Positions 1-64,000 of a stretch of DNA of 64,000 nucleotides are shown one piece after another. A program made the position numbers and the translations under genes. A model generated the notes under the pieces. The model worked only from the letters and a program-made list of their open reading frames with translations. It was not told the DNA's origin and ran no database searches. Origin of the DNA: Natronococcus occultus SP4 (GTDB lineage: Archaea; Halobacteriota; Halobacteria; Halobacteriales; Natrialbaceae); the NCBI RefSeq assembly GCF_000328685.1, contig NC_019974.1, forward strand, positions 3,401,001 through 3,465,000. Direction: 5' to 3'. Numbering within the stretch: position 1 is the first letter of the stretch; every line of letters starts with the position of its first letter.

Positions 1-938
1 TCGTCGCCGCTCGCGTCTTCCGAGGCGCCTTGCGCCTCGCTGTCCATCTCGGCCATCAGCTCTTCGGCTTCGGCCTCGACGTCCTCCTCGAGCTCGTCGA
101 GATCCTCTTCGATCGGGGCCTCGTCGGGGACGTCGACGTCGTCGTCCTCGGCGGCGTCGACTTCCTCTTCGATGACCTCCTCGATGTCTTCTTCCTCGGG
201 CTCGGGCTCGACGGCGTCGTCGGCGGGGGCTTCGGCACCCTCCTCGGCGGCTTCGGCCGCTTCGGGCTCGCCCTCGAGCAGCTCCTCGACACCCTCGGCC
301 TCGTTGGCTTCGACGGCGTCGGGGACGACCTCTTCGGGGTCCATCTCGTCGTGGACCTGGAAGTCGTCGGGGAGTTCGGCTCCCGGCGGGATGATCTTGA
401 CGTCAACGCCGATCGTCCCGAGCTTCATGACGGCCGTCGCCTGGCCGTGGTCGACGACCTCCTCGGCGGGCTGACCGTTGTGCTTGATGTAGCCGCGGTT
501 GAACTTCTCGACGCGCGAGCGGGCACCGGTGACCTTCCCGGAGAGGACGATCTCGGCACCCAGTGCGCCCGACTCCATGATCCGGTCGATCGTCGTGTGA
601 CCGGCCTTCCGGAAGTACCAGCCCCGTTCGAGGGCGTTGGCCAGACGGTCTGCGACGATCCGTGCGTTGAGGTCGGGTTCGTCGACCTCCTGGACGTCGA
701 TTTGGGGGTCCTCGAGGTTGAACTTCTCCTCGAGGGCCGTCGTGACCTTCCGGATGTTCTCGCCGCCCTTACCGATGACCATCCCGGGCTTCTCGGCCTT
801 GAGAACGATCTGGGTGCCCATCGGCGTCTTGGCGACGTCCATACCACCGTAGCCCGCGCGGCCGAGCTCTTCTTCGAAGAACTCGTCGATCTGAGACCGC
901 TGCAGGCCGTTTTCGATGAATTGATGTTCGTCAGCCAT
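1..938 (-). CDS. rpsC: Small ribosomal subunit protein uS3 (3' end cut by window)
   Basis: uS3 of the 30S subunit lies at the mRNA entry channel. The protein opens MADEHQFIENGLQRSQIDEF and carries the KH-type GMVIGKGG loop near residues 54-61, the hallmark of uS3. About 312 codons are visible without a stop, so the C-terminus lies outside the window. The last third is a long low-complexity Glu/Asp/Ala tail, typical of haloarchaeal uS3 and longer than in bacteria. The ATG overlaps the rplV stop (TAATG), so the two are translationally coupled and this is the last visible gene of the operon. Confidence 0.96.
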   Translation of the reverse strand, partial: MADEHQFIENGLQRSQIDEFFEEELGRAGYGGMDVAKTPMGTQIVLKAEKPGMVIGKGGENIRKVTTALEEKFNLEDPQIDVQEVDEPDLNARIVADRLANALERGWYFRKAGHTTIDRIMESGALGAEIVLSGKVTGARSRVEKFNRGYIKHNGQPAEEVVDHGQATAVMKLGTIGVDVKIIPPGAELPDDFQVHDEMDPEEVVPDAVEANEAEGVEELLEGEPEAAEAAEEGAEAPADDAVEPEPEEEDIEEVIEEEVDAAEDDDVDVPDEAPIEEDLDELEEDVEAEAEELMAEMDSEAQGASEDASGD

Positions 939-1417
939 TAGTTCTCACCCTCCTCGTTCTCGTCGACTTCCTCGACGACGATCTCGACGTCCACTTCCGG
1001 CGTGTTCCAGGCGGTCGCACGCCCCATCGCGCGGGGTTTGCGACCGACGGACTCGCCGACCTTGTGTGCGGCGATGTGGACGATCTCCATCGAGGCACCG
1101 TCGAAGCCCTGGTGGTCGGCGTTGGACTCGACGTTCTCGAGCAGGTCGAGGTACTCCTCCGAGACCTTCTCGGGGTACTTGCCGGCGTCCCAGCCCTCGA
1201 CGTCGGAGCGGTGGCCCGCTCCAGTGTTGTGGGACTTGAACGGCACGGACTGTTCCTCGTCGATTACGTCCTGGAGGTACGCCCGGGCGTCCGCGACGGT
1301 ACGGCCCTTGATCTCGCGGGCGACCTCCTTGCTGTGCTTGTGGCTCATGTGACGCTCCCGGAGCATCGCTTTCGCGGTCGTGTCCGGATCCGCGTCGACT
1401 GAGTAGTTGATTCCCAT
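938..1417 (-). CDS. rplV: Large ribosomal subunit protein uL22
   Basis: uL22 is a 50S protein whose extended loop lines the peptide exit tunnel. The 159-residue product starts MGINYSVDADPDTTAKAMLR and has the archaeal features: an N-terminal extension, the HSKEVAREIKG segment, and an acidic C-terminus (VDENEEGEN). The length fits archaeal uL22. It sits between rpsS (7 bases upstream) and rpsC (overlapping stop/start), the canonical S10-operon order. Confidence 0.97.
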   Translation of the reverse strand: MGINYSVDADPDTTAKAMLRERHMSHKHSKEVAREIKGRTVADARAYLQDVIDEEQSVPFKSHNTGAGHRSDVEGWDAGKYPEKVSEEYLDLLENVESNADHQGFDGASMEIVHIAAHKVGESVGRKPRAMGRATAWNTPEVDVEIVVEEVDENEEGEN

Positions 1418-1424
1418 GCGGTGA

Positions 1425-1847
1425 TCACTTCAGTGGGACGAACTTCGAGGATCGAGTCGCACCGATCCCGGCCTGTCCGTGCTCGACGGACGTTCGGGTC
1501 AGCTGGAACTCGCCGAGATAGTGTCCGATCATCTCGGGTTCGACGCGAACGCGCTCGAAGGACTGTCCGTTGTACACGGAGAAGGTCAGTCCGACGAACT
1601 CCGGCAGCACCGGCATGTCTCGCAGGTGCGTTCGGATCGGCGCGTTGGCGGTCTCTTCCTCGCCTTTCTCGCGGGCCTTCTCGAGCAGTTTCTCCTGCTC
1701 GACGGAGAGGCCGCGCGTGATACTTCGCCGCTTGCGAGCGGGCAGCAGTTCCGCAACTTCCTCGAGCTCCATCTCCTGCAGCTCGTCGAGCGTGTAGCCG
1801 CGGTAGGTGAACTCACCTTCGCGACCGGTTCTGTACTCCTGACTCAT
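1425..1847 (-). CDS. rpsS: Small ribosomal subunit protein uS19
   Basis: uS19 sits in the head of the 30S subunit. The 140-residue protein begins [20 protein letters not shown] and contains the conserved [12 protein letters not shown] segment and the C-terminal region around [11 protein letters not shown] that matches the family signature. The N-terminal extension of about 50 residues relative to bacterial S19 is normal for archaea. Its ATG overlaps the rplB stop codon (ATGA), indicating coupled translation. Confidence 0.97.
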
Positions 1848-2566
1848 TTGTTTCCACCTCGTCCGGTTCGGCGCGAGGAGATGTCACCGACCTTCCGTCC
1901 CGGCGGGGCGTCCCGCGAGACGGACTTCGGTTTACCCGGGTGCTGTCGGCCGCCGCCACCGAACGGGTGATCGACGGCGTTCATCGCAACACCGCGGACG
2001 CGGGGCCACTTGCCACCGCGAGCTTTCATCTTGTGGTGCTTGTTCCCTGCCTTGACCATCGGCTTCTCGGTGCGACCGCCACCGGCAACGACGCCGATGG
2101 TGGCACGGCACTGCGGATCGAGGCGCTTGACCTCGCCGCTTGGCAGCTGGATGACCGCAGCGTTGCGGTCGTGGGTGATCAGATCGGCGTTGACGCCCGA
2201 CGCGCGGGCGAATCGGCCGCCGTCACCGGGGTTGGCCTCGATGTTACAGACCGGAACACCCTCCGGAATCTCCGCGAGCGGGAGCGTGTTCCCCGGCTTG
2301 ATCTCGGCGCTGACGCCGACCTGGATCTCCTCGCCGACGGCGACGCCTTCCGGCACGAGGACGAGACGCTGGTCGCCGTCCTCGAACTCGACGGCCGCGA
2401 CGGGCGCCGAGCGGGCAGGGTCGTGCTCGATGTCGACGACCTCTCCGCGGACGACGTCGTCGTCCTCCTCTTTCTTGTGGTCGAGCTTCGCCTTGTATCG
2501 GTGCGACGGGGCACGGAACGTGGAGGTCCCGCGACCGCGTCGTTGTCCGAGAATGCGTCGTCCCAT
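1844..2566 (-). CDS. rplB: Large ribosomal subunit protein uL2
   Basis: uL2 supports the peptidyl-transferase centre of the 50S subunit. The 240-residue product begins [20 protein letters not shown] and has the diagnostic C-terminal region with [15 protein letters not shown], including the histidine implicated in peptidyl transfer in the family. Its length matches archaeal uL2, shorter than the bacterial protein. It lies 3 bases after rplW and overlaps rpsS by 4 bases. Confidence 0.98.
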
Positions 2567-2569
2567 CGG

Positions 2570-2824
2570 TTAGAACACCCCGATACGCGAGGCGACTTCC
2601 TGGGCGTCGTCGTCCTCGGACAGCTTGACGGTTGCTTTCTTCTTCCCTTTCATGGTCACTTGCGTGTTGACGTCGTCGACCGTGACCTCGAAGCGCTCCT
2701 CGACCTCGTCGCGAATCTCGGGTTTGGTCGCGTCGGGATTGACGACGAACTGGAGCTTGTTCTCGAAGTCCATGTCGTTCATCGCCTTCTCGGTGACGAG
2801 CGGGTGCTCGATCTGGTGGCTCAT
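2570..2824 (-). CDS. rplW: Large ribosomal subunit protein uL23
   Basis: uL23 lies at the polypeptide exit and is the docking site for the signal recognition particle. The 84-residue protein starts MSHQIEHPLVTEKAMNDMDF and has the characteristic HPLVTEKA motif followed by the short beta-hairpin core (VDDVNTQVTMKGKKKATVKL). The size is typical of archaeal uL23. The start codon overlaps the stop of rplD (ATGA). Confidence 0.97.
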   Translation of the reverse strand: MSHQIEHPLVTEKAMNDMDFENKLQFVVNPDATKPEIRDEVEERFEVTVDDVNTQVTMKGKKKATVKLSEDDDAQEVASRIGVF

Positions 2825-3573
2825 CGGTCGGCCACCTCCTCGAGTGCGCTCTCGGTCCAGACGGTCAGTCGACCGGGCTGGGCGCCCGGCGCGAGATCCT
2901 CGGCGTTGACCTCCGCGGCCGTCGTGACGTCCGCGCCGGCGAGGTTTCGGGCCGCACGCGACGGGCCGGTCTCGCTCGAGGTCACGAAGAGGATCGACTT
3001 GGGCTGTTTGTACTTCCGTCCGCGGGTCGTCCCGCGACCCGAACGGACGCTTCGGCCCTCGTCAGCGCGCTCGACGTCGGCCGCGAGGCCAGCGTCCTCG
3101 AGGAACTCGACGACCTCCTTGGTCTTCTGGAGTTCCTCGAACTCGTCGCTGACGACGACCGGCGTCTCGACGTCCTCGTCGAACTCGTGGCCGCGCTCGG
3201 CGACGAGTTCGGGGTCGGTCGTCGCAGCGATCGCGCTGCGGACGGCCAGCTTCTTCTCTTTCGTGTTGATCGATTCGGTCCAGTCCTTCTCGGCTTTCGG
3301 CGGGTGTGCCTTGCGTCCCGAAACCGTCTGGGGAACGCGTCGACCGCGTCCGTTCTGTCGGGGGACGTGGGCCATCCCGCGGCCGCTACCGAACGATTCG
3401 GCCGGCGTTCGAAGGCCGGCGAACTCGTCGGCGCCGTAGTCCTGTTTTCGGTTGGCCTGGGCGGCGCGGACGGCGCGTGCGATCAGGTCCGGACGGTACT
3501 GGGTCTCGAAGACCGCCGGAAGCTCGATCGAGTCTGCGTCCGAGCCGTCCAGGTTGCGTACTGTTGCTTCCAT
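2821..3573 (-). CDS. rplD: Large ribosomal subunit protein uL4
   Basis: uL4 is a 50S assembly protein with a loop reaching the exit tunnel. The 250-residue product starts MEATVRNLDGSDADSIELPA. Family features include RPDLIARAVRAAQANRKQ near residue 28, a basic Gly-rich loop around residues 60-90 (RGMAHVPRQNGRGRRVPQ), and the C-terminal part with SILFVTSSE. It follows rplC by 11 bases and overlaps rplW by 4 bases. Confidence 0.97.
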   Translation of the reverse strand: MEATVRNLDGSDADSIELPAVFETQYRPDLIARAVRAAQANRKQDYGADEFAGLRTPAESFGSGRGMAHVPRQNGRGRRVPQTVSGRKAHPPKAEKDWTESINTKEKKLAVRSAIAATTDPELVAERGHEFDEDVETPVVVSDEFEELQKTKEVVEFLEDAGLAADVERADEGRSVRSGRGTTRGRKYKQPKSILFVTSSETGPSRAARNLAGADVTTAAEVNAEDLAPGAQPGRLTVWTESALEEVADR

Positions 3574-3584
3574 CGTTAGCTAGT

Positions 3585-4604
3585 TCAACCCTGGTTGGAT
3601 GCGGTGGAGACGAACCGAACCTCGGGATCGAGGCGCGGCTGGTCTCCGGGTCGGATCGCCGGGCGGAAGCGCAGCAGGCGCTTGTCCGGCCCGGGGAGCG
3701 AGCCCTTGATCAGCGCGTGCGGTCCGTCGACCTCGCCGTAGTTGACGAAGCCACCGTCGACCGTCGCGTCTGCGCCGTCGCCGATGTCGACGAGGCGCTT
3801 GTTCAGTTCCGTCCGCTGGTGGTAGCCGGTCTGGCCCTGTTGGGGGACCGTCGAGCGGACGCGGGAGGGGTTCCAGGGGCCGAGGTTGCCGATGCGGCGT
3901 CGCCAGCCCTGTCGGGCGTGTTTGCCCTTGCGCTTCTGGACGCCCCAGCGCTTGACGGGACCCTGGGTCCCTTTCCCTTTCGTGACGCCGCTCGCGTCGA
4001 GATACTCGCCGGCGCGGAACACGTCGTTCATGACGTGCTCGCCGCCGTCGGCCAGCAGCTCGAGAGCGAAGTCGACGCGCTCCTCGACGGAGCCACCGCC
4101 GACGCGGGTCTCCATCACGTCCGGTTTCTTCTTCGGGATCGAAGGGACCTCCGAAGGGACCGTGTGCGTGATGACCCGAACGTCAGCGATGCGGCCGTCC
4201 TCGAGGTAGCCTCGAAGTTCGTCTTCGGCCGCGTCGGCGTCGTAGTCGTCACCGGGCAGGTCCAGCACGCGATCGAGTTCGGGAACGAACTCGCCGGTCC
4301 AGACCTCGGTGAGCGGTTTCTTTCCGTACGGTGTGTCCTCGTACGCACGCAGGGCAACGGCGCGCATCGGCGGCGTCTCCACGATCGTGACGGGGACGGT
4401 CTCCTCCATCCCCTCGGTCGGCGAGTTCGCTTCGTCGTCGACCATCACGACGTGGGTCATGCCGGCCTTGTAGCCCGCGAAACCCTGGAGCGTCGGCTGT
4501 CCGTCGTCGTCCGGCCACGAGTTAAAGCGCGGAACCTCCGAGGAGGCGCGCTGTCGTGGGCCGAACCCGAGTGAGCCTTTGCGTGGTGCGTTTGGTTGTG
4601 GCAT
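3585..4604 (-). CDS. rplC: Large ribosomal subunit protein uL3
   Basis: uL3 reaches the peptidyl-transferase centre. The 339-residue protein opens MPQPNAPRKGSLGFGPRQRA and contains the archaeal/eukaryotic uL3 core: FAGYKAGMTHVV near residue 42, the VTKGKGTQGPVKRWG loop near 210, and QRTELNKR near 280. The length fits archaeal uL3. It starts 4 bases after the stop of the RNA methyltransferase gene, so that gene is part of the same transcript. Confidence 0.98.
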   Translation of the reverse strand: MPQPNAPRKGSLGFGPRQRASSEVPRFNSWPDDDGQPTLQGFAGYKAGMTHVVMVDDEANSPTEGMEETVPVTIVETPPMRAVALRAYEDTPYGKKPLTEVWTGEFVPELDRVLDLPGDDYDADAAEDELRGYLEDGRIADVRVITHTVPSEVPSIPKKKPDVMETRVGGGSVEERVDFALELLADGGEHVMNDVFRAGEYLDASGVTKGKGTQGPVKRWGVQKRKGKHARQGWRRRIGNLGPWNPSRVRSTVPQQGQTGYHQRTELNKRLVDIGDGADATVDGGFVNYGEVDGPHALIKGSLPGPDKRLLRFRPAIRPGDQPRLDPEVRFVSTASNQG

Positions 4605-4608
4605 GCTT

Positions 4609-5484
4609 TCACTCTTTGAGCGAGAGGGAAGCGAGCGTGGCGAACAGAGCCTCTTCCGTTCGCACGACGTCGCTTCCCTGGTCCGGAACCGTATTCAGCC
4701 AGAGGTCGAACCCCGGATCGCTCGTGGGTTCGACTCCGCCACCGTCGACGCCGTCCCAGCGGGACAGCGCGTCGACGGTCTCCTCGTCCATTCCGAGGAT
4801 GGCCGGCAGCCCTCTCTCGGGTGCCCCGAAGGCGACGGTCATCCCGTCGCGCTCGCGGCGTCCGGCCAGCGTCCCCAGCCGCCCGACGGTGAGTTCGGCA
4901 CCGAATCGGGAGGCCGCAATGCGGACGCCGGCGTCCTCACGGCCGAGCGCTGCCTCGAGGTCCGTCCACTCGACGTCGATCCCCGGGAGGGAGTCGTCGA
5001 CGAGCTTCGCCCGGACCGGTCGTCGCGAAGAGATCCTGACGGTCACGCGCTCCCCCTCTTCGAGCTCCATCGAGGGAGGCACGTTGAGGGAGATCGGGTG
5101 TTGCAAGCCGCAATTGACCCGCACGCGTTGATCAGGTCCGACCTCGGTCACGATTCCTTGTCTTGACGACCCCGAATCGTTCGATTCGGAGCCGGTCCGT
5201 GACACGGCACGGAGCGGGGGCAGGATGCCCGCGTACTCGAGTTCGTCGCGCATCCCCCAGACCTCGTTTCGGAGGTACGGGGGCGTCGTCGCGTACCGCA
5301 AGACGGTGTCGACGAACTCGCCGTCGAATCGCCCGCGTTCGCCCTCCCGGTCGGGGAAGACGACGAGCCGATCCGCCCGAAACACGGTCGCCGCGCGGGC
5401 GACGTATCCGAGCTTGCGAGTTGCCTCGCGTTTGTCCTCGGCTTCGCGGGTGAGCGACGACGGCACGAGCACGCTAGCGGTCAT
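4609..5484 (-). CDS. Putative SPOUT-type RNA methyltransferase (DUF171/PF02598)
   Basis: This 291-residue protein resembles the archaeal/eukaryotic family annotated as putative RNA uridine-N3 methyltransferase, an alpha/beta-knot (SPOUT) family. Visible features are MTASVLVPSSLTREAEDKRE at the start, RLVVFPDRE, TPPYLRNEVW followed by a linker and an OB-like middle segment, and a C-terminal glycine-rich VAFGAPERGLPAILG segment likely in the S-adenosylmethionine-binding knot. An upstream ATG in frame at 5535 exists, but the start at 5484 begins the conserved part. As first gene of the uL3 operon it probably modifies rRNA; the exact target is inferred only. Confidence 0.85.
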   Translation of the reverse strand: MTASVLVPSSLTREAEDKREATRKLGYVARAATVFRADRLVVFPDREGERGRFDGEFVDTVLRYATTPPYLRNEVWGMRDELEYAGILPPLRAVSRTGSESNDSGSSRQGIVTEVGPDQRVRVNCGLQHPISLNVPPSMELEEGERVTVRISSRRPVRAKLVDDSLPGIDVEWTDLEAALGREDAGVRIAASRFGAELTVGRLGTLAGRRERDGMTVAFGAPERGLPAILGMDEETVDALSRWDGVDGGGVEPTSDPGFDLWLNTVPDQGSDVVRTEEALFATLASLSLKE

Positions 5485-5538
5485 GCCCACGCTTCGGCGC
5501 CGCGTCACTAGACTGTAGCGATGTCTTGCCGACAAAGT

Positions 5539-5547
5539 CTTAAAAGG
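5539..5547 (-). promoter_or_regulatory. TATA box of the ribosomal operon
   Basis: On the minus strand an AT-only stretch reading CTTTTAAGA stands out in GC-rich DNA about 55 bases before the ATG at 5484. Initiation about 25 bases downstream would give a leader of about 30 bases for the whole operon. This is position-based inference. Confidence 0.5.
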
Positions 5548-5724
5548 GTAGCGGATTCGATTCCGGCTGTGAACGGCTCACAGGTGAGAATTCGACGCAT
5601 ACGGCTCCCCGAACGGAACTGTCGTCACTACTAACGTGTTTCCCCCGAGGACGGACGGGAACCGACGAAAAGGATCGGGACGTGGTACGGCTGAACGGCC
5701 CATACACGCCCCGATTCGCAATCC

Positions 5725-5730
5725 TTATAC
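5725..5730 (+). promoter_or_regulatory. TATA-like element of first tRNA-Gly
   Basis: TTATAC lies about 32 bases before the mature tRNA end. The surrounding block (GATTCG, then CTTAT, then AACTGTAACGGG directly before the tRNA) is repeated before the second tRNA-Gly at 6225-6273. Promoter and gene were therefore duplicated together. Confidence 0.55.
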
Positions 5731-5761
5731 AGCTACCAGAGATAGGTGGAACTGTAACGGG

Positions 5762-5832
5762 GCGCTGGTAGTGTAGTGGTATCACGTGACCTTGCCATGG
5801 TCACAACCTGGGTTCAAATCCCAGCCAGCGCA
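5762..5832 (+). tRNA. tRNA-Gly (anticodon GCC), copy 1
   Basis: The 71-base gene folds as a cloverleaf. The acceptor stem is GCGCTGG (5762-5768) paired with CCAGCGC (5825-5831), with discriminator base A at 5832. The anticodon arm is TGACC-TTGCCAT-GGTCA, giving anticodon GCC. The T arm is CTGGG-TTCAAAT-CCCAG. CCA is not encoded. No intron is visible. It is the first of two identical-looking copies, and its 3' end is repeated three more times downstream. Confidence 0.97.
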
Positions 5833-5945
5833 TTGCTGTCGCGAACAAATCCGTGAGCGGAAGCAATCGTTCTGGGTTTGAAGCAGGCCAGTCACGCGCA
5901 GCGCTGCGAGCATGTCTGGCCGTGGTTCAAATCCCAGCCAGCGCA
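5833..5945 (+). repeat. Hairpin unit ending in a copied tRNA-Gly 3' end (unit 1)
   Basis: Directly after the tRNA comes an imperfect hairpin at 5831-5867 (arms ATTGCTGTC... and ...GGAAGCAAT). A second inverted repeat at 5887-5922 has arms GGCCAG/CTGGCC with inner CGCAG/CTGCG. Then 22 bases at 5924-5945 are identical to the tRNA-Gly T arm plus 3' acceptor strand. The 5' half of a tRNA is absent, so this is not a functional tRNA. The same arrangement recurs at 6345-6458 and 6459-6586. Confidence 0.85.
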
Positions 5946-6235
5946 GTTCTCGCGGGACCGATCCACGAGGACGCCCCCTTTCTGAAACCGAGTCCGAAGG
6001 GTCGCGCCGGCGGTGGTCGTCGCTCGTGGGACGTCCCGGCAGCCGTACTCGACGGTGACCGGCGTCCAGAAGGGCGATCGCTGTGGCGTCCGGAACGGTC
6101 GGCGAACGTTCCCGGCCGAGGACGCCGACCGCGATCGCAAGAACGCCGTGGACGGGGAACGCCCGGTCGCGTCCTCGTGGTCAGTGCTCGCAAGCAGACC
6201 GTGAGCGTTCCACTCGGATCGACCGATTCGTAACC
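5946..6235 (+). other. Spacer without a recognisable gene
   Basis: No reading frame here has a plausible product or start context. The right part (about 6225-6273) duplicates the upstream region of the first tRNA-Gly, including a CTTATC element at 6236-6241, so it contains the promoter of the second tRNA. Confidence 0.6.
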
Positions 6236-6273
6236 CTTATCAATTCACTCGAGAGACGTAGAACTGTAACGGG

Positions 6274-6344
6274 GCGCTGGTAGTGTAGTGGTATCACGTG
6301 ACCTTGCCATGGTCACAACCTGGGTTCAAATCCCAGCCAGCGCA
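6274..6344 (+). tRNA. tRNA-Gly (anticodon GCC), copy 2
   Basis: The sequence and cloverleaf are the same as the copy at 5762: acceptor GCGCTGG/CCAGCGC, anticodon GCC in the loop TTGCCAT, T arm with TTCAAAT and discriminator A at 6344. The preceding 40-50 bases also resemble those before copy 1, which points to tandem duplication of promoter plus gene plus 3' flank rather than independent insertion. Confidence 0.97.
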
Positions 6345-6458
6345 TTGCTGTCACGAACAAATTCGTGAGCGACAGCAATCGACTCTGGGTTTGAAGCAGG
6401 CCAGTCACGCGCAGCCCTGTGAGCATGTCTGGCCGTGGTTCAAATCCCAGCCAGCGCA
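6345..6458 (+). repeat. Hairpin unit ending in a copied tRNA-Gly 3' end (unit 2)
   Basis: This has the same structure as unit 1. A hairpin at 6344-6380 has an almost perfect inner stem TCACGAA-caaa-TTCGTGA and outer arms ATTGCTGTC/GACAGCAAT. A second GGCCAG/CTGGCC inverted repeat follows, then a 22-base tRNA-Gly 3' end at 6437-6458. Differences from unit 1 are mostly point changes. Confidence 0.85.
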
Positions 6459-6586
6459 TTCCTATCACGAACAAATTCGTGAGCGACAGCAATCGATTCT
6501 GGAGTTGAATGAGAGACAGCCCGCGAAGCGAACGACGCGAGCGAGCAGGACCGTCTTCGCGTGGTTCAAATCCCAGCCAGCGCAGT
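6459..6586 (+). repeat. Hairpin unit ending in a copied tRNA-Gly 3' end (unit 3)
   Basis: A third copy starts with the TCACGAA-caaa-TTCGTGA hairpin. Its second inverted repeat has a different sequence but equivalent structure (CGCGAAG at about 6524 pairing with CTTCGCG just before the tRNA fragment). The unit ends with the same 22 bases at 6565-6586. Conservation of the fold with changed sequence is notable. Downstream, 6587-6777 shows no gene; a degenerate fourth tRNA-end-like stretch may lie near 6691-6712. Confidence 0.75.
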
Positions 6587-6777
6587 TCTACGGCAAGGTG
6601 CTTCGATGACCACCACGAGGACGCGAACACGAACCCATTGTTCGTGGGGGAGCCGCGAGCGACCGCGGTCCGAACGGAGTGTCGACGCCTCGGGTGCGGA
6701 TCCCAACCAGGAGTTGACTCGAGTAACGCGGGGTAAACCGGGTTCGCACGCAGCGCCACCGCGAAACCACTGTCGGG

Positions 6778-6785
6778 CTTTATCC
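6778..6785 (+). promoter_or_regulatory. TATA box of the DUF5789 gene
   Basis: CTTTATCC is centred about 30 bases before the ATG at 6812, the spacing expected for a leaderless haloarchaeal transcript. Confidence 0.5.
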
Positions 6786-6811
6786 GGCTCGGCGGCGGCG
6801 CAGTACTCACA

Positions 6812-7138
6812 ATGACCGACTCAGCACCCGACCGAACCCGAGAGCTCGGTGTCGATTTCGGTTCGCTCGCTCGCGACCTCGAGGCCCACCAGTATCCGGC
6901 GACGAGCGACGAGCTGATCGAGCAGTACGGGGACGCGGTGCTCACCCTCCCGAACGGGCAACAGCGGCTCCGCGACCTGCTCGAGCTGGTTCCAGACGAG
7001 GAGTTCGACTCCGCTGCGGACGCCCGCGCTGCGATCTTCAACACCGTCGGTGACGCCGCGATCGGGCGCAAGGGGTACAGCGATCGGACCCCGCCAGCGC
7101 TGGGCGAGCGCGAGGAGTGGCCCCACGAGTCGTTCTGA
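6812..7138 (+). CDS. DUF5789 family small haloarchaeal protein
   Basis: The 108-residue acidic protein matches what I recall of the haloarchaeal DUF5789 family: a central HQYPATSDELIEQYGD segment (about residues 27-42), LPNGQQRLRDLLE, then FNTVGDAAIGRKGYSDR near the C-terminus. The function is unknown. A TATA-like element at 6778 supports this ATG as a leaderless start. It has no obvious operon partner; the next gene has its own promoter. Confidence 0.8.
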   Translation: MTDSAPDRTRELGVDFGSLARDLEAHQYPATSDELIEQYGDAVLTLPNGQQRLRDLLELVPDEEFDSAADARAAIFNTVGDAAIGRKGYSDRTPPALGEREEWPHESF

Positions 7139-7248
7139 GGAGGGCGTCCTCGGGGCTCTCGGCTGGAGCGACCGGTTTCCCGGCCACGGCCCGGCGGATC
7201 GCCGAGGACGGCTATCGGTCGCATGCAGTAGTGCCGCCTGCGAGGAGC

Positions 7249-7256
7249 TTATATAC
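7249..7256 (+). promoter_or_regulatory. TATA box of the HalOD1 gene
   Basis: TTATATAC lies 45-52 bases before the ATG at 7301 in otherwise GC-rich DNA. Expected initiation near 7278 would give a leader of about 20 bases. Confidence 0.6.
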
Positions 7257-7300
7257 TCCGGAGCGATACCCACCAGCGAACAGTCGATCGAACAGCTCCC

Positions 7301-7654
7301 ATGCAACCCCAGTCTACATCCAGAGACGAGGCGGACGAACTCCAGTACGACCAGGACAACGACCGATACGTCTTCCACCACGAGGACGACGACACCGCGA
7401 CGCTGACCGCGACGATCGTTCACGCGCTCGCGGAGATCGCCGACACGGACGTCTCGCAGGGCGAGTTCTCCCTGTACGACAGCATCGATCCCGACGCGCT
7501 CGATCGGATCTTCCGGCCGAAGGCCGACGGCACCGAGCGCACCGGCGGCCACATCGCGTTTACGGCCCTCGAACACGAGGTCTACGTCTACGCCGACGGC
7601 GAGATCATCATCTACCCGCCCGGCGCCGCCCCCGATCCGCGCTCCGTCCGGTGA
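7301..7654 (+). CDS. Stand-alone HalOD1 output-domain protein
   Basis: This is a 117-residue acidic protein. After a charged N-terminus (residues 1-35) it shows the HalOD1 pattern: ATIVHALAEIADTDVSQGEF, LYDSIDPDALDRIF, a Gly-rich turn, and paired strands IAFTALEHEVYVYADGEIII (residues 86-105). HalOD1 is a haloarchaeal domain linked to response-regulator output; the molecular role is not established. A TATA box is present upstream. The same domain occurs twice in the protein at 14616-15839. Confidence 0.8.
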   Translation: MQPQSTSRDEADELQYDQDNDRYVFHHEDDDTATLTATIVHALAEIADTDVSQGEFSLYDSIDPDALDRIFRPKADGTERTGGHIAFTALEHEVYVYADGEIIIYPPGAAPDPRSVR

Positions 7655-7753
7655 GGACGGGACGGCCGTTCTGTCGCGGGGGTCCAAACGGCGCCGTCGG
7701 GAAGTCGAGTGCAGGGTTCGGATTTAGGTGCGACGATCCCGACAGTGACTCCC

Positions 7754-8068
7754 ATGACAGTCGTCGCGCTACTCAGCGTCGCACCGATGACCGAGAAAAG
7801 CATGGCCGAGGAGGTCGCGACAGCCGTCGAGGCTCTCGAGGAGTACGACGTCGCCTACGAGACGAATCCGATGGGGACGGTGATCGAGGCCGACTCGACC
7901 GACGAGCTGTTCGCAGCCGCGCAGGCGGCCCACGACGCCGTCGACGGCGACCGCGTGAGCACCGTGTTGAAAATCGACGACAAGCGGGACCGCGAGACGG
8001 CCGCCGACGAGAAGGTCGAGGCCGTCGAGGAGGCGCTGGGTCGACCGCCCTCGAGCGACCGGGAGTAA
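7754..8068 (+). CDS. MTH1187-type thiamine-binding protein
   Basis: This is a 104-residue ferredoxin-like-fold protein. The conserved N-terminus is MTVVALLSVAPMTEKSMAEE, followed by VAYETNPMGTVIEA and a C-terminal TVLKIDDKRD strand. Together these match the MTH1187/YkoF-related family that binds thiamine or related ligands. A longer frame opens at 7709, but the ATG at 7754 begins the conserved strand. The product is probably a cytosolic small-ligand binder; the ligand is inferred from the family. Confidence 0.85.
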   Translation: MTVVALLSVAPMTEKSMAEEVATAVEALEEYDVAYETNPMGTVIEADSTDELFAAAQAAHDAVDGDRVSTVLKIDDKRDRETAADEKVEAVEEALGRPPSSDRE

Positions 8069-8090
8069 CGAGCGTGCGATCGAGACGTTC

Positions 8091-8525
8091 TCAGACGATC
8101 ATTACCGGGCGCTCTGCCTCGAGGAGCACCGACTGAGCGACGCTGCCGAAGACGGCCTTTCCCACGGGCGACCGGCGGCGCGCACCCAGCACGAGCTGGT
8201 CCGCGTCGAACCGGTCGGCCGCGTCGAGGATCGCCGGCTCGGGTCGGCCGGTCGCCGCGTGGACGCTCGTTTCGACGCCCGCACTCCGGAGCTCGGCGAC
8301 GAGCGTCGCGGCCGTTTCAGGGAGTGTCGCGAGATCGTCGAGTTCCTCTTCGAACGTGCCGACCGCGACGTCGTCGACGTCCTCGGCCGAGAAGTCGAGC
8401 TCCTCCCTGGCGTGTACCACGTCGACGGCGATAGGGTCGTCTCCCGCCGCGAGCTCGAGGACGACCTCGAGCTGGGCGGCGACGCGGTCGTCGTCGCCGT
8501 CGATCGGAACCAGAACCCTGTACAT
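8091..8525 (-). CDS. UspA-type universal stress protein
   Basis: This is a 144-residue single Usp domain. It starts [14 protein letters not shown], has [13 protein letters not shown] in the second strand, a middle [14 protein letters not shown] helix, and the C-terminal ATP-loop signature [20 protein letters not shown] followed by RPVMIV. The glycine/serine spacing of the nucleotide-binding loop looks intact. The start at 8525 is chosen because the upstream extension is unlike the family and a TATA-like TTTGATAT (minus strand, about 8549-8556) lies about 25 bases upstream. Confidence 0.9.
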
Positions 8526-8624
8526 ACCCGAACCGAGCGCGGGAACACATATCAAACCCCGAGTCGGTCCGGGCCGGCCGATCCAGGCGGAAGACCGAAC
8601 ACCCTCGAGTCGGTACGGGCGCGT

Positions 8625-8831
8625 ATGGAACGAACGACGCTCGACGTTACCGGGATGTCCTGTGGCGGCTGCGAGGAGAACGTCACCGACGCCCTCGAGG
8701 CGCTCGAGGGCGTCTCGTCGGCGACGGCGAACCACGAAGCCGACGAGGTCCGGGTCGAACACGACGAGGGAACGTCCGTCGAGGGGATCCGTAGCGCGGT
8801 CGAAAACGCGGGCTACGAACCCCGCGCCTGA
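8625..8831 (+). CDS. Heavy-metal-associated (HMA) domain protein, CopZ-like
   Basis: This is a 68-residue single HMA domain. The metal-binding loop is [11 protein letters not shown] (two Cys in CxxC context, residues 11-16), with [20 protein letters not shown] and AVENAGYEP completing the beta-alpha-beta-beta-alpha-beta fold. Stand-alone domains of this type are copper(I) chaperones or feed P1B ATPases. No copper ATPase lies beside it here. The actual metal is inferred. Confidence 0.9.
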
Positions 8832-8877
8832 GCCGGTCGCAAAGCGTCGACGCCCGAACGGCGCCGACTGACAAACT

Positions 8878-8885
8878 GTTTTACG
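8878..8885 (+). promoter_or_regulatory. TATA box of mch
   Basis: GTTTTACG lies about 25 bases before the ATG at 8906, consistent with a leaderless transcript. Confidence 0.5.
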
Positions 8886-8905
8886 CGGGACGCTAGAGGA
8901 GGGGT

Positions 8906-9838
8906 ATGGAGAGTCTCAACCGAATGGCGATCGAGCTGGTCGACGAAGCCCTCGACTACGCGGAGGAGCTCAACGTCGGCGGGTTCGATCTCGAGAACGA
9001 GGCAACCGTGCTGGACTTCGGCGTCGAGTTCGACGGCGGCATCGAGGCCGGCCTACTGCTGACCGAGATCCAGACCGCGGGAATGGCCACGCCGAGCCAC
9101 CAGCTCGGCGAGATCGACGGGACGCCGATCCCCTACGTCGAACTGAGCTCCGATCAGCCGGCGCTGTCGCTGCTTTGCTCCCAGAAGGCGGGCTGGGAGC
9201 TGGCGACGGAGGACTTCGAGGGGCTCGGCAGCGGTCCCGCACGCGCGCTCGTCGCGCGCGAAGAGGAATTCAGACAGGTCGGCTACACCGACGCGTTCGA
9301 TCTGACCGCGCTGGCCGTCGAGAGCGACGAGCTGCCGACGGCAGCGGCCGCAGAGCAGGTCGCGGAGCTCGCGGAGGTCGAGCCCAGCAGCGTCTTTCTG
9401 CTTGCCTACCGGACGGCGAGTCTCGCGGGCAGCATCACGTCTGCGGCGCGGGCGGCCGAGCTCGCGACCTACCGGCTGACGGAGCTGGGGTACGATCCCA
9501 ACGATATCGTCTCGGCGACGGGTCGGGCCCCGGTCGCGCCGGTCGCGGCCGACGAGGACGACGCGATCGCCCGGACGAACGACGCGCTGGCCTACGGCGG
9601 CCGCGCCCACCTGACGGTCCGCGAGGACGCGGACGTCTTCGACTCGATCCCCTCGACGGCGGCCGAGGCCCACGGCCGTCCGTTCGCGGCGATCTTCGAC
9701 GACCTGGACTGGCAGTTCGAGGAGGTGCCCGCAGACCTGTTCGCGCCCGCAGCGGTCACCGTCGACGTCCTCGGCGGACCGACCGAGAGCTACGGGGAGA
9801 CCGACGAGGAGCTGCTCGCGGAGTCGTTCGACCTCTAG
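8906..9838 (+). CDS. mch: Methenyltetrahydromethanopterin cyclohydrolase
   Basis: Mch interconverts 5,10-methenyl- and N5-formyl-tetrahydropterin in one-carbon metabolism. In non-methanogenic haloarchaea the enzyme is presumed to act on a folate-type carrier. The 310-residue protein begins [20 protein letters not shown] and is colinear with the family: [40 protein letters not shown] and [14 protein letters not shown]. The stop codon is immediately followed by the ATG of the HAD gene, so the two are probably cotranscribed. Confidence 0.95.
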
Positions 9839-10519
9839 ATGGCCGCCCCGATTGACACCGTGCTCTTCGATCTCGACGACACGCTCTGTCGGTACCGCCG
9901 CAGCGCGGCCGACGTCCTCGAGATCGCGTTCGAGCGCGCCGGCGTCGGCTCCGTCTTCGAGCCGGGCGCCTACTACGATCGCTACCGGGAGTACCTCGAG
10001 CGAGCCACGAGACCCGTTGACCTCCACGAGCAGTGTTTCGGCGATCTGGCGGTCGAGTCGGGGTACGATCGTGCCGACGGCCTCGCGGTCGCGCGTGCGT
10101 TCCGCGAGGAGCGCGACCAGCGAAACGTCGAGGCGCTGCCGGGGGCGACGGCGACGGTGGAGGCGCTGGCCGAGGAGTACACGCTCGGACTGGTCACGAA
10201 CGGCCTCTCGGCGATGCAACGCCAGAAACTCGAGGCGACGGGACTCGAGGACGCCTTCGAGACGACCGTCTACGCGGGCGAGGACGCCGCGCCCAAGCCC
10301 GATCCGGAGCCGTTCGATCTCGCCCTCGACGAACTCGGCTCGGTGGCCGAGCGGACGGTGTACGTCGGCAACTCCCTCTCTGCTGACATTGCGGGTGCCC
10401 GGGCCGCGGGGCTTGCGTCGGCGTGGCTCCCGGCGGAGACGGCCCCGGTGGAGCCGGAGCCGAGCCCGGACTACGTCCTCGAGTCGCTGGCCGACCTGCG
10501 GTCTCCGCCATGGCGCTGA
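9839..10519 (+). CDS. HAD-superfamily hydrolase
   Basis: This is a 226-residue haloacid-dehalogenase-type phosphatase. Motif I is FDLDDTLC (residues 10-17, with the nucleophilic Asp), motif II is LVTNG, motif III is the Lys in APKPDPEPF, and motif IV is VGNSLSADIAGARAAG. A helical cap follows motif I (residues 20-90). The ATG abuts the mch stop codon. The substrate cannot be read from sequence. A related HAD gene lies at 26929. Confidence 0.9.
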   Translation: MAAPIDTVLFDLDDTLCRYRRSAADVLEIAFERAGVGSVFEPGAYYDRYREYLERATRPVDLHEQCFGDLAVESGYDRADGLAVARAFREERDQRNVEALPGATATVEALAEEYTLGLVTNGLSAMQRQKLEATGLEDAFETTVYAGEDAAPKPDPEPFDLALDELGSVAERTVYVGNSLSADIAGARAAGLASAWLPAETAPVEPEPSPDYVLESLADLRSPPWR

Positions 10520-10530
10520 CGCCGGGAGTG

Positions 10531-12150
10531 TTACTCGGCGGGGCGGACGTCGGTGACGGTGCCGACGCCCTTGCTTCGCCCTTCCCGGAAGACGAACTTC
10601 TGTCCCTCCTCGACGAGGTACGGACGGAATTTGAACCGGACGGTGGTTCGTCCCGTATCGCCCGGCAGCAGTCGACCGTTCTCCGGGGAGAAGGCTGCGG
10701 CCTCGCCGATCGTCTCGAGATGGACGACGGGCTCGTAGCCGTCCCCGATCCGGGTGGGATGGTTGAGCACCATTACCTCGGCCTCGAACTCCCGGACCGG
10801 TTCGGGATCGGCGTCGCGGGGAACCAACACCATTCCGCGCTCGATGGCGCTTTCCTTGACGCCCTTGAGCGCGATGCCGACGATACGGCCGGCCCGGGCG
10901 CGATCGACCCGGTGGTAGTGCATCTCGATCGACCGGACCTCGACCTCCTGGAACCGGCCGTCGGGCATTGGCCCGAGCAGGAGTTCGTCGCCGGCCTCGA
11001 CCTCACCGGCCATGATGGTTCCCGAGGCGACCGCGCCGACGCCGGTGACCGAGTAGCTGCGATCGACGTACATCCGGAACTCGCCGGCGTCCCGGGAGGT
11101 CTTCGGGAGTCGATCGAATAGCTCGTCGAGCGTGTCGAGCCCCTCCATCGTGAGTGCGCTCGTCGTCACGATCGGGACGACGCGGTCGCCGATCTCTTCG
11201 ACTGCGGCGTCGACTCCGTGTCTGGCGACCCGCAGCGGGGATTTCTCGACGTCCCGGAGCAGTCGCTCGACCTCGCGTTCGACCTCCTGAACCCGCTCGT
11301 CGGAGACGGCGTCGCGTTTCGTGATCGCGACGATCGTCGGCAGCTCCGTCGCCAGCAACACGCCGAGGTGTTCGCGGGTGGTTCGGGTCGGGCCGTCGTC
11401 GGCGGCGACGACGAGCAGCCCGTAGTCGAGTTTCTGTCCGACGAGTCCGCGGATCGTCGTCCGTAACCACGGCTCGTGGCCGACGGTGTCGACGAACGAG
11501 ACGAGTCGGTCGGCCTCCTCGACGACCTCGGCGCGGTCGGCCTTGCGATCCGGGTTCCGAACCCGGACGGGTCCGTCGTCGTCGAACCCGTAGACGGCGT
11601 AGGAGAGATCGGCGGAGAGTCCGCGTTCGACCTCGTGGGGCTGGACGTCGAGATACGCCCGCGTCGCGCCGTCGCCGTCGTCGGCGGTTCCGGTGACGAG
11701 CGATCCGATGAGGGTGCTTTTTCCGTGGTCGACGTGGCCGGCCGTCCCGACAACGAGGTGTTCGTCGTCGGTCTCGAGCATCGAACCGTCACGAACCTGC
11801 GCGACCCCGACCAGCCCTCTCGAAGAGCTGTCCTCGTCCCCGACGCCCCAGGTCTGGACGTCCTCGATGTGGGCGTCGGCCTCCTCGGCCAGCAGGGAGA
11901 GGACGTCCATCGACTCGGAGAAGGTGTCGTGATCGATACCGGCGAGGCCGCCGTCGTCGGTGACGCCGACGACGTAGGTCGCTTCCCCGTCGCCGGACAG
12001 CAGTCGGTGACGGAGCTGGGCGGCCAGACTCTCCCGGCGTCCGCCCTCGAGGTGAACGTCCCGGAGCAGTCGTTCCTTGAACTCGACGCTTCCGCCGTCC
12101 TGTTCGCCACGTTCCAGGGCCCGGTCGAGGAGGGCCCGGTCACGGCTCAT
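10531..12150 (-). CDS. GTPBP1-like translational GTPase
   Basis: This is a 539-residue protein related to the archaeal/eukaryotic GTPBP1/GTPBP2 branch of the EF-Tu-like GTPases. Residues 1-130 form an N-terminal domain; the G domain has G1 GTAGHVDHGKST (135-146), G3 DTVGHE and G4 TKRD, followed by two beta-barrel domains (FRMYVDRSYSVTGVGAVASG; GDTGRTTVRFKFRPYLVEEG). It probably acts in ribosome rescue or mRNA surveillance, inferred from the eukaryotic family. The start at 12150 is chosen because residues upstream in the longer frame are unlike the family. It converges on the HAD gene with 11 bases between stops. Confidence 0.9.
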   Translation of the reverse strand: MSRDRALLDRALERGEQDGGSVEFKERLLRDVHLEGGRRESLAAQLRHRLLSGDGEATYVVGVTDDGGLAGIDHDTFSESMDVLSLLAEEADAHIEDVQTWGVGDEDSSSRGLVGVAQVRDGSMLETDDEHLVVGTAGHVDHGKSTLIGSLVTGTADDGDGATRAYLDVQPHEVERGLSADLSYAVYGFDDDGPVRVRNPDRKADRAEVVEEADRLVSFVDTVGHEPWLRTTIRGLVGQKLDYGLLVVAADDGPTRTTREHLGVLLATELPTIVAITKRDAVSDERVQEVEREVERLLRDVEKSPLRVARHGVDAAVEEIGDRVVPIVTTSALTMEGLDTLDELFDRLPKTSRDAGEFRMYVDRSYSVTGVGAVASGTIMAGEVEAGDELLLGPMPDGRFQEVEVRSIEMHYHRVDRARAGRIVGIALKGVKESAIERGMVLVPRDADPEPVREFEAEVMVLNHPTRIGDGYEPVVHLETIGEAAAFSPENGRLLPGDTGRTTVRFKFRPYLVEEGQKFVFREGRSKGVGTVTDVRPAE

Positions 12151-12390
12151 GGCAGGCAGTAACTGGCGAACCGATAAAAGCTTCCCGGCAGAGGATGTTG
12201 TTAGCATGGAACAGGAGCGTTCGGCGGTCACGAGGACGTCGTCACTCGCCGATCGCAATCGTCCATTACCGGCGGTCCCGATCCAGTAATGGTTTCCTAC
12301 GGTCGGATCAGTCGCGGGAATAGCCGATTACTCTGCTGTCGTATTTCTTGAGAAAATGATATTACCGTCGGTCGTGTTACTCCAAGCGCC

Positions 12391-12540
12391 ATGTCATCGA
12401 ACGACAAGACACTACGAACGTTCCTCACGGAGCATCCGCGGCTGCTGGGCGTCCTGTTCGCTGGCTGTCTCCTGCTGTCGCAGGTCGGGACGGCCGCGGC
12501 CGACCTCGGCATCGCGGGCAACGGCGGAGGAACCTGGTAA
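12391..12540 (+). CDS. DUF7503-like micro-membrane protein (49 aa)
   Basis: This is a 49-residue protein: a polar N-terminus ending TEHPRLLG, one hydrophobic segment LLGVLFAGCLLLSQVGTAAA (about residues 18-37), and a short Gly-rich tail ending GGGTW. This layout matches the small haloarchaeal single-span proteins I know as DUF7503. A TATA-like GATATTA at 12358-12364 fits a leaderless start. It converges with the CHAT gene, stops 6 bases apart. The function is unknown; membrane insertion is predicted from hydrophobicity. Confidence 0.7.
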   Translation: MSSNDKTLRTFLTEHPRLLGVLFAGCLLLSQVGTAAADLGIAGNGGGTW

Positions 12541-12546
12541 TCGACC

Positions 12547-14619
12547 CTACAGCTCGGTGAACCGGTCGTCGGTCGACCAGTATCTATCGCCGTCGTAGCG
12601 AACGGGAATCTCCGCGAGGCGGAGGAATCGGGCGAGCGAACCACCCGAGAGCTCGATCGGCGGGAGCTCGGTCCCCGCGAGGAAGTGTCGGTCGACGCCG
12701 TCGATGTAGGGGATGTACTGGGCCCCGACCCCGCTGTCGACGTGGTAGAGCTGCAGGTGAAGCCGGTAGCGACCGTCGTCGAGGGGTTCGATCCGGCAGC
12801 CGTTGGGAACGCCGCTTCCAGCCTGTCCGACCGTAACGCTCCCGTCGCCGACGACGAGATACTGGTTGCCGACGAGGTGGGTCTCCCGGGCGAGTGCGGC
12901 CGCGTCCCGGATCGTGAACCCGTTGTTCAACAGCCGCACGACGAACCGTCCGACGGCGATCGCGTCGCGGTTGCCGACGTCGCTGAGCGTGACGATTCCG
13001 CTCACTCCGCCCTGCTCGATCACGCGGCGGCCGACGTCGTACGACCGACAGCCGTTGATCAGAACGGCGTCGACTCCGACTGCCGGCAGCTTGCCGGCCT
13101 CGAGGACGTCCTCCTTACAGACGAACGCGCCGTCCTCGACGTGGCCGACGTAGTGGAGGAAATCGAGATCGGCCGCGAACAGCTCACGGAGCCGATCGGT
13201 CGTGACGTTTCTGTGGACCGCGACCTCGAAGGGGAGCTTCTCGCGTTCGCCGTAGAGAGTGCTGTCGCCAGCGTCGAACTCCGCCGCCATCGCTGGATCG
13301 TTACAGACGACCGCTACCTCGGCGGTGCCGTCGGACGGCGAGCGCTCGAGTCCGTTCTCGTAGGCGGTTCGGAACAGCTTGTTCGCTCCGATCGGAACAC
13401 CGCTCCCGAGCCACGCCTGTCCGAACGCGTCGGCGTCCGGCGGAGAGACGTACGACCTGTCGTCCTCGGAGTCCGGCGCCCCGGTCGATCGGGTAAACTC
13501 GTCGATCGCGAGCGCGGTCAGCGGTGCCGGCTCGTCGTCGGTCCGTGCTTCGGGTGCGGGACGAACGATCGACAGCTCGTTGACGAGGAAGGGAAGGACC
13601 GTCGCGTTCGTCGGTTCGTCGGTCGCGTGCGTCACGAGGTTCCACCGCGGGAGGAGATCCGCGATCCGTTCGTGCGGGATCGAAAGCGCCGTTTCGATCC
13701 GCTCGCCGAGCTCGGCCTCGTAGAACTCGTCGATGGCGAAATCGAGACGAGCATCGAGTTCGTCGCGCTCGTGGAGTTCGACGGGGTAGAGCCCCTCCGT
13801 TCGGGCCACACAATCGAAAAAGAACGCGTGCTCGAGGACGCGCCCGATGGTCCTGGCGACCGACTCCTCGTCGTTCCCGAGAGGGTACGCGAACCCGCTG
13901 TCGGTTTCGAGACGAGGATCCGAGCCGACTTCGACGCTCGCCGCGAGGTAGTGTGCGAGGGGGCTGGCGGCGTAGATCGTCGCTCTGTCCGGGGGGACGA
14001 CGAGCCGGACGCCGGTGTCAGGCGGCGTGGCGGCGTCGGGGATCTGCAGCTCGGAGCCGAGCTCGAGACACGGTGGGTGGCCCCGAAACGACGGGAGCGA
14101 GCGATCACACTCGCGGGTCTTCAGCGCCGAGCCGAACGTCGAGACAGCTCTGGCCAGATCCGCCGGTTCGGCGGTCGTCGTAACCGTTGTGGCGGGGCGT
14201 TCGTGCCGGGAGCGGGCCCCAAGCCGAATCTCCGTCGACTCGCCGAAATCGAACGCCAGGCGGTCGTCGGCCGACGCGATCGTCACCGCGCTCGTCGCGC
14301 GCACGTAGAGTTTGATCGGTGCCATCAGCTCGAACACGTACTCTCCCGCCGGGAGCCGCTCGTAAGCGCAGTGTTCGGCCTCGAGGACGACCTCACCGCT
14401 CGGATCGCGCGCGTACACCGGGACGACGTACGGGAAGATCAGCTCCGCGACCGTCAGCTCGACGGCGCCGTCGACGGGAAAGGAAAAGCCGGTGGGCTCG
14501 ACCGGTCGAAGCGAGATCCGTCGATCGGTCCGGAACGGACACCGTCTGTTCTCGATCGGGTCGACGACGGTGAGCCCGTGTCCGTCGTCGAGCGGTTCGA
14601 ATCTCGGTTCGGCGGTCAT
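12547..14619 (-). CDS. CHAT-domain (caspase-like) protein
   Basis: This is a 690-residue protein. The C-terminal third (about 430-600) has the CHAT pattern of the caspase clan: DLDFLHYVGHVEDGAF with the candidate catalytic His at about 493, and VLINGCRSYDVG with the candidate Cys at about 524, followed by GGVSGIVTLSDV and VGDGSVTV strands. The His-Cys dyad therefore looks intact. The N-terminal half has beta-rich segments (residues 1-140) and a helical linker, unassigned. The ATG at 14619 overlaps the stop of the upstream HalOD1/DUF7504 gene (ATGA), so they are cotranslated; the longer frame opening at 14682 would overlap that gene further. The protease substrate is unknown. Confidence 0.8.
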   Translation of the reverse strand: MTAEPRFEPLDDGHGLTVVDPIENRRCPFRTDRRISLRPVEPTGFSFPVDGAVELTVAELIFPYVVPVYARDPSGEVVLEAEHCAYERLPAGEYVFELMAPIKLYVRATSAVTIASADDRLAFDFGESTEIRLGARSRHERPATTVTTTAEPADLARAVSTFGSALKTRECDRSLPSFRGHPPCLELGSELQIPDAATPPDTGVRLVVPPDRATIYAASPLAHYLAASVEVGSDPRLETDSGFAYPLGNDEESVARTIGRVLEHAFFFDCVARTEGLYPVELHERDELDARLDFAIDEFYEAELGERIETALSIPHERIADLLPRWNLVTHATDEPTNATVLPFLVNELSIVRPAPEARTDDEPAPLTALAIDEFTRSTGAPDSEDDRSYVSPPDADAFGQAWLGSGVPIGANKLFRTAYENGLERSPSDGTAEVAVVCNDPAMAAEFDAGDSTLYGEREKLPFEVAVHRNVTTDRLRELFAADLDFLHYVGHVEDGAFVCKEDVLEAGKLPAVGVDAVLINGCRSYDVGRRVIEQGGVSGIVTLSDVGNRDAIAVGRFVVRLLNNGFTIRDAAALARETHLVGNQYLVVGDGSVTVGQAGSGVPNGCRIEPLDDGRYRLHLQLYHVDSGVGAQYIPYIDGVDRHFLAGTELPPIELSGGSLARFLRLAEIPVRYDGDRYWSTDDRFTEL

Positions 14620-15839
14620 CGCTCGTCGGATCGGCCGAGTCCGATCCAGTCGGTCGTGTACCCGCTCTCGTGGAGGTGCCACCGCTGCTGGGGGCCACAG
14701 TCGCCGGCGCGAAGCTCGACCGTCGCGTCGAACGACGGTTCGAGACGCTCCACGACCGGGCTCTCGCGACCGACTGGAAGCACGAAGTGGCCCAGCCCCG
14801 AGACGTCCCGTACCGCCTCACGGATCGGTTCGAGGAGAGCGACGGTCCCCTCGGCTCCCCGCTCGTCGATGATCGGGCGCAGCGAGTCGACACAGAGCCG
14901 CAGATCCCCGGGCTCCGAGAGGGACGCCCCGGTTTCGAACGCGCGGACACGAGTGGCGACGGTCGCGGCGAACTCGTCGAGATCCGTCGGCTCGTCGACC
15001 ACGTGCCCTCCCTCGCCGACGGGCGTTCCCGTCGTGGCGACCGAGCGCGCGCTTATCGCGTAGTCGACGATCCGGGCCGATCCGGCGCTCGTCGGTCCGA
15101 GCCGATCGGTAACGACGCCGGGGTTGCGATCGAGCAACGCGAAAAGGCGTCGCCGGTTCCGGTCGGGATCGCCGAGGAGGTTCGTGCTGGCGACGTCGAC
15201 CAGGTCGTCGGGCACGCCACCAACGATCAACACGTTTCCGCCAGTGCGTTTCAGCCGACCGAGCGTGGAACCGAGGCTGATCGTCCCTCCGGCGTCGACG
15301 ACGACGTCGTAGCCGAGAACGGAGAACAACACCGTCGCACCGGGTCGTGGCACGCCGTTCTCGCGCCGTCGGTTCAGCTGGGTCAGCGCGTCCGGATCAG
15401 CGATCTCCGCGAGGGCCGTCCGAACTCGGCTTCGTTCCCACCCCGAGCGGTCGGCGATCGCCGAGACGAGCCGCACCGCGAGAGGGCGATCGTCGGGCTC
15501 CTCGACGACCGAGACGTGTGTCCACTCGTCGACGACCGAGATGCCGTCCTCGTCCGGATCCGTGACCTCGATCTCCCCGTCGGCTCCGACCCGTACCCGG
15601 TAGTCGACGTACCGAAAGACGAGCGTCGGCCACGGACGGTCCGGATCGCCGTCCTCGAGGAGTCGGTCGAGGGCGTCGACGTCGACCGTCTCGTTGAGTG
15701 GCGGCAACTCGAGCGGGGAGATTCCGGTCTCGTTCGCGACCCGTTTGATAATCGCAATGCTCGGACGCGACCGAATCCCGGCGGCTGTCCCGTCGCTCTC
15801 GTCGACTCCGGTCTCGTCCCGGGATCGGTCGGTCGTCAT
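14616..15839 (-). CDS. Double HalOD1 plus DUF7504-like protein
   Basis: This is a 407-residue protein. Two HalOD1-type domains are visible, about residues 26-92 (PSIAIIKRVANETGISPLEL ... FRYVDYRVRVGADGEIEV) and 118-188 (LAVRLVSAIADRSG ... FSVLGYDVVVDAGGTISL). Residues 200-390 resemble the haloarchaeal DUF7504 family, a RecA-like fold (GGNVLIVGG, then LRLCVDSLRPII), but no Walker A GxxGxGK/S/T is present. It is probably an adaptor or sensor rather than an ATPase. It is first gene of a two-gene operon with the CHAT protein and divergent from the DUF7344 gene. Confidence 0.72.
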   Translation of the reverse strand: MTTDRSRDETGVDESDGTAAGIRSRPSIAIIKRVANETGISPLELPPLNETVDVDALDRLLEDGDPDRPWPTLVFRYVDYRVRVGADGEIEVTDPDEDGISVVDEWTHVSVVEEPDDRPLAVRLVSAIADRSGWERSRVRTALAEIADPDALTQLNRRRENGVPRPGATVLFSVLGYDVVVDAGGTISLGSTLGRLKRTGGNVLIVGGVPDDLVDVASTNLLGDPDRNRRRLFALLDRNPGVVTDRLGPTSAGSARIVDYAISARSVATTGTPVGEGGHVVDEPTDLDEFAATVATRVRAFETGASLSEPGDLRLCVDSLRPIIDERGAEGTVALLEPIREAVRDVSGLGHFVLPVGRESPVVERLEPSFDATVELRAGDCGPQQRWHLHESGYTTDWIGLGRSDER

Positions 15840-15994
15840 CCGTCACGGGGTACGACCGACGCTTAGGAAAAGCTCGCGGATACCATACGTCTCACCTGTA
15901 TAAAAATAACTCCGAAAGTAACAAATATATTCACTCTTCCTGAACGATCTCTGTATTGCTTTCGGACGCGCCGTGGTAGTACCGCCCTAGCAAG
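15840..15994. promoter_or_regulatory. AT-rich divergent promoter region
   Basis: Between the HalOD1/CHAT operon and the DUF7344 gene the DNA turns strongly AT-rich. On the minus strand TTTTTATAC (about 15900-15908) can serve the operon; its expected leader is about 40 bases. Such a shared region is the natural place for autoregulation by the winged-helix protein, which is inference. Confidence 0.55.
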
Positions 15995-16002
15995 CTTATT
16001 AA
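15995..16002 (+). promoter_or_regulatory. TATA box of the DUF7344 gene
   Basis: CTTATTAA lies 24-31 bases before the ATG at 16026. This spacing argues for leaderless initiation at 16026 instead of the in-frame GTG at 16011. Confidence 0.6.
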
Positions 16003-16025
16003 CAGGGATCGTGAGCCTACAGTAT

Positions 16026-16436
16026 ATGGCCGATTACCGCTCGGAAGATACGGAAGACCACGTCACGGCGACTGAACAGGGAGTCGAGCGACCCGTCATC
16101 GGCGGGCGACGGGCGACGATCGACGAGTCCCTCTCCCTTCTCAGCAACCGCCGACGCCGGGACGTACTCTACCGGCTCTCCGAAGCGGACGTCACGAGCG
16201 TCGACTCGCTGGCGGCGACGATCGCCGCCCGCGAGGCGTCGGTTCCCGCCGAACAGCTCTCCGCGGACGACCGAGAGCGCGTTCGGATCGAGCTCTATCA
16301 CACGCACCTGCCGAAGCTGGCGGATCGGGGACTGATCGAGTACGACGACCGCAGCGGAACCGTCCGATGGACGGCGCCGACCGACGTCCTCGAGTCGCTG
16401 CTGGAGTGTTGCTACGAACTCGAGACCGAGACGTAG
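16026..16436 (+). CDS. DUF7344 winged-helix protein
   Basis: This is a 136-residue acidic protein with the haloarchaeal DUF7344 pattern: ESLSLLSNRRRRDVLYRLSE, a middle helix ending RVRIELYHTHLPKLADRGLI, then EYDDRSGTVRW as the wing. The arrangement matches winged-helix transcription factors. It is divergent from the HalOD1/CHAT operon and is the obvious candidate regulator of it. A second, shorter family member lies at 36098. Confidence 0.8.
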   Translation: MADYRSEDTEDHVTATEQGVERPVIGGRRATIDESLSLLSNRRRRDVLYRLSEADVTSVDSLAATIAAREASVPAEQLSADDRERVRIELYHTHLPKLADRGLIEYDDRSGTVRWTAPTDVLESLLECCYELETET

Positions 16437-16515
16437 TTCGGACCGCGACGCACCGGTCGGACGGGCGGGCGCTGCCGGGATCCCTTTCAAGCCACTCGAG
16501 ATCGTATGCGTTCCT

Positions 16516-16695
16516 ATGAGTGTCAGCGGCCTCTGTCAGATCTGTGAGTCCAAGCCCGCCCAGGAGCGGTGTGCGAACTGCGGGACGCTCGCGTGTGAAC
16601 AGCACTACGAGCCGGGTCCGGGGCTGTGTACCGACTGCGTCGCGCAGGGCCAGCCCGACCGCGGGTCCGACGACGTCGACATCAACCGGTTCTGA
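16516..16695 (+). CDS. Zinc-finger microprotein (59 aa)
   Basis: This is a 59-residue protein with four CxxC-type pairs of potential zinc ligands: CQIC (residues 7-10), CANC (19-22), a Cys/His pair in LACEQHYE, and CTDC (38-41). The spacing resembles B-box or HIT-type fingers. The gene is too short for most ORF callers but has a clean ATG and ends 1 base before the next ATG. It probably mediates protein-protein contacts; the function is unknown. Confidence 0.75.
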   Translation: MSVSGLCQICESKPAQERCANCGTLACEQHYEPGPGLCTDCVAQGQPDRGSDDVDINRF

Positions 16696-16696
16696 G

Positions 16697-16981
16697 ATGA
16701 CCACGATCCGTGATCTGCTGGGCGAATCGCTCGCGGTCGGCGAGCGGTTCTGTCTCGAACTCGAGCAACGAGACGAGATCCTCGTCGCCGCCCACCCCCA
16801 CGACGCCAGTCCGATGGACATCGCCGTCGTTGAGGGACTGGACGTCCTCGAGGACCGACCGCCCCGGGAGCCCGTCGAGATCGAGATCGTCGGCCAGGTC
16901 GTCAACGGACTGGTCGCGGGACGGGTCGTCTCGCCGATCTGCGAGGACGGCGAGGCCGGCGGGCGAACGGAGTACGTATAG
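16697..16981 (+). CDS. Conserved-looking hypothetical protein (94 aa)
   Basis: This is an acidic soluble protein beginning MTTIRDLLGESLAVGERFCL. It has a compact alternating strand pattern (ILVAAHPHDASPMDIAVVEG, then VEIEIVGQVVNGLVAGRVVS) suggesting a small beta barrel. It starts one base after the zinc microprotein stop, so the two form an operon. I do not recognise the family. The start at 16697 is preferred over the long upstream frame, which overlaps the zinc gene. Confidence 0.65.
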   Translation: MTTIRDLLGESLAVGERFCLELEQRDEILVAAHPHDASPMDIAVVEGLDVLEDRPPREPVEIEIVGQVVNGLVAGRVVSPICEDGEAGGRTEYV

Positions 16982-17045
16982 TAACCACTGAAAGTCAGTG
17001 CGCACCCGATCGCACGACTGCTGGGCGATCGGTGTGCGAACCGTT

Positions 17046-17882
17046 TCAGTTGTTACTACAGCTGTCGCGGTACCGGTTCAGCCGCTTTTTGAGCTGCTTT
17101 GCCGCCTGGCCGCTGGCTTTCGCGAACTCGTCGTCTCCGTTTCGCGACTGGGCCCCGACGTCCTCGCCCGCGAAGATGATCCCCCGCGAGGAGTTGACCA
17201 GGCCGACGCCGTCGGCGAGCCCGTACTCGACGGCGGCCTCGGCGTCCCCGCCCTGGGCGCCGATCCCTGGAACGAGAAACGGGAGGTCGGGAACCTGCTC
17301 GCGCAGCTCCGCGAGCTCCTCGGGCTTGGTTGCGCCGACGACCAGTCCGACGTTGTCGTTCTCGTTCCACAGCTCCGCGAGCGCGGCCACCCGCTCGTAG
17401 ACGGCCTCGCCGCTCGCCAGTTCGAGATCCTGGAGGTCCGCGCCGCCGGGGTTGGAGGTCCGACAGAGGACGAAGACGCCCGCCTCCTCGTCGTCGAGAA
17501 ACGGCTGTAGCGAGTCTCGGCCCATGTAAGGGTTGACGGTGATCGCGTCGGCCTGCTCGAGCAACTGGGCGTACTGGCGGGTCGTGTTGCCGATGTCGGC
17601 TCGTTTGGCGTCGAGCAGTACTGGAACGTCCTTTCCATGAGCGTAGGCGATCGTTTCCGCCAGGGCGCGCCAGCCGTCCGCGTCCTCGTAGAAGGCGGCG
17701 TTCGGCTTGTAGACCGCGGCGTGTTCGTGGGTGGCGTCGATGATCCGGCGGTTGAACGCCCACCGCGGGAGCTCGCGGTCCTGCAGGTGGTCGGGAATCC
17801 GAGCGGGGTCGGGGTCGAGTCCGACCGAGACGACGCTGTCGACCGTTCGAATGCGGTCGCGCAGGCGATCGAAGAAGTTCAT
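17046..17882 (-). CDS. pyrF: Orotidine-5'-phosphate decarboxylase
   Basis: PyrF converts OMP to UMP, the last step of de novo pyrimidine synthesis. The 278-residue protein is of the longer type-2 subfamily: MNFFDRLRDRIRTVDSVVSV, GLDPDPARIP, KPNAAFYE, and the catalytic segment PVLLDAKRADIGNT (Asp-Lys-Asp, about residues 87-100). The phosphate loop is PGIGAQGGD, then GLVNSSRGI. The stop is followed by spacer to the + strand hypothetical gene. Confidence 0.96.
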   Translation of the reverse strand: MNFFDRLRDRIRTVDSVVSVGLDPDPARIPDHLQDRELPRWAFNRRIIDATHEHAAVYKPNAAFYEDADGWRALAETIAYAHGKDVPVLLDAKRADIGNTTRQYAQLLEQADAITVNPYMGRDSLQPFLDDEEAGVFVLCRTSNPGGADLQDLELASGEAVYERVAALAELWNENDNVGLVVGATKPEELAELREQVPDLPFLVPGIGAQGGDAEAAVEYGLADGVGLVNSSRGIIFAGEDVGAQSRNGDDEFAKASGQAAKQLKKRLNRYRDSCSNN

Positions 17883-18045
17883 GCCGGGACGTGGTTCGGG
17901 TCGGTCGAAAAGGTTGCTATCCGGTCACTGGCGAGGCGAATCTGAAAACAACTCCAAACTCTCGGTTCGTTTCCTGCGCGGTAGGAACCGAGTTCCCAAT
18001 ATATGAGGGTCGGGGGTCTACGATCAACTGTAACGGTGACCGACA

Positions 18046-18612
18046 ATGTCTACAACAACTCGAAACCGGCTCGAAAGCCGATACGGGGGGATCGACCTCG
18101 TCGGCGAACCCCACGCGCTTAGCGCGTGGTTCGTCGTCGCACTACGAGCCGTCATGGGGGGAATGATGCTGTTTGCCGGACTCGGGAAGTTCGCGGTCGT
18201 CAGCGGCGAGGCGTTCGACGCCAGCGGCTTCCTGCTCCACGGCGTCGACCCCGCCAGCCCCGTCAGCGGCCTGTACGCCGCGATGGCGGGCAACGCGATG
18301 TTGCTCGAGGTTATCAACGTCGTCGTCCCGGTCACGCAGGTGCTGATCGGTGTGGCCCTGATCGCCGGCGCGTTCGTCCGGCTGGCCGCTCTGGGCGGTG
18401 CCATCCAGATGAGCATGTTCTTCCTCGGCGGCTGGGAGGGCGCCTGGCTCGCGCTGTTCGACTACACGCTGATCTACGCCGTCGTCTTCCTGGCGCTGGC
18501 GGCCTTCGGCGCGGGGCGGATCCTCGGGCTGGACCGCTACATCGCGCAGCTCCAGGTCGGCGGGCAGGCGCTCGTCGAGCGCTTCCCGAAGCTCCGGTAC
18601 CTGCTGAGCTAA
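18046..18612 (+). CDS. DoxX-family membrane protein
   Basis: This is a 188-residue protein with four hydrophobic spans (about residues 28-47, 84-105, 106-125, 132-155). The DoxX-typical first span is VALRAVMGGMMLFAGLGKF, and VLIGVALIAGAFVRLAALGG lies in the second pair. DoxX proteins take part in membrane redox processes, such as terminal quinol oxidase subunits or thiol redox systems; which applies here is not clear. A TATA-like AATATATG at 17999-18006 lies about 40 bases upstream. Confidence 0.85.
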   Translation: MSTTTRNRLESRYGGIDLVGEPHALSAWFVVALRAVMGGMMLFAGLGKFAVVSGEAFDASGFLLHGVDPASPVSGLYAAMAGNAMLLEVINVVVPVTQVLIGVALIAGAFVRLAALGGAIQMSMFFLGGWEGAWLALFDYTLIYAVVFLALAAFGAGRILGLDRYIAQLQVGGQALVERFPKLRYLLS

Positions 18613-18623
18613 CCCCTTTTTCA

Positions 18624-19043
18624 CTACGGTTCCAGTATTTCGACGAGATTCCCCTCCGGATCCCGCAAGAAACAGATCGACGTCCCGCTCTCGGTGGTCC
18701 GAGGCTCGCTGATTGTCGGCACCTCGTCGGGCAGGTCGGCGTAGAACGCATCGAGGTCCGCGACCGCGAGCCCGACGTGGGTCGCGCCGGGCTCGTTGAG
18801 CCCCGGCGTCGGTCGGGGATCGGCTTCGGGGTCGTACTCGACGAGTTCGAGGCGAACGCCGTTCGCGTCGAGATGTACGAAGCTGGCGCCCGCGCCGTCG
18901 ACGCCGACGGCGTCGGCGAAGTCCTCTCCCTCGACGGAGAACCGATCGAGGACGTCGAGCCCCAGCCTGTCACGGTAGAACGGCAGGATGTCCTCGAGGT
19001 CCTCGACGGTGATCCCGACGTGGTGTGCGCTGTGTTCGGTCAT
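18624..19043 (-). CDS. VOC (glyoxalase/dioxygenase fold) protein
   Basis: This is a 139-residue protein with two beta-alpha-beta-beta-beta modules. Module 1 opens SAHHVGITVEDLEDILPFYR with a metal-ligand-type His. Module 2 has GATHVGLAVADLDAFYADL and ends CFLRDPEGNLVEILEP with the conserved Glu. This is the layout of glyoxalase I and methylmalonyl-CoA epimerase relatives. It lies next to mgsA, divergently oriented, which suggests methylglyoxal handling, though this is inference. The ATG at 19043 is chosen over 19070 by conservation. Confidence 0.85.
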   Translation of the reverse strand: MTEHSAHHVGITVEDLEDILPFYRDRLGLDVLDRFSVEGEDFADAVGVDGAGASFVHLDANGVRLELVEYDPEADPRPTPGLNEPGATHVGLAVADLDAFYADLPDEVPTISEPRTTESGTSICFLRDPEGNLVEILEP

Positions 19044-19120
19044 GCTATCGTTCGCGCGATCGGGTTCCAAAAGCGCTTCCGTTCGGCCACCGTTATGAGC
19101 CCCTGCGACGATATCGACCT

Positions 19121-19489
19121 ATGACGCGCGTCGCGCTTATCGCCCACGACGAGAAGAAGGACGACCTGATCGAGTTCGCACAGACCCACGAGGCCCAGCT
19201 CCGGGAGTACGAGCTGATCGCGACCGGAACGACCGGAAAGCGCCTGATGGAAGAGACCGACCTCGAGATCGAGCGCAAGCAGTCGGGTCCGCTCGGCGGG
19301 GACCTGATGATCGGCTCGGAGGTCGCCGAGGACAGGCTCGACGGGATCGTCTTTCTCCGTGATCCGCTCCGGGCCCAGCCCCACGAACCCGACATCTCCG
19401 CGCTGTTGCGGATCTGTGACGTCCACGACACGGCGCTGGCGACGAACCTCGCGTCGGCGGAGTTTCTCATCGAGGGGCTCGCCGACTGA
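19121..19489 (+). CDS. mgsA: Methylglyoxal synthase
   Basis: MgsA turns dihydroxyacetone phosphate into methylglyoxal plus phosphate, a bypass of lower glycolysis. The 122-residue protein has all family motifs: MTRVALIAHDEKKDDLIEFA, the phosphate loop ATGTTGKRL, the segment KQSGPLGGDLMIG, and the catalytic region VFLRDPLRAQPHEPD. The length matches bacterial MgsA. It is divergent from a VOC/glyoxalase-type gene. Confidence 0.93.
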   Translation: MTRVALIAHDEKKDDLIEFAQTHEAQLREYELIATGTTGKRLMEETDLEIERKQSGPLGGDLMIGSEVAEDRLDGIVFLRDPLRAQPHEPDISALLRICDVHDTALATNLASAEFLIEGLAD

Positions 19490-19582
19490 GACGATCCTGA
19501 CGAGCGAGTAGTGAGCGGACCCACTTGACTCCGAGGACGTCTCGGTCGCCCGTCCGTGCTTCGGCGATCACAGGAACACAAA

Positions 19583-19592
19583 CGTATTTAGA
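19583..19592 (+). promoter_or_regulatory. TATA-like element of antiporter pair 1
   Basis: CGTATTTAGA lies about 40-50 bases before the ATG at 19632, the only AT-rich block in the 142-base gap after mgsA. Confidence 0.45.
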
Positions 19593-19631
19593 TCGAATCC
19601 CCAAACCGCTCGATATGATCCGGGTTCACCG

Positions 19632-21362
19632 ATGAGTCAGATCGCCCTCGCCGCCGATTTCGCGATTATTATCGTCGTCGCGACAGTTATCGGTATCATC
19701 ATTAGACAGCTGGGGCAGCCAACGATCATCGCCTACATCGCCGCAGGGGTCATCCTCGGCCCGGTCGCGTTCGACATCGTCACCGACGAAGGGCTGGTCT
19801 ATCTAATGTCCGAGCTCGGACTTGGGTTCCTGCTGTTTCTGCTCGGGATGAAGATGCGGTTTTCGGATATCAGAGAGATCCTTCGCCCGGTGACGAACGT
19901 CGCCGTCGGCCAGACGGTGCTCCAGACGGCACTTGCCTTCCTGGTCGCGCTGGCGCTCGGGTTCGGGACGATGGAGGTCATCGTCATCTCGCTGGCGACG
20001 GTGTTCGGCGCGACACCGATCATCGTCAAGGTCCTCTCTGACAAGGACGAGATCACCACGCTTCCTGGCAAGATCGACGTCGGCGTCCTCATCGTTCAGG
20101 ACATCTATCTCGTCGTCGTCCTCGCGATGTTCAGCGCGGAGTCGCTCGACAACGCGGGCGAGATCCTCCAGACACTGGGTGTCGTGTTCGCGATGATGGC
20201 CTTTATCGGTATCTTCTCGATCGCGTCCTCGAAGTATCTCCTCCCACGGCTGTTCCGTCGCGTCGCGGACAACAAGGACGTGTTCCTCATCGTCGCGATC
20301 GCCTGGGCGTTCCTGTTTATCGCCGCCGCTGAGAGTCAGTTCGACGGCGGCATCGAGATCGGGGCGTTCCTGGCGGGACTCAGCCTCGCACAGCTGCCCT
20401 ACAGCAAGGAACTCGAGGATCGGATCACGCCGATCACTGACTTCTTCATCCTCGTTTTCTTCGCGAGTATCGGGCTCCAGATCGAGGGCGGTGCCGCGAG
20501 CCTCTTTGCCTACTGGCAGGAAGCAATCATCGCCTCGATCGTCCTGATGGTCGGGAACTTCTGGATCATGTTCTATCTCATCGACCGGGAAGGGTTCGGC
20601 GTCGAACCGACGTTTCTCGCCTCGATCAACATGGTTCAGGTCAGCGAGTTCTCACTGATCGTCGGCGCGCTGGCCATCCAGCAGGGCTACATCGGTCCCG
20701 AGATCCTCGGCTATCTCACTCTGATGGCGCTGCTGACGATGACCGTCTCGACGTACATCGTCGCCAACAACCACGCGATTTACGACCGCGTCGAGCCGTG
20801 GTTCCGCCGATTCGAGTCTGCAGACGAACGCGACGCGGAGATCGCCACGTACGACGATCACGCGATCGCGATCGGCCGGGACGACATCACCGAGCGACTC
20901 CTGCCGCTGTTGGCCGACCGGTACGACGACGTCGTTCTCATCGATCGCAAGGCAGGACACGTCGAGGACGACACTGACGAACCGTACGACTATATCTTCG
21001 GAGACTTTCGCCACTCCGAGATCCGAAAGGAGGCGAATCTCGCGGAGGCGAGCTTCGTATTGAGCTCGAGCGTCGAGCGCGAAGTTAACGAGGCACTGCT
21101 CGAGGAGGTCGACGCCGACGCCGACGTCTTCGTCGAAGCCGAGCGGATCGACGACGCCCGCGCACTCTACGACCGCGGTGCGACCTACGTTATCATGAGC
21201 ACGCACCTAACCGCAGAAATGCTCGCCGAGTACCTCGAACGGTATCTCGAGGACCGCTCGGCGTTCGACGAGACGGTCAACGACGACCTCGAGCGACTCA
21301 GACGGCGTGGCCACGATCCGATCGACGAGATGGTCGGCGACGGGGGTGAGACCGATGGTTGA
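19632..21362 (+). CDS. CPA2-type cation/proton antiporter, subunit A of pair 1
   Basis: This is a 576-residue Kef-type exchanger. About 12 hydrophobic spans (residues 8-390) include GQPTIIAYIAAGVILGP, the SELGLGFLLFLLGMKMRF helix and the DVGVLIVQDIYLVVVL helix with the Gln-Asp pair typical of K+/H+ members. A cytosolic domain of TrkA-N/RCK type follows (about 410-530). Its glycine loop reads IAIGRDDITERL, lacking the usual GxGxxG, while DFRHSEIRKEA is retained. The last 8 bases overlap the next gene. The transported cation is not deducible with certainty. Confidence 0.88.
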   Translation: MSQIALAADFAIIIVVATVIGIIIRQLGQPTIIAYIAAGVILGPVAFDIVTDEGLVYLMSELGLGFLLFLLGMKMRFSDIREILRPVTNVAVGQTVLQTALAFLVALALGFGTMEVIVISLATVFGATPIIVKVLSDKDEITTLPGKIDVGVLIVQDIYLVVVLAMFSAESLDNAGEILQTLGVVFAMMAFIGIFSIASSKYLLPRLFRRVADNKDVFLIVAIAWAFLFIAAAESQFDGGIEIGAFLAGLSLAQLPYSKELEDRITPITDFFILVFFASIGLQIEGGAASLFAYWQEAIIASIVLMVGNFWIMFYLIDREGFGVEPTFLASINMVQVSEFSLIVGALAIQQGYIGPEILGYLTLMALLTMTVSTYIVANNHAIYDRVEPWFRRFESADERDAEIATYDDHAIAIGRDDITERLLPLLADRYDDVVLIDRKAGHVEDDTDEPYDYIFGDFRHSEIRKEANLAEASFVLSSSVEREVNEALLEEVDADADVFVEAERIDDARALYDRGATYVIMSTHLTAEMLAEYLERYLEDRSAFDETVNDDLERLRRRGHDPIDEMVGDGGETDG

Positions 21363-23052
21363 GGCGCTGATCGTCGACCTCGGCATCATCTTCGTTGCAG
21401 CCGGCGCACTACTGTTCGTCGCCAACCAGTTCCGACTTCCGACGATCCCGTTTTATCTTCTCGCCGGGCTCGCCGTCGGGTGGACTATTGGGCTCGACGA
21501 GCTGCTGGTGTTGGCCCAGTGGGGGATCGCGTTTCTCGTCTTCGTCTTCGGAATCCGACTCGATTTCGGCGACGTCCAGTCGGTACTCAGAGACGGCGAG
21601 ATCGCCGCGATCACCCAGCTGGTGGTCGTCGCACCGATCGCGTTCGGCGCCGGGTACGTCCTCAGTACTCTCTTTGGCTTCGTCGATCCGCTCAGACACG
21701 CCGTCTACTTCAGCGCCGCCGTCACCCTGAGTTCGACGCTGGTGGGCGCCGGAATGCTCGAGACCGAGATCCGCGACAACCTCGTCCACGGCCGACTCGC
21801 GTCCTCGATTCACTTCTTCGACGATCTGGTCGCAATCGCGCTGCTCTTGATCCTCAGTACGGAGGTCGTGACCGCCGACGCCGTCGCGTCGAAGATCGGA
21901 TACGGCGTCGTACTGATCGTCGCCGGACTCGTGATCTACCGCCACGGCTTTCCGCTGTTGGTTCGGGCCGCCGACGGCTCGGACGAGCTCGTGTTGATGG
22001 GGAGCGTCTCTATTCTGGTTGCGTTTCTCGCGGCCGCCGAGTATGTCGGCATCTCGATCGTCGTCGGCGCCTTCGCCGCCGGGCTCGCGATCAGAAACGA
22101 CGGGACGCAGTCGCTGGCGGTCGGGAACGGAATCGACTCGATCAGGGACTTCTTCGTCACCATCTTCTTTGTCACCGTCGGTGCGCTGGTCTCGATCCCG
22201 ACCCTCGAGACGGCGACGATCGCACTGGTACTCGTGACACTGGTGTCGGTTGTCAACCCAGTCGTCTTGCTGCTGGCGTTCGTCTACGAAGGGTACGACG
22301 TCCGAACAGCGTTTTTCGCCACGACCGGCCTCAACCAGGTCAGCGAATTCTCGCTGGTTATTGCAATCCAAGCATTTCTTATGGGGACGATCAGCGAAGC
22401 GATGTTCGATGCGATCATCCTCGCCGCGGCGGTGACGATGCTGCTCACTGCGACTGCCAGACGCACCGAGGAGGAGATGTATTCGGCGGTAGTCTCACGG
22501 TTCTTTACCGAGCAGCGAACGCGGAAGGTCGACCAGTACAGCCGTGTCGAGGGCGATCTTTCCGATCACGTCGTGATCGTCGGCTACGGTCGCCAGGGTC
22601 GCCGTCTCGTCGAGACCCTCGAGGACCTCGATCGGAGCTACGTCGTCGTCGAGAACGATCCCGCGCTGTACGACCGGCTCGAGGCCGAATGTCGAAACTA
22701 CGTCTTCGGTGACGCGATGTCGACCTACCCGTGGCAGAAGGCAGGCCTCGAGGACGCCGCACTCGTCGTCTCGACGGTCGACCACCCCCCGGTCTCCGAG
22801 CACCTGCTCGAACTCGAGACCGACGCCGATATCGTCCTTCGATCCAATGACCCCGAGCGGGCCACCGAACTCGTCGAGGCCGGCGCGACGTATGTCACCG
22901 TGCCGGACATCCTGGCTGGCAAACAGCTGACCGAAGTCGTCGACGTGTTGCTCGAGGACGAGACGGATGCGGAGACGCTCGCCACGAACCACCTCGATCG
23001 GCTGAGCGAGCTCGAACGGTACGGGTTCACTGTCCAGCGTGAGCAGTACTGA
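21355..23052 (+). CDS. CPA2-type cation/proton antiporter, subunit B of pair 1
   Basis: This is a 565-residue Kef-type exchanger starting MVEALIVDLGIIFVAAGALL. The membrane part (residues 1-375) has HFFDDLVAIALLL at the ion-binding helix (Asp-Asp rather than Gln-Asp) and NQVSEFSLVIAIQAF. The cytosolic RCK-like domain has an intact nucleotide loop HVVIVGYGRQGRRLVE (about 418-433) with an acidic residue at the end of strand 2 (VVEND). The 8-base overlap with subunit A indicates coupled translation; the start at 21355 is fixed by this overlap and the conserved first helix. Confidence 0.88.
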   Translation: MVEALIVDLGIIFVAAGALLFVANQFRLPTIPFYLLAGLAVGWTIGLDELLVLAQWGIAFLVFVFGIRLDFGDVQSVLRDGEIAAITQLVVVAPIAFGAGYVLSTLFGFVDPLRHAVYFSAAVTLSSTLVGAGMLETEIRDNLVHGRLASSIHFFDDLVAIALLLILSTEVVTADAVASKIGYGVVLIVAGLVIYRHGFPLLVRAADGSDELVLMGSVSILVAFLAAAEYVGISIVVGAFAAGLAIRNDGTQSLAVGNGIDSIRDFFVTIFFVTVGALVSIPTLETATIALVLVTLVSVVNPVVLLLAFVYEGYDVRTAFFATTGLNQVSEFSLVIAIQAFLMGTISEAMFDAIILAAAVTMLLTATARRTEEEMYSAVVSRFFTEQRTRKVDQYSRVEGDLSDHVVIVGYGRQGRRLVETLEDLDRSYVVVENDPALYDRLEAECRNYVFGDAMSTYPWQKAGLEDAALVVSTVDHPPVSEHLLELETDADIVLRSNDPERATELVEAGATYVTVPDILAGKQLTEVVDVLLEDETDAETLATNHLDRLSELERYGFTVQREQY

Positions 23053-23081
23053 TCACACCGAAGTTTCGCAGCCGTCGCTGC

Positions 23082-23276
23082 TCAGAATGGCCCACCGAGA
23101 TACTCGTGGACCGCCAGAACGGCTGCAAGCCCGAGAACGAGCAACGATCCGGCGAGGACGACCGGAAGGTCGATCACGTCGATCAGCCCGATCGCGCCTG
23201 CGATCGCAGCGAGAACCGCCACGGTGTAGATGCCCAGGTTTCGAAGGAGACGACCCGGCTCGGCTGAGTCGAACAT
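23082..23276 (-). CDS. Small two-span membrane protein (64 aa)
   Basis: This 64-residue protein has two hydrophobic spans, about residues 14-33 (LGIYTVAVLAAIAGAIGLID) and 37-57 (LPVVLAGSLLVLGLAAVLAV), linked by a short Asp-containing turn. It lies 91 bases after the minus-strand antiporter pair and could be its third gene, or a partner of both pairs. No family recognised. Confidence 0.6.
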   Translation of the reverse strand: MFDSAEPGRLLRNLGIYTVAVLAAIAGAIGLIDVIDLPVVLAGSLLVLGLAAVLAVHEYLGGPF

Positions 23277-23367
23277 CGGTATCGGGACCGTAGCGAGGGC
23301 AGCGGCAAAACAGTTGTGTGCTACTCTCGTCCGGTCTCGAAACCGGAAGAACCGCTCGGACGCCTCG

Positions 23368-25059
23368 TTAGCGGAGCGGTTTGTAGACGGGGTCGGCGCG
23401 GCTCTTCAGTTCGGCTCGCTGTTGGTCCCGAAGCTCCGCAGGCGTTACCTCGTCGTCGAACAGCGCCCGAAGCTGCTGGGCGAGTCGCTGTCCGGCGAGC
23501 AGCTCCGAATGGCTGACGTACAGCGCACCCGCGTCGAGCAGTTCCAGTGCGCTCTCCCGGTCGCCCGATCGGAGGGTGAGGTCGGCCTCGAACTCGAACG
23601 AGAGGAGCCGCCTGGAGACGAGTTCGGACTTCACTGTCGAGACGACGATCCGTGCGTCCTCGACGTTTGCCTTCTGCCAAGTGTACCGTTCCATCGCATC
23701 GCCGAAGACGTAGGCGTCACACTCGGCGGCAACCGAATCCCTGCGGGACGGGTCGTTCTCGATGACGACGTACGGCCGGTCGAGCTCCTCGCAGGTCTCG
23801 ACCAGCCGCTGACCCTGGCGACCGTAGCCGACGATCACGACGTGATCGGAGCAGTCGGCCGGAACCGCGCTCAACTCGTCGATCTTCTCGTGTCTGCTGC
23901 CGAGGACGCCACGATCGGCCAGCGTCCGGTAGATCTCCTCGTCGTAGCGCTGGGTGAGACTCGAGGTCACCATCGTCACCGCCGCGGCGAGGATGATCGC
24001 GTCGAACACCGACTGGGAGAGGAGGCCAAGCACCAGCGCCTCGATCGCGATGATGAGCGCGAACTCGCTGACCTGGTCGGTGTTGAGGCTGGTCAGTGTG
24101 GCCGTTCGGGGCTCGTACCCCTGGTAAATCAGGATCGTCGTGGTGATCGCTGGCTTCACTACCGCAGTCAGGATCACGAGTCCGCCAGCCAGGACGACCT
24201 TCTCGACGGACTCGGTCCATCCGAGTTCGACGAACGGGACGACGACTAGCGCGCCGATCGTGACGAAGAAGATGGCGACGAAGAAGTCCCTGATCGACCC
24301 GAGACCGTTGAACAGCCCCAGGTAGTCGACGGGGTCGTGCCGAACCGCGAGCCCGGCGGCGAAGGCGCCGACGACGATCGAGATGCCGACGTACTCGGCT
24401 GCGCCGACGAACACGACCAGCAGCGAGACGACCGCGAGGATCATGAGCTCGTCCGAATCCCCTGCGAACTCGCCGACTGCGTCGAACAGGGACTGGTTGA
24501 CGACGATGGCGGCGACGAGCAATGCGACGCCGTAGCCGACGGCCGCCGCGACCGGTTCTGCCGCAAGCGTCGCGGCGCTCAACACGAGCACGAACAGGAT
24601 CGCGAGCAGGTCCTGTACGAAGTGGATGGATCTGGCGAGCCGACCGCGGACGAGATTCGTGTCGTACTCTCGCTGTAACAGCGCTGCTCCGACGATCGTC
24701 GAGGACAGAGCCGCCGCGGCACCGAGATAGATCGCGTCCCCGGGCGGAACGCCGAGGACGACGCCGAATCCGAACCCGAGCGAGCCGGCGACGGGAATCT
24801 GTCCGACGGCGGCGAGTTCGCTGTCGACGAGTACCGTCCGCACGGCCGAGAGGTCGATCTCGACCCCGAACGAGAACACGAGCAACGCGATCCCGTACTG
24901 GGCGAGTTCGAGCGTGAGCTCCGGCTCGACGAAGAAGCCGACGACGATCCCCGCGAGGACGAAGAACGGAACGGTCGGGAGCTGGAACCGGTTGGCCGCC
25001 AGCAGAAACGGTCCCATAACGATGAAGATGATCGAGACCGCGGTGAGCAGATCAGTCAT
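23368..25059 (-). CDS. CPA2-type cation/proton antiporter, subunit B of pair 2
   Basis: This 563-residue protein is the counterpart of the gene at 21355: MTDLLTAVSIIFIVMGPFLL at the start, HFVQDLLAILFVLVL at the ion-binding helix (Gln-Asp here), TDQVSEFALIIAIEAL, and an intact RCK loop HVVIVGYGRQGQRLVE followed by VIENDPSRRD. The long in-frame extension to 25356 overlaps the upstream gene and is rejected. It overlaps subunit A of the pair by 8 bases, as in pair 1. Confidence 0.88.
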   Translation of the reverse strand: MTDLLTAVSIIFIVMGPFLLAANRFQLPTVPFFVLAGIVVGFFVEPELTLELAQYGIALLVFSFGVEIDLSAVRTVLVDSELAAVGQIPVAGSLGFGFGVVLGVPPGDAIYLGAAAALSSTIVGAALLQREYDTNLVRGRLARSIHFVQDLLAILFVLVLSAATLAAEPVAAAVGYGVALLVAAIVVNQSLFDAVGEFAGDSDELMILAVVSLLVVFVGAAEYVGISIVVGAFAAGLAVRHDPVDYLGLFNGLGSIRDFFVAIFFVTIGALVVVPFVELGWTESVEKVVLAGGLVILTAVVKPAITTTILIYQGYEPRTATLTSLNTDQVSEFALIIAIEALVLGLLSQSVFDAIILAAAVTMVTSSLTQRYDEEIYRTLADRGVLGSRHEKIDELSAVPADCSDHVVIVGYGRQGQRLVETCEELDRPYVVIENDPSRRDSVAAECDAYVFGDAMERYTWQKANVEDARIVVSTVKSELVSRRLLSFEFEADLTLRSGDRESALELLDAGALYVSHSELLAGQRLAQQLRALFDDEVTPAELRDQQRAELKSRADPVYKPLR

Positions 25060-26806
25060 CCAGCCCACCCCCGAGTCGATCGGCAGTCTCCGGGAACGGC
25101 TCCGGATTCGCCAGCAGTTCGGCGTCCGCGTCGAGTGTCTCCTCCAGCACCGCCTCCTCCTCGAGGTATGCCTGCAGGTACTCCGCGAGCCTGTCGGCGG
25201 CGAAGTACGGCGGGACGATGACACAGTGTGCGCCCCTGTCGTAGAGGTTGTGTGCGTCCTCGAGCCGTTCGGCCTCGGCGAAGACGACGGCGTCGTCGTC
25301 GGTCTCTCTGAGCAGAGCCTTGTTGACCTCGGACTGGACCGACGAGGAGAGGGCAAACGCCGCCTTCGCTACGGCTGCGTCTTTCCGGATCGTAGCGTTC
25401 CGGAAGTCACCGTAGATCACGTCGTACCCCTCCTGTTCGAGGGCTTCGATGTGCTCGACCGTCCGATCGATGACGACGACGTCCTCGAAGTGATCCGCGA
25501 GTACCGGGAGAGCGTTGCGCGTCACCTCGTCGTAGCCAATGACGACTGCGTGGTCGCGGTATTCCCGTTTGCCGCCCTCGAAGGTCCCGTCGCCGGTCCA
25601 GTTCGAAAGCGTCGGTTCGAGCCGCTCGAACAGCGGATGACTGAACTCGATGAAGTAGACCGAGACGGCCATCGTGAAGATCGCGAGCAGGGTCATGAAG
25701 CCGAGCACTTCCGCCTCGATGAAGCCGCCCTCGAACGCGACGGCGGCGACGATGATTCCGAACTCGCTGACCTGAATCATGTTGATACTCCCGAGAAACG
25801 TCGTTTCCGTGCCGAACCCCTGCCAGTCGAGCAGGTAGAAGAAGATCGCGAACTTGACCGGCATCAACACCAGGGCGGCGACGACCGCTTCCTGCCAGTA
25901 TGCCAAGAGCTGGCTCGCCTGGAGATCAAGTGCGACCGAGACGAAAAACACCATGACGAACAGGTCGGTCAAGGGGTTGATCCGGTCCTGGAGTTCCTTA
26001 CTGTAGGGGAGCTGTGCGATGGCGAGCCCGGCCATGAACGCCCCCATCTCGATCGAGAGGTACGCCTCGATCCCCAGCGGGGCCAAGAAGAGGTTGATGT
26101 TGTCAGAGACGAACACGAACAGGAACGCCCACGAGATCGCCAGCAGGAAGAATACCTCTTTGTTGTCGGCAACTCGGCGGAAGACGACCGGCAACACTGT
26201 CTGGGACGCACCGACTGCGGCGACGGTGATGAGAGCGACGAGGACGAGTACGACGGCCAGGGTCGTCGCGACCTCGGCGACGCCGTCGGGCCGGCCCGCC
26301 GCCAGCACCGCGAGGATGATGACGACGACGACGTCCTGGACGAGCAGGACGCCGACGTCGAGCTTGCCGTGCAGCGAGGTCGCCTCATCCTTGTCCGTAA
26401 GCATCTTGATGACGACCGCGGTGGAGCTGTACATCACCGCGAGCCCGATCAGCAGCGACTCGAGCGCGGAGAAACCGAGCAGCAACGAGAGCCCCGCGCC
26501 CGCGACGAAGACTGCCGCCATCTGTGGGATCGAGATCTTGACGATCGGCGAGAGGACGTGTTGGATCTCGTCGAGACGCATCTTGATCCCGAGCAGAAAC
26601 AGCAGGAAGGCGAGTCCGAGTTCGGAGAGCAGATCCGTGAGCTCGCCCACCTCGACGACGCCGAGAGCCGCCGGCCCTAACAAGACGCCCGCCAGGATGT
26701 AGGCGATGATCGTCGGCTGTCCGGTTCGCTTCGCGAGAAAGCCGGCAAACGTCGCACCAAGAACGATAATCGCGAGATCGACGGTGAGAGCCACCTCGGA
26801 GATCAT
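25052..26806 (-). CDS. CPA2-type cation/proton antiporter, subunit A of pair 2
   Basis: This 584-residue protein is the counterpart of the gene at 19632. It shares GQPTIIAYILAGVLLGP, LGLAFLLFLLGIKMRLDEI, DVGVLLVQDVVVVIIL, RRVADNKEVFFLLAISWAFL and LPYSKELQDRI. As in pair 1, the RCK-like domain has a degenerate glycine loop (VVIGYDEVTRNAL) but keeps YGDFRNATIRKDA and a helical tail. It is first gene of its operon; a TATA-like element on the minus strand lies near 26830-26838. The next gene upstream is a divergent HAD hydrolase. Confidence 0.88.
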   Translation of the reverse strand: MISEVALTVDLAIIVLGATFAGFLAKRTGQPTIIAYILAGVLLGPAALGVVEVGELTDLLSELGLAFLLFLLGIKMRLDEIQHVLSPIVKISIPQMAAVFVAGAGLSLLLGFSALESLLIGLAVMYSSTAVVIKMLTDKDEATSLHGKLDVGVLLVQDVVVVIILAVLAAGRPDGVAEVATTLAVVLVLVALITVAAVGASQTVLPVVFRRVADNKEVFFLLAISWAFLFVFVSDNINLFLAPLGIEAYLSIEMGAFMAGLAIAQLPYSKELQDRINPLTDLFVMVFFVSVALDLQASQLLAYWQEAVVAALVLMPVKFAIFFYLLDWQGFGTETTFLGSINMIQVSEFGIIVAAVAFEGGFIEAEVLGFMTLLAIFTMAVSVYFIEFSHPLFERLEPTLSNWTGDGTFEGGKREYRDHAVVIGYDEVTRNALPVLADHFEDVVVIDRTVEHIEALEQEGYDVIYGDFRNATIRKDAAVAKAAFALSSSVQSEVNKALLRETDDDAVVFAEAERLEDAHNLYDRGAHCVIVPPYFAADRLAEYLQAYLEEEAVLEETLDADAELLANPEPFPETADRLGGGLDD

Positions 26807-26928
26807 TATGTACGAACGACCGAGAAATCGTATTAACGGTGTCGGAACCAGCCCAGAACTCGGCAGGTAACTCCTTCTGTGATGTCCGAAACAATAAGTT
26901 CAAACGCACTCGTTTCCTTCCTGCGACC

Positions 26929-27606
26929 ATGTTACAGGCGGTCGTCTTCGACCTCGATTACACGCTCGCGGTTCCACAGCGGGATCGGACGACGATTCTC
27001 GAGGCGGCAACCGACGCCGCCGACGCCCCCGACCTGTCGCGAGCCGACTACCTCGAGGCTCACCGCCGGAACCTCACTCGCGAGACGCGGGAGCCGATCT
27101 TCGCGGAGCTGCTCGAGGGCCGGGAGACCGGCACCGAGCCGGCCGATCTCGCCGCTGCGTACCGCGAGGAGATCGCGTCCGATCTGGAGCCCCTTCCGGG
27201 CGTCGAGTCGATGCTCGCCGAACTCGGCGAGCAGTATCGGATCGGGCTGCTCACCAACGGCCCCGTTCGCGCCCAGCGGGACAAACTCGAGACGCTGGGC
27301 TGGGAGGACGCCTTCGACGCGGCGCTTGTTACCGGCGAGCTCGAAGCCGGGAAACCCGACGCCCGCGCCTTCGAGGCGATCACCGACGAGCTCGGCGTCG
27401 ACCCCGAGGACGCGGTGTACGTCGGCGACGAGGTCGAGGCCGACATCGAGGGTGCGACCGGCGCCGGGATGACCGCGATCCAGATTCTCCTCGAGGACGG
27501 CGCCGACCCCGACCCCCGAGCCGCCGCACACGTCAGCCAGGACGACGTCGCGACGGCGGTTCCAGCGGCGATCGCCGGGCTCGACGAGTCGATGGCCGAC
27601 GCCTGA
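26929..27606 (+). CDS. HAD-superfamily hydrolase
   Basis: This 225-residue phosphatase begins MLQAVVFDLDYTLAVPQRDR with motif I DLDYT. It has LLTNGP (motif II), GKPDARAFEAI (motif III Lys) and VGDEVEADIEGATGAG (motif IV). Residues 20-85 form a helical cap. The frame is open upstream to 26839, but conservation begins at 26929 and an AT-rich ACAATAAG block lies about 30 bases upstream. It is similar in length and layout to the HAD gene at 9839; the substrate is unknown. Confidence 0.9.
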   Translation: MLQAVVFDLDYTLAVPQRDRTTILEAATDAADAPDLSRADYLEAHRRNLTRETREPIFAELLEGRETGTEPADLAAAYREEIASDLEPLPGVESMLAELGEQYRIGLLTNGPVRAQRDKLETLGWEDAFDAALVTGELEAGKPDARAFEAITDELGVDPEDAVYVGDEVEADIEGATGAGMTAIQILLEDGADPDPRAAAHVSQDDVATAVPAAIAGLDESMADA

Positions 27607-27706
27607 AAACGACGGCGACGGAGTCAGACGGGTTCCTGTCCGTCAGCTCCGGCGCAACCGCCGCCCGGGTCGCGGTCGTGCCGGGAACTCGGTACAGCAA
27701 TCCGTA

Positions 27707-28081
27707 TCAGTCCTCGACGACGACCTCGACGACGTCGCTCGCCCGCTTGACCGCCGCGCCGCTCTCGACGAATACGAGCGTCCGTGGCGGGGTCGTCGCC
27801 TTCGGCCGAACGCGAAGCTCCCTCTCGGCGGCAGCGTCGGCCGCACGCTCCTGGCCGCGCTCGAACTCCAGACGGAGCCGATCGGGGTGGACGAACGCCG
27901 TCGCCAGCGGGTCATCGTTCGCGACGACGTCGTACGCCCGCGCGCCGTCGGCCGACGGCTCGACGTCGCGGTCGGCGTCGACGACGGCGACGGCCGCGAG
28001 CGCTCCGTCCTCACGGCCGTCGAGTTCCGAGGCGAGCAGTTCGGCGATCCGCCGACCGTCGGTGATCCGGTCTTCGACCAT
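27707..28081 (-). CDS. Hypothetical acidic haloarchaeal protein (124 aa)
   Basis: This protein starts MVEDRITDGRRIAELLASEL and has alternating strands (LAAVAVVDADRDVEP, AYDVVANDDPLATAFVHPDR, LRVRPKATTPPRTLVFVESG). Codon use is like its neighbours, so it is probably real. It lies 23 bases after the DUF2240 gene and is likely cotranscribed. I do not recognise the family; a nucleic-acid-related role would only be guilt by association with RNase H. Confidence 0.65.
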   Translation of the reverse strand: MVEDRITDGRRIAELLASELDGREDGALAAVAVVDADRDVEPSADGARAYDVVANDDPLATAFVHPDRLRLEFERGQERAADAAAERELRVRPKATTPPRTLVFVESGAAVKRASDVVEVVVED

Positions 28082-28104
28082 ACCCGCGATCGGTCATCGC
28101 CGAC

Positions 28105-28557
28105 CTAACGCTCTTCGATCAGCGCCGAGCGGGCAACGGGAACGAGTTCGTCGACGTCGAGCCCCTGTCGACGGGCGTAGACGACCGCTGCGGCCTCGAT
28201 GGTCACACCCAGCTCGCCCTGGAGCCCGTTTATCGCGCCGACGGCCTCGTGTTTCTCGGCCCCTTCGGCGACCAGCGCGTCGAGGACGCGTTCGAACGCC
28301 GAGCGCTCCCGGAGCACATCCTCGTCGGGGGTAAACTCCTCGGGGATCCGGACGTCGGTCGGGTCGAAGGTGGCGACAAGCTCGCCGTCCTCGCGAGCGA
28401 CCAGTCCCTCGCGGGTCGCGACGTCGATCAGGCGTTTGGCCTGGTCGGGCGAGAACCAGTCCCGATCCAGCGAGAGGGCGACGACGACGGCGTTTTCCTG
28501 CAACCGGTCGGTTCCGTGCTGGACGAACGGGGCCGCGACGGCGACGCGAAGGCTCAT
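28105..28557 (-). CDS. DUF2240 family protein
   Basis: This 150-residue protein matches the archaeal DUF2240 family: MSLRVAVAAPFVQHGTDRL, VVVALSLDRDWFSPDQAKRL, LVAREDGELVATFDPTDVRI, and a helical C-terminus ending YARRQGLDVDELVPVARSAL. The middle part resembles a winged helix. The function is unknown. It sits between RNase H (48 bases upstream) and a hypothetical gene on the same strand. Confidence 0.82.
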   Translation of the reverse strand: MSLRVAVAAPFVQHGTDRLQENAVVVALSLDRDWFSPDQAKRLIDVATREGLVAREDGELVATFDPTDVRIPEEFTPDEDVLRERSAFERVLDALVAEGAEKHEAVGAINGLQGELGVTIEAAAVVYARRQGLDVDELVPVARSALIEER

Positions 28558-28605
28558 CGCACACGACTCTCTGGGGCGACGGAAAAACGGTGACGGTTCC
28601 AGCCG

Positions 28606-29244
28606 TCAGTCCGAGGCGCGCCCGCCGCCATTGCGGTCGGCGCGAGACGGTGGCGGGAACTCGGCTGGCGCGGTCGGCTCGGGGGGGTCTGGAAGCACGC
28701 AGCGATCGGCCTCGCGGTTGACGTGCTGGTACCGGGCCGGCGCGTTCGCGAGCGGGTGAGCGGGGTTCTGATCGCTGTCGATCCGGGCGGCCCGGAGCTC
28801 GCCGAACCCGTTGAGCCGGGCCTGGATCCCGCGCCAGTGGTACCGGGTCGCCGTCGGTACCGAGATCGGTTGGGGCGGTTTCCGGTCCGGATGATCGGTG
28901 GCGAGGACGGCGTTGTTGACGTTGCTGGCGAGCGCGTCGTGGTCGACGAGGACGCCGACGCGGGCGTCCGGCGGTGCCCGAGCTGCCAGTACGTCGAGGC
29001 CGAGATGCAACGCCCGATACTCGGCGACGTTGTTGTCAGGCGGTGTGTCCGCGGTCGCGATCCGAGCGACGCGGGTGCCGTCGCGCGTTTCGATGACGGC
29101 GCCCAGACCGCCCCCCGACTCCCGGAACGAGCCGTCGGTAGCGACGTAGAAGTCCCGGTGGTGGGTCCGCGGAGGATGGGCGATGTGGGGGGTGGGCGAC
29201 TCGTCGAACAGGTCCCGCAGGGCAGACCGGCCGTGAGCGGCCAT
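28606..29244 (-). CDS. Ribonuclease H-like protein (RNase HI type)
   Basis: This 212-residue protein has, after about 30 polar residues, the RNase H core: DFYVATDGSFRESGGGLGAV (first catalytic Asp near 37), NNVAEYRALHLGLDVL with the catalytic Glu, and VGVLVDHDALASNVN with the third acid. The C-terminal tail is low-complexity and Pro-rich. It is expected to cut RNA in RNA-DNA hybrids. A minus-strand TATA-like GTTTAAGTG at about 29268-29277 precedes the ATG. Confidence 0.85.
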   Translation of the reverse strand: MAAHGRSALRDLFDESPTPHIAHPPRTHHRDFYVATDGSFRESGGGLGAVIETRDGTRVARIATADTPPDNNVAEYRALHLGLDVLAARAPPDARVGVLVDHDALASNVNNAVLATDHPDRKPPQPISVPTATRYHWRGIQARLNGFGELRAARIDSDQNPAHPLANAPARYQHVNREADRCVLPDPPEPTAPAEFPPPSRADRNGGGRASD

Positions 29245-29412
29245 ACTCGGTGTAGGTGATCTAGCTCACTTAAACTTGTGGGCGGTATCGCCCGGAGAGA
29301 ACGGACGAGCGTCCTCGAACTCGGGTTCAGTTGTAAATAGTTGTCCAGCAGCGCCGATCGCTGTCGATACCTGAACGGATTCGACGCAGAACCGCGTAAC
29401 AAACAACCAACC

Positions 29413-29420
29413 TTTATATT
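29413..29420 (+). promoter_or_regulatory. TATA box of the peptide ABC operon
   Basis: TTTATATT lies 23-30 bases before the ATG at 29443, so the transcript is probably leaderless. No clear downstream promoter is seen before the permease genes. Confidence 0.65.
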
Positions 29421-29442
29421 GCCTACACCTATTTCATAGGGT

Positions 29443-31017
29443 ATGAAGGGTGCTGACAACCTGTGTTCCGGTCGCCGATCCGTACTGAAGGCTACCGGAA
29501 TTATCGGTGCAACGGCCGGTCTGGGAGCCATCGCGGGCTGTCTCGACGACCCCGAGGGCGACGATGACGACCTAGACGAGATCGTGATCACGCAGGGGGA
29601 GATCATCGAGAACCCGGACCCCAACGACCACATCACGGGGCCGTACTTCAACGTCCTCGATCCGGTCTACGAACCGCTGTTCAACGTGACGCCCGACTTC
29701 GAGTTCGAACCCCGCGTCGTCGAGGAGTGGGAGGACACCGACGAGGGCGCCGAGCTCACGCTCCGGGACGACGTCGTCTTCCACAACGGCGACGAGATGA
29801 CCGCCGAGGACGTCGCCTACACGTTCAACCGGATGATCGACCCCGAGCTCGGTATCGAGAGCGACCAGGCCGCCGGGCTGGGCGCGATCGACAACGCGGA
29901 GGCACTCGACGAGACGACCGTCCTCCTGGAACACGACGTCGCGCCGTCGCTGGCGGAGTTCGAGTACGCCAACTACGGCCGCGTCGTCAACCAGGAGTGG
30001 ATCGAGGATCAGGAACAGCCCGTCGCCGGCGACGACGCCGACGCGTTCAACGGCACCGGTCCCTACGAGGTCGTCGAGTACGAGCCGGACGTCCAGGTCG
30101 TCCTCGAGCCGTTCGAGGACTACTGGGGTGACGAAGCGACCCTCGAACGGGTCGTCTTCAACCAGGACGGCGAGTCCAGCGGTCGCGCGAACGCGCTGGA
30201 AACCGGCGAGAGCGACATCGTCGACAACATCATTCCCGAGGACGTGCCGGGCGTCGACGACGCCGACGGCGTCGAGATTCGCGAGGAGACCAGCCTCCGG
30301 AACGTCTTCCTCGTGATGAAATCGGGCGTCGAGCCGTTCGACAGCACCGAGTTCCGCCAGGCGATGAACTACGCCGTCGACAACGAGGGAATCATCTCCG
30401 ATGCGCTGGGCGGGTACGGCGAGGCGATGACCCAGCCGATTCCCGACGGTGTGTTCGGCCACAACCCGGACCTCGACACCTACGAGCAGGACATAGAGCA
30501 GGCCGAGGAGCTGGTCGAGGAGAGCGGCTACGCGGGCGAGGAGATCACGCTGTACTCTCCGGAGGGCCGGTACCTCAACGACGCCGACGTCGCCCAGATG
30601 GCCGCCGACCAGATCGACCAGCTCGACAACGTCGACTGTACCTTCGACACCGCGCCGTTTCCGGACATCTCCGACGCCAACAGCGCCGGCTACGACGACG
30701 AGGAGATGCCGTTCTTCCTGATCGGCTGGGGCGTCATCACGGGCGACTCCGACTACGGGCTCGCACCGTTCTTCGTCGAGGAGGCACCACAGGAGACGCT
30801 TCGCAACGAGGAGATCTCCGAGGCGATCCTCGAGAGCCAGACGATCGAGGACGAGGACGAACGCGAACAGCAGCTCCAGGAGATCAACGAGGAGCTCCGG
30901 GAGGAGGCGCCGTGGGTGTTTCTCCACTCCCAGGACAGCGTCTACGGAGTCCGCGAGGACCTCGACTGGGAGCCCCGGACCGACGAGAGCATCTACCTCT
31001 GGGAGCTCGATAGCTGA
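29443..31017 (+). CDS. Peptide-type ABC transporter substrate-binding lipoprotein
   Basis: This 524-residue family-5 (dipeptide/oligopeptide/nickel) binding protein has a Tat signal GRRSVLKATG (residues 10-19), a hydrophobic stretch and the lipobox IAGC (Cys at about 34), so it is a lipid-anchored Tat substrate. An Asp/Glu linker follows, then the family fold: YEPLFNVTPDFEFEPRVVEE, LTLRDDVVFHNGDEMTAEDV, FNGTGPYEVVEYEP and FRQAMNYAVDNEGI. It is first gene of a five-gene importer operon. The ligand is not certain. Confidence 0.94.
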   Translation: MKGADNLCSGRRSVLKATGIIGATAGLGAIAGCLDDPEGDDDDLDEIVITQGEIIENPDPNDHITGPYFNVLDPVYEPLFNVTPDFEFEPRVVEEWEDTDEGAELTLRDDVVFHNGDEMTAEDVAYTFNRMIDPELGIESDQAAGLGAIDNAEALDETTVLLEHDVAPSLAEFEYANYGRVVNQEWIEDQEQPVAGDDADAFNGTGPYEVVEYEPDVQVVLEPFEDYWGDEATLERVVFNQDGESSGRANALETGESDIVDNIIPEDVPGVDDADGVEIREETSLRNVFLVMKSGVEPFDSTEFRQAMNYAVDNEGIISDALGGYGEAMTQPIPDGVFGHNPDLDTYEQDIEQAEELVEESGYAGEEITLYSPEGRYLNDADVAQMAADQIDQLDNVDCTFDTAPFPDISDANSAGYDDEEMPFFLIGWGVITGDSDYGLAPFFVEEAPQETLRNEEISEAILESQTIEDEDEREQQLQEINEELREEAPWVFLHSQDSVYGVREDLDWEPRTDESIYLWELDS

Positions 31018-31129
31018 GACTCCGAAGGGAGGGGTGGAAACGTTTCAGATCGCTGTTCCGGAAGAACCACATACTCCTGGCAAAAAATTCGGCTACCGAC
31101 ACGTCTAACGGCGTTCGATCGACACACCA

Positions 31130-32119
31130 ATGGCTTTTGGAAAATTCTTGCTCAAGCGGACCTTGCAGGGGATCCTCGTCGTCTGGGGGGTCGTGACGGT
31201 GTTGTTCGGGCTCCGGGCAGTGACGCCCGGCGACCCGGTCAACCTGATCGTCGACCCGGCCGTCGACCAGGCAACCCGTGAACGGATCCGACAGGAACTC
31301 GGACTGGATCAACCGATCTACGTACAGTACGCCGACTACTTGCAGGACCTACTAGTTGGAGATCTGGGCTACTCCTACCAGGCGAGCCGACCGGTCTCGA
31401 CGATGGTCATAGAGCGCGTTCCCGCGACCCTAGAGCTTGCGATCGCAGCGACGATCGTCGCACTCGTGATCGCGATCCCGCTCGGGGTCATCAGCGGGAC
31501 CCGTCGCAACGAGCCCGCCGACTACGGTGCGACGTCGTTCTCGCTTCTGGGGATCAGTACGCCGAACTTCTGGCTGGGGATCATGTTGATCCTGCTGCTG
31601 GCCGTTCAGCTGGACGTGTTCCCGACGGGCCGTCGTCCGGTGGCGTTCCACGACGCCTTGTGGACGTTCCTGACGACGTTTTACGTCGGCGATCTGCTCA
31701 CCTGGCTCCATCACATCATCCTCCCGGCGGTCACCCTGGGAACGTACTTCACCGCGTTGATCACCCGGCTGACCAGAAGCGGTATGCTCGACGAGTACGG
31801 GAAGCCGTACGTGACCGCGACCGAGGCCAAGGGGATCCCCGAGACCCTGGTCCGGTACAAACACGTCCTCCGGAACACGATGATTCCGATTATCACCGTG
31901 CTGGGACTGCAGCTCGGCCAGCTGATCGGCGGCGCGGTCGTCACGGAGACCGTCTTCTCCTGGCCCGGCCTCGGGCTGCGGCTCATCAACGCGATACACA
32001 ACCTGGACTGGCCACTCATTCAGGGCATCATCATCTTCATCGGTGTTAGCTTCGTGGTCATCAATATCGGCGTCGACGCGATCTACGCGAAACTCAACCC
32101 GCGGGTGCTAGACGAATGA
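31130..32119 (+). CDS. Peptide-type ABC permease (DppB-like)
   Basis: This 329-residue permease has six predicted spans: MAFGKFLLKRTLQGILVVWG at the start, a large external loop, and SLLGISTPNFWLGIMLILLL. The EAA-like coupling motif lies in TATEAKGIPETLVRYKHVLR (about 225-244). The ERIRQELGLDQPI segment after span 1 is typical of the DppB/OppB subfamily. It overlaps the next permease gene by 4 bases. Confidence 0.94.
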   Translation: MAFGKFLLKRTLQGILVVWGVVTVLFGLRAVTPGDPVNLIVDPAVDQATRERIRQELGLDQPIYVQYADYLQDLLVGDLGYSYQASRPVSTMVIERVPATLELAIAATIVALVIAIPLGVISGTRRNEPADYGATSFSLLGISTPNFWLGIMLILLLAVQLDVFPTGRRPVAFHDALWTFLTTFYVGDLLTWLHHIILPAVTLGTYFTALITRLTRSGMLDEYGKPYVTATEAKGIPETLVRYKHVLRNTMIPIITVLGLQLGQLIGGAVVTETVFSWPGLGLRLINAIHNLDWPLIQGIIIFIGVSFVVINIGVDAIYAKLNPRVLDE

Positions 32120-33114
32120 TTTCGGATCGAATCAAATCTAACCTCAGACAGGAGTTCCGGCAAAACCTGCTTCCGAAAATCGGACTCGCGATCCTCGTCG
32201 TTGTCGTGTTGATGGCGCTTTTCGCTCCCGTCCTCGCAACGCACAACCCTAACACGACGGGCCACTTCGACGACGGCAACTCCTACCCACCGATGGGGAT
32301 CAGTTACGACTCCTACGAGGTCGTCGACGGCGAGCGCGAGCCCTACTCCGTCGAGTACTCGACCGAACACTACCTCGGGACGAACAACGTCGGACAGGAC
32401 GTCTTCTCGCGGCTCCTGTACGGCGCCCGTACCTCCCTACTCGTGGGCATACTCGGCACCGGGCTCGCGGTGGCGATGGGCGTCCCGTTCGGGCTGGTGT
32501 CGGGATACTACGGCGGACGGGTCGACGACGCGATGATGCGGGTCGCCGACGTCATGCTCGCGTTCCCGTCGCTGGTGTTGGCGCTCGCGCTGATCGGCGT
32601 CTTCGGCTCGCTGTCGATACCGATCCCCGATCCGATCGTCGCAGCCGGCTTCGCCGAGGGGATGCCCTCGGCGACGATACTACCCGGGACGATAACCGTC
32701 GTGGTCGGGCTCGTCACCTGGGTGTGGTTCGCCCGGGTCGCCCGCGGGGAGGCGATGGCGATCCGCAACGAGGAGTACGTCAAGGCCGCCCGCAGCCTCG
32801 GGGCGAGCAACGCGACGATCCTGCTCAAACACGTGCTACCGAACAGTCTCACGCCGGTGATCGTCCTCGCGACGATCCAGGTCGCGGCGGTCATCATCCT
32901 CGAGAGTTCGCTGTCGTACCTCGGCTTCTCGGGGACGACCCTCTCGTGGGGGTACGAGATCCAGCAGGGCCAGGACTACCTCCGGACGGCCTGGTGGGTT
33001 TCGACGGTTCCCGGGATCGGGATCGTGCTGTCGGTGATCAGTATCAACCTCCTCGGTGACTGGCTTCGGGACTCGCTCGATCCAAACATCGAGGGCGAAG
33101 GAGGAGGTGCCTAA
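32116..33114 (+). CDS. Peptide-type ABC permease (DppC-like)
   Basis: This 332-residue permease has the N-terminal OppC-type span (IGLAILVVVVLMALFAPVLA), the periplasmic-side motif YLGTNNVGQDVFSRLLYGAR, and the coupling EAA loop KAARSLGASNATILLKHVLP (about 221-240). It ends SLDPNIEGEGGGA. The ATG overlaps the DppB stop (ATGA). Together with the preceding gene it forms the membrane pore. Confidence 0.94.
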   Translation: MISDRIKSNLRQEFRQNLLPKIGLAILVVVVLMALFAPVLATHNPNTTGHFDDGNSYPPMGISYDSYEVVDGEREPYSVEYSTEHYLGTNNVGQDVFSRLLYGARTSLLVGILGTGLAVAMGVPFGLVSGYYGGRVDDAMMRVADVMLAFPSLVLALALIGVFGSLSIPIPDPIVAAGFAEGMPSATILPGTITVVVGLVTWVWFARVARGEAMAIRNEEYVKAARSLGASNATILLKHVLPNSLTPVIVLATIQVAAVIILESSLSYLGFSGTTLSWGYEIQQGQDYLRTAWWVSTVPGIGIVLSVISINLLGDWLRDSLDPNIEGEGGGA

Positions 33115-33116
33115 CA

Positions 33117-34390
33117 ATGAGCGAAGACATTCTCCGCGTAAACGGACTCTCGACGCGATTCTTTACGGAACAGGGACAGGTGAACGCGGTCTCGGATCTC
33201 GACCTGCGGATCGAACGGGGCGAGGTGTTCGGGATCGTCGGCGAAAGCGGTAGCGGAAAGAGCGTCACGGCCAGGTCGGTTATCGACCTGATCGAGTCGC
33301 CAGGGGAGATCACGGACGGCGAGATCTGGTTCAACGACGGCGACCTCGCCGAGGCCGTCGTCGACGACCACCCTGAGGCCGTCGACGGCTCGTTCGTGAA
33401 CCTGCTTGCGGTTCCCGAACGGGTGCGTCGCTCGCTCCGAGGCTCGTCGTTCAGCATGATCTTCCAGGATCCCGAGAGCAGCTTCAACCCGAGCCTCACG
33501 GTCGGCGAGCAGATCGCCGAGGCCGTCGAGGTCCAGCGCCGGGCCAGCGCGAACCCGCGCTCGACGCGGGCGAAAACCCAGGAGTACTCGCTTGGCTCGC
33601 TCGTGCTCTCGTCGGTGTTTCCCTCGAAGAAGTACGTCAGCGAGGCCAGCCGCGAGCGGGCGATCGAGCTGCTCGAACTGGTCGGCATTCCCGACCCCGT
33701 CGAGCGCGTCGACGAGTATCCCCACGAGTACTCCGGCGGGATGCTCCAGCGGGCGATGATCGCCCAGGCGCTTGCGGGCGAGCCGGACGTGCTCGTCGCC
33801 GACGAGCCGACGACGGCCCTGGACGTGACGATCCAGGCCCAGGTGCTCGACCTGCTCGACGAGCTCCAGGAGGAGACGGGTATGACGATCCTGCTGATCA
33901 CGCACAACCTGGGTGTCGTCGCCCGGATGTGCGATCGGGTCGGCGTGATGTACGCCGGCGAGATCGTCGAACGGGGCACCCTCGAGGACGTCTTCGACGA
34001 CCACGTTCATCCGTACACCGCGGGGCTGCTGGGGTCGATTCCGGACCTCGAAGGGGCAGGGGGGCGACTCGAGCCGATCCCGGGCAACGTCCCGAGCCTG
34101 CTCGACCACGAGATGGGCGACCGGTGTTACTTCGCGGACCGGTGTCCGAAGGCGATGGAGGACTGTCTCTCCCACCCCCCGGAGTACGACGGGACCGGAA
34201 GCGAGGAACACGAGGTCCGGTGTGTCCTCGCGACCCAGGAGTACACCGAGGCGCGCGCACTGCCGGCCGACCACTTCGGAACGGACGACCGGACGGCGGT
34301 CGACAAACACGCCGACCCCGACGGGTTCGAGGACGACGTCCAGCCCGAACGAGCGGAGTCAACCGTCGAGGGGTCGGGAGGTGAGAGCCG

Positions 34391-34394
<4 letters not shown>
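33117..34394 (+). CDS. Peptide-type ABC ATPase (DppD-like)
   Basis: This 425-residue ATPase has Walker A GESGSGKS (about 41-48), Q-loop [13 protein letters not shown], signature [15 protein letters not shown], Walker [14 protein letters not shown] and H-loop ITHNLG. The C-terminal peptide-importer extension has the Cys cluster [14 protein letters not shown] (iron-sulphur-type motif of the family). A Ser/Arg-rich insertion (about residues 140-175) separates the Q-loop from the helical domain. It overlaps the next ATPase by 4 bases. Confidence 0.94.
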
Positions 34395-35995
<1,601 letters not shown>

Positions 35996-36097
35996 CCGGC
36001 CGTCCACTTTTTTGGGAGTCGAATGCGAGAGAACCACTCGCTCGGCCCAAACCGTTTTGGCAGCAGGTGTAATTACAAACGGCGGCTTTCCTCAGGT

Positions 36098-36457
36098 ATG
36101 ACAGAGACGTCATCTCGTATGGAGGCTGCCTGTTCGCTGCTGGCCGAGTCCGAGCGCCGATACCTCCTCTACCAGCTGGCCGAGACGCGGCGAGGGAACC
36201 TCGAGGACGTCGTCTCCGAGATCGCTGCCTGGGAGCGCGGTGAGGACGGGACCGTCGACTCGGAGTACCGCCAGCGGATCTACGTCTCGCTGATTCACAA
36301 CCACCTGCCGCGGCTCGCGGACTACGACATCATCGACTACGATCTGCGCAGCGGCGACATCGTCCTCGAGGAGGGGTTCGACGAGATCCGCCCGCTGCTC
36401 GAGCAGTTCAAACAGACGGAGTCGAAACCGGAGATCCGCGAGACGCCGCTGCTCTGA
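36098..36457 (+). CDS. DUF7344 winged-helix protein (short form)
   Basis: This 119-residue protein with the pattern EAACSLLAESERRYLLYQLA, RQRIYVSLIHNHLPRLADYD and IIDYDLRSGDIVLEEG resembles the DUF7344 protein at 16026 throughout. The frame is open from 36023, but conservation and the TATA-like TAATTACA at about 36069-36076 support the ATG at 36098. It lies between the importer operon and an EamA exporter and may regulate either; that is inference. Confidence 0.78.
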   Translation: MTETSSRMEAACSLLAESERRYLLYQLAETRRGNLEDVVSEIAAWERGEDGTVDSEYRQRIYVSLIHNHLPRLADYDIIDYDLRSGDIVLEEGFDEIRPLLEQFKQTESKPEIRETPLL

Positions 36458-36495
36458 TTCGAAACGCATAGCAGGTCGCCAGCGAAACGGCGACC

Positions 36496-37437
36496 GTGAC
36501 CCGCTATCGCAATCTCGCTCTCTTTCTGGTGCTGGCGGCCGCCTGGGGGAGTTCCTTCGTCGCGATCAGCGCGGGGCTCGACCACCTCCCGCCGGTGTTG
36601 TTCGCGGCCGTTCGGTACGACGTCGCAGGCGTGTGTATGCTCGCGTACGCGAGCTACGCCGCCGACCGCTGGCGTCCCGTCGGTCGCGAGGAGTGGGCGA
36701 CCGTCGCCGTCGGCGCCGCGCTACTGATCGGCGCCTACCACGTCTTTCTCTTTATCGGCCAGCAACACACCACCGCCGCGGCCGCGGCCGTCCTGGTGAG
36801 CCTCTCGCCGGTGTTGACCACCGGGTTCGCACGGGCGCTCGTCCCCTCGGACGCGCTGTCGGCCGTCGGTGTCGGCGGCGTCTGTCTCGGACTCGTCGGC
36901 GTCGCCGTCGTCGTCCAGCCCGATCCATCGAACCTGTTCGCGACCGACGCCGTCGCGAAGCTGCTGGTCTTCTGTGCGGCCGCGGCGTTCGCGCTCGGGA
37001 GCGTCCTCACGCGACGGATCGACGCTACGCTTCCGATCGAGACGATGGAGGCGTGGTCGATGCTCGGTGGCGCCGCCCTGATGCACCTCGTGAGCCTCGG
37101 GCTCGGCGAGCCGATCGAGCCCGCAGCCTGGACCCATCCCGAGGCGCTGGCCGCGCTCGCGTACCTCTCGCTTATCGCGAGCGCACTCGGCTTTCTGCTC
37201 TACTTCGACCTGCTCGAGCGGCTGGGCGCCGTCGAGATCAACATGGTTTCCTACGTCGCGCCGGTGTTTACCGCGCTGGTCGGCTGGCTATACTTGGGCG
37301 AGACGATCGACGCGGCGACCGTCGCCGGCTTCGCCCTGATCGCCTGCGGGTTCGTCCTCGTCAAGCGACGGGCGATCGGCCGGGAGGTCGCCGCGGTCGG
37401 ACGGTGGCGCTCGAGTCGGGAGGATCACCGGCGATAG
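36496..37437 (+). CDS. EamA/DMT-family transporter
   Basis: This 313-residue protein has ten predicted spans in two EamA repeats. Repeat 1 begins LALFLVLAAAWGSSFVAISA, with LIGAYHVFLFIGQQHTTAAA later. Repeat 2 ends INMVSYVAPVFTALVGWLYL, then GETIDAATVAGFALIACGFV. The start is GTG at 36496, 38 bases after the DUF7344 stop. DMT exporters move amino acids or other metabolites outward; the substrate is unknown. The 3' end overlaps the convergent small membrane gene by 13 bases. Confidence 0.9.
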   Translation: MTRYRNLALFLVLAAAWGSSFVAISAGLDHLPPVLFAAVRYDVAGVCMLAYASYAADRWRPVGREEWATVAVGAALLIGAYHVFLFIGQQHTTAAAAAVLVSLSPVLTTGFARALVPSDALSAVGVGGVCLGLVGVAVVVQPDPSNLFATDAVAKLLVFCAAAAFALGSVLTRRIDATLPIETMEAWSMLGGAALMHLVSLGLGEPIEPAAWTHPEALAALAYLSLIASALGFLLYFDLLERLGAVEINMVSYVAPVFTALVGWLYLGETIDAATVAGFALIACGFVLVKRRAIGREVAAVGRWRSSREDHRR

Positions 37438-37694
37438 GCGTGGCCGACGTAGAGCGCGACGAGATTGACCCCGAGCAGGGCCAGAAACGTGGCGGTCTCG
37501 CTCGCGGTCGACAGTCCAGTCGCGAGCAGTGGCACGTACAGAAAGGGAAGCACGATCGCCGTCCAGAAGCTGGCCCGTCGGATCGAGTCGGCCAGGGTGG
37601 GGACGAGTCGGTCGAGGACTCCCCCGCGGTCCTGACGCTCGGTACTCTCGGTCGACGCCGTGGCGCGGGAGTCACGAGTTGTTGAGTTAGCCAT
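37425..37694 (-). CDS. Small two-span membrane protein (89 aa)
   Basis: This 89-residue protein has a polar Ser/Thr-rich N-terminus (1-33) and two spans, about 41-60 (ASFWTAIVLPFLYVPLLATG) and 64-84 (SETATFLALLGVNLVALYVG), ending HAYRR. A minus-strand TATA box GATATATG (about 37735-37742) precedes the ATG at 37694, supporting expression. It overlaps the EamA gene end by 13 bases. The family is not recognised. Confidence 0.65.
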   Translation of the reverse strand: MANSTTRDSRATASTESTERQDRGGVLDRLVPTLADSIRRASFWTAIVLPFLYVPLLATGLSTASETATFLALLGVNLVALYVGHAYRR

Positions 37695-38036
37695 CGAAAC
37701 ACCTGACGACACGTCGAACCCCCACTCCGGAGCACATATATCGGCGCAACCGTTTCGACCGGTTCGATACAGTTCATCCGAATAAGGATCGAGCTGAATC
37801 GAACCGATCGGTGTCGTGAACGCTCTCGTGTCGGGAACGGGCCGTGTCACTCGCTCGCACAGAGCGTTCGAGAACACACCGGGTAGGTGACGATTGATCC
37901 CGTTCGAGCGAGCGAACGAACGGTTTGGCGTCGCGTATCGGCAATCGGCGTCTCTCGGTCGACGGCGGCTTCTGGCCCGAAACCGACGCAAAACAGTAAA
38001 TCTCACCCTAGCGCCGAAAAGCCAGGGGCGACCGGG
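37695..38036. other. Intergenic region, no gene seen
   Basis: This holds the promoter of the small membrane gene (TATA near 37735-37742, minus strand) on its left. On the right, the CDC48 transcript (minus strand) runs into T-rich stretches (CTTTTCGG near 38014, TTTACTGTTTTGCG near 37990), plausible terminators. Open frames across the middle have no protein-like features. Confidence 0.5.
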
Positions 38037-40265
38037 CTACTGGAAGCCGATCCGGCTCCCGCGACGACCCGTCGGATCGGGACCGCTCGAGCCGCCCTGG
38101 AACTCCTCTTCGATGCGCTCGTAGTAGTCGAGGATGTCGTCGGTGATCGTCGGCCGGACGTTCTCCATGGCCTGTCGGAAGTGACGCATCTCGACGACGT
38201 TGGCCTCCTCGTCCTCGCGCAGGGCCTCGATTGCGGCCTCGCGGGCGATCGACTCGAGATCGCTGCCGACGTAGCCGTCGGTGATCTCGGCGATCTCCTG
38301 GAGGTTGACGTCCGCGGCCATCGGCGTTCCCTGGGTGTGGATGTCGAGGATCCGCTCGCGGCCCTCGACGTCGGGTTCGCCGATCATCACCAGCCGATCG
38401 AACCGCCCCGAGCGCAACAGTGCGGGGTCGATCATGTCCGGTCGGTTCGTCGCGCCGATGACCATCACGTTCTCCATCTCCTCGAGCCCGTCCAGTTCGG
38501 TCAGCAGCTGGTTGACGACCCGTTCGGAGACGTTCGAGCCGGTCTCGCCGCCCCGGCCGGGCGCCAGCGCGTCGAGTTCGTCGAAGAAGATCACCGTCGG
38601 CGAGACCTGCCGCGCCTTGCGGAAGGTCTGACGGATCGCCTTCTCGGACTCGCCGACCCACTTGCTGAGCAGCTGGGGTCCTCGCACCGAGATGAAGTTC
38701 GCGTTGGTCTCGTTGGCGACGGCTTTTGCCATCAGCGTCTTCCCCGTCCCGGGCGGACCGTACAACAGGACACCCGCCGGCGGATCGATCCCGAGGCGAT
38801 CGAACCGTTCGGGGTTGTTCAGCGGCCACTCGACGGACTCCTGGACCTGATCCTTGGCGGTCTGGAGTCCGCCGACGTCGTCCCAGGAGATCTTCGGCAG
38901 CTCGACCAGCACCTCCCGCATCGCCGAGGGCTCGACCTCGTTCAAAGCGCCCCGGAAGTCCTCCCGTTTGACGATCATCCGATCGATGAGGCTCGGCGGG
39001 ATGTCCTCCTCGTCGAGGTCGATCTCCGGGAGGTATCGGCGCAGCGCCTTCATCGCGGCCTCCTTGGTCAGGGACTCGATGTCGGCGCCGACGAACCCGT
39101 GGGTCTCGTCGGCCATGTGGGCCAGATCGACGTCGTCCGAGAGCGGCATTCCCCGGGTGTGGATCTGGAGGATCTCCTCACGACCCACCTCGTCGGGGAC
39201 GCCGATCTCGATCTCGCGGTCGAACCGGCCCGGACGGCGAAGCGCGGGGTCGACGCTGTCGACCCGGTTGGTCGCGGCGATGACGATCACCTGGCCGCGG
39301 GCCTCGAGCCCGTCCATCATCGTCAGCAGCTGGGCGACGACGCGGCGCTCGACCTCGCCGGTGACGTCTTCCCGTTTGGGTGCGATGGAGTCGAGCTCGT
39401 CGATGAAGATGATCGCGGGCGACTCCTCGCTTGCGTCCTCGAAGATCTCCCTGAGTTGCTGTTCGCTTTCCCCGTAGTACTTCGAGATGATCTCGGGGCC
39501 CGCGATCGAGAAGAAGCTCGCGGAGGTCTCGTTGGCCACGGCCTTCGCGAGCAGGGTCTTCCCGGTTCCCGGCGGACCGTGCAACAGGACGCCCTGCGGG
39601 GGCTCGATCCCCAGCTTCTTGAAGATCTGGGGGTGTTTCATCGGCAGTTCGACCATCTCGCGAACCCGCTGGATCTCGTCTTGCAGGCCGCCGATGTCCT
39701 CGTAAGTGATCCCGCCGCCGGTCTTCTCGAAGCCGCTGATTGGCTCCTCGCGGAGCTCGACGTCGGTGTCCTCGGTGATGAGGACGACCCCCTCGGGTTC
39801 GGTCTCGACGGCGATCAGCGGGATCGCCTGTCCCGGCGAGCGCATGAACGGGTGGTTGGTCGAGCTCATCACGGGCACGATGTCGCGGCCGACGACCGGA
39901 CGCTTGAGGATCTGGCGTTTGACCATGCCCGCGGCGTCGGAGCCGAACTGCACCGACGCCTCCTCGGGCGGTGCGAGGACGAGCTCGTCGGCCTTGGTCG
40001 CCTCGGCCTTCCGGATCGTTACCCGTTCGCCGATACCGACGTCGGCGTTCTGCCGGGTGAAGCCGTCGATCCGGACGGTGTCAGTGTTCCAGTCCTGTCG
40101 GTCCGCCCGCCACACCTTCGCGGCGGTCGTATCCGCACCTTCGATCTCGATGATGTCGCCCGGACTCAGCTTCAGATGTAACAGCGTGTCCGGGTCGAGT
40201 CGGGCGATACCACGACCCGAGTCGTTCGGGTACGCTTTCGCAACCTCCAGTTGGACTTCGTTCAT
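38037..40265 (-). CDS. CDC48/VCP-type AAA+ ATPase
   Basis: This 742-residue tandem AAA+ unfoldase begins [20 protein letters not shown]. The N-domain covers about residues 1-190 (double-psi barrel). D1 has Walker A GPPGTGKT and Walker [13 protein letters not shown], with arginine-finger region [14 protein letters not shown]2 repeats [20 protein letters not shown] and [12 protein letters not shown]. Both ATPase sites look intact. The tail ends RRGSRIGFQ. It probably feeds proteins to the proteasome; haloarchaea carry several such paralogues. Confidence 0.95.
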
Positions 40266-40457
40266 GATTCGGGATGGACGGCGATGTCAGTGATTCCGAT
40301 TCGGGACCGGATAGGCTTTTTGCTACCGTGAATGCACACCGTGCTAATTGGCACCATATCTAACTCAGGTGGCAAGACACATAGAGGTACCGGCTTCGGT
40401 GGGTTTTGGCGACATCGAGAGCGTGGCTTTTTGGCTTTGCCGGCCGCCAGTCGAGGT

Positions 40458-41810
40458 ATGCGAACGCTCGCGTTCGACGGCCGAATGGGTGCAAGCGGCG
40501 ATATGATCCTCGCCGCGTTGCTCGACGCCGGCGCCGACCGGGACGTCCTCGAGCCCGTCGAGACGGCGCTCGACCTCGAGTACCGGATCGACGAGACGGT
40601 CAAGTGTGGCATCGCGTCGACGACCGTCGACGTGATCCTGACCGACGAGGACGCGGCCCGGACGGAGGGCGATCACGGCCACGTCCACGACCACGGCGAT
40701 CCGGACCACCACGACCGCGGCGATCCGGACCACGGTCACGTCGACGACCGCGGGGACGACGACCACGATCACGGCCACGTTCACGACCACGAGGACGCCC
40801 CGGGCGTTCCCGCGGAGGGACACGGGCCCCACCGCAGCTACCTCGAGGTCCGCGAGATCGTCGAGGGGATGGAGCTCGACCCCGCAGTCGAGCGCGACGC
40901 GCTCGCGATCTTCGAGCTGCTCGGCGAGGCCGAGGCCAGCGTCCACGGCGAGGATCTCGCGGAGATTCACTTCCACGAGGTCGGCGCCGACGACGCGATC
41001 GCCGACGTGGTCGGGGCTGCCGCGCTCGTCGACGACCTCGAGGTCGAACGGGTCGTTACCACTCCGCTGGCAACCGGCGGCGGGACGGTCGGAATGAGCC
41101 ACGGCGAGTACCCCGTGCCGACGCCCGCGGTCGTCGAGATCGCCGAGCGCGCGAGCTGGTCGCTGCGGGGCGGTCCCGTCGACACCGAGCTGCTGACACC
41201 GACGGGGGCAGCTATTCTGGGTCGTCTCGCCGACGGCGTGGAGTCGCTGCCCGCACTGGAGCTCGAGGCGTCGGGGTACGGCGCCGGTGGCTACGACCTC
41301 GATCCGCACCCAAACGTGCTCCGGACCCTCGTCGGCGACGGCGGCCGCGAATTCCTGAAAGACGACATCGCCGTCCTCGAGACGAACCTCGACGACGCGA
41401 CGCCGGAAGTCCTCGGCGGGCTCCAAGAGACCCTTTCGGACGCGGGCGCGCGCGACGTTTCGATAGTTCCTGCGACGATGAAGAAGTCCCGTCCCGGCCA
41501 CCTCGTGAAGGTGATCTGCAAGCCCGAGGACCGAGAGCGGGTCGCCCGGGCCCTCGCCGAGGAGACCGGCACGCTCGGAATCCGGGAGGCCGGCGCGACC
41601 CATCGCTGGATCGCCGACCGGGAGTTCGAGACCGTGGAACTCGAGGTTGACGGCGAGAGCTACGAGGTGACGGTGAAGATCGCCAGCGACGCCGGCGGCG
41701 ACGTCTACGACGTCAGCGCGGAGTACGACGACGCCGCGAGGACGGCCCGAGAGAGTGGCCTTCCGGTTCGGGAGGTGCTACGACGCGCCGAGACGGCGAT
41801 CGAGCAGTAG
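40458..41810 (+). CDS. larC: LarC nickel-pincer cofactor nickel chelatase
   Basis: LarC inserts nickel into the pyridinium bisthiocarboxylate mononucleotide cofactor used by lactate racemase and relatives. The 450-residue protein opens MRTLAFDGRMGASGDMILAA and has EIHFHEVGADDAIADVVGAA, PVPTPAVVEI, ELLTPTGAAIL and ETNLDDATPEVLG. A His/Asp-rich insertion (about residues 70-120, repeats of HDHGDPDH type) is a likely nickel store. The start at 40458 follows conservation. larB and larE are not in the window. Confidence 0.93.
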   Translation: MRTLAFDGRMGASGDMILAALLDAGADRDVLEPVETALDLEYRIDETVKCGIASTTVDVILTDEDAARTEGDHGHVHDHGDPDHHDRGDPDHGHVDDRGDDDHDHGHVHDHEDAPGVPAEGHGPHRSYLEVREIVEGMELDPAVERDALAIFELLGEAEASVHGEDLAEIHFHEVGADDAIADVVGAAALVDDLEVERVVTTPLATGGGTVGMSHGEYPVPTPAVVEIAERASWSLRGGPVDTELLTPTGAAILGRLADGVESLPALELEASGYGAGGYDLDPHPNVLRTLVGDGGREFLKDDIAVLETNLDDATPEVLGGLQETLSDAGARDVSIVPATMKKSRPGHLVKVICKPEDRERVARALAEETGTLGIREAGATHRWIADREFETVELEVDGESYEVTVKIASDAGGDVYDVSAEYDDAARTARESGLPVREVLRRAETAIEQ

Positions 41811-41939
41811 CTCCCGCACCGAGGTATCGGTACTGGTCACGGACTCGACGACACCAGATCGATCGGCGACGCGGTCGCTCGAACGGTGATCGTCGAACGT
41901 CACGGCGGAAAAAACGAAGCGACTGCTAGTTGCGGATCG

Positions 41940-42485
41940 TTACTTGCCGGTGACGGCGGCGAAGTTACCGGAGACGCTCGCGCCAGCCTGGACGTTGTTG
42001 TTGGACTGGTCGGCGAAGTTACCGGCGTTAGCCGTACCCTTGTAGGCGGTGGCGACGTTGTCACCCTGCTTCAGGTCGTTGTGCTGGGAGACGGCCTGGA
42101 ACTGGTTGGTTTCAGCGTAGGAGTGCTGGCCGATGGCGACGACGTCGTCAGCGTGCTTGCGGTCGTCGTCCTTCTTGTCGTCAGCGTGCTTGCGGTCGTC
42201 GTCCTTCTTGTCGTCAGCGTGCTTGCGGTCGTCGTCCTTCTTGTCGTCAGCGTGCTTGCGGTCGTCGTCCTTCTTGTCGTCAGCGTGCTTACGGTCGTCG
42301 TCCTTCTTGTCGTCCTTCGGTGCGTCCTTCTTGTCCTTGTCGTTCTTGTCGTTGTACTTATCGTTATGTTTGTCCTTGTCGTGTTTGTCGTCGTAGCTTC
42401 CCGCTGCTGCGGTTCCGGCGAAGCCCATGAACATCAGGCTGCCGAGCAGCGCGATCGTCATCGTGAGTGCGAGTGCGCGTTTCAT
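41940..42485 (-). CDS. Secreted curlin-like protein with K/D/H tandem repeats (paralogue 1)
   Basis: This 181-residue protein has a Sec-type signal peptide at residues 1-28 (KR at 2-3, hydrophobic core, cleavage near TAAA), then a highly charged stretch with five copies of DDKKDDDRKHA, then a C-terminal segment (about 115-181) with ETNQFQAVSQHN, QGDNVATA and NNVQAGASV. The Gln/Asn-rich spacing resembles curlin repeats of amyloid fibre subunits. Two paralogues lie at 45134 and 46641. It is convergent with larC. The function is unknown; the amyloid idea is inference. Confidence 0.75.
   Translation of the reverse strand: MKRALALTMTIALLGSLMFMGFAGTAAAGSYDDKHDKDKHNDKYNDKNDKDKKDAPKDDKKDDDRKHADDKKDDDRKHADDKKDDDRKHADDKKDDDRKHADDKKDDDRKHADDVVAIGQHSYAETNQFQAVSQHNDLKQGDNVATAYKGTANAGNFADQSNNNVQAGASVSGNFAAVTGK
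42144..42308 (-). repeat. Five tandem 33-base coding repeats
   Basis: There are five head-to-tail units of exactly 33 bases (starts at 42144, 42177, 42210, 42243, 42276) inside the secreted protein gene. They are almost identical even at silent positions (one third-position difference in the last unit), indicating recent expansion by slippage or recombination. The two paralogues lack the repeat. Confidence 0.95.
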
Positions 42486-42982
42486 TGTTGGTGTAGGGAC
42501 GATGTCGGCTCAACGAGCAGGCGGGACCGACCGCGACCGAGAACGATAGCCGCGGCTCCTCGTGATCCTGCCGTCTCGTCGCCACCTGACACGTTGCCCG
42601 TCTGAGACTCACCACGGAGTGGCATATGAACTGAGGGTACAGTTTCGCGATGTATCCCCGTCCTAGTACCGGTAGGCCCTGTTCACAGCTAACGGTGATG
42701 AACGTCATCGCGAGCCGAATGTCGTTTTGCTGTCGCTACAGAGCAGGTAAGATAGGCCGTGTGTTTCTCGGCTGAGGTGCCGAGAAACGAACCGGCCAGG
42801 TCGCGATCGCCCCGGTTGGATTCGACCGTGACTACCCTTCACCACACTATGCGAATTACAAATATCATCACATTCGTCCGCTCAAATGTTACAGAGTTAT
42901 CCGATAAAATTGTCGCTTCAGACCTCGTGTAATAGTATACGAAGAAGAGCCGGCTGAATAAGAGTTTGCGTCGTCCGTCGGC
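42486..42982. other. Leader/promoter region and featureless DNA
   Basis: The part nearest the gene carries the upstream motif shared with both paralogues (42619-42648). The rest, to 42982, becomes AT-rich and shows no convincing reading frame. Confidence 0.5.
42619..42648 (-). promoter_or_regulatory. Shared upstream motif, copy 1
   Basis: This 30-base block begins 134 bases before the ATG of paralogue 1. On the minus strand its core is AAACTGT, then GTTCA. It matches about 21 of 30 positions of the blocks at 45566 and 47067, which lie at similar distances before the other two paralogues. Confidence 0.6.
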
Positions 42983-43451
42983 TCAGTCTCCCTCGTCGCC
43001 GTCAGCATCGTCGTCGATCGGAATCGAGATCGCATCATCTCAGTCGCTCGTAGACGATGTCGTTGACTGCGAGACGCTCGTTGAACTGACACTCGACGAA
43101 CTGTTGACAGTCGACTGGATAACGTTCGTGTTCTCTGTAATACTAACGCTGGTACCGGATCCGCCCGCCGTCCAGACGATCGACACTGATGTCGACCGAG
43201 TCCCGCCGTCTTTGGCGTCGATGTGTATTTCGACGTCCGCTACACCTGAGTCGAGCGTATAGATTATGCGCCCCAGGGGAACGTCTCGATTTCGGCATCC
43301 TGGTCGGGTCGATCTCGTTCGCTTCGTCCGTCGCGTCGGAAACGACCTTCGTCGAAACGGAGACGTCGTCTTCGGTATCGACGGACACATCGACGTGCGT
43401 TTGCCCGGTCTCGCGGGTTACCGTTCCCCAGGGAAATTCGGTTTCGGTCAT
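42983..43451 (-). pseudogene. Frameshifted small acidic protein gene
   Basis: The reading starts at 43451 (MTETEFPWGTVTRETGQTHV), continues with amphipathic strands to about NEIDPTRMPKSR, then must shift frame to continue DVPLGRIIYTLDSGVADVEI, TSVSIVWTAGG and a Ser/Thr-rich segment. After a stop at 43040 a further shift restores an acidic end, AISIPIDDDADGDEGD, ending at 42983. At least two frameshifts are therefore needed, so the gene is broken. The family is not recognised. Confidence 0.6.
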
Positions 43452-44042
43452 TGGTTCGGTAGTGCTCGTATGGTCGTCTGTGGCTCTCGAATCAGCTACG
43501 AACAAGGCGGAACGCTCCGAAGTTCCCGCAGCGTCCTCGTACTGAGTGCCGGTCCGCGTGGGAGGCGCGTTCCGCTCGTCGTCGGTCGGTCCGTGTTGAG
43601 AGTCCGCCGTTGCCCTCTTTCTCTCTCATCTGCTCGATTCGTTTTGAACGACGGGAATCGTTCAACCGATAGGGCTCGCCTAATCGATCTCCGATATTAG
43701 CCCGGGAACACAATGACTTGTTACTGACCGGTCAACTGGTTCGGAGTCAAGCCCGAGGCTTCACCGTTAAGGTCGGCCGTCCGAAAGCCGAACGAGTGGT
43801 CGCGTGCGAGTGTAACTCCCTTGGGTTTTCTTGTGCGTCAGCTGGAATTCCCATCCGTGTTGTGTCCGTGAGGATCGGTCGCTCTACCCGATCCGACAAC
43901 CCCCGAGACTCTCGAGGAACTCGGCCTGCTCGAAGTTTCACCGCACCCTCGACACGGTTTTGAGGGGGCCGCATTTCCAAACCAACGACCGCTTCACGTC
44001 AGGGTTCAATATTCGCCACGACCGTTCTTGATTAATGGAGTA
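43452..44042. other. Decayed region without an intact gene
   Basis: No intact frame is convincing. On the + strand near 43890-44000 a coding-like segment (TLEELGLLEVSPHPRHGFEG) appears, probably a remnant of a lost gene. The right end abuts the insertion-element terminal repeat at 44043. Confidence 0.45.
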
Positions 44043-44103
44043 CGCTCTTCCGTAGGAGATTGTTGATACTACTGAACGGTCACTGGCGAGTCGAAGAGGA
44101 CAA

Positions 44104-44125
44104 GGGCACCGCATCAGCGGTGCCC
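44104..44125 (+). repeat. Perfect inverted repeat inside the insertion element
   Basis: GGGCACCGC and GCGGTGCCC are separated by ATCA, just before the transposase start. It may shield the transposase from outside transcription. Confidence 0.8.
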
Positions 44126-44132
44126 GCTACGG

Positions 44133-45013
44133 ATGATTCCGCTCGATGTGTTTGGCCCGGAATCAGTCGCAGCGGACCTGCTCCAACAGGTTCGCTGGCG
44201 TAATGGTGTGAGTTGTCCTCACTGCCGTTCTAAGCGAACGGTTAGAAACAGTAGCTATGGGTGCTTCAGTGGTATCTCTGTAAGGATTGCGAACGCACGT
44301 TTAATGACAAGACGGGCACGATCTTCTCTCGCTCGAAAATCGCACTTCGCCGGTGGCTGTTCTCCATCTACGCGTTTCTCCGGTTTAACACGAGTCTCCG
44401 ACAGCTGCAGTACGAAACTGGGGTGAATCACAAGACGATCCACCGGCGTATCGAGCGCTTCACCAGAGCGCTCGATGCGCCTTCCCTCGATCTTCTCGGA
44501 CCAATCGAAATCGACGAAGTGTATGTCTCTGCTCGGAAGAAAGGCCACGAGTGCGACTCCTGATCGCGCTCGTATGGCTTGTCCACACGTGGGCGCAGAG
44601 CATATGATGGCGAAAGCCACCCGTGTTCATCCTCGCTGATCGCGGTACGGGACAGCGATACGTGATTCTAGCGAAAGCCGCTGACGAATTGACGATTCGA
44701 CTCCTCTTGACCGACCGTCAAGAGGAGTCGCTGACTGCCTATACGGATGGCTTTCGCACGTACGAATCGCTCGAAGAAGACGAAGCATACGACCGTGAAT
44801 ACGTCGTCCATGGTGGCGGTGAATACGCCGACGACGAGGTACACGTTAATACCTGGCGAGCCACGCGTCGCTGACGCGACGGTGGCTCTCGCCCCATTGA
44901 GGTATCTCAAAGGACAAGCTCACGCAATATCTCAGAGCGTTCTAACTGCGGCGAGAATTATATGGAAAAGGGGACGAAAAGCACTCAAACGCGCTATCCG
45001 AGCACCGCTCTAA
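44133..45013 (+). pseudogene. IS1595-family transposase, multiply disrupted
   Basis: The pieces read in order: MIPLDVFGPESVAADLLQQV with zinc-ribbon CPHCRSK, a frameshift near 44260, QWYLCKDCERTFNDKTGTIF and GPIEIDEVYVSARKKGHE (first catalytic Asp), a stop at 44561, a further shift near 44625, VFILADRGTGQRYVILAKAA and AYTDGFRTYESL (second Asp), then HVNTW, another shift, and LKRAIRAPL at the end. The family is IS1595 (ISXO2-like DDE). At least three frame changes plus a nonsense codon make it nonfunctional. Confidence 0.85.
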
Positions 45014-45133
45014 AATCAACAATGTGCTACGCAAGAGCGTTATTTTGAAACGGCGTAAACACGGTCCGGTATCCAAAAAAGACGAAATAACGGTTACAAT
45101 CACCGAGCTGGTCTATATTAGCGGCGATCGAGA

Positions 45134-45457
45134 TTACGTGTCAGCGTAGTTGACGCTGGTAGTGACGCCAAGCTGTGCGTTGAGGTTCGCTTGATTCTGA
45201 GTCTGGTCTGCAACAGCCGTATTCCCTATGCCGGCGGCGATGGCGGTGTTGTCACCCTGGGCTGCGTAGTTCGACTGGCTCACATACTGCACCTGGTTCG
45301 TCTCCGCATGCGCGTCCTGCGTGACCTTATCACCCTTTTTGTCTTTATCCTTGTCGTTGTTATCGTAGTGAGATGCCGCTGCCGTTCCGGCGAACCCCAT
45401 GAACATGAGGCTGCCGACCAGTGCGATCGTCATCATCAGCGCGAGTGCGCGTTTCAT
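45134..45457 (-). CDS. Secreted curlin-like protein (paralogue 2)
   Basis: This 107-residue protein has a signal peptide at residues 1-27 nearly identical to paralogue 1, a short charged linker (DNNDKDKDKKGDK), then the repeat-like core ETNQVQYVSQSN, QGDNTAIA, GIGNTAVADQTQNQ, NLNAQLGV. The spacing of GNTAxxxQ is curlin-like. There is no DDKKDDDRKHA array. It keeps an open frame while its surroundings decay, implying selection. Secretion is predicted; the role is unknown. Confidence 0.72.
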   Translation of the reverse strand: MKRALALMMTIALVGSLMFMGFAGTAAASHYDNNDKDKDKKGDKVTQDAHAETNQVQYVSQSNYAAQGDNTAIAAGIGNTAVADQTQNQANLNAQLGVTTSVNYADT

Positions 45458-46240
45458 TGGTAGATCACCAGGTACGTCCCACGCAGGCGACCACCTGTCG
45501 TCTCCCGCTAACAGCAGTAGTCACCATCCACCGTGGAGCGGTACCCAGTCCAGTCTTATGACGAAGTCTCACTTGAACCCAGAGAACAGTTTCACACCGA
45601 AGTAGTGAGTTGGCGTTTCGAACGCGAGAATCGGAGCGATACGTGACGCGCCAATCGCTACGGACGTCTTTCTGTCGGCGGTACAGTAACGCTATTGTCC
45701 ATTCTATCGGAAGTTTCTATAACCGACACATCTCGTTCCTGTCCCCGAAATAACCGATAAAAACGATTCAACGAACACTAACAGGGGAACATCATAGAAA
45801 TAAGAATCCACCTCTTCGAATATTCCCTAATTGTTTCATGAGAATCATCACCAAATATTAACATACAAGAATTCGTTTTGTTCACGTATCGTTAGCTCGG
45901 CTTGGTTTCGAAACGGACACCGAGGCATCTCTTTTCTGGAATGAATGTAATCACATACATTTCAACTATCAGGTCGTTCTCTCCGTGATTGGCGTCATAA
46001 CATCCTCCCGAACCTATCAGGAGAGAGACTATTGCGCCAGAGCGGAACAGAATAACAGGACGTGACCGTTCCGCTTCTGATTGTGTCGATACTGGTCGTC
46101 GGCGCGCCGACAGGACCCTCAGCAATGGTCCCGTGACGGTCTCGAGTCGAACGCCGTATCTTTGAGCGGAGAGTATCGTCTTCCAGTTTGGTGACCGATC
46201 GCTCGAGGAGACACCTAACTGTGACCTCGAGCGGCGACAA
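45458..46240. other. Non-coding part of duplication copy A
   Basis: This holds the upstream region of paralogue 2 (shared motif at 45566-45595), then AT-rich DNA conserved with 46965-47700 at the nucleotide level (for example ATCATAGAAATAAGAAT in both). No intact frame is credible. Confidence 0.55.
45566..45595 (-). promoter_or_regulatory. Shared upstream motif, copy 2
   Basis: This block begins 109 bases before the ATG of paralogue 2. It is highly similar to the block at 47067 and recognisably similar to that at 42619, which is outside the duplication. Confidence 0.6.
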
Positions 46241-46249
46241 AGCGGTCGC

Positions 46250-46364
46250 TGAGAGTATCCAGTTCTACGACGTGAGCGCAGAGTACGACGACGCGGATGG
46301 CTCAAGAGAGCGAGCTGCCGCTTCGAAGGTAATTCGGCGAGTCGAGGCACCCGTCAGTCACTGA
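46250..46364 (+). pseudogene. larC: Remnant of the larC 3' end
   Basis: Near 46262 the + strand reads FYDVSAEYDDA, matching the C-terminal VYDVSAEYDDA of the intact LarC that ends at 41810. The following bases (GGCTCAAGAGAGCGAGCTGC) align with the intact gene with one deletion, and the frame then runs to a stop at 46364. Only the last 35 or so codons survive. As at the intact locus, a convergent curlin-like gene follows (278 bases away). Confidence 0.75.
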
Positions 46365-46640
46365 GGAGTACGGTCCAGCTCAATCGCGATTCAGGAGATA
46401 TACGCTGATCGCGACACTGAGATGCTGCAGGCGCCGAACGCTGTGAGATAGAACCCAGACAGTCTATTTCTCGGCGGACTGTGGTCGGAAAGTTCGGTCC
46501 GGTTCGCGCAAACGGCAACTTACCGAGTACCCGCGGTCCGGTTTCTTTGCCTTGAAACGGCGTAAACCGCGATCTGGTATCAAAAAAGCCGAAATACCGG
46601 TTGTAACTTCGGAGCTTATCGATATCAGTGGCGACCGAGA

Positions 46641-46964
46641 TTACGTGTTAGCGATGTTCGCGCTGGTAGTGATGCCAACCTGCGCGTTGGCGTTCACTTG
46701 ATTCTGAGTCTGGTCTGCAACAGCCGTATTCCCTATGCCGGAGGCGACGGCGGTGTTGTCACCCTGGGATGCGAAGTTCGCCTGACTCACCGACTGCCAC
46801 TGATTCGTCTCCGCGTGCGCGTCCTGAGTGACCTTATCACCCTTTTTGTCTTTATCCTTGTCGTTTTTATCGTAGTGGGATGCCGCTGCCGTTCCGGCGA
46901 ACCCCATGAACATGAGGCTGCCGACCAGTGCGATCGCCATCATCAGCGTGAGTGCGCGTTTCAT
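46641..46964 (-). CDS. Secreted curlin-like protein (paralogue 3)
   Basis: This 107-residue protein is closely similar to paralogue 2: signal peptide, DKNDKDKDKKGDK linker, ETNQWQSVSQAN, QGDNTAVA, GIGNTAVADQTQNQ, NANAQVGI, ending ANIANT. The longer frame to 47015 adds residues outside the signal peptide and is rejected. Substitutions versus paralogue 2 are concentrated outside the Gln/Asn/Gly positions, which suggests structural constraint. Confidence 0.72.
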   Translation of the reverse strand: MKRALTLMMAIALVGSLMFMGFAGTAAASHYDKNDKDKDKKGDKVTQDAHAETNQWQSVSQANFASQGDNTAVASGIGNTAVADQTQNQVNANAQVGITTSANIANT

Positions 46965-48370
46965 TGGTAGATCTCTGGGTACGTCCCACGCAGGCGACCA
47001 CCTTCCTGCTGGCATCGGTAGTCACCACCCACTGTGGAGCGTTACCCAGTCCGGTCTCATGACCGAGTATCACTTGAATCCGGAGAACGGTTTCACACCG
47101 AAGTAGTAGGTTAGCGTTTCGAACACGAGAACTCGAGCGAGACGCTACATATAAATATACTTAGATACCTTTTTGTCGACAGTATAGCAACGCTATTGTC
47201 CACTCTATCGGAAGTTACTATAACCGACACATATCGTTTCTGTCCCCGAAATAACCGATGAGAAACAGTTCAACGAACACTGACAGAGGAACATCATAGA
47301 AATAAGAATTCACCTATTCGAGTAGCTTTCCAGTCATTTTATGAAGATTGTTACTAAATACCAATACACAAGAGTTCCGTTCTGTTCGCGCATCGTTACG
47401 CTCGGCTTGGTTTCGAAACGGACACCGAGATATCGATTTCCAAATTGAATTCTCCTTTTTGGGAACGGAATGCGTTTCACATACGTTTCAACTATCAGGT
47501 TGTTATATCCGTAATCAAAGTCAGAACGTCCTTCCGAATCTATCAGGAGAGCAATCATCGCGTCAGAGCCGAATAGAATAACGGAACGTGATCGTCCCTC
47601 TTCTCATTGTATCGATGCTGATCGTCGGCGCGCCAACAGGCTCCTCAGAAATGGTATCACGATGGTCTCGGGTCGGGATATCGGTACCGCTGATCGAAGA
47701 GGATCGTCTTCCAGTTCGGGGACCAATCGCTCGAGGAAACATACCTAGCTGTGACCTCAAGCGGCGACAAACGGTCGAAAAGCCCCTTCAATACCACGTG
47801 TCTATCGGTTAAATCGACGAGCAGGGTGACAGCGTCTCGATCGGTATTGACGGCAGCGAGACGAGGACCGCTCGAGAAGCTGAGCGAATGAGTGATAAAT
47901 GCGGTCCGAGGACGTCGCGAGAACCGACTGCTGCTGGGTAGTCACTTCTGAGTGGTCAACGCCCTCGATCGCCACAAGAGTTCTTTCCATCGACACTCGC
48001 CAACGGCACTGTTTCGTCCCCATGGAACGGAAGTAATTCGCATATATGACGGCTCGACTGTCGTCGTTCTCGGACTGGATCGATTGCGTGACCTGAAGTA
48101 CGTCTCGACCAGGAGCCGATGGCAACTGTCGACGTTTCGGTGTAACGGCACAAGAAAGAGTTGCCCGTTCGCTTCCTCGTGGTTCGGAAGCTGTCCGCGG
48201 CGGAACTATTCCGGATCGGACCGGACCGACGGGCTGAGGGGAAACCCTCTCCCCGGGCGGAACGGAGGCTCGTTAACGGCCGTAACGATCTCTTCGGCTT
48301 TTGAAATCACCCTCGATTGAGAGCAAATATGAGTAAAAGGAGGAGAGAACGACGACGCCGATCACATAAC
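46965..48370. other. Long region without an intact gene
   Basis: The first 850 bases are the non-coding part of duplication copy B, including the shared motif at 47067-47096. From about 47815 to 48370 nothing protein-like is seen on either strand; short frames have abnormal composition. Confidence 0.55.
47067..47096 (-). promoter_or_regulatory. Shared upstream motif, copy 3
   Basis: This block begins 103 bases before the ATG of paralogue 3 and carries the same core as the blocks at 42619 and 45566. Confidence 0.6.
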
Positions 48371-48377
48371 GGAGGAG
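48371..48377 (+). promoter_or_regulatory. Strong Shine-Dalgarno sequence
   Basis: GGAGGAGATC lies 10 bases before the ATG at 48388 and nearly matches the anti-Shine-Dalgarno complement GGAGGTGATC. Most genes in this window show no such site, so it is notable and fixes the start of the oxidoreductase. Confidence 0.7.
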
Positions 48378-48387
48378 ATCACCGGCT

Positions 48388-49374
48388 ATGACGGGTAACA
48401 GTCGGCTCGCGGTCGGCGTGATCGGCGTCGGCACGATGGGCCAACACCACGCCCGTGTGTACGACGACCTCGAGGACGCCACGCTCGCTGGCGTCTTCGA
48501 CGTCGACGCCGACCGAGCGAACGCCGTCGCCGATCGTCACGGAACCGCGGCGGTGGGTCTCGAGACGCTACTCGGCCGGGCTGACGCCGTTTCGGTCGCC
48601 GTCCCGACGGCCCACCACCTCGAGGTCGCGAGGAGCTGTCTGGAGGCCGGCGTTCCGATCCTTGTCGAGAAACCGATCGTTGGCGACCTCGCGGACGGAC
48701 GGACGCTGCGACGGCTCGCCGAGGCGGCCGGGGTCACGGTTCAGGTCGGACACGTCGAGCGGTTCAACCCGGCGGTCGAGACCCTCGCGGGGCTCCTCGA
48801 GGACCTGTCAGTTATCGACATTACCGCGCGGCGGCTCGGGCCGCCCCCCGAACGGCCGATCGCGGACAGCGCCGTCACCGACCTGATGATCCACGACATC
48901 GACGTCGTCCGCGCGCTGCTCGAGGACGACCCCGTCGACGTGGCGGGCTGTGGCGTCGCCGGCGACCGTCACGCCGGTGCCCTGCTCGAGTTTCCCGACG
49001 CGATGGCGTCGCTGACCGCGAGCAGACTGACCCAGCGCAAGGTTCGGACCCTCGAAGTCACCACCGAGGAGTGTCTCGTCGCGGTCGACTACCTCGATCA
49101 GTCGGTCGAGATCCACCGGCGTTCGATCCCCGAGTACGTCGAGCGCGACGAGGGGGTACGGTTCAGACACGAGCGCCTGATCGAACGGGTTCGCGTTCCG
49201 AACGAGGAGCCCCTCCGGCGGGAGCTCGCGTCGTTTCTCGAGGCCGTTCGAACAGACTCGACACCCGAGGTGACCGTCGATGACGGGCTCGCTGCCCTCG
49301 AGATCGCCCGGCGCATCGAACGCGAAGAACCCGACGATCGGCCGACGGTTGATCTGGAGGTTCCGAATGACTGA
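48388..49374 (+). CDS. Gfo/Idh/MocA-family oxidoreductase
   Basis: This 328-residue NAD(P)-dependent sugar dehydrogenase type enzyme has a Rossmann loop GVIGVGTMGQHHARVY (residues 9-24), the EKPIVGDL motif with the conserved Lys, and the substrate-domain motif MIHDIDVVRALL with the catalytic-region His. Family members oxidise nucleotide sugars or inositols. It heads a surface-glycan gene cluster, so a nucleotide-sugar substrate is likely. Confidence 0.9.
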   Translation: MTGNSRLAVGVIGVGTMGQHHARVYDDLEDATLAGVFDVDADRANAVADRHGTAAVGLETLLGRADAVSVAVPTAHHLEVARSCLEAGVPILVEKPIVGDLADGRTLRRLAEAAGVTVQVGHVERFNPAVETLAGLLEDLSVIDITARRLGPPPERPIADSAVTDLMIHDIDVVRALLEDDPVDVAGCGVAGDRHAGALLEFPDAMASLTASRLTQRKVRTLEVTTEECLVAVDYLDQSVEIHRRSIPEYVERDEGVRFRHERLIERVRVPNEEPLRRELASFLEAVRTDSTPEVTVDDGLAALEIARRIEREEPDDRPTVDLEVPND

Positions 49375-49463
49375 GCGACGGCGGCCGGAACACGTGACCG
49401 CACGTCCGAGGCAAGCGCCGACCTGTACCGGTCGCTCGCCCCGAAACCGCGAGGAACGGACGG

Positions 49464-50471
49464 ATGTATAGGGGGCGAACGGTCGGTGTCGTCGTCCCGG
49501 CGTACGACGAGGCAGGGTTCGTCGGCGAGGTCCTGGAGACGGTGCCGGACTACGTCGATCGGGTTTACGCCGTCGATGACCGCTCGACGGATCGTACCTG
49601 GACGGCGATCACCGACGCTGCGACTCGGCTCAACCGCGAGGACGCGACCGACCGGGGACAGGGAACGGTCGCTGCGACCGACGCCGCGTTCGACCGCCGG
49701 ATCGTCCCGATTCGCCACGACCGAAATCGGGGGGTCGGGGCCGCCATCGCGACGGGGTATCGCAGGGCCCTCGCCGACGGTCTCGACGTCGCGGCCGTCA
49801 TGGCCGGCGACGGGCAGATGGATCCCGACTACCTGCCCGCGTTGCTCGATCCGATCGTCGAGAACCAGGCCGACTACGCGAAGGGAAACCGGCTGGTCGA
49901 CGACTCCGGAGAGATGCCCCGGCTCCGACTGCTCGGAAACGCCGTTCTGACCGTTCTCAGCCGAATCGCCTCGGGGTACTGGCGAATCGGCGACCCCCAG
50001 AACGGCTACACCGCGATCTCCCGGCACGCGCTCGAACGCCTCGATCTCGACGCCGTGTACGACCGCTACGGCTATCCGAACGATCTCCTGGTGCGGTGTA
50101 ACGCCGCCGGGCTGCGCGTCGCAGACGTATCGATCCCCGCCCGGTACGGCGACGAGGAGTCCTCGATCGAGTACGCGACGTACGTGCCGACCGTGTCGGC
50201 GCTGCTCGTTCGGACCTTCGTCTGGCGGCTCGCGAACCAGTACTCGCCGTCTGCCGGCTGGTCGGTTCCGTTCTGGTACGGACTCGGTGCGCTCGCGCTC
50301 GCCGGGAGCGTCTGCGAGAGCGTCTGCGGGCTGGTCCGACGAGGTCCCGACGACGAACCGTCGATCGGGCGGGGGACGTTGCTCGCGATCGCGGGTGTGG
50401 CGGCGATAGCGATCGCTGCCCGCCTCGAACGGCGACTGAACGCCCCCCTCGAGGTGAGGCGGTATGACTGA
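49464..50471 (+). CDS. Family 2 glycosyltransferase with membrane tail
   Basis: This 335-residue protein has a GT-A domain with VGVVVPAYDEAGFVGEVLET, VYAVDDRSTDRTW, GVGAAIATGYRRAL, the metal-binding-like MAGDGQMDPD and GDPQNGYTAISRHAL. Hydrophobic segments near the C-terminus (about 275-320) suggest membrane association. It resembles dolichol-phosphate-sugar-type synthases. It overlaps the next gene by 8 bases. Confidence 0.92.
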   Translation: MYRGRTVGVVVPAYDEAGFVGEVLETVPDYVDRVYAVDDRSTDRTWTAITDAATRLNREDATDRGQGTVAATDAAFDRRIVPIRHDRNRGVGAAIATGYRRALADGLDVAAVMAGDGQMDPDYLPALLDPIVENQADYAKGNRLVDDSGEMPRLRLLGNAVLTVLSRIASGYWRIGDPQNGYTAISRHALERLDLDAVYDRYGYPNDLLVRCNAAGLRVADVSIPARYGDEESSIEYATYVPTVSALLVRTFVWRLANQYSPSAGWSVPFWYGLGALALAGSVCESVCGLVRRGPDDEPSIGRGTLLAIAGVAAIAIAARLERRLNAPLEVRRYD

Positions 50472-51534
50472 GCAGGTCGTCGTCACGATCCAGCACCCTG
50501 CCCACGTCCACTTCTTCAGGAACGCGATCGGCGAACTGCGCGACCGGGGGTACGACGTTTGCGTCCTCGCCCGCGAGAAGGACGTCGCCTGCGAGCTCCT
50601 CGATCACTACGGAATCGACTACCGACGGCTGTCCGGCGCCCCGAGATCGACACTCGGGCTGCTCTCGGTCCAGGCAAGATACGAGTACGAGATCCTCAAG
50701 CGGGTGCGCCACCTCGAGCCCGCGGCGATCCTCGGGATCGGCGAACCGGCGGTGGCCCACGCGGGACGGGTCGGCGACGCCGAGAGTGTCCTCTTTACCG
50801 ACACCGAGCACGCGGCGCTGCAAAATGCCGTCTCGCTCCCGCTCGCGGATCGGGTCTACACGCCGTCGGCGTTCTGGGACGAGTACGGACCACACCACCG
50901 CCGGTACCCCGGCTACCACGAGCTGGCGTACCTCCACCCCGATCGGTTCGACCCCGTGGAACTGGCGGCGGTCGGCGGGGACCGCCCGCTGGTCGTGCTC
51001 CGACTTGTCTCCTGGACCGCAGCCCACGACGTCGGCCGAAGCGGACTGGACGACCTCAAACGGCTCGTTGCCGGCCTCGAGCGGTTCGGCGCGACGGTTC
51101 GGATCTCCGCCGAGGGACGGCTGCCGCCGGCGCTTGCGGCCCGTCGCCTCGCGGTCGCCCCCCACCGGATTCACGACCTGCTTGCCAGCGCCGACCTGTT
51201 CCTCGGCGAGAGCGCGACGATGTCCCTCGAGAGCGCGCTGCTAGGGACCCCCGCGCTGTACGTCTCGGAGCTTCGGGCGGGCGTCCTCGAGGACGTCGAG
51301 CGACGCTCCCGGCTGCTCCGGTGGCTCTCGGACGGGAGCGGTCCCGGCGAAGTGCTGTCCCACGCCCGGGAGCTGCTGGCGGTCCGTGACTCGACCTGGA
51401 CGCGCCGTCGGCGACGGCTCCTCGAGGACCGCATCGACACGACCGCCCTCGTCGTCGAAGTCGTCGAGGACGTCGTCGGCGCCGAGCGGGCGGAGGCGAC
51501 CGCGGCCCGGATCGGTCCGGAGGGCCGCCGATGA
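50464..51534 (+). CDS. DUF354 family (GT-B-like) protein
   Basis: This 356-residue protein begins MTEQVVVTIQHPAHVHFFRN and has REKDVACELLDHYGIDY, AAILGIGEPAVAHAGRVGDA and a C-terminal half with DLFLGESATMSLESALLGTP. These are features of archaeal DUF354 proteins, related to UDP-GlcNAc 2-epimerase and GT-B glycosyltransferases. It is coupled to the GT2 gene (8-base overlap) and to the deacetylase gene (4-base overlap). Confidence 0.87.
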   Translation: MTEQVVVTIQHPAHVHFFRNAIGELRDRGYDVCVLAREKDVACELLDHYGIDYRRLSGAPRSTLGLLSVQARYEYEILKRVRHLEPAAILGIGEPAVAHAGRVGDAESVLFTDTEHAALQNAVSLPLADRVYTPSAFWDEYGPHHRRYPGYHELAYLHPDRFDPVELAAVGGDRPLVVLRLVSWTAAHDVGRSGLDDLKRLVAGLERFGATVRISAEGRLPPALAARRLAVAPHRIHDLLASADLFLGESATMSLESALLGTPALYVSELRAGVLEDVERRSRLLRWLSDGSGPGEVLSHARELLAVRDSTWTRRRRRLLEDRIDTTALVVEVVEDVVGAERAEATAARIGPEGRR

Positions 51535-52421
51535 CCGATCGCCTCGGGGGGTACGAGTTCGCGCTCTGTCTCACCCACGACGTCGATCGGGTCTTCAAGA
51601 CCTATCAGGCGCCGTACTACGCCGTCCGCGAGCGCGACCCCTCCCACCTCCGGGCGCTGGTCAGCGACGAGCGCCCCTACTGGCAGTTCGAGGAGCTGAT
51701 GGCCCTCGAGGACGAACTCGGCGTTCGATCGTCGTGGTACGTCCTCAACGAGCGGTCGCTGTGGGAGCGCTCGCCCCGCGAGTGGCTCCGCCCGGAGAGC
51801 TGGAAGCTGTACGCGGGACGGTACGACCCCACGCAGCCGGAGCTGGTCGACGCCATCCGCACCCTGGATCGAGGCGGCTGGGAGGTCGGACTCCACGGCT
51901 CCTACGACTCCGCCGACGACCGGGAGCGACTCCGTCACGAGAAACGCGTCCTCGAGGGCGTCCTCGGGAGCTCCGTCGTCGGCGGCCGCCAGCACTACCT
52001 GAACCTCGCCGGTCGGCGCACCTGGGAACACCACCGCGCGATCGGACTGCGATACGACGCCAGCTACGGTTCGAGCACCCGCTACGGGTTCGACGGCCGG
52101 TACGACGTCTTCCGGCCGTTCGACGACGCGTTCGTCGTCTTTCCGCTGACGCTGATGGAGCGAGCCCTGGTTCCGTCGGCGCCCTCGCTCGAGTGGGCCT
52201 GGCGGGAGTGTCGGCGGCTGCTCGAGGAGGCTCACGATCACGACGCGGTGATGACCGTGCTCTGGCACCCCCGGTACATGAACGCCGAGGAGTTCCCCAG
52301 CTACCGGGCCCTCTACGAGCGCCTGATCCGCGAGGCGAAGGCGATGGGCGCCTGGATCGGCCCCTGCGGGGAGTGTTACGAACTGCTCGAGCGACGTCGG
52401 GAGGCGTCCTCGCAGCGGTAG
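51531..52421 (+). CDS. Polysaccharide deacetylase-like protein
   Basis: This 296-residue protein has CE4-like metal-site motifs: CLTHDVDRVFK (His-Asp-x-Asp near residues 15-19), GGWEVGLHGSYDS (second His motif near 122-126) and a terminal VLWHPRYMN. It lacks a signal peptide, suggesting cytosolic action on a glycan precursor. The ATG overlaps the DUF354 stop (ATGA). Deacetylation is inferred from the fold. Confidence 0.85.
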   Translation: MTDRLGGYEFALCLTHDVDRVFKTYQAPYYAVRERDPSHLRALVSDERPYWQFEELMALEDELGVRSSWYVLNERSLWERSPREWLRPESWKLYAGRYDPTQPELVDAIRTLDRGGWEVGLHGSYDSADDRERLRHEKRVLEGVLGSSVVGGRQHYLNLAGRRTWEHHRAIGLRYDASYGSSTRYGFDGRYDVFRPFDDAFVVFPLTLMERALVPSAPSLEWAWRECRRLLEEAHDHDAVMTVLWHPRYMNAEEFPSYRALYERLIREAKAMGAWIGPCGECYELLERRREASSQR

Positions 52422-52632
52422 CTCAAACTCGCCCGTATCGAGGGTTCTTCCATGGAGATGCCTATTACTCGACATCCGCCTGAAGACGGAGGTATGCGCT
52501 ATCAGTTTATCAATACTACTGGCAATGGGGAGAGGGCGGGAAAATCAAATCAGAGAACATGCGACCAGTTGATCCGGTTGAGAGCGCCCACCCCTTCGTG
52601 GTCGGTAACTGTTAAGGGAGAACTCAGAGACA
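52422..52632. other. Intergenic start of the AT-richer island
   Basis: No gene is seen. Base composition changes from the GC-rich glycan genes to the AT-richer Orc island here. Confidence 0.5.
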
Positions 52633-52782
52633 CACCACTGTTTCCGGAGCTACGCCTTCCTACACACCATCGGTTCCGGAGCTACGCCTTCCTACACACC
52701 ATCGGTTCCGGAGCTACGTTTGGGCTAGTATACTAAGCGATCCCCTCCACTATTGAGCTACCCCTCCACTGTTTCCGAAGCT
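52633..52782 (+). repeat. ORB-like repeats 3' of the orc1/cdc6 gene
   Basis: Copies lie at 52633-52652 (CACCACTGTTTCCGGAGCTA), 52665-52684 and 52697-52716 (exact 32-base period), and 52763-52782 (CCTCCACTGTTTCCGAAGCT). Read on the minus strand the last is TTCGGAAACAGTGGAGGGG, with the G-string typical of haloarchaeal origin recognition boxes. All point the same way. Confidence 0.8.
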
Positions 52783-52837
52783 TTCAGTCAGTTTTGAATT
52801 ACTTCAATATCGAATGGACGAGCAATAGTAGCGGGTT

Positions 52838-54094
52838 TCAGTAGTTAGAAATCCCGGACTGTAGGAGATCATTGTCGGTGGCCGTAGACTGGATAATGTT
52901 GGCGATCTCCTCAAAGCGATTTGTCGAGAGAAGAACATCCAGAACTGCGTTTAGTGGTACATCAAGTTCGTACTCGTGGTAGCGACCCGCCGAGAGTCCT
53001 TCGTTGCGTTCGTAGACGCAGATCAGTCCGAGCATATTCATATCAGAAAGGTGATCGCGAACGCGGCGTTCACTCACATTATCAGTGTCGAGCCGGTCAC
53101 AGATGTTCACATATCGTTCGTAGAGATCTCGAGAACGAATTGGGACTTCATTGAGCGCCTGGTGGTAAGCAAGCGCACAAAGGACAGCGTGGCCCTGGGT
53201 TGTGAGTTCTTGCATCCCTTCGTACAGTTGGTTCTTTTCGAGCTCCTCCTGAGCATCACGGACATGCTCTTCAGTTACGGTGTCAGCGTCTTCTGCTTGA
53301 GCCAGTTCACCGGCTTCACGAAGAAGACGAATTGCCTGCCGAGCTGAACCAGTATCCTGCGCAGCGAAAGCAGCACAGAGTGGCACAACCTCACCACTGA
53401 GGACACCCTCGTAGAACGCTTTCTCAGCACGGGGTTCGAGAATTGATCGAAGTTGATTTGCGTCGTATGGTGGGTAGAGGATCTCTTTTTCCGCTAACGT
53501 GTCTTTGACTTTCGGCGAAAGATTCTCCCGAAACTGGAAATCGTTACTGATACCGATGATAACCGGTCGGACGTCCTCGACATAGCCATTCGATCGCGCC
53601 CGAGGGAGCCCATAGAGAATCTCATCCGAATGCCCAATATTATCGATTTCGTCGAGAACAACGATTACTGTTCCCCCAAGTGCATTGAGTTCCTCATAGA
53701 GAAGATCGAAAACCCGCTGCTGTGAATACCCAGTGGTGCTGATTCGTTCTTTAGTTTGGTTCTCTCGGAGCGTATTCACAAGTGCGACGGCGACCTGGTA
53801 GGAAGAAGAAAGATTCTCACAACTTACCCACACGGTCGAAAGGTCAATATCATCGTACTCGGCAGCGTCGCGCTCGAGATGAGATAACATAAATTTCGTC
53901 GCGACGGTTTTCCCAGTTCCGGTTTTTCCATATAAGAAGATATTGGATGTTGGCCTGTTGTCAATGATTGGCTGAAGCGCCCGTTGATATTTCTCGAGCT
54001 CCTCGTCTCGTTCACGGATATCCTCAGGTTCGTAGGAATCATCAAGAGGTTCGGCGTTCGCGAATACCTGCTGATCACGCTCAAACATTCCCAT
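52838..54094 (-). CDS. Orc1/Cdc6 replication initiator
   Basis: This 418-residue AAA+ initiator starts MGMFERDQQVFANAEPLDDS and has RDEELEKYQRALQPI, Walker A YGKTGTGKT (about 54-62), Walker B VIVVLDEIDNIGH (about 143-155), sensor-1 IGISNDFQF and a C-terminal winged helix (VRDHLSDMNMLGLI). It should bind the ORB-like repeats on both sides of the gene. Codon use is AT-richer than neighbouring genes, suggesting origin on a plasmid, virus or secondary replicon. Confidence 0.94.
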   Translation of the reverse strand: MGMFERDQQVFANAEPLDDSYEPEDIRERDEELEKYQRALQPIIDNRPTSNIFLYGKTGTGKTVATKFMLSHLERDAAEYDDIDLSTVWVSCENLSSSYQVAVALVNTLRENQTKERISTTGYSQQRVFDLLYEELNALGGTVIVVLDEIDNIGHSDEILYGLPRARSNGYVEDVRPVIIGISNDFQFRENLSPKVKDTLAEKEILYPPYDANQLRSILEPRAEKAFYEGVLSGEVVPLCAAFAAQDTGSARQAIRLLREAGELAQAEDADTVTEEHVRDAQEELEKNQLYEGMQELTTQGHAVLCALAYHQALNEVPIRSRDLYERYVNICDRLDTDNVSERRVRDHLSDMNMLGLICVYERNEGLSAGRYHEYELDVPLNAVLDVLLSTNRFEEIANIIQSTATDNDLLQSGISNY

Positions 54095-54183
54095 ATGGAC
54101 ATGTACTTATTTTAACCACAATAAAACCACTAGTTCCTTAGCTTCCGAAGCATCCGAAGCTTAGAGATTTATAAAGACAGGCG

Positions 54184-54725
54184 GACCAAAGTTTCCGGAG
54201 CTAGTTCACTTATAAAATACACTCCCTCCACCATTTCCGGAGCTCTGATCTATAGATGAGCCCTCTCTACGGAGATATCTGTGGATACCCAACTTTTAAT
54301 ACAAGCTACAACCAATACGGACTGTAATAGGTAAATAAAAGCTAGAAGAATCTAGATTTCGTTGATGTCTAGGTCGTCCTTATTAGCTTCAGTTCTCCTG
54401 GCCGCTCTCTCGTAGGATAGCTCCGGAAACAGTGGTGTGTGTGTGTGTGTCCAAACACTCTCGGAAATAGTAGAGGAGGGGGGGTTCCTGTGGAACAACC
54501 AGTCAACTACCCATCCTACTCGCTCGGGGCTCACACCTGCTTGCCTCGTTGAGGTGGGACTTGTCCGTAGACTCGGTCTCGAACTCGTCTGAGTAGGGAT
54601 GTATCGTAGTAACCCTCGAAGGGTTCTGGCCTCGGGGAAAACCCCAATATCCAGTGAATTACTATCCGGCCGAATCCACTGTATACCGTAGATTGCAACG
54701 GTATTTGCTCCGGAAACGGTGGTGT
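54184..54725. other. Candidate replication origin
   Basis: Just 5' of orc1/cdc6 are two ORB-like boxes in + orientation (54184-54203, 54226-54245), an AT-rich stretch (54246-54417, candidate unwinding element), then inverted boxes (54418-54437, 54706-54725) and a degenerate one followed by a run of G (about 54471-54486). Inverted ORBs around AT-rich DNA beside the initiator gene is the classic archaeal origin layout. A short GT microsatellite lies at about 54436-54450. Confidence 0.8.
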
Positions 54726-55219
54726 CTTCTTCGCCGCTGTTTCCCCTCTCATTGACTCCTACGAAACCTTTCGATTTACGTACTATACCTTCCACTAGAT
54801 GCCTTAGTTGTCCTTGTGAGTCTTGGCATGATCAGCGACCCACGACTGAAGTCGTGGGCTTCTTCCCGCACCGTACGGGGTTGTCGGTTGACTCCCGTTC
54901 TGCCGCTCATTTCAAGTGGAGGCGATGAACTGGAAGTGTTTACTTCGGCGGATGTTCATCGGTTGTACGTCTTGTCCAAGATCGACTCGTACACTGGCAA
55001 CGAGGAATCGCGACACCCTCTCCAACCGATTCACTCGGTCACTCCGTTCCCTCGTTCCTCCCTCGCGCGGTGTCGTCGACCGATTCTCGTTATCGCTCGA
55101 ACGGATCGACAGCGCACCACCGCAGCGTGGTCTGTAGACTCCCTTAAACGAGCCGATCGACCGTTGGCAGGCAAGGCCAACCCCTACCCGTACCTGCCGA
55201 GTACGCCCGTCAGAGACAC
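54726..55219. other. Right end of the island, remnants only
   Basis: No intact gene is seen. It contains the hairpin at 54839-54858, then a decayed coding-like stretch up to the TauE gene. Confidence 0.5.
54839..54858 (-). mobile_element. Hairpin typical of an IS200/IS605 end (remnant)
   Basis: CCCACGACT-GA-AGTCGTGGG is a perfect 9-base-arm hairpin followed by GCTTCTTCCCGCACC. Very similar hairpins mark the ends of haloarchaeal IS200/IS605 (tnpB) elements. No tnpA or intact tnpB is present, so only an end survives. Confidence 0.5.
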
Positions 55220-55975
55220 GTGGTCGTCGCTACCGAAGTGCTGGTCGCGCTGGTCGTCCTGGCCTTCCTCGGCGGGATCATCGTCGCCACGATCGGCCCC
55301 GGCGGGATCCTCATCGTCACCGGGCTCTACCTCATGACGTCGCTTTCGAGCGCCGAGGTCGCGGGTACCTCGAGCGCCGTCTTTACGATCGGCGCAGTGC
55401 TCGGCAGTCTCATCTACGCGCGCTCGGGCGAGATCGACTGGTGGATCGCAGGCGTCGTCAGCGCCGCCGCCGCGGCGGGCACCTGGGTCGGCGTTCAGGC
55501 GAACGCCTACCTCTCCCGGGCGCTGTACGGGATCGTACTGGCGGTGCTGCTGGCCATCGTCGGCGTCACGATCGTCTACCAGGAGTACCACGACCTCGAG
55601 CCCCGCGTCGAACTCGGCCGCGGCGGGTGGGACACCGCCGGCTTCGTCGCGGTCGGGATCGTGATCGGCGTCGCCGGCGGCCTGCTAGGGATCGGCGGCG
55701 CGGCGCTGTCGGCGCCCGCGCTGGTGTTGGTCGGCGTGCCGATGCTCGCGACGATCGCGATTACGCAGGTTGTGGTCGTCGCGACCGCGCTGTTTACGAC
55801 GCTCAACTACGTGTTACTGGACGCGATCGTCACCTCGCTGTTCGTCCCGATCACGCTCTCGTATCTCGGCGGCGTCGGGATCGGCTGGTGGCTCGCCCAC
55901 CGGGCCGAGCCGGGCCGGCTCAAGCTCACGCTCGGCGTCGCGCTGATCGGGCTGGCGGGCTCGCTGGTCGTCTAA
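55220..55975 (+). CDS. TauE/SafE-family membrane protein
   Basis: This 251-residue protein has about eight spans in two related halves. Half 1 is LGGIIVATIGPGGILIVTGL; half 2 is GVAGGLLGIGGAALSAPALV. The Gly-rich loops are the TauE/SafE signature. Members export sulfite or organosulfur anions or import other anions; the substrate is unknown. The start is GTG at 55220. It converges with the Tat-exported jelly-roll gene, stops 3 bases apart. Confidence 0.87.
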   Translation: MVVATEVLVALVVLAFLGGIIVATIGPGGILIVTGLYLMTSLSSAEVAGTSSAVFTIGAVLGSLIYARSGEIDWWIAGVVSAAAAAGTWVGVQANAYLSRALYGIVLAVLLAIVGVTIVYQEYHDLEPRVELGRGGWDTAGFVAVGIVIGVAGGLLGIGGAALSAPALVLVGVPMLATIAITQVVVVATALFTTLNYVLLDAIVTSLFVPITLSYLGGVGIGWWLAHRAEPGRLKLTLGVALIGLAGSLVV

Positions 55976-55978
55976 GGG

Positions 55979-56893
55979 CTACCCGAGCCTGCTGCGAGCG
56001 TCCTCGCGGTCCATCCCGAGACCGATCTGGTGCTCGCCGTAGTAGAGCGTGCCGCCGCCGCTGCCGACGATGTAACCCAGCGGACCGACCGCCTCGATGC
56101 GGTTGTCGTCGCTGGCCGTAAACCGCATCGACGCGTCCTCGAAGGCGAGATCGCCGTTGACCCAGTATCGCATCTCGCCGTCGGCCGCGGCGGTCCCGCC
56201 GTCGTAGGAGTTGACCGCGACGTGGCACTCGATCTCGTTCCAGGCGTCGGTCTCCACGACGGCGTCGGTCATCTGGAAGTCGCCCGAGCCGTCCATGTGG
56301 TAGGAGTACGAGAAGAACTTGTACCCCTCCGGCGCGGGCGAGTCGTTCCGGTTGGCGAACCCGATCGCGTTCGACCAGCCGTTTTGCCCGTCCGCCGCGC
56401 CGCCCCCCGATGAGCCCCCACCGTTGGTCAGCGGCGCCCAGAACAGCCGGACCGTGTCGTCGTCGCCCAGATCGAAGTCCTGGGGGTAGACGGTAAAGCG
56501 GGTGTAGAGTTCGTCCTGCTGCTCGCCGACGTGGTCGGCTAGCCGGTACTCGCAGTTCGCGATCTTCGAGTCGCCCGTAAACGCCGTCCGCAGCGATCGA
56601 CCGTGACGCGTCGTCGGTTCGGTGACGAACTCCGGAACGTCCGACCCCCGGACGTCGTTGATGTCGTAGACCTCGCTCGGCTTGGCGTACTCGTCGTAGT
56701 CGACGTCGATCAGCGCCGTCTCGTCCGTTGTGGCTGCAGTCGTCCCTGCACCGGGGCCGACGCCAAGCGCAGTAAGCGCTCCGCCGGCGAGCCCCAGATA
56801 GGATCGTCGGCCGAGAGTGCGACCGTTCCCCCCGCGAAATCCCTCGTTGCGCGTCCCCTCGGATCGCTCTCGAACCGGGTGCTGTCGTTCCAT
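55979..56893 (-). CDS. Tat-exported jelly-roll (polysaccharide lyase-like) protein 1
   Basis: This 304-residue protein has a Tat signal at about residues 25-55 (LGRRSYLGLAGGALTALGVG). The mature part is beta-rich and ends with the concanavalin-like pattern MRYWVNGDLAFEDASMRF, then AVGPLGYIVGSGGGTLYYGE HQIG (two adjoining segments), similar to PL14/PL20-type lyases. It has clear similarity to the protein at 58412-59749. Catalytic residues cannot be assigned with confidence. The start at 56893 is fixed by the Tat signal and the TATA box at 56919. Confidence 0.78.
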   Translation of the reverse strand: MERQHPVRERSEGTRNEGFRGGNGRTLGRRSYLGLAGGALTALGVGPGAGTTAATTDETALIDVDYDEYAKPSEVYDINDVRGSDVPEFVTEPTTRHGRSLRTAFTGDSKIANCEYRLADHVGEQQDELYTRFTVYPQDFDLGDDDTVRLFWAPLTNGGGSSGGGAADGQNGWSNAIGFANRNDSPAPEGYKFFSYSYHMDGSGDFQMTDAVVETDAWNEIECHVAVNSYDGGTAAADGEMRYWVNGDLAFEDASMRFTASDDNRIEAVGPLGYIVGSGGGTLYYGEHQIGLGMDREDARSRLG

Positions 56894-56918
56894 GCGGTCG
56901 GGAAACGGGCGACCGTGG

Positions 56919-56927
56919 CTATAAATT
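56919..56927 (-). promoter_or_regulatory. TATA box of jelly-roll gene 1
   Basis: The minus strand reads AATTTATAG, 26-34 bases before the ATG at 56893. Confidence 0.6.
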
Positions 56928-56933
56928 TTCCTT

Positions 56934-56948
56934 TTACATTGAATGTAA
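56934..56948. promoter_or_regulatory. Perfect palindrome upstream of the TATA box
   Basis: TTACATTGAATGTAA (7-base arms, 1-base centre) sits directly upstream of the TATA box of jelly-roll gene 1, at the position expected for an activator or repressor. Confidence 0.65.
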
Positions 56949-57204
56949 GAAAATCCGAAACTGATTCTGCCTGGCCGGATCCTGTGTAACGTTTGACCGG
57001 TGTGTCGGTCCAAATAGCTCCGCTCGAAAACTCCGATTACGGATTCAAATACGGCGTTCACCGACGACAATCGCTCCTTGAACCGACAGACGGCGTCGCA
57101 TCGGTTTGCGGTCGTCCGGTCGGTCGCGGGACAATCTGTCGTTACCGTCCGCGAGGACGCGAGACGGTCGGGACGGCTTTCCGTTCGGCCCTCGCCCTCG
57201 CGCT

Positions 57205-58425
57205 ATGCGCTCGGATCCACGGGTGCTGGTGCTCGACGGCGACTACCCGGCCTCGCTGACGATCGCCAAGGAGCTCTCCGAGGACGTCGGGGCGACGGTC
57301 GTCGGCGCGGGAACGAGTCGGCACAGCCGACTCCTCCGCTCGCGGTACTGCGACGTCGCGGTCGCGATCCCCGCGACCGACGATCCCCGCTATTTCGAGG
57401 CCGTCCGTGCCGTCATCGAGACGCACCGCCCCGATCTCGTGCTTCCCGTCGGCTACGGGTCGGCAGCCGCACTCGAGAGCGGCCGCGACGACCTTCCAGC
57501 GTTCGTCTCGACCTGTCTCCCGGAGCCCGACGCCTTCGAGACCGCGGCCGACAAGCGAGCGACGGCGGAGCTGGCGAGGACGCTCGGGATCGACGTTCCC
57601 CGGGACCACTCGGCGCTCGTCGCGACCCTCGATTCGGAGGGCCGCGAGCCGGGGGCGCTCGACGTCCTCGAGTTCCCGCTGTTCTGCAAGGCCCGCCGCG
57701 AGGCCGGTGGCGGGGGAGAGACGACCGCCCGGATCGTGGATCCGGGACGGTTCTGGGAGGTCTACGACCGGCTCGCGGCCGCCTCGCCGACCGGCGAGGT
57801 GCTCGTCCAGGAGTCGATCGACGGCTCGGGGGCGACCGACGGCTGCGGGTTGTTCTGTCTAGACGGCGAGGTCGAGCTCCGGATGGCCCACGAGGAGCTG
57901 CGATCGGTCCCCCGCCGGGGCGGCAGCGGCACGCATCTCCGGCTGCGCCGGGACCCCGCGGTCGAGTCGGCGGCGACCGAGCTGCTCCGGAGCCTCGACT
58001 GGCGCGGGGTCGCCCTCGTCGAGTTCAAGCGCCGCGAGGACGGCGAGCTTGTCCTGATGGAGATCAACCCGAAGTTCTGGGCGTCCTACGCGCTGGCCAG
58101 CACCCACGGCTACCGGTTCGCCTCGCGGCTGGTCGCGAGGACGCTCGGACTCGAGGATCGCCTCCCCGACCGATCGCCCGAGCCGACGGGGGAGATGACG
58201 TTCCCGCTGCGGGAGCTGTACTACTACGCGCGAAACCGCGACGAGGAGCGACTGCTTGACTGTCTGGGCGCGATCGTGAAACCGGGCGTCCCCTGGAACG
58301 TCGACCGCTCGGATCTCGGGGCCTGGCTGACGCCGCCGGCCGCCGTCCTCGAGCGGCTGCCGACGAGCGCCGCGGAGCCGGACGGAGCCCTCGACCGCGA
58401 GGCGGTCGCGTTCACGCGTCGGTAG
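57205..58425 (+). CDS. ATP-grasp family ligase
   Basis: This 406-residue protein begins MRSDPRVLVLDGDYPASLTI (pre-ATP-grasp Rossmann-like domain). It has DKRATAELARTLGIDVPRDH, the ATP-binding Lys region EFPLFCKARREAGGGGETTA, and the metal-binding VEFKRREDGELVLMEINPKF. ATP-grasp enzymes join carboxylates to amines or thiols; here it may modify a surface glycan or lipid. The start at 57205 follows conservation. The end overlaps the convergent jelly-roll gene 2 by 14 bases. Confidence 0.88.
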   Translation: MRSDPRVLVLDGDYPASLTIAKELSEDVGATVVGAGTSRHSRLLRSRYCDVAVAIPATDDPRYFEAVRAVIETHRPDLVLPVGYGSAAALESGRDDLPAFVSTCLPEPDAFETAADKRATAELARTLGIDVPRDHSALVATLDSEGREPGALDVLEFPLFCKARREAGGGGETTARIVDPGRFWEVYDRLAAASPTGEVLVQESIDGSGATDGCGLFCLDGEVELRMAHEELRSVPRRGGSGTHLRLRRDPAVESAATELLRSLDWRGVALVEFKRREDGELVLMEINPKFWASYALASTHGYRFASRLVARTLGLEDRLPDRSPEPTGEMTFPLRELYYYARNRDEERLLDCLGAIVKPGVPWNVDRSDLGAWLTPPAAVLERLPTSAAEPDGALDREAVAFTRR

Positions 58426-59749
58426 GCGAGTCGGGGTAGTCGTCGGGATCGACCTCGTCCCCACCGACCCACAGCTCGTCGGGAGCGGGGTCGGCCTCGA
58501 ACGCGACGACCTCGCCGTCGAAGAGGTAGCCGTCGACGGTCTTCGGTTCGGCCGTCGCCTCGGCGATCGCGTCTCCGCTTTCGGACTCGTCGGCCGGCGT
58601 GATCTCGACGGTCCCGTTGTACGTCGCCTGGTGGCCGTCGGCGTTGCTCCAGTCAGTGTGGACGACCGTGCCGTCGACCGAGAGGCGATAGGTCGCGGAC
58701 TCGGCCCCGTTGACGTAGGTTACCCGTCCGTCGTAGGCGTCCATGTTCGCCGGGTCCTCGAAGTAGGGGTGCTGGTCGTAGGGAGGAATCTCGGGGAGCC
58801 CCGTCGCGAGCAGCTCGTGCTCGTCGTAGTAGATCGCCAGATCCGCCGGTGCGGTCTCGCGCCCGCCGTAGCGCACGAGCGGACCGGCGTACTCGACGGC
58901 CTGCTCCTCGATCGTCGTCCACCTGAAGTCCGTCCGCTCGTAGGCCAGTTCGCCGTCGAGCCAGCACCGGACCTCGCCGTCGGGAACGGCCTCGCCGTCC
59001 TCGATCGAGTTCATCGAGACGGCGGTCTCGAGGGCGACCCACTCGTCGGCCGGCACCCGCACGCCCGTCAATTCGAACTCGCCACTCGTCGAGGGTTGAT
59101 CGAGGTGATAGGTGTAGGTCGCGAGCGCGTACTCGTCGGCCGACCGCCCCTTCCGGTTCGTGACCGCCAGCGCGCTCGACCAGCCGTCGGTCCCGGAGGG
59201 ACGGCCGCGCCCGCCCGAACCGCGCTCCCCCGCCTCCGTGTTCAGGCCGAGCGCCCAGAATCGACAGACGTCGCCCGCCCGCATCTCCCAGTCGGCCAGC
59301 CGAACCATCGCGCGCTGGCGAACCTCGAGGGGTTGCCCGTCACCGTTCGCCGGAAACCAGTAGGCGGCGTTGCTCCCGTTGCTCTCCCCGCGGGGGATCT
59401 CACAGCGCAACGCGCGCTCCCCCTCGAACGTGTAGTTGTCGACAAGCGAGAACGCCGTTGGATCGCCCGACCAGACACGGTAGACGTCGGTCGGCGACTC
59501 GAGGACGTCGTAGTCGACGCCGACGAACGCGGCGTCCTCGTCGGCGCGGTCGGCGAGCGAGTCCTCGAACCCGACCGGGTCGTCGTCCGCCGGCGGAGCC
59601 GCGGGCGGCTCTTCATCGTCGTCCTCGTCACCGTTGTCCGGCGGCTCGTCGGGCTCCGTCGGCTCCTCGGGATCGTCCGACGGACACCCCGCGAGGACGG
59701 TCGCTCCGACGAGGGCGCCGCTGGCCTTCAGGACGGTTCGCCGCTCCAT
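58412..59749 (-). CDS. Tat-exported jelly-roll lipoprotein 2 (lyase-like)
   Basis: This 445-residue protein has a Tat-like ERRTVLKASG start, lipobox LAGC (Cys at about 22) and an acidic Pro/Asp linker (25-60). A jelly-roll domain (about 65-330) with GWSSALAVTNRKG, YTYHLDQPSTSGEFELTGVR, VRCWLDGELAYERTDFRW and LAIYYDEHEL parallels the protein at 55979. An extra C-terminal beta-domain (350-445; VTYVNGAESATYRLSVDGTV) is missing in paralogue 1. A TATA-like GCTATAG lies about 25 bases upstream. Confidence 0.76.
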   Translation of the reverse strand: MERRTVLKASGALVGATVLAGCPSDDPEEPTEPDEPPDNGDEDDDEEPPAAPPADDDPVGFEDSLADRADEDAAFVGVDYDVLESPTDVYRVWSGDPTAFSLVDNYTFEGERALRCEIPRGESNGSNAAYWFPANGDGQPLEVRQRAMVRLADWEMRAGDVCRFWALGLNTEAGERGSGGRGRPSGTDGWSSALAVTNRKGRSADEYALATYTYHLDQPSTSGEFELTGVRVPADEWVALETAVSMNSIEDGEAVPDGEVRCWLDGELAYERTDFRWTTIEEQAVEYAGPLVRYGGRETAPADLAIYYDEHELLATGLPEIPPYDQHPYFEDPANMDAYDGRVTYVNGAESATYRLSVDGTVVHTDWSNADGHQATYNGTVEITPADESESGDAIAEATAEPKTVDGYLFDGEVVAFEADPAPDELWVGGDEVDPDDYPDSPTDA

Positions 59750-60080
59750 CCTCCGAAGGGAGGGGGTGGCGGTGCTATAGCGTTCGGTACCGTCGCCGCG
59801 AGAAGTCCGGGATTGTGCTCGCCCGACCGCGCGGACGGTTCGCAAACGTCCGGTTACCGCTGTGCGGGACGACGGGCCCGAACCTCGCAACCGGCGCCGA
59901 CCGCCGCGACCCAGCGGCCGATTACCCTCGCGTTGTTCGTCGAACGTGCTGTAACGTTTTTCGCACCGGTTCGCGTAGCGAGGCGCCGACGATGCACCAC
60001 CGCCAGTCGGCGACGCTCGCACCGTCGGCGACCGCCTCGCCCGCGTCGAACGCCACGCTCGCACGGCTCCGGAGGGTATC
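59750..60080. other. Divergent intergenic region, no gene seen
   Basis: This separates jelly-roll gene 2 (minus) from the membrane glycosyltransferase (plus). TATA-like elements lie at about 59772-59779 (minus) and, less certain, GTAACGTTTTTC near 59950 (plus). Confidence 0.5.
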
Positions 60081-61973
60081 GTGAGCGTGAGCCGACGGTC
60101 CGTCGAGCCGGTGTCGCTCCTCTCGGTCGCGCTCGTCGGCGCGGCCGTGCTGGGGGTCGGGGTCCCGCTGGTGCTGGGCCTGCCGAACCTGTCGATCCTC
60201 GGCCTGTACGTTGCAGTCCCGATGATCGCCGCGCCGCTGGTCGCTCGCCTGGTTCGTACCGATCGGGCGGGCGTCGGAAGCGCCGCGACGGCGATCCGGG
60301 TCGACTGGCGGCTCTGGTCGACGTGCTTTCACCTCCTGGGGGCCGCGCTCGTGGTCGCGCTGGTCGTAACCGAGGTTCGCCCCTACGGGTTCTACGCGGG
60401 CGTCGCCGTTCTCTACGGACTTTGCTTTCTCCTGATCGTCGCGACGCCGCCCGGGCGATCGAGGCGCGCCGTCGCGCTCTATCACCTCGTCGTCGCCCTC
60501 CTGCTCGTCGTCTACAGCGTCACGCTGAACTACGGCTTCTTCGTCGGCCACACCGACCTCTCGGCCCACACCGCGATCACGAACTCGATCCTCGAAACCG
60601 GGCGGACGTCGACGCTGCTGCCGGGCTACGAGTCGTTCCAGCTCTGGCACGTCCACGCCGCGTTCGGCTCGCTCCTGCTGGGCGACGGCGTCGCGGCCCA
60701 CACGACCGCCTTCCTCCTCTCGGGCGGGCTGTTCGCGGCGGGGGTCGGCCTGATCTACGGGTTCGCCCGTCGGCTTCACCCCGACGAGACGTTCGGGCTC
60801 CTCTCGGCGCTCGTTGCGATCGCGTTCCCGCTGTATCTCTTCTACGGGATGTACTCGATCCCCCGCAGCGCGACGTCGATCCTCCTGCTTGCCCTGCTGG
60901 TCGCGCTCGCGAGTCGCCCGACCGGGAACGTGCGCCTGCTGACCCTCGGGCTCGTCGTCGCGATCGTCGTCGCCCACCCTGTCACCATCCCGTTCGTGCT
61001 GGCGATCCTCGTCCTCGTGGCCGTCGCCGAGCGCGCGACGGGGCGATCCGAGCCGCTGGTCGACGTCTACGTCCTCGGGGTGTCGGTGCTGGCGACGGGA
61101 CTCTACTGGCTGTACGCCGCGGAGTTCGTCGTCGCGCGGATCGCGGGGACGATCCAGTCGGTGCTGTTCGACCCTTCGGAGTCGGCGGTTCCGGAGGGCG
61201 TGATTGCCAGCCCCTGGGTCGAGGTCGCGAACTACGTCCCCTACGGCTTCGCGCTCTTTTTCCTCCTGCTCGGCTTTCTCTTCCTGCTCGAGCGGCGGTC
61301 CCGAGAACCCGTCGCCGACGACCGCGCTCCTCCGGACGGGGCCGTCGCGGGCGACGGCGGCCGAGTGCAGCGTCCGCACCTGCTGACCATCGGCGTCGTC
61401 GCGGTCGCGCTCGCGCCGCTGGTCTTTCCCGGCCCGCTACTCTTGCTCGACGCGCTGGCTGGCGTCAACGTCGACCGGTTCGGCCACTACGCGTTCGCGT
61501 TCGTCGCGCTGACGGGCGGGTACGGGCTGTACGAACTCGTTCGCCGGGGCGGCCTCGCGACCCTGCTCGCCGCGCTCGTGATCCTCTCGCTGTTTACGTT
61601 CACCGCGGTCTCGAACGACTTCACCGCCTCGGACAACCCCGTCGTCGAGCGCCCGTTCTACACCTTCTACCTCGCGGACGAGGAGCGCCAGTCGTTCGAG
61701 ACGATCGACGACCGCTACCGCGGCGCGTTCGGCACGGATCGGGTCAGCTGTCGGTACCTGGGCGAACTTCACGGCGCGCAGTGTTCGGTGATCGACGCCG
61801 GTGCGGGCGAGGCCATGTTCGACGAGCACGACGCCGTCCTCGTCCGCGAGGACGAACTCGCGGACCGACCGCTGCAGTTCTCGGCGTACGTCGACGAGGC
61901 CGAGCTTCCCCGAGAGTCGCTCGCGGAGCGCGACCGCGTCTACGACTCGGGATCGGTGTCGTTCCACGCCTGA
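60081..61973 (+). CDS. Multi-span membrane protein, GT-C-like glycosyltransferase
   Basis: This 630-residue protein has about 13 hydrophobic spans and an exposed C-terminal domain (about 520-630). The first large loop has NYGFFVGHTDLSAHTAITNS and TGRTSTLLPGYESFQLWHVH; acidic and His residues at this position are typical of lipid-linked sugar transferases (GT-C fold). The start GTG at 60081 is provisional. It is probably a polyprenyl-phosphate-sugar-dependent glycosyltransferase or a related export protein. Confidence 0.75.
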   Translation: MSVSRRSVEPVSLLSVALVGAAVLGVGVPLVLGLPNLSILGLYVAVPMIAAPLVARLVRTDRAGVGSAATAIRVDWRLWSTCFHLLGAALVVALVVTEVRPYGFYAGVAVLYGLCFLLIVATPPGRSRRAVALYHLVVALLLVVYSVTLNYGFFVGHTDLSAHTAITNSILETGRTSTLLPGYESFQLWHVHAAFGSLLLGDGVAAHTTAFLLSGGLFAAGVGLIYGFARRLHPDETFGLLSALVAIAFPLYLFYGMYSIPRSATSILLLALLVALASRPTGNVRLLTLGLVVAIVVAHPVTIPFVLAILVLVAVAERATGRSEPLVDVYVLGVSVLATGLYWLYAAEFVVARIAGTIQSVLFDPSESAVPEGVIASPWVEVANYVPYGFALFFLLLGFLFLLERRSREPVADDRAPPDGAVAGDGGRVQRPHLLTIGVVAVALAPLVFPGPLLLLDALAGVNVDRFGHYAFAFVALTGGYGLYELVRRGGLATLLAALVILSLFTFTAVSNDFTASDNPVVERPFYTFYLADEERQSFETIDDRYRGAFGTDRVSCRYLGELHGAQCSVIDAGAGEAMFDEHDAVLVREDELADRPLQFSAYVDEAELPRESLAERDRVYDSGSVSFHA

Positions 61974-62069
61974 GGAAGACGTCCGACCGCGCTCGAAACG
62001 TCCGATTACCGCACTCCCGAGCCGAGAGCGTCCGGTGACTTTACGGCTCCGACCGTGGAGGAGCGTCCG

Positions 62070-62387
62070 ATGACGACGCCGCGACGACGCCGCTACCTCC
62101 GACTCCAGCTAGCCTGGGCCCTCGGCGCTGCGCTCGGGCTCGCCGTCCTCGGCGCGTTCTCCCTCGGCGCGTTCATCCTGCTGGCCGTCCTGGGAGCCGT
62201 CGTCCTCGACGAGGTGCTGACGCCCGTCGAGGTCCGGCCGCGCTGGCGCGGGCGCCGCCTCCGGTGGCTCGCCGCGGTCGGCGCCCTCGCCGTCGCGGCC
62301 GTCCTCGTCGGTCGCACGCTCGAGCTGCTCTCCGTCGGTCTCGCACTCCCTCCGGGATCGGTCGTCGCCGTGGGGGTGTTCGCGTAA
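62070..62387 (+). CDS. Small membrane protein (105 aa)
   Basis: This protein has a basic N-terminus (TTPRRRRYLRL) and hydrophobic segments at about 14-45 and 68-100, separated by VEVRPRWRGRRLRW. The stop is 2 bases before the GTG of the DUF4350 gene, indicating an operon. In haloarchaea small membrane proteins commonly accompany DUF4350 genes. The function is unknown. Confidence 0.68.
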   Translation: MTTPRRRRYLRLQLAWALGAALGLAVLGAFSLGAFILLAVLGAVVLDEVLTPVEVRPRWRGRRLRWLAAVGALAVAAVLVGRTLELLSVGLALPPGSVVAVGVFA

Positions 62388-62389
62388 CC

Positions 62390-63199
62390 GTGCTCCACTC
62401 CGTCGATCGACGACGGCTCGCGTTGCTCGCGTTCGCCGCCGCCGTCGTCCTCGCGACCGTCTGGTTCGGCGCGACCGCGAGCGAGGCCCACGATCCGTAC
62501 AATCCCGGGAGCGAGGGCACCAGCGAGCTCCGCCAGACCGTCGCGGACGACCCCGACAGCGAGGACGCGACCGTCGGCAACGACGATCTCGAGGACGCGG
62601 ACGCCGCGATCGCCATCCCCGGACCAGAGACCGACGAATCGACCGCGGACGCCGCGGCGTTCGTCCGCGAGGGCGGGACCCTGATCGTGCTCGCCGACGA
62701 TCCGTCGGCCGACGACGTCCTCGAATCGGTCGGTGCCGAGGCCCGCCTCGAGGACGGCGTGCTCCGCGACGATCGTCACCACCACCGCGGGCCCGCGATG
62801 CCGACCGCGACCGAGACCGCCGACCACGAGCTGACGGCGGGGGTCGACCGACTGGGGCTCGACCGCGCGACGGCGATCGAACCGAACGACGCGACCGTCC
62901 TCGCGACGACGAGCGAGTCGAGCTACCTCGTCGACGACCCCGACGCGACCCGCGACGAGGAGACGACGCCCGAACCTCACCCGGTCGTGACGGTCGAGGA
63001 CGTCGGCGGCGGAACGGTGCTCGTCGTCGGCGACGCCGCACTCGCGACCAACGGCGGGCTCGACCGCGAGGACAACGCGGCGCTGCTGGCGAACGGGTAC
63101 GCCGACGCCGATCGGGTCGTCCTGCTGGCGCCGGGCGCCGACGATCCCCCGCCGCTGGCGACGCTGCAGGAACGCGTCCTCGATCGCGTCGGCTCGTAG
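62390..63199 (+). CDS. DUF4350 domain protein
   Basis: This 269-residue protein has an N-terminal span (LALLAFAAAVVLATVWFGAT), then DPYNPGSEGTSELRQTVADD, AAIAIPGPETDESTADAAAF, VREGGTLIVLADDPSADDVL and GGGTVLVVGDAALATNGGL, the DUF4350 layout with a glutamine-amidotransferase-like fold outside the membrane. The start is taken as GTG at 62390. DUF4350 proteins usually sit with MoxR/DUF58 genes, which are absent here. Confidence 0.8.
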   Translation: MLHSVDRRRLALLAFAAAVVLATVWFGATASEAHDPYNPGSEGTSELRQTVADDPDSEDATVGNDDLEDADAAIAIPGPETDESTADAAAFVREGGTLIVLADDPSADDVLESVGAEARLEDGVLRDDRHHHRGPAMPTATETADHELTAGVDRLGLDRATAIEPNDATVLATTSESSYLVDDPDATRDEETTPEPHPVVTVEDVGGGTVLVVGDAALATNGGLDREDNAALLANGYADADRVVLLAPGADDPPPLATLQERVLDRVGS

Positions 63200-63337
63200 C
63201 AGCCGGTTCGTCCAGCAACCCGTCGACGCAACGGACGGTTTCCGAACCCACGGGAGCGGGAAATCCGACCGTAGCCGGCTGACGCTCCGAAGCTATTTCT
63301 CGGCGCGCGGTGGGGAAAGGAGAGCGTCGACTCTCGC

Positions 63338-64000
63338 ATGGCTCTGGAAGTCGAACACATCGACGGCATCGAGGAGGCGAACCGCAACCAGTGGAACCAC
63401 GTCGTCGAGGGCTCGGAACTCGGCTGCGTCTTTCACCGCTACGAGTGGCTCCGGGCGATTGAGGAGGGGCTGGACCGCGAGCCCAGACACGTCCTGGTTT
63501 CGAAGAAGGGGAATCCGATCGCCCTCTTGCCGAACTTCGTCGCCCCGCTTGGCCCCGTCGCCCAGCTGAAGTCGATCGAACCGGGCTACGGCGGGCCGAT
63601 CGCGATGACCGACGAGGAGCGGGCGATCGAGCTCCTGCTCGACGGCGTCGCCGAGCGCTGCGACGGGCGCGTCCTGTTCAACCAGCTCCGAACCTACGAC
63701 GAGGGGTACGTCCGGTACCAGAACGTCCTCCGGGAGCGAGGGTACGACGTCACCGTCCACTCCTGTCGGTTCGCGCTGGATCTCACCCGCGGCTGGGACG
63801 CGGTTTTCGAGCGGATGGACGGCGAGCGCCGCCGCGGGATCAGGCGCGGCCACGAGACCGAGTTCGAGGTCCGCGAGGAACCCCTCACGGCCGGCGTGCT
63901 GGCGGCGTTCTACGACGACTACGTACGGGTGATGGATCGGGTCGGGATGCGGGCAGTTCCCTACACCTTTTTGGCCGCGCTCGAGAACCTCGAGGACCGG
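63338..64000 (+). CDS. FemAB-like/GNAT acyltransferase (3' end cut by window)
   Basis: 221 codons are visible without a stop. The protein begins MALEVEHIDGIEEANRNQWN and shows the FemAB/GNAT order: GSELGCVFHRYEWLRAIEEG, HVLVSKKGNPIALLPNFVAP, SIEPGYGGPIAMTDEE, then DLTRGWDAVFERMDGERRRG. Such proteins are found in bacterial and archaeal exopolysaccharide loci and transfer acyl or aminoacyl groups. It fits the surrounding glycan cluster. Confidence 0.85.
   Translation, partial: MALEVEHIDGIEEANRNQWNHVVEGSELGCVFHRYEWLRAIEEGLDREPRHVLVSKKGNPIALLPNFVAPLGPVAQLKSIEPGYGGPIAMTDEERAIELLLDGVAERCDGRVLFNQLRTYDEGYVRYQNVLRERGYDVTVHSCRFALDLTRGWDAVFERMDGERRRGIRRGHETEFEVREEPLTAGVLAAFYDDYVRVMDRVGMRAVPYTFLAALENLEDR

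Follow-up and report, generated by a model that had tools for sequence, protein, structure and literature searches.

The locus at 12391-16436 of the window (the whole stretch of 64,000 nucleotides of Natronococcus occultus SP4 that was analysed, contig NC_019974.1) appears to belong to an extensive family of haloarchaeal CHAT proteases (regulated cysteine proteases with a caspase fold), and the general unit of this family is the CHAT gene together with the gene of the DUF7503 microprotein, not the set of four genes present in the window. The best explanation, an iKaiC-linked CHAT protease with DUF7503 as its dedicated membrane partner, has in our opinion slightly less than an even chance of being right as a whole (the likelihoods attached to mechanisms here and below are judgements).

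Organisation of the locus

The first-pass annotation had placed four genes in this locus (DUF7503, CHAT, a double-HalOD1/DUF7504 protein and DUF7344), and the sequence and the profiles agree with it on the position of all of them. The DUF7503 gene (12391-12540, + strand; PF24335, E 1.3e-15, 57.1 bits against a curated cut-off of 27) encodes a microprotein of 49 aa, laid out as an n-region with HPR, a short hydrophobic stretch, an AxA-like site and the C-terminal tail GNGGGTW. A conserved, A+T-rich TATA-like element (12352-12363, + strand) lies 27 nt before its start; the block is part-conserved in an alignment of 8 loci, and its position suggests that DUF7503 has its own promoter and a transcript that is probably leaderless. 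Only 6 nt (12541-12546) separate the DUF7503 stop codon from that of the convergent gene, which encodes a putative CHAT/separase-like cysteine protease of 690 aa (12547-14619, - strand), assigned from a structural model, fold searches and an invariant dyad. The longest open reading frame of this gene begins with GTG at 14682, but translation more likely starts from the ATG at 14619. The sequence ATGA at 14616-14619 contains both the stop of the HalOD1/DUF7504 gene and this CHAT start, which is the 4-base overlap described previously; the same ATGA overlap is found in Natronococcus relatives (loci L096, L097, L099 and L127).

The product of the HalOD1/DUF7504 gene (14616-15839, - strand) is matched by PF18545 (HalOD1) in two stretches and by PF24336 (DUF7504, residues 191-407, inactivated KaiC-like by prediction) at E 3.2e-42. 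Divergent from it is the gene of a DUF7344 winged-helix protein (16026-16436, + strand; PF24035, E 2.3e-25), and the HalOD1 and DUF7344 profile matches are both above their curated cut-offs. An Rfam search of the locus gave no structured RNA matches.

The CHAT protein has a predicted caspase-type fold and an invariant dyad

The window CHAT protein, whose closest named relative is from N. jeotgali (78% identity), matched no Pfam, NCBIfam or PADLOC profile, and a search of the PDB sequences with the CHAT family profile gave no significant matches. An AlphaFold model of the protein was built from 58 sequences (mean pLDDT 88.6, pTM 0.89). Foldseek with this model retrieved separase, SAVED-CHAT and gingipain at E 1e-6 to 1e-5, and the best PDB matches were clan CD proteases; the model was aligned with gingipain (Z 18.7, rmsd 2.9, 236 residues), separase (Z 17.1, rmsd 4.5, 243 residues), SAVED-CHAT (Z 16.0, rmsd 2.5, 167 residues) and Craspase TPR-CHAT (Z 15.0, rmsd 3.9, 218 residues), DdvA being a further fold match (Z 16.9). 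The predicted domains, whose borders are estimates from secondary structure, are a beta domain (residues 1-140), an alpha/beta domain (about 145-425), the caspase-fold domain with H493 and C524 (428-600) and a C-terminal beta domain (605-690).

The intact His/Cys motifs noticed by the first-pass annotation are borne out by conservation: His493 and Cys524, in the motifs FLHYVGH(493) and NGC(524), are unchanged in 70/70 homologues. The annotation had left the spacing of the two residues to structure prediction, and the model puts them at the sequence positions needed by the caspase fold, the predicted strands beta3 (487-491) and beta4 (518-522) stopping just ahead of H493 and C524 respectively. 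A search of 59 genomes with the Pfam CHAT model (PF12770) found three family members over the cut-off and further ones just below it. The fold matches to clan CD, the placement of the dyad and the relatives that pass the Pfam cut-off indicate that the window protein belongs to a divergent CHAT family with, according to the model, a caspase-type fold. We infer that the protein is proteolytic; it would be cytosolic and probably latent.

CHAT and DUF7503 form a convergent pair

The neighbourhoods of 152 CHAT genes were picked by similarity to the window protein and are consequently biased to its close relatives; in this sample DUF7503 is convergent with and close downstream of 134/152 CHAT genes, with a median gap of 4 nt and overlapping stop codons in 21 of the 134. 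Two other loci (L163 and L172) have divergent DUF7503-like ORFs, missed by the profile, in the same convergent position downstream of CHAT; the L163 protein reads SHPKLMEYAFAG...NNGP. The search made from DUF7503 alone gave the same picture, since 29 of 30 loci adjoin a CHAT gene tail-to-tail and the 30th is at a contig end. The coupling of CHAT to a membrane microprotein proposed by the first-pass annotation is supported. Among 117 genomes (G000-G116), 95 have both genes, five only CHAT, 17 neither, and none only DUF7503. In two annotated haloarchaeal plasmids (a small sample with an incomplete gene table), the other convergent pairs were at least 16 nt apart and mostly more than 100. The CHAT/DUF7503 arrangement exceeds what would be expected by chance.

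The dependence is one-sided. DUF7503 lies beside only about half of the CHAT copies (about 35/72 in 28 genomes, counted by eye with fragments merged by hand); compared with the 29/30 loci found from DUF7503, this indicates that a DUF7503 gene predicts a CHAT gene whereas the reverse does not hold, and CHAT can probably work without DUF7503. The near-exclusive pairing strengthens the idea that the microprotein is a membrane target, and the most likely role of DUF7503 would be that of a CHAT substrate or membrane tether. That it acts exclusively as a positive tether or co-factor, localising CHAT and remaining uncut, would agree with this pairing and with the conserved membrane segment, but DUF7503 is missing beside half of the CHAT copies, and we consider this reading distinctly improbable.

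The convergent CHAT and DUF7503 genes lie so close together that their transcripts can avoid an overlap only by terminating within a coding region, and overlapping transcripts would set one gene against the other. We find it very improbable that the locus is a type I toxin-antitoxin-like system, in which DUF7503 would be a small hydrophobic toxin repressed by antisense RNA read through from CHAT: the convergent genes, the 4 nt median gap, the overlapping stops and the TATA-like element of DUF7503 itself are what such a system would have, but CHAT is itself conserved as a protein, and in the exceptional locus L055/L136 DUF7503 is on the same strand as CHAT, 1.4 kb away.

DUF7503 is constrained as a protein

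Most dN/dS values of DUF7503 among the Natronococcus-group copies were between 0.12 and 0.36 (a few very close pairs, with few changes, were higher), and the nucleotide changes in this group are mostly at third codon positions, both pointing to purifying selection at the protein level. The common pattern is [HN]P[RK]MxGVLFTxLLLLSQAG, followed by a small-residue AxA-like site and a tail often ending in GP. Two kinds of protein would fit this pattern, one that spans the membrane once and one made up of a signal peptide and a product of 7-12 residues; the conservation of the hydrophobic part favours the former, and the conservation of the tail within the genus favours the latter.

The second possibility corresponds to DUF7503 being a secreted peptide precursor of the RRNPP-like kind, in which a cut at the AxA-like site would free a tail of 7-12 residues (GNGGGTW in the window) as an extracellular signal, with CHAT and iKaiC on the response or maturation side. 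In most of the 64 members analysed the site carries small residues at -3 and -1 and is preceded by a short hydrophobic core and by polar residues; a tail of 7-10 residues, often ending in GP, follows it (signal-peptide features were judged by eye). Furthermore, GNGGGTW is common to the window and N. pandeyae (L100) despite an insertion of five residues ahead of the tail, and six Natronococcus-group copies have exactly the same tail. Against this, the hydrophobic part (HPRMxGVLFTxLLLLSQAG) varies less between genera than the tail does, which is odd for a mere signal peptide, and no receptor for the tail peptide has been identified; we regard the peptide precursor as unlikely. If DUF7503 is instead the membrane partner of the CHAT protease, it would be anchored by its one hydrophobic segment with the short tail outside, and the candidate cut site is the nearly invariant residue that follows [HN]P just before the membrane segment (Arg or Lys in 62/64 members), whose conservation may, nevertheless, only reflect the positive-inside rule.

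DUF7504, HalOD1 and DUF7344

DUF7504 has a predicted KaiC/RecA fold (Z 15.9, rmsd 2.9, 178 residues), and the Walker A motif (GK[ST]) was sought in its alignment and was absent. Owing to this combination, DUF7504 is best described, at the level of the model, as an inactivated KaiC (iKaiC) and not as a KaiC ATPase. The joining of HalOD1 to a divergent, probably inactivated KaiC has been published under the name HalOD1-iKaiC (arCOG02452; Galperin et al. 2018, PMC5847659); a literature search on DUF7503, DUF7504 and DUF7344 found no papers in the collection covered. The iKaiC protein, which has two HalOD1 domains in the window and is upstream of CHAT and co-translated with it in many loci, would be the adaptor that switches CHAT on upon a cellular signal. 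Roughly half of the loci that resemble the one in the window have no DUF7504 upstream, and no other conserved neighbour was seen in the CHAT loci lacking it.

A survey of gene co-occurrence, proposed by the first-pass annotation, gave a divided answer: the genes do co-occur in other genomes, but HalOD1 and DUF7344 do so in a single clade only. HalOD1 is confined to a clade of 34 rows on the CHAT tree (Natrialbaceae, Haladaptatus and a few others) with DUF7344 inside it, and outside this clade DUF7504 is alone or absent. DUF7344 is upstream and divergent in 27/152 CHAT loci, of which 23 or more also have HalOD1, and may be a clade-specific local regulator. The idea that the four genes form a single conserved system was consequently rejected, HalOD1 and DUF7344 being additions in one CHAT clade. 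DUF7503 tails that do not end in GP were found in 28/30 HalOD1 loci versus 1/37 DUF7504-only loci; the tail class was rejected as an independent sign of co-evolution with the sensor, given that the tree gives only one independent pair.

The family is near-universal in haloarchaea

Of 195 genomes sampled from the order, 173 (88%) have a match to the CHAT family, mostly in two or more copies, and the genome of the window has four. When 84,980 species were searched, the best 80 named matches all came from haloarchaea; within the same phylum, distant relatives were found in one other family only (four genomes, E about 1e-70), where they adjoin dnaG. One of these distant relatives, near dnaG (L231, 5040-7100, - strand), has lost the His/Cys motifs (IGRHN, LCTDSS), and three sister copies keep both. 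The family is present in 25 plasmid records, all from haloarchaea and labelled almost only as 'hypothetical protein'; no relatives were found in viral contigs and phage records, and none of 27 family members matched the PADLOC 2.0 profiles (0/27). The neighbourhoods of the CHAT genes are varied and some of them are housekeeping, with ribosomal-protein genes alongside. L005 (4472-9874) has two tandem CHAT copies, one with DUF7503, beside ribosomal-protein and RNA polymerase genes, a setting that recurs in L073, L079, L083, L086 and L087.

These data bear on the cell-death or defence role put forward by the first-pass annotation, in which a HalOD1/DUF7504 sensor would turn on CHAT and the cut DUF7503 would be a cell-killing pore. 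This antiviral module would be in line with the fold relatives Craspase and SAVED-CHAT, which are CHAT protease effectors, and with DUF7503 being a membrane microprotein. It is weakened by the presence of CHAT in most genomes of the order, usually in several copies, by the varied and partly housekeeping neighbourhoods (including the distant relatives by dnaG), and by the null results in PADLOC, phages and viral contigs; we judge it clearly unlikely. The wide distribution, the multiple copies and the lack of any copy in the viruses searched favour a regulated, core protease rather than a role in defence or suicide.

Comparison with known systems

SAVED-CHAT and Craspase TPR-CHAT (Csx29) also combine a caspase-fold CHAT domain and a His/Cys dyad with a separate sensing module. 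Unlike them, the window system is without a SAVED, TPR or CRISPR part; its candidate sensor joins HalOD1 to an inactivated KaiC; it is chromosomal and near-universal; and its partner is a membrane protein of 45-50 aa. Separase and gingipain are the best structural matches, and several match rows (324-600) also take in an additional alpha/beta domain that precedes the catalytic domain, but identity to the window CHAT is 8-16%, the N- and C-terminal beta domains are different, and there is no securin or cohesin. The published HalOD1-iKaiC shares with the window protein the same joining of HalOD1 and a divergent KaiC, whereas in the window the gene encodes two HalOD1 domains and is translated together with a neighbouring CHAT gene; the text of PMC5847659 mentions neither CHAT nor caspase. 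CHAT-gasdermin systems likewise place a protease gene beside a membrane-acting partner, but DUF7503, with its 45-50 aa and one hydrophobic segment, is not a gasdermin.

Other features of the window

Three paralogous genes for small secreted proteins (41940-42485, 45134-45457 and 46641-46967, - strand) share one signal peptide, a stretch rich in D and K, and repeats of a curlin-like kind (SQSNYAAQGDNTA...GNTAVADQ). A 33-bp tandem repeat (5.2 copies, 99% identity) lies in the first of the three genes; the proteins are possibly a haloarchaeal functional amyloid. The A+T-rich region 42500-48400 (GC about 0.52) has few long ORFs and a broken transposase-like ORF (44133-44874), and gave no match in an Rfam search. 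An Orc1/Cdc6-type gene (52838-54094, - strand) is located in another A+T-rich stretch and has a 32-bp tandem repeat nearby (52630-52718), making this region a candidate replication origin.

A candidate gene family for the Haloferax caspase-like activity

Haloferax volcanii has a strong caspase-like activity that cuts after Asp and whose gene is unassigned, and archaea are said to lack caspase homologues despite this activity (PMC3615174). DUF7503 and DUF7504 are present in the H. volcanii genome, and four other Haloferax species carry the DUF7504-CHAT-DUF7503 unit (L146, L150, L171 and L175); the presence of DUF7503 suggests that H. volcanii has a CHAT gene as well. We hypothesise that the CHAT family is the source of the Haloferax caspase-like activity. 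A broader proposal, an ancestral haloarchaeal caspase-fold signalling protease with an iKaiC switch and a dedicated micro-substrate in the membrane (or a peptide signal), accounting for the Haloferax activity, has in our view a small chance of being correct; if true, an archaeal protease signalling pathway would be behind that unexplained activity.

The pairing with CHAT is the first functional handle on DUF7503, and gives CHAT a candidate partner. A relative of caspases and separase with an intact dyad is present, unannotated, in nearly all salt-loving archaea, a group with good genetics, and the unexplained archaeal 'caspase activity' thereby gains a testable candidate gene family.
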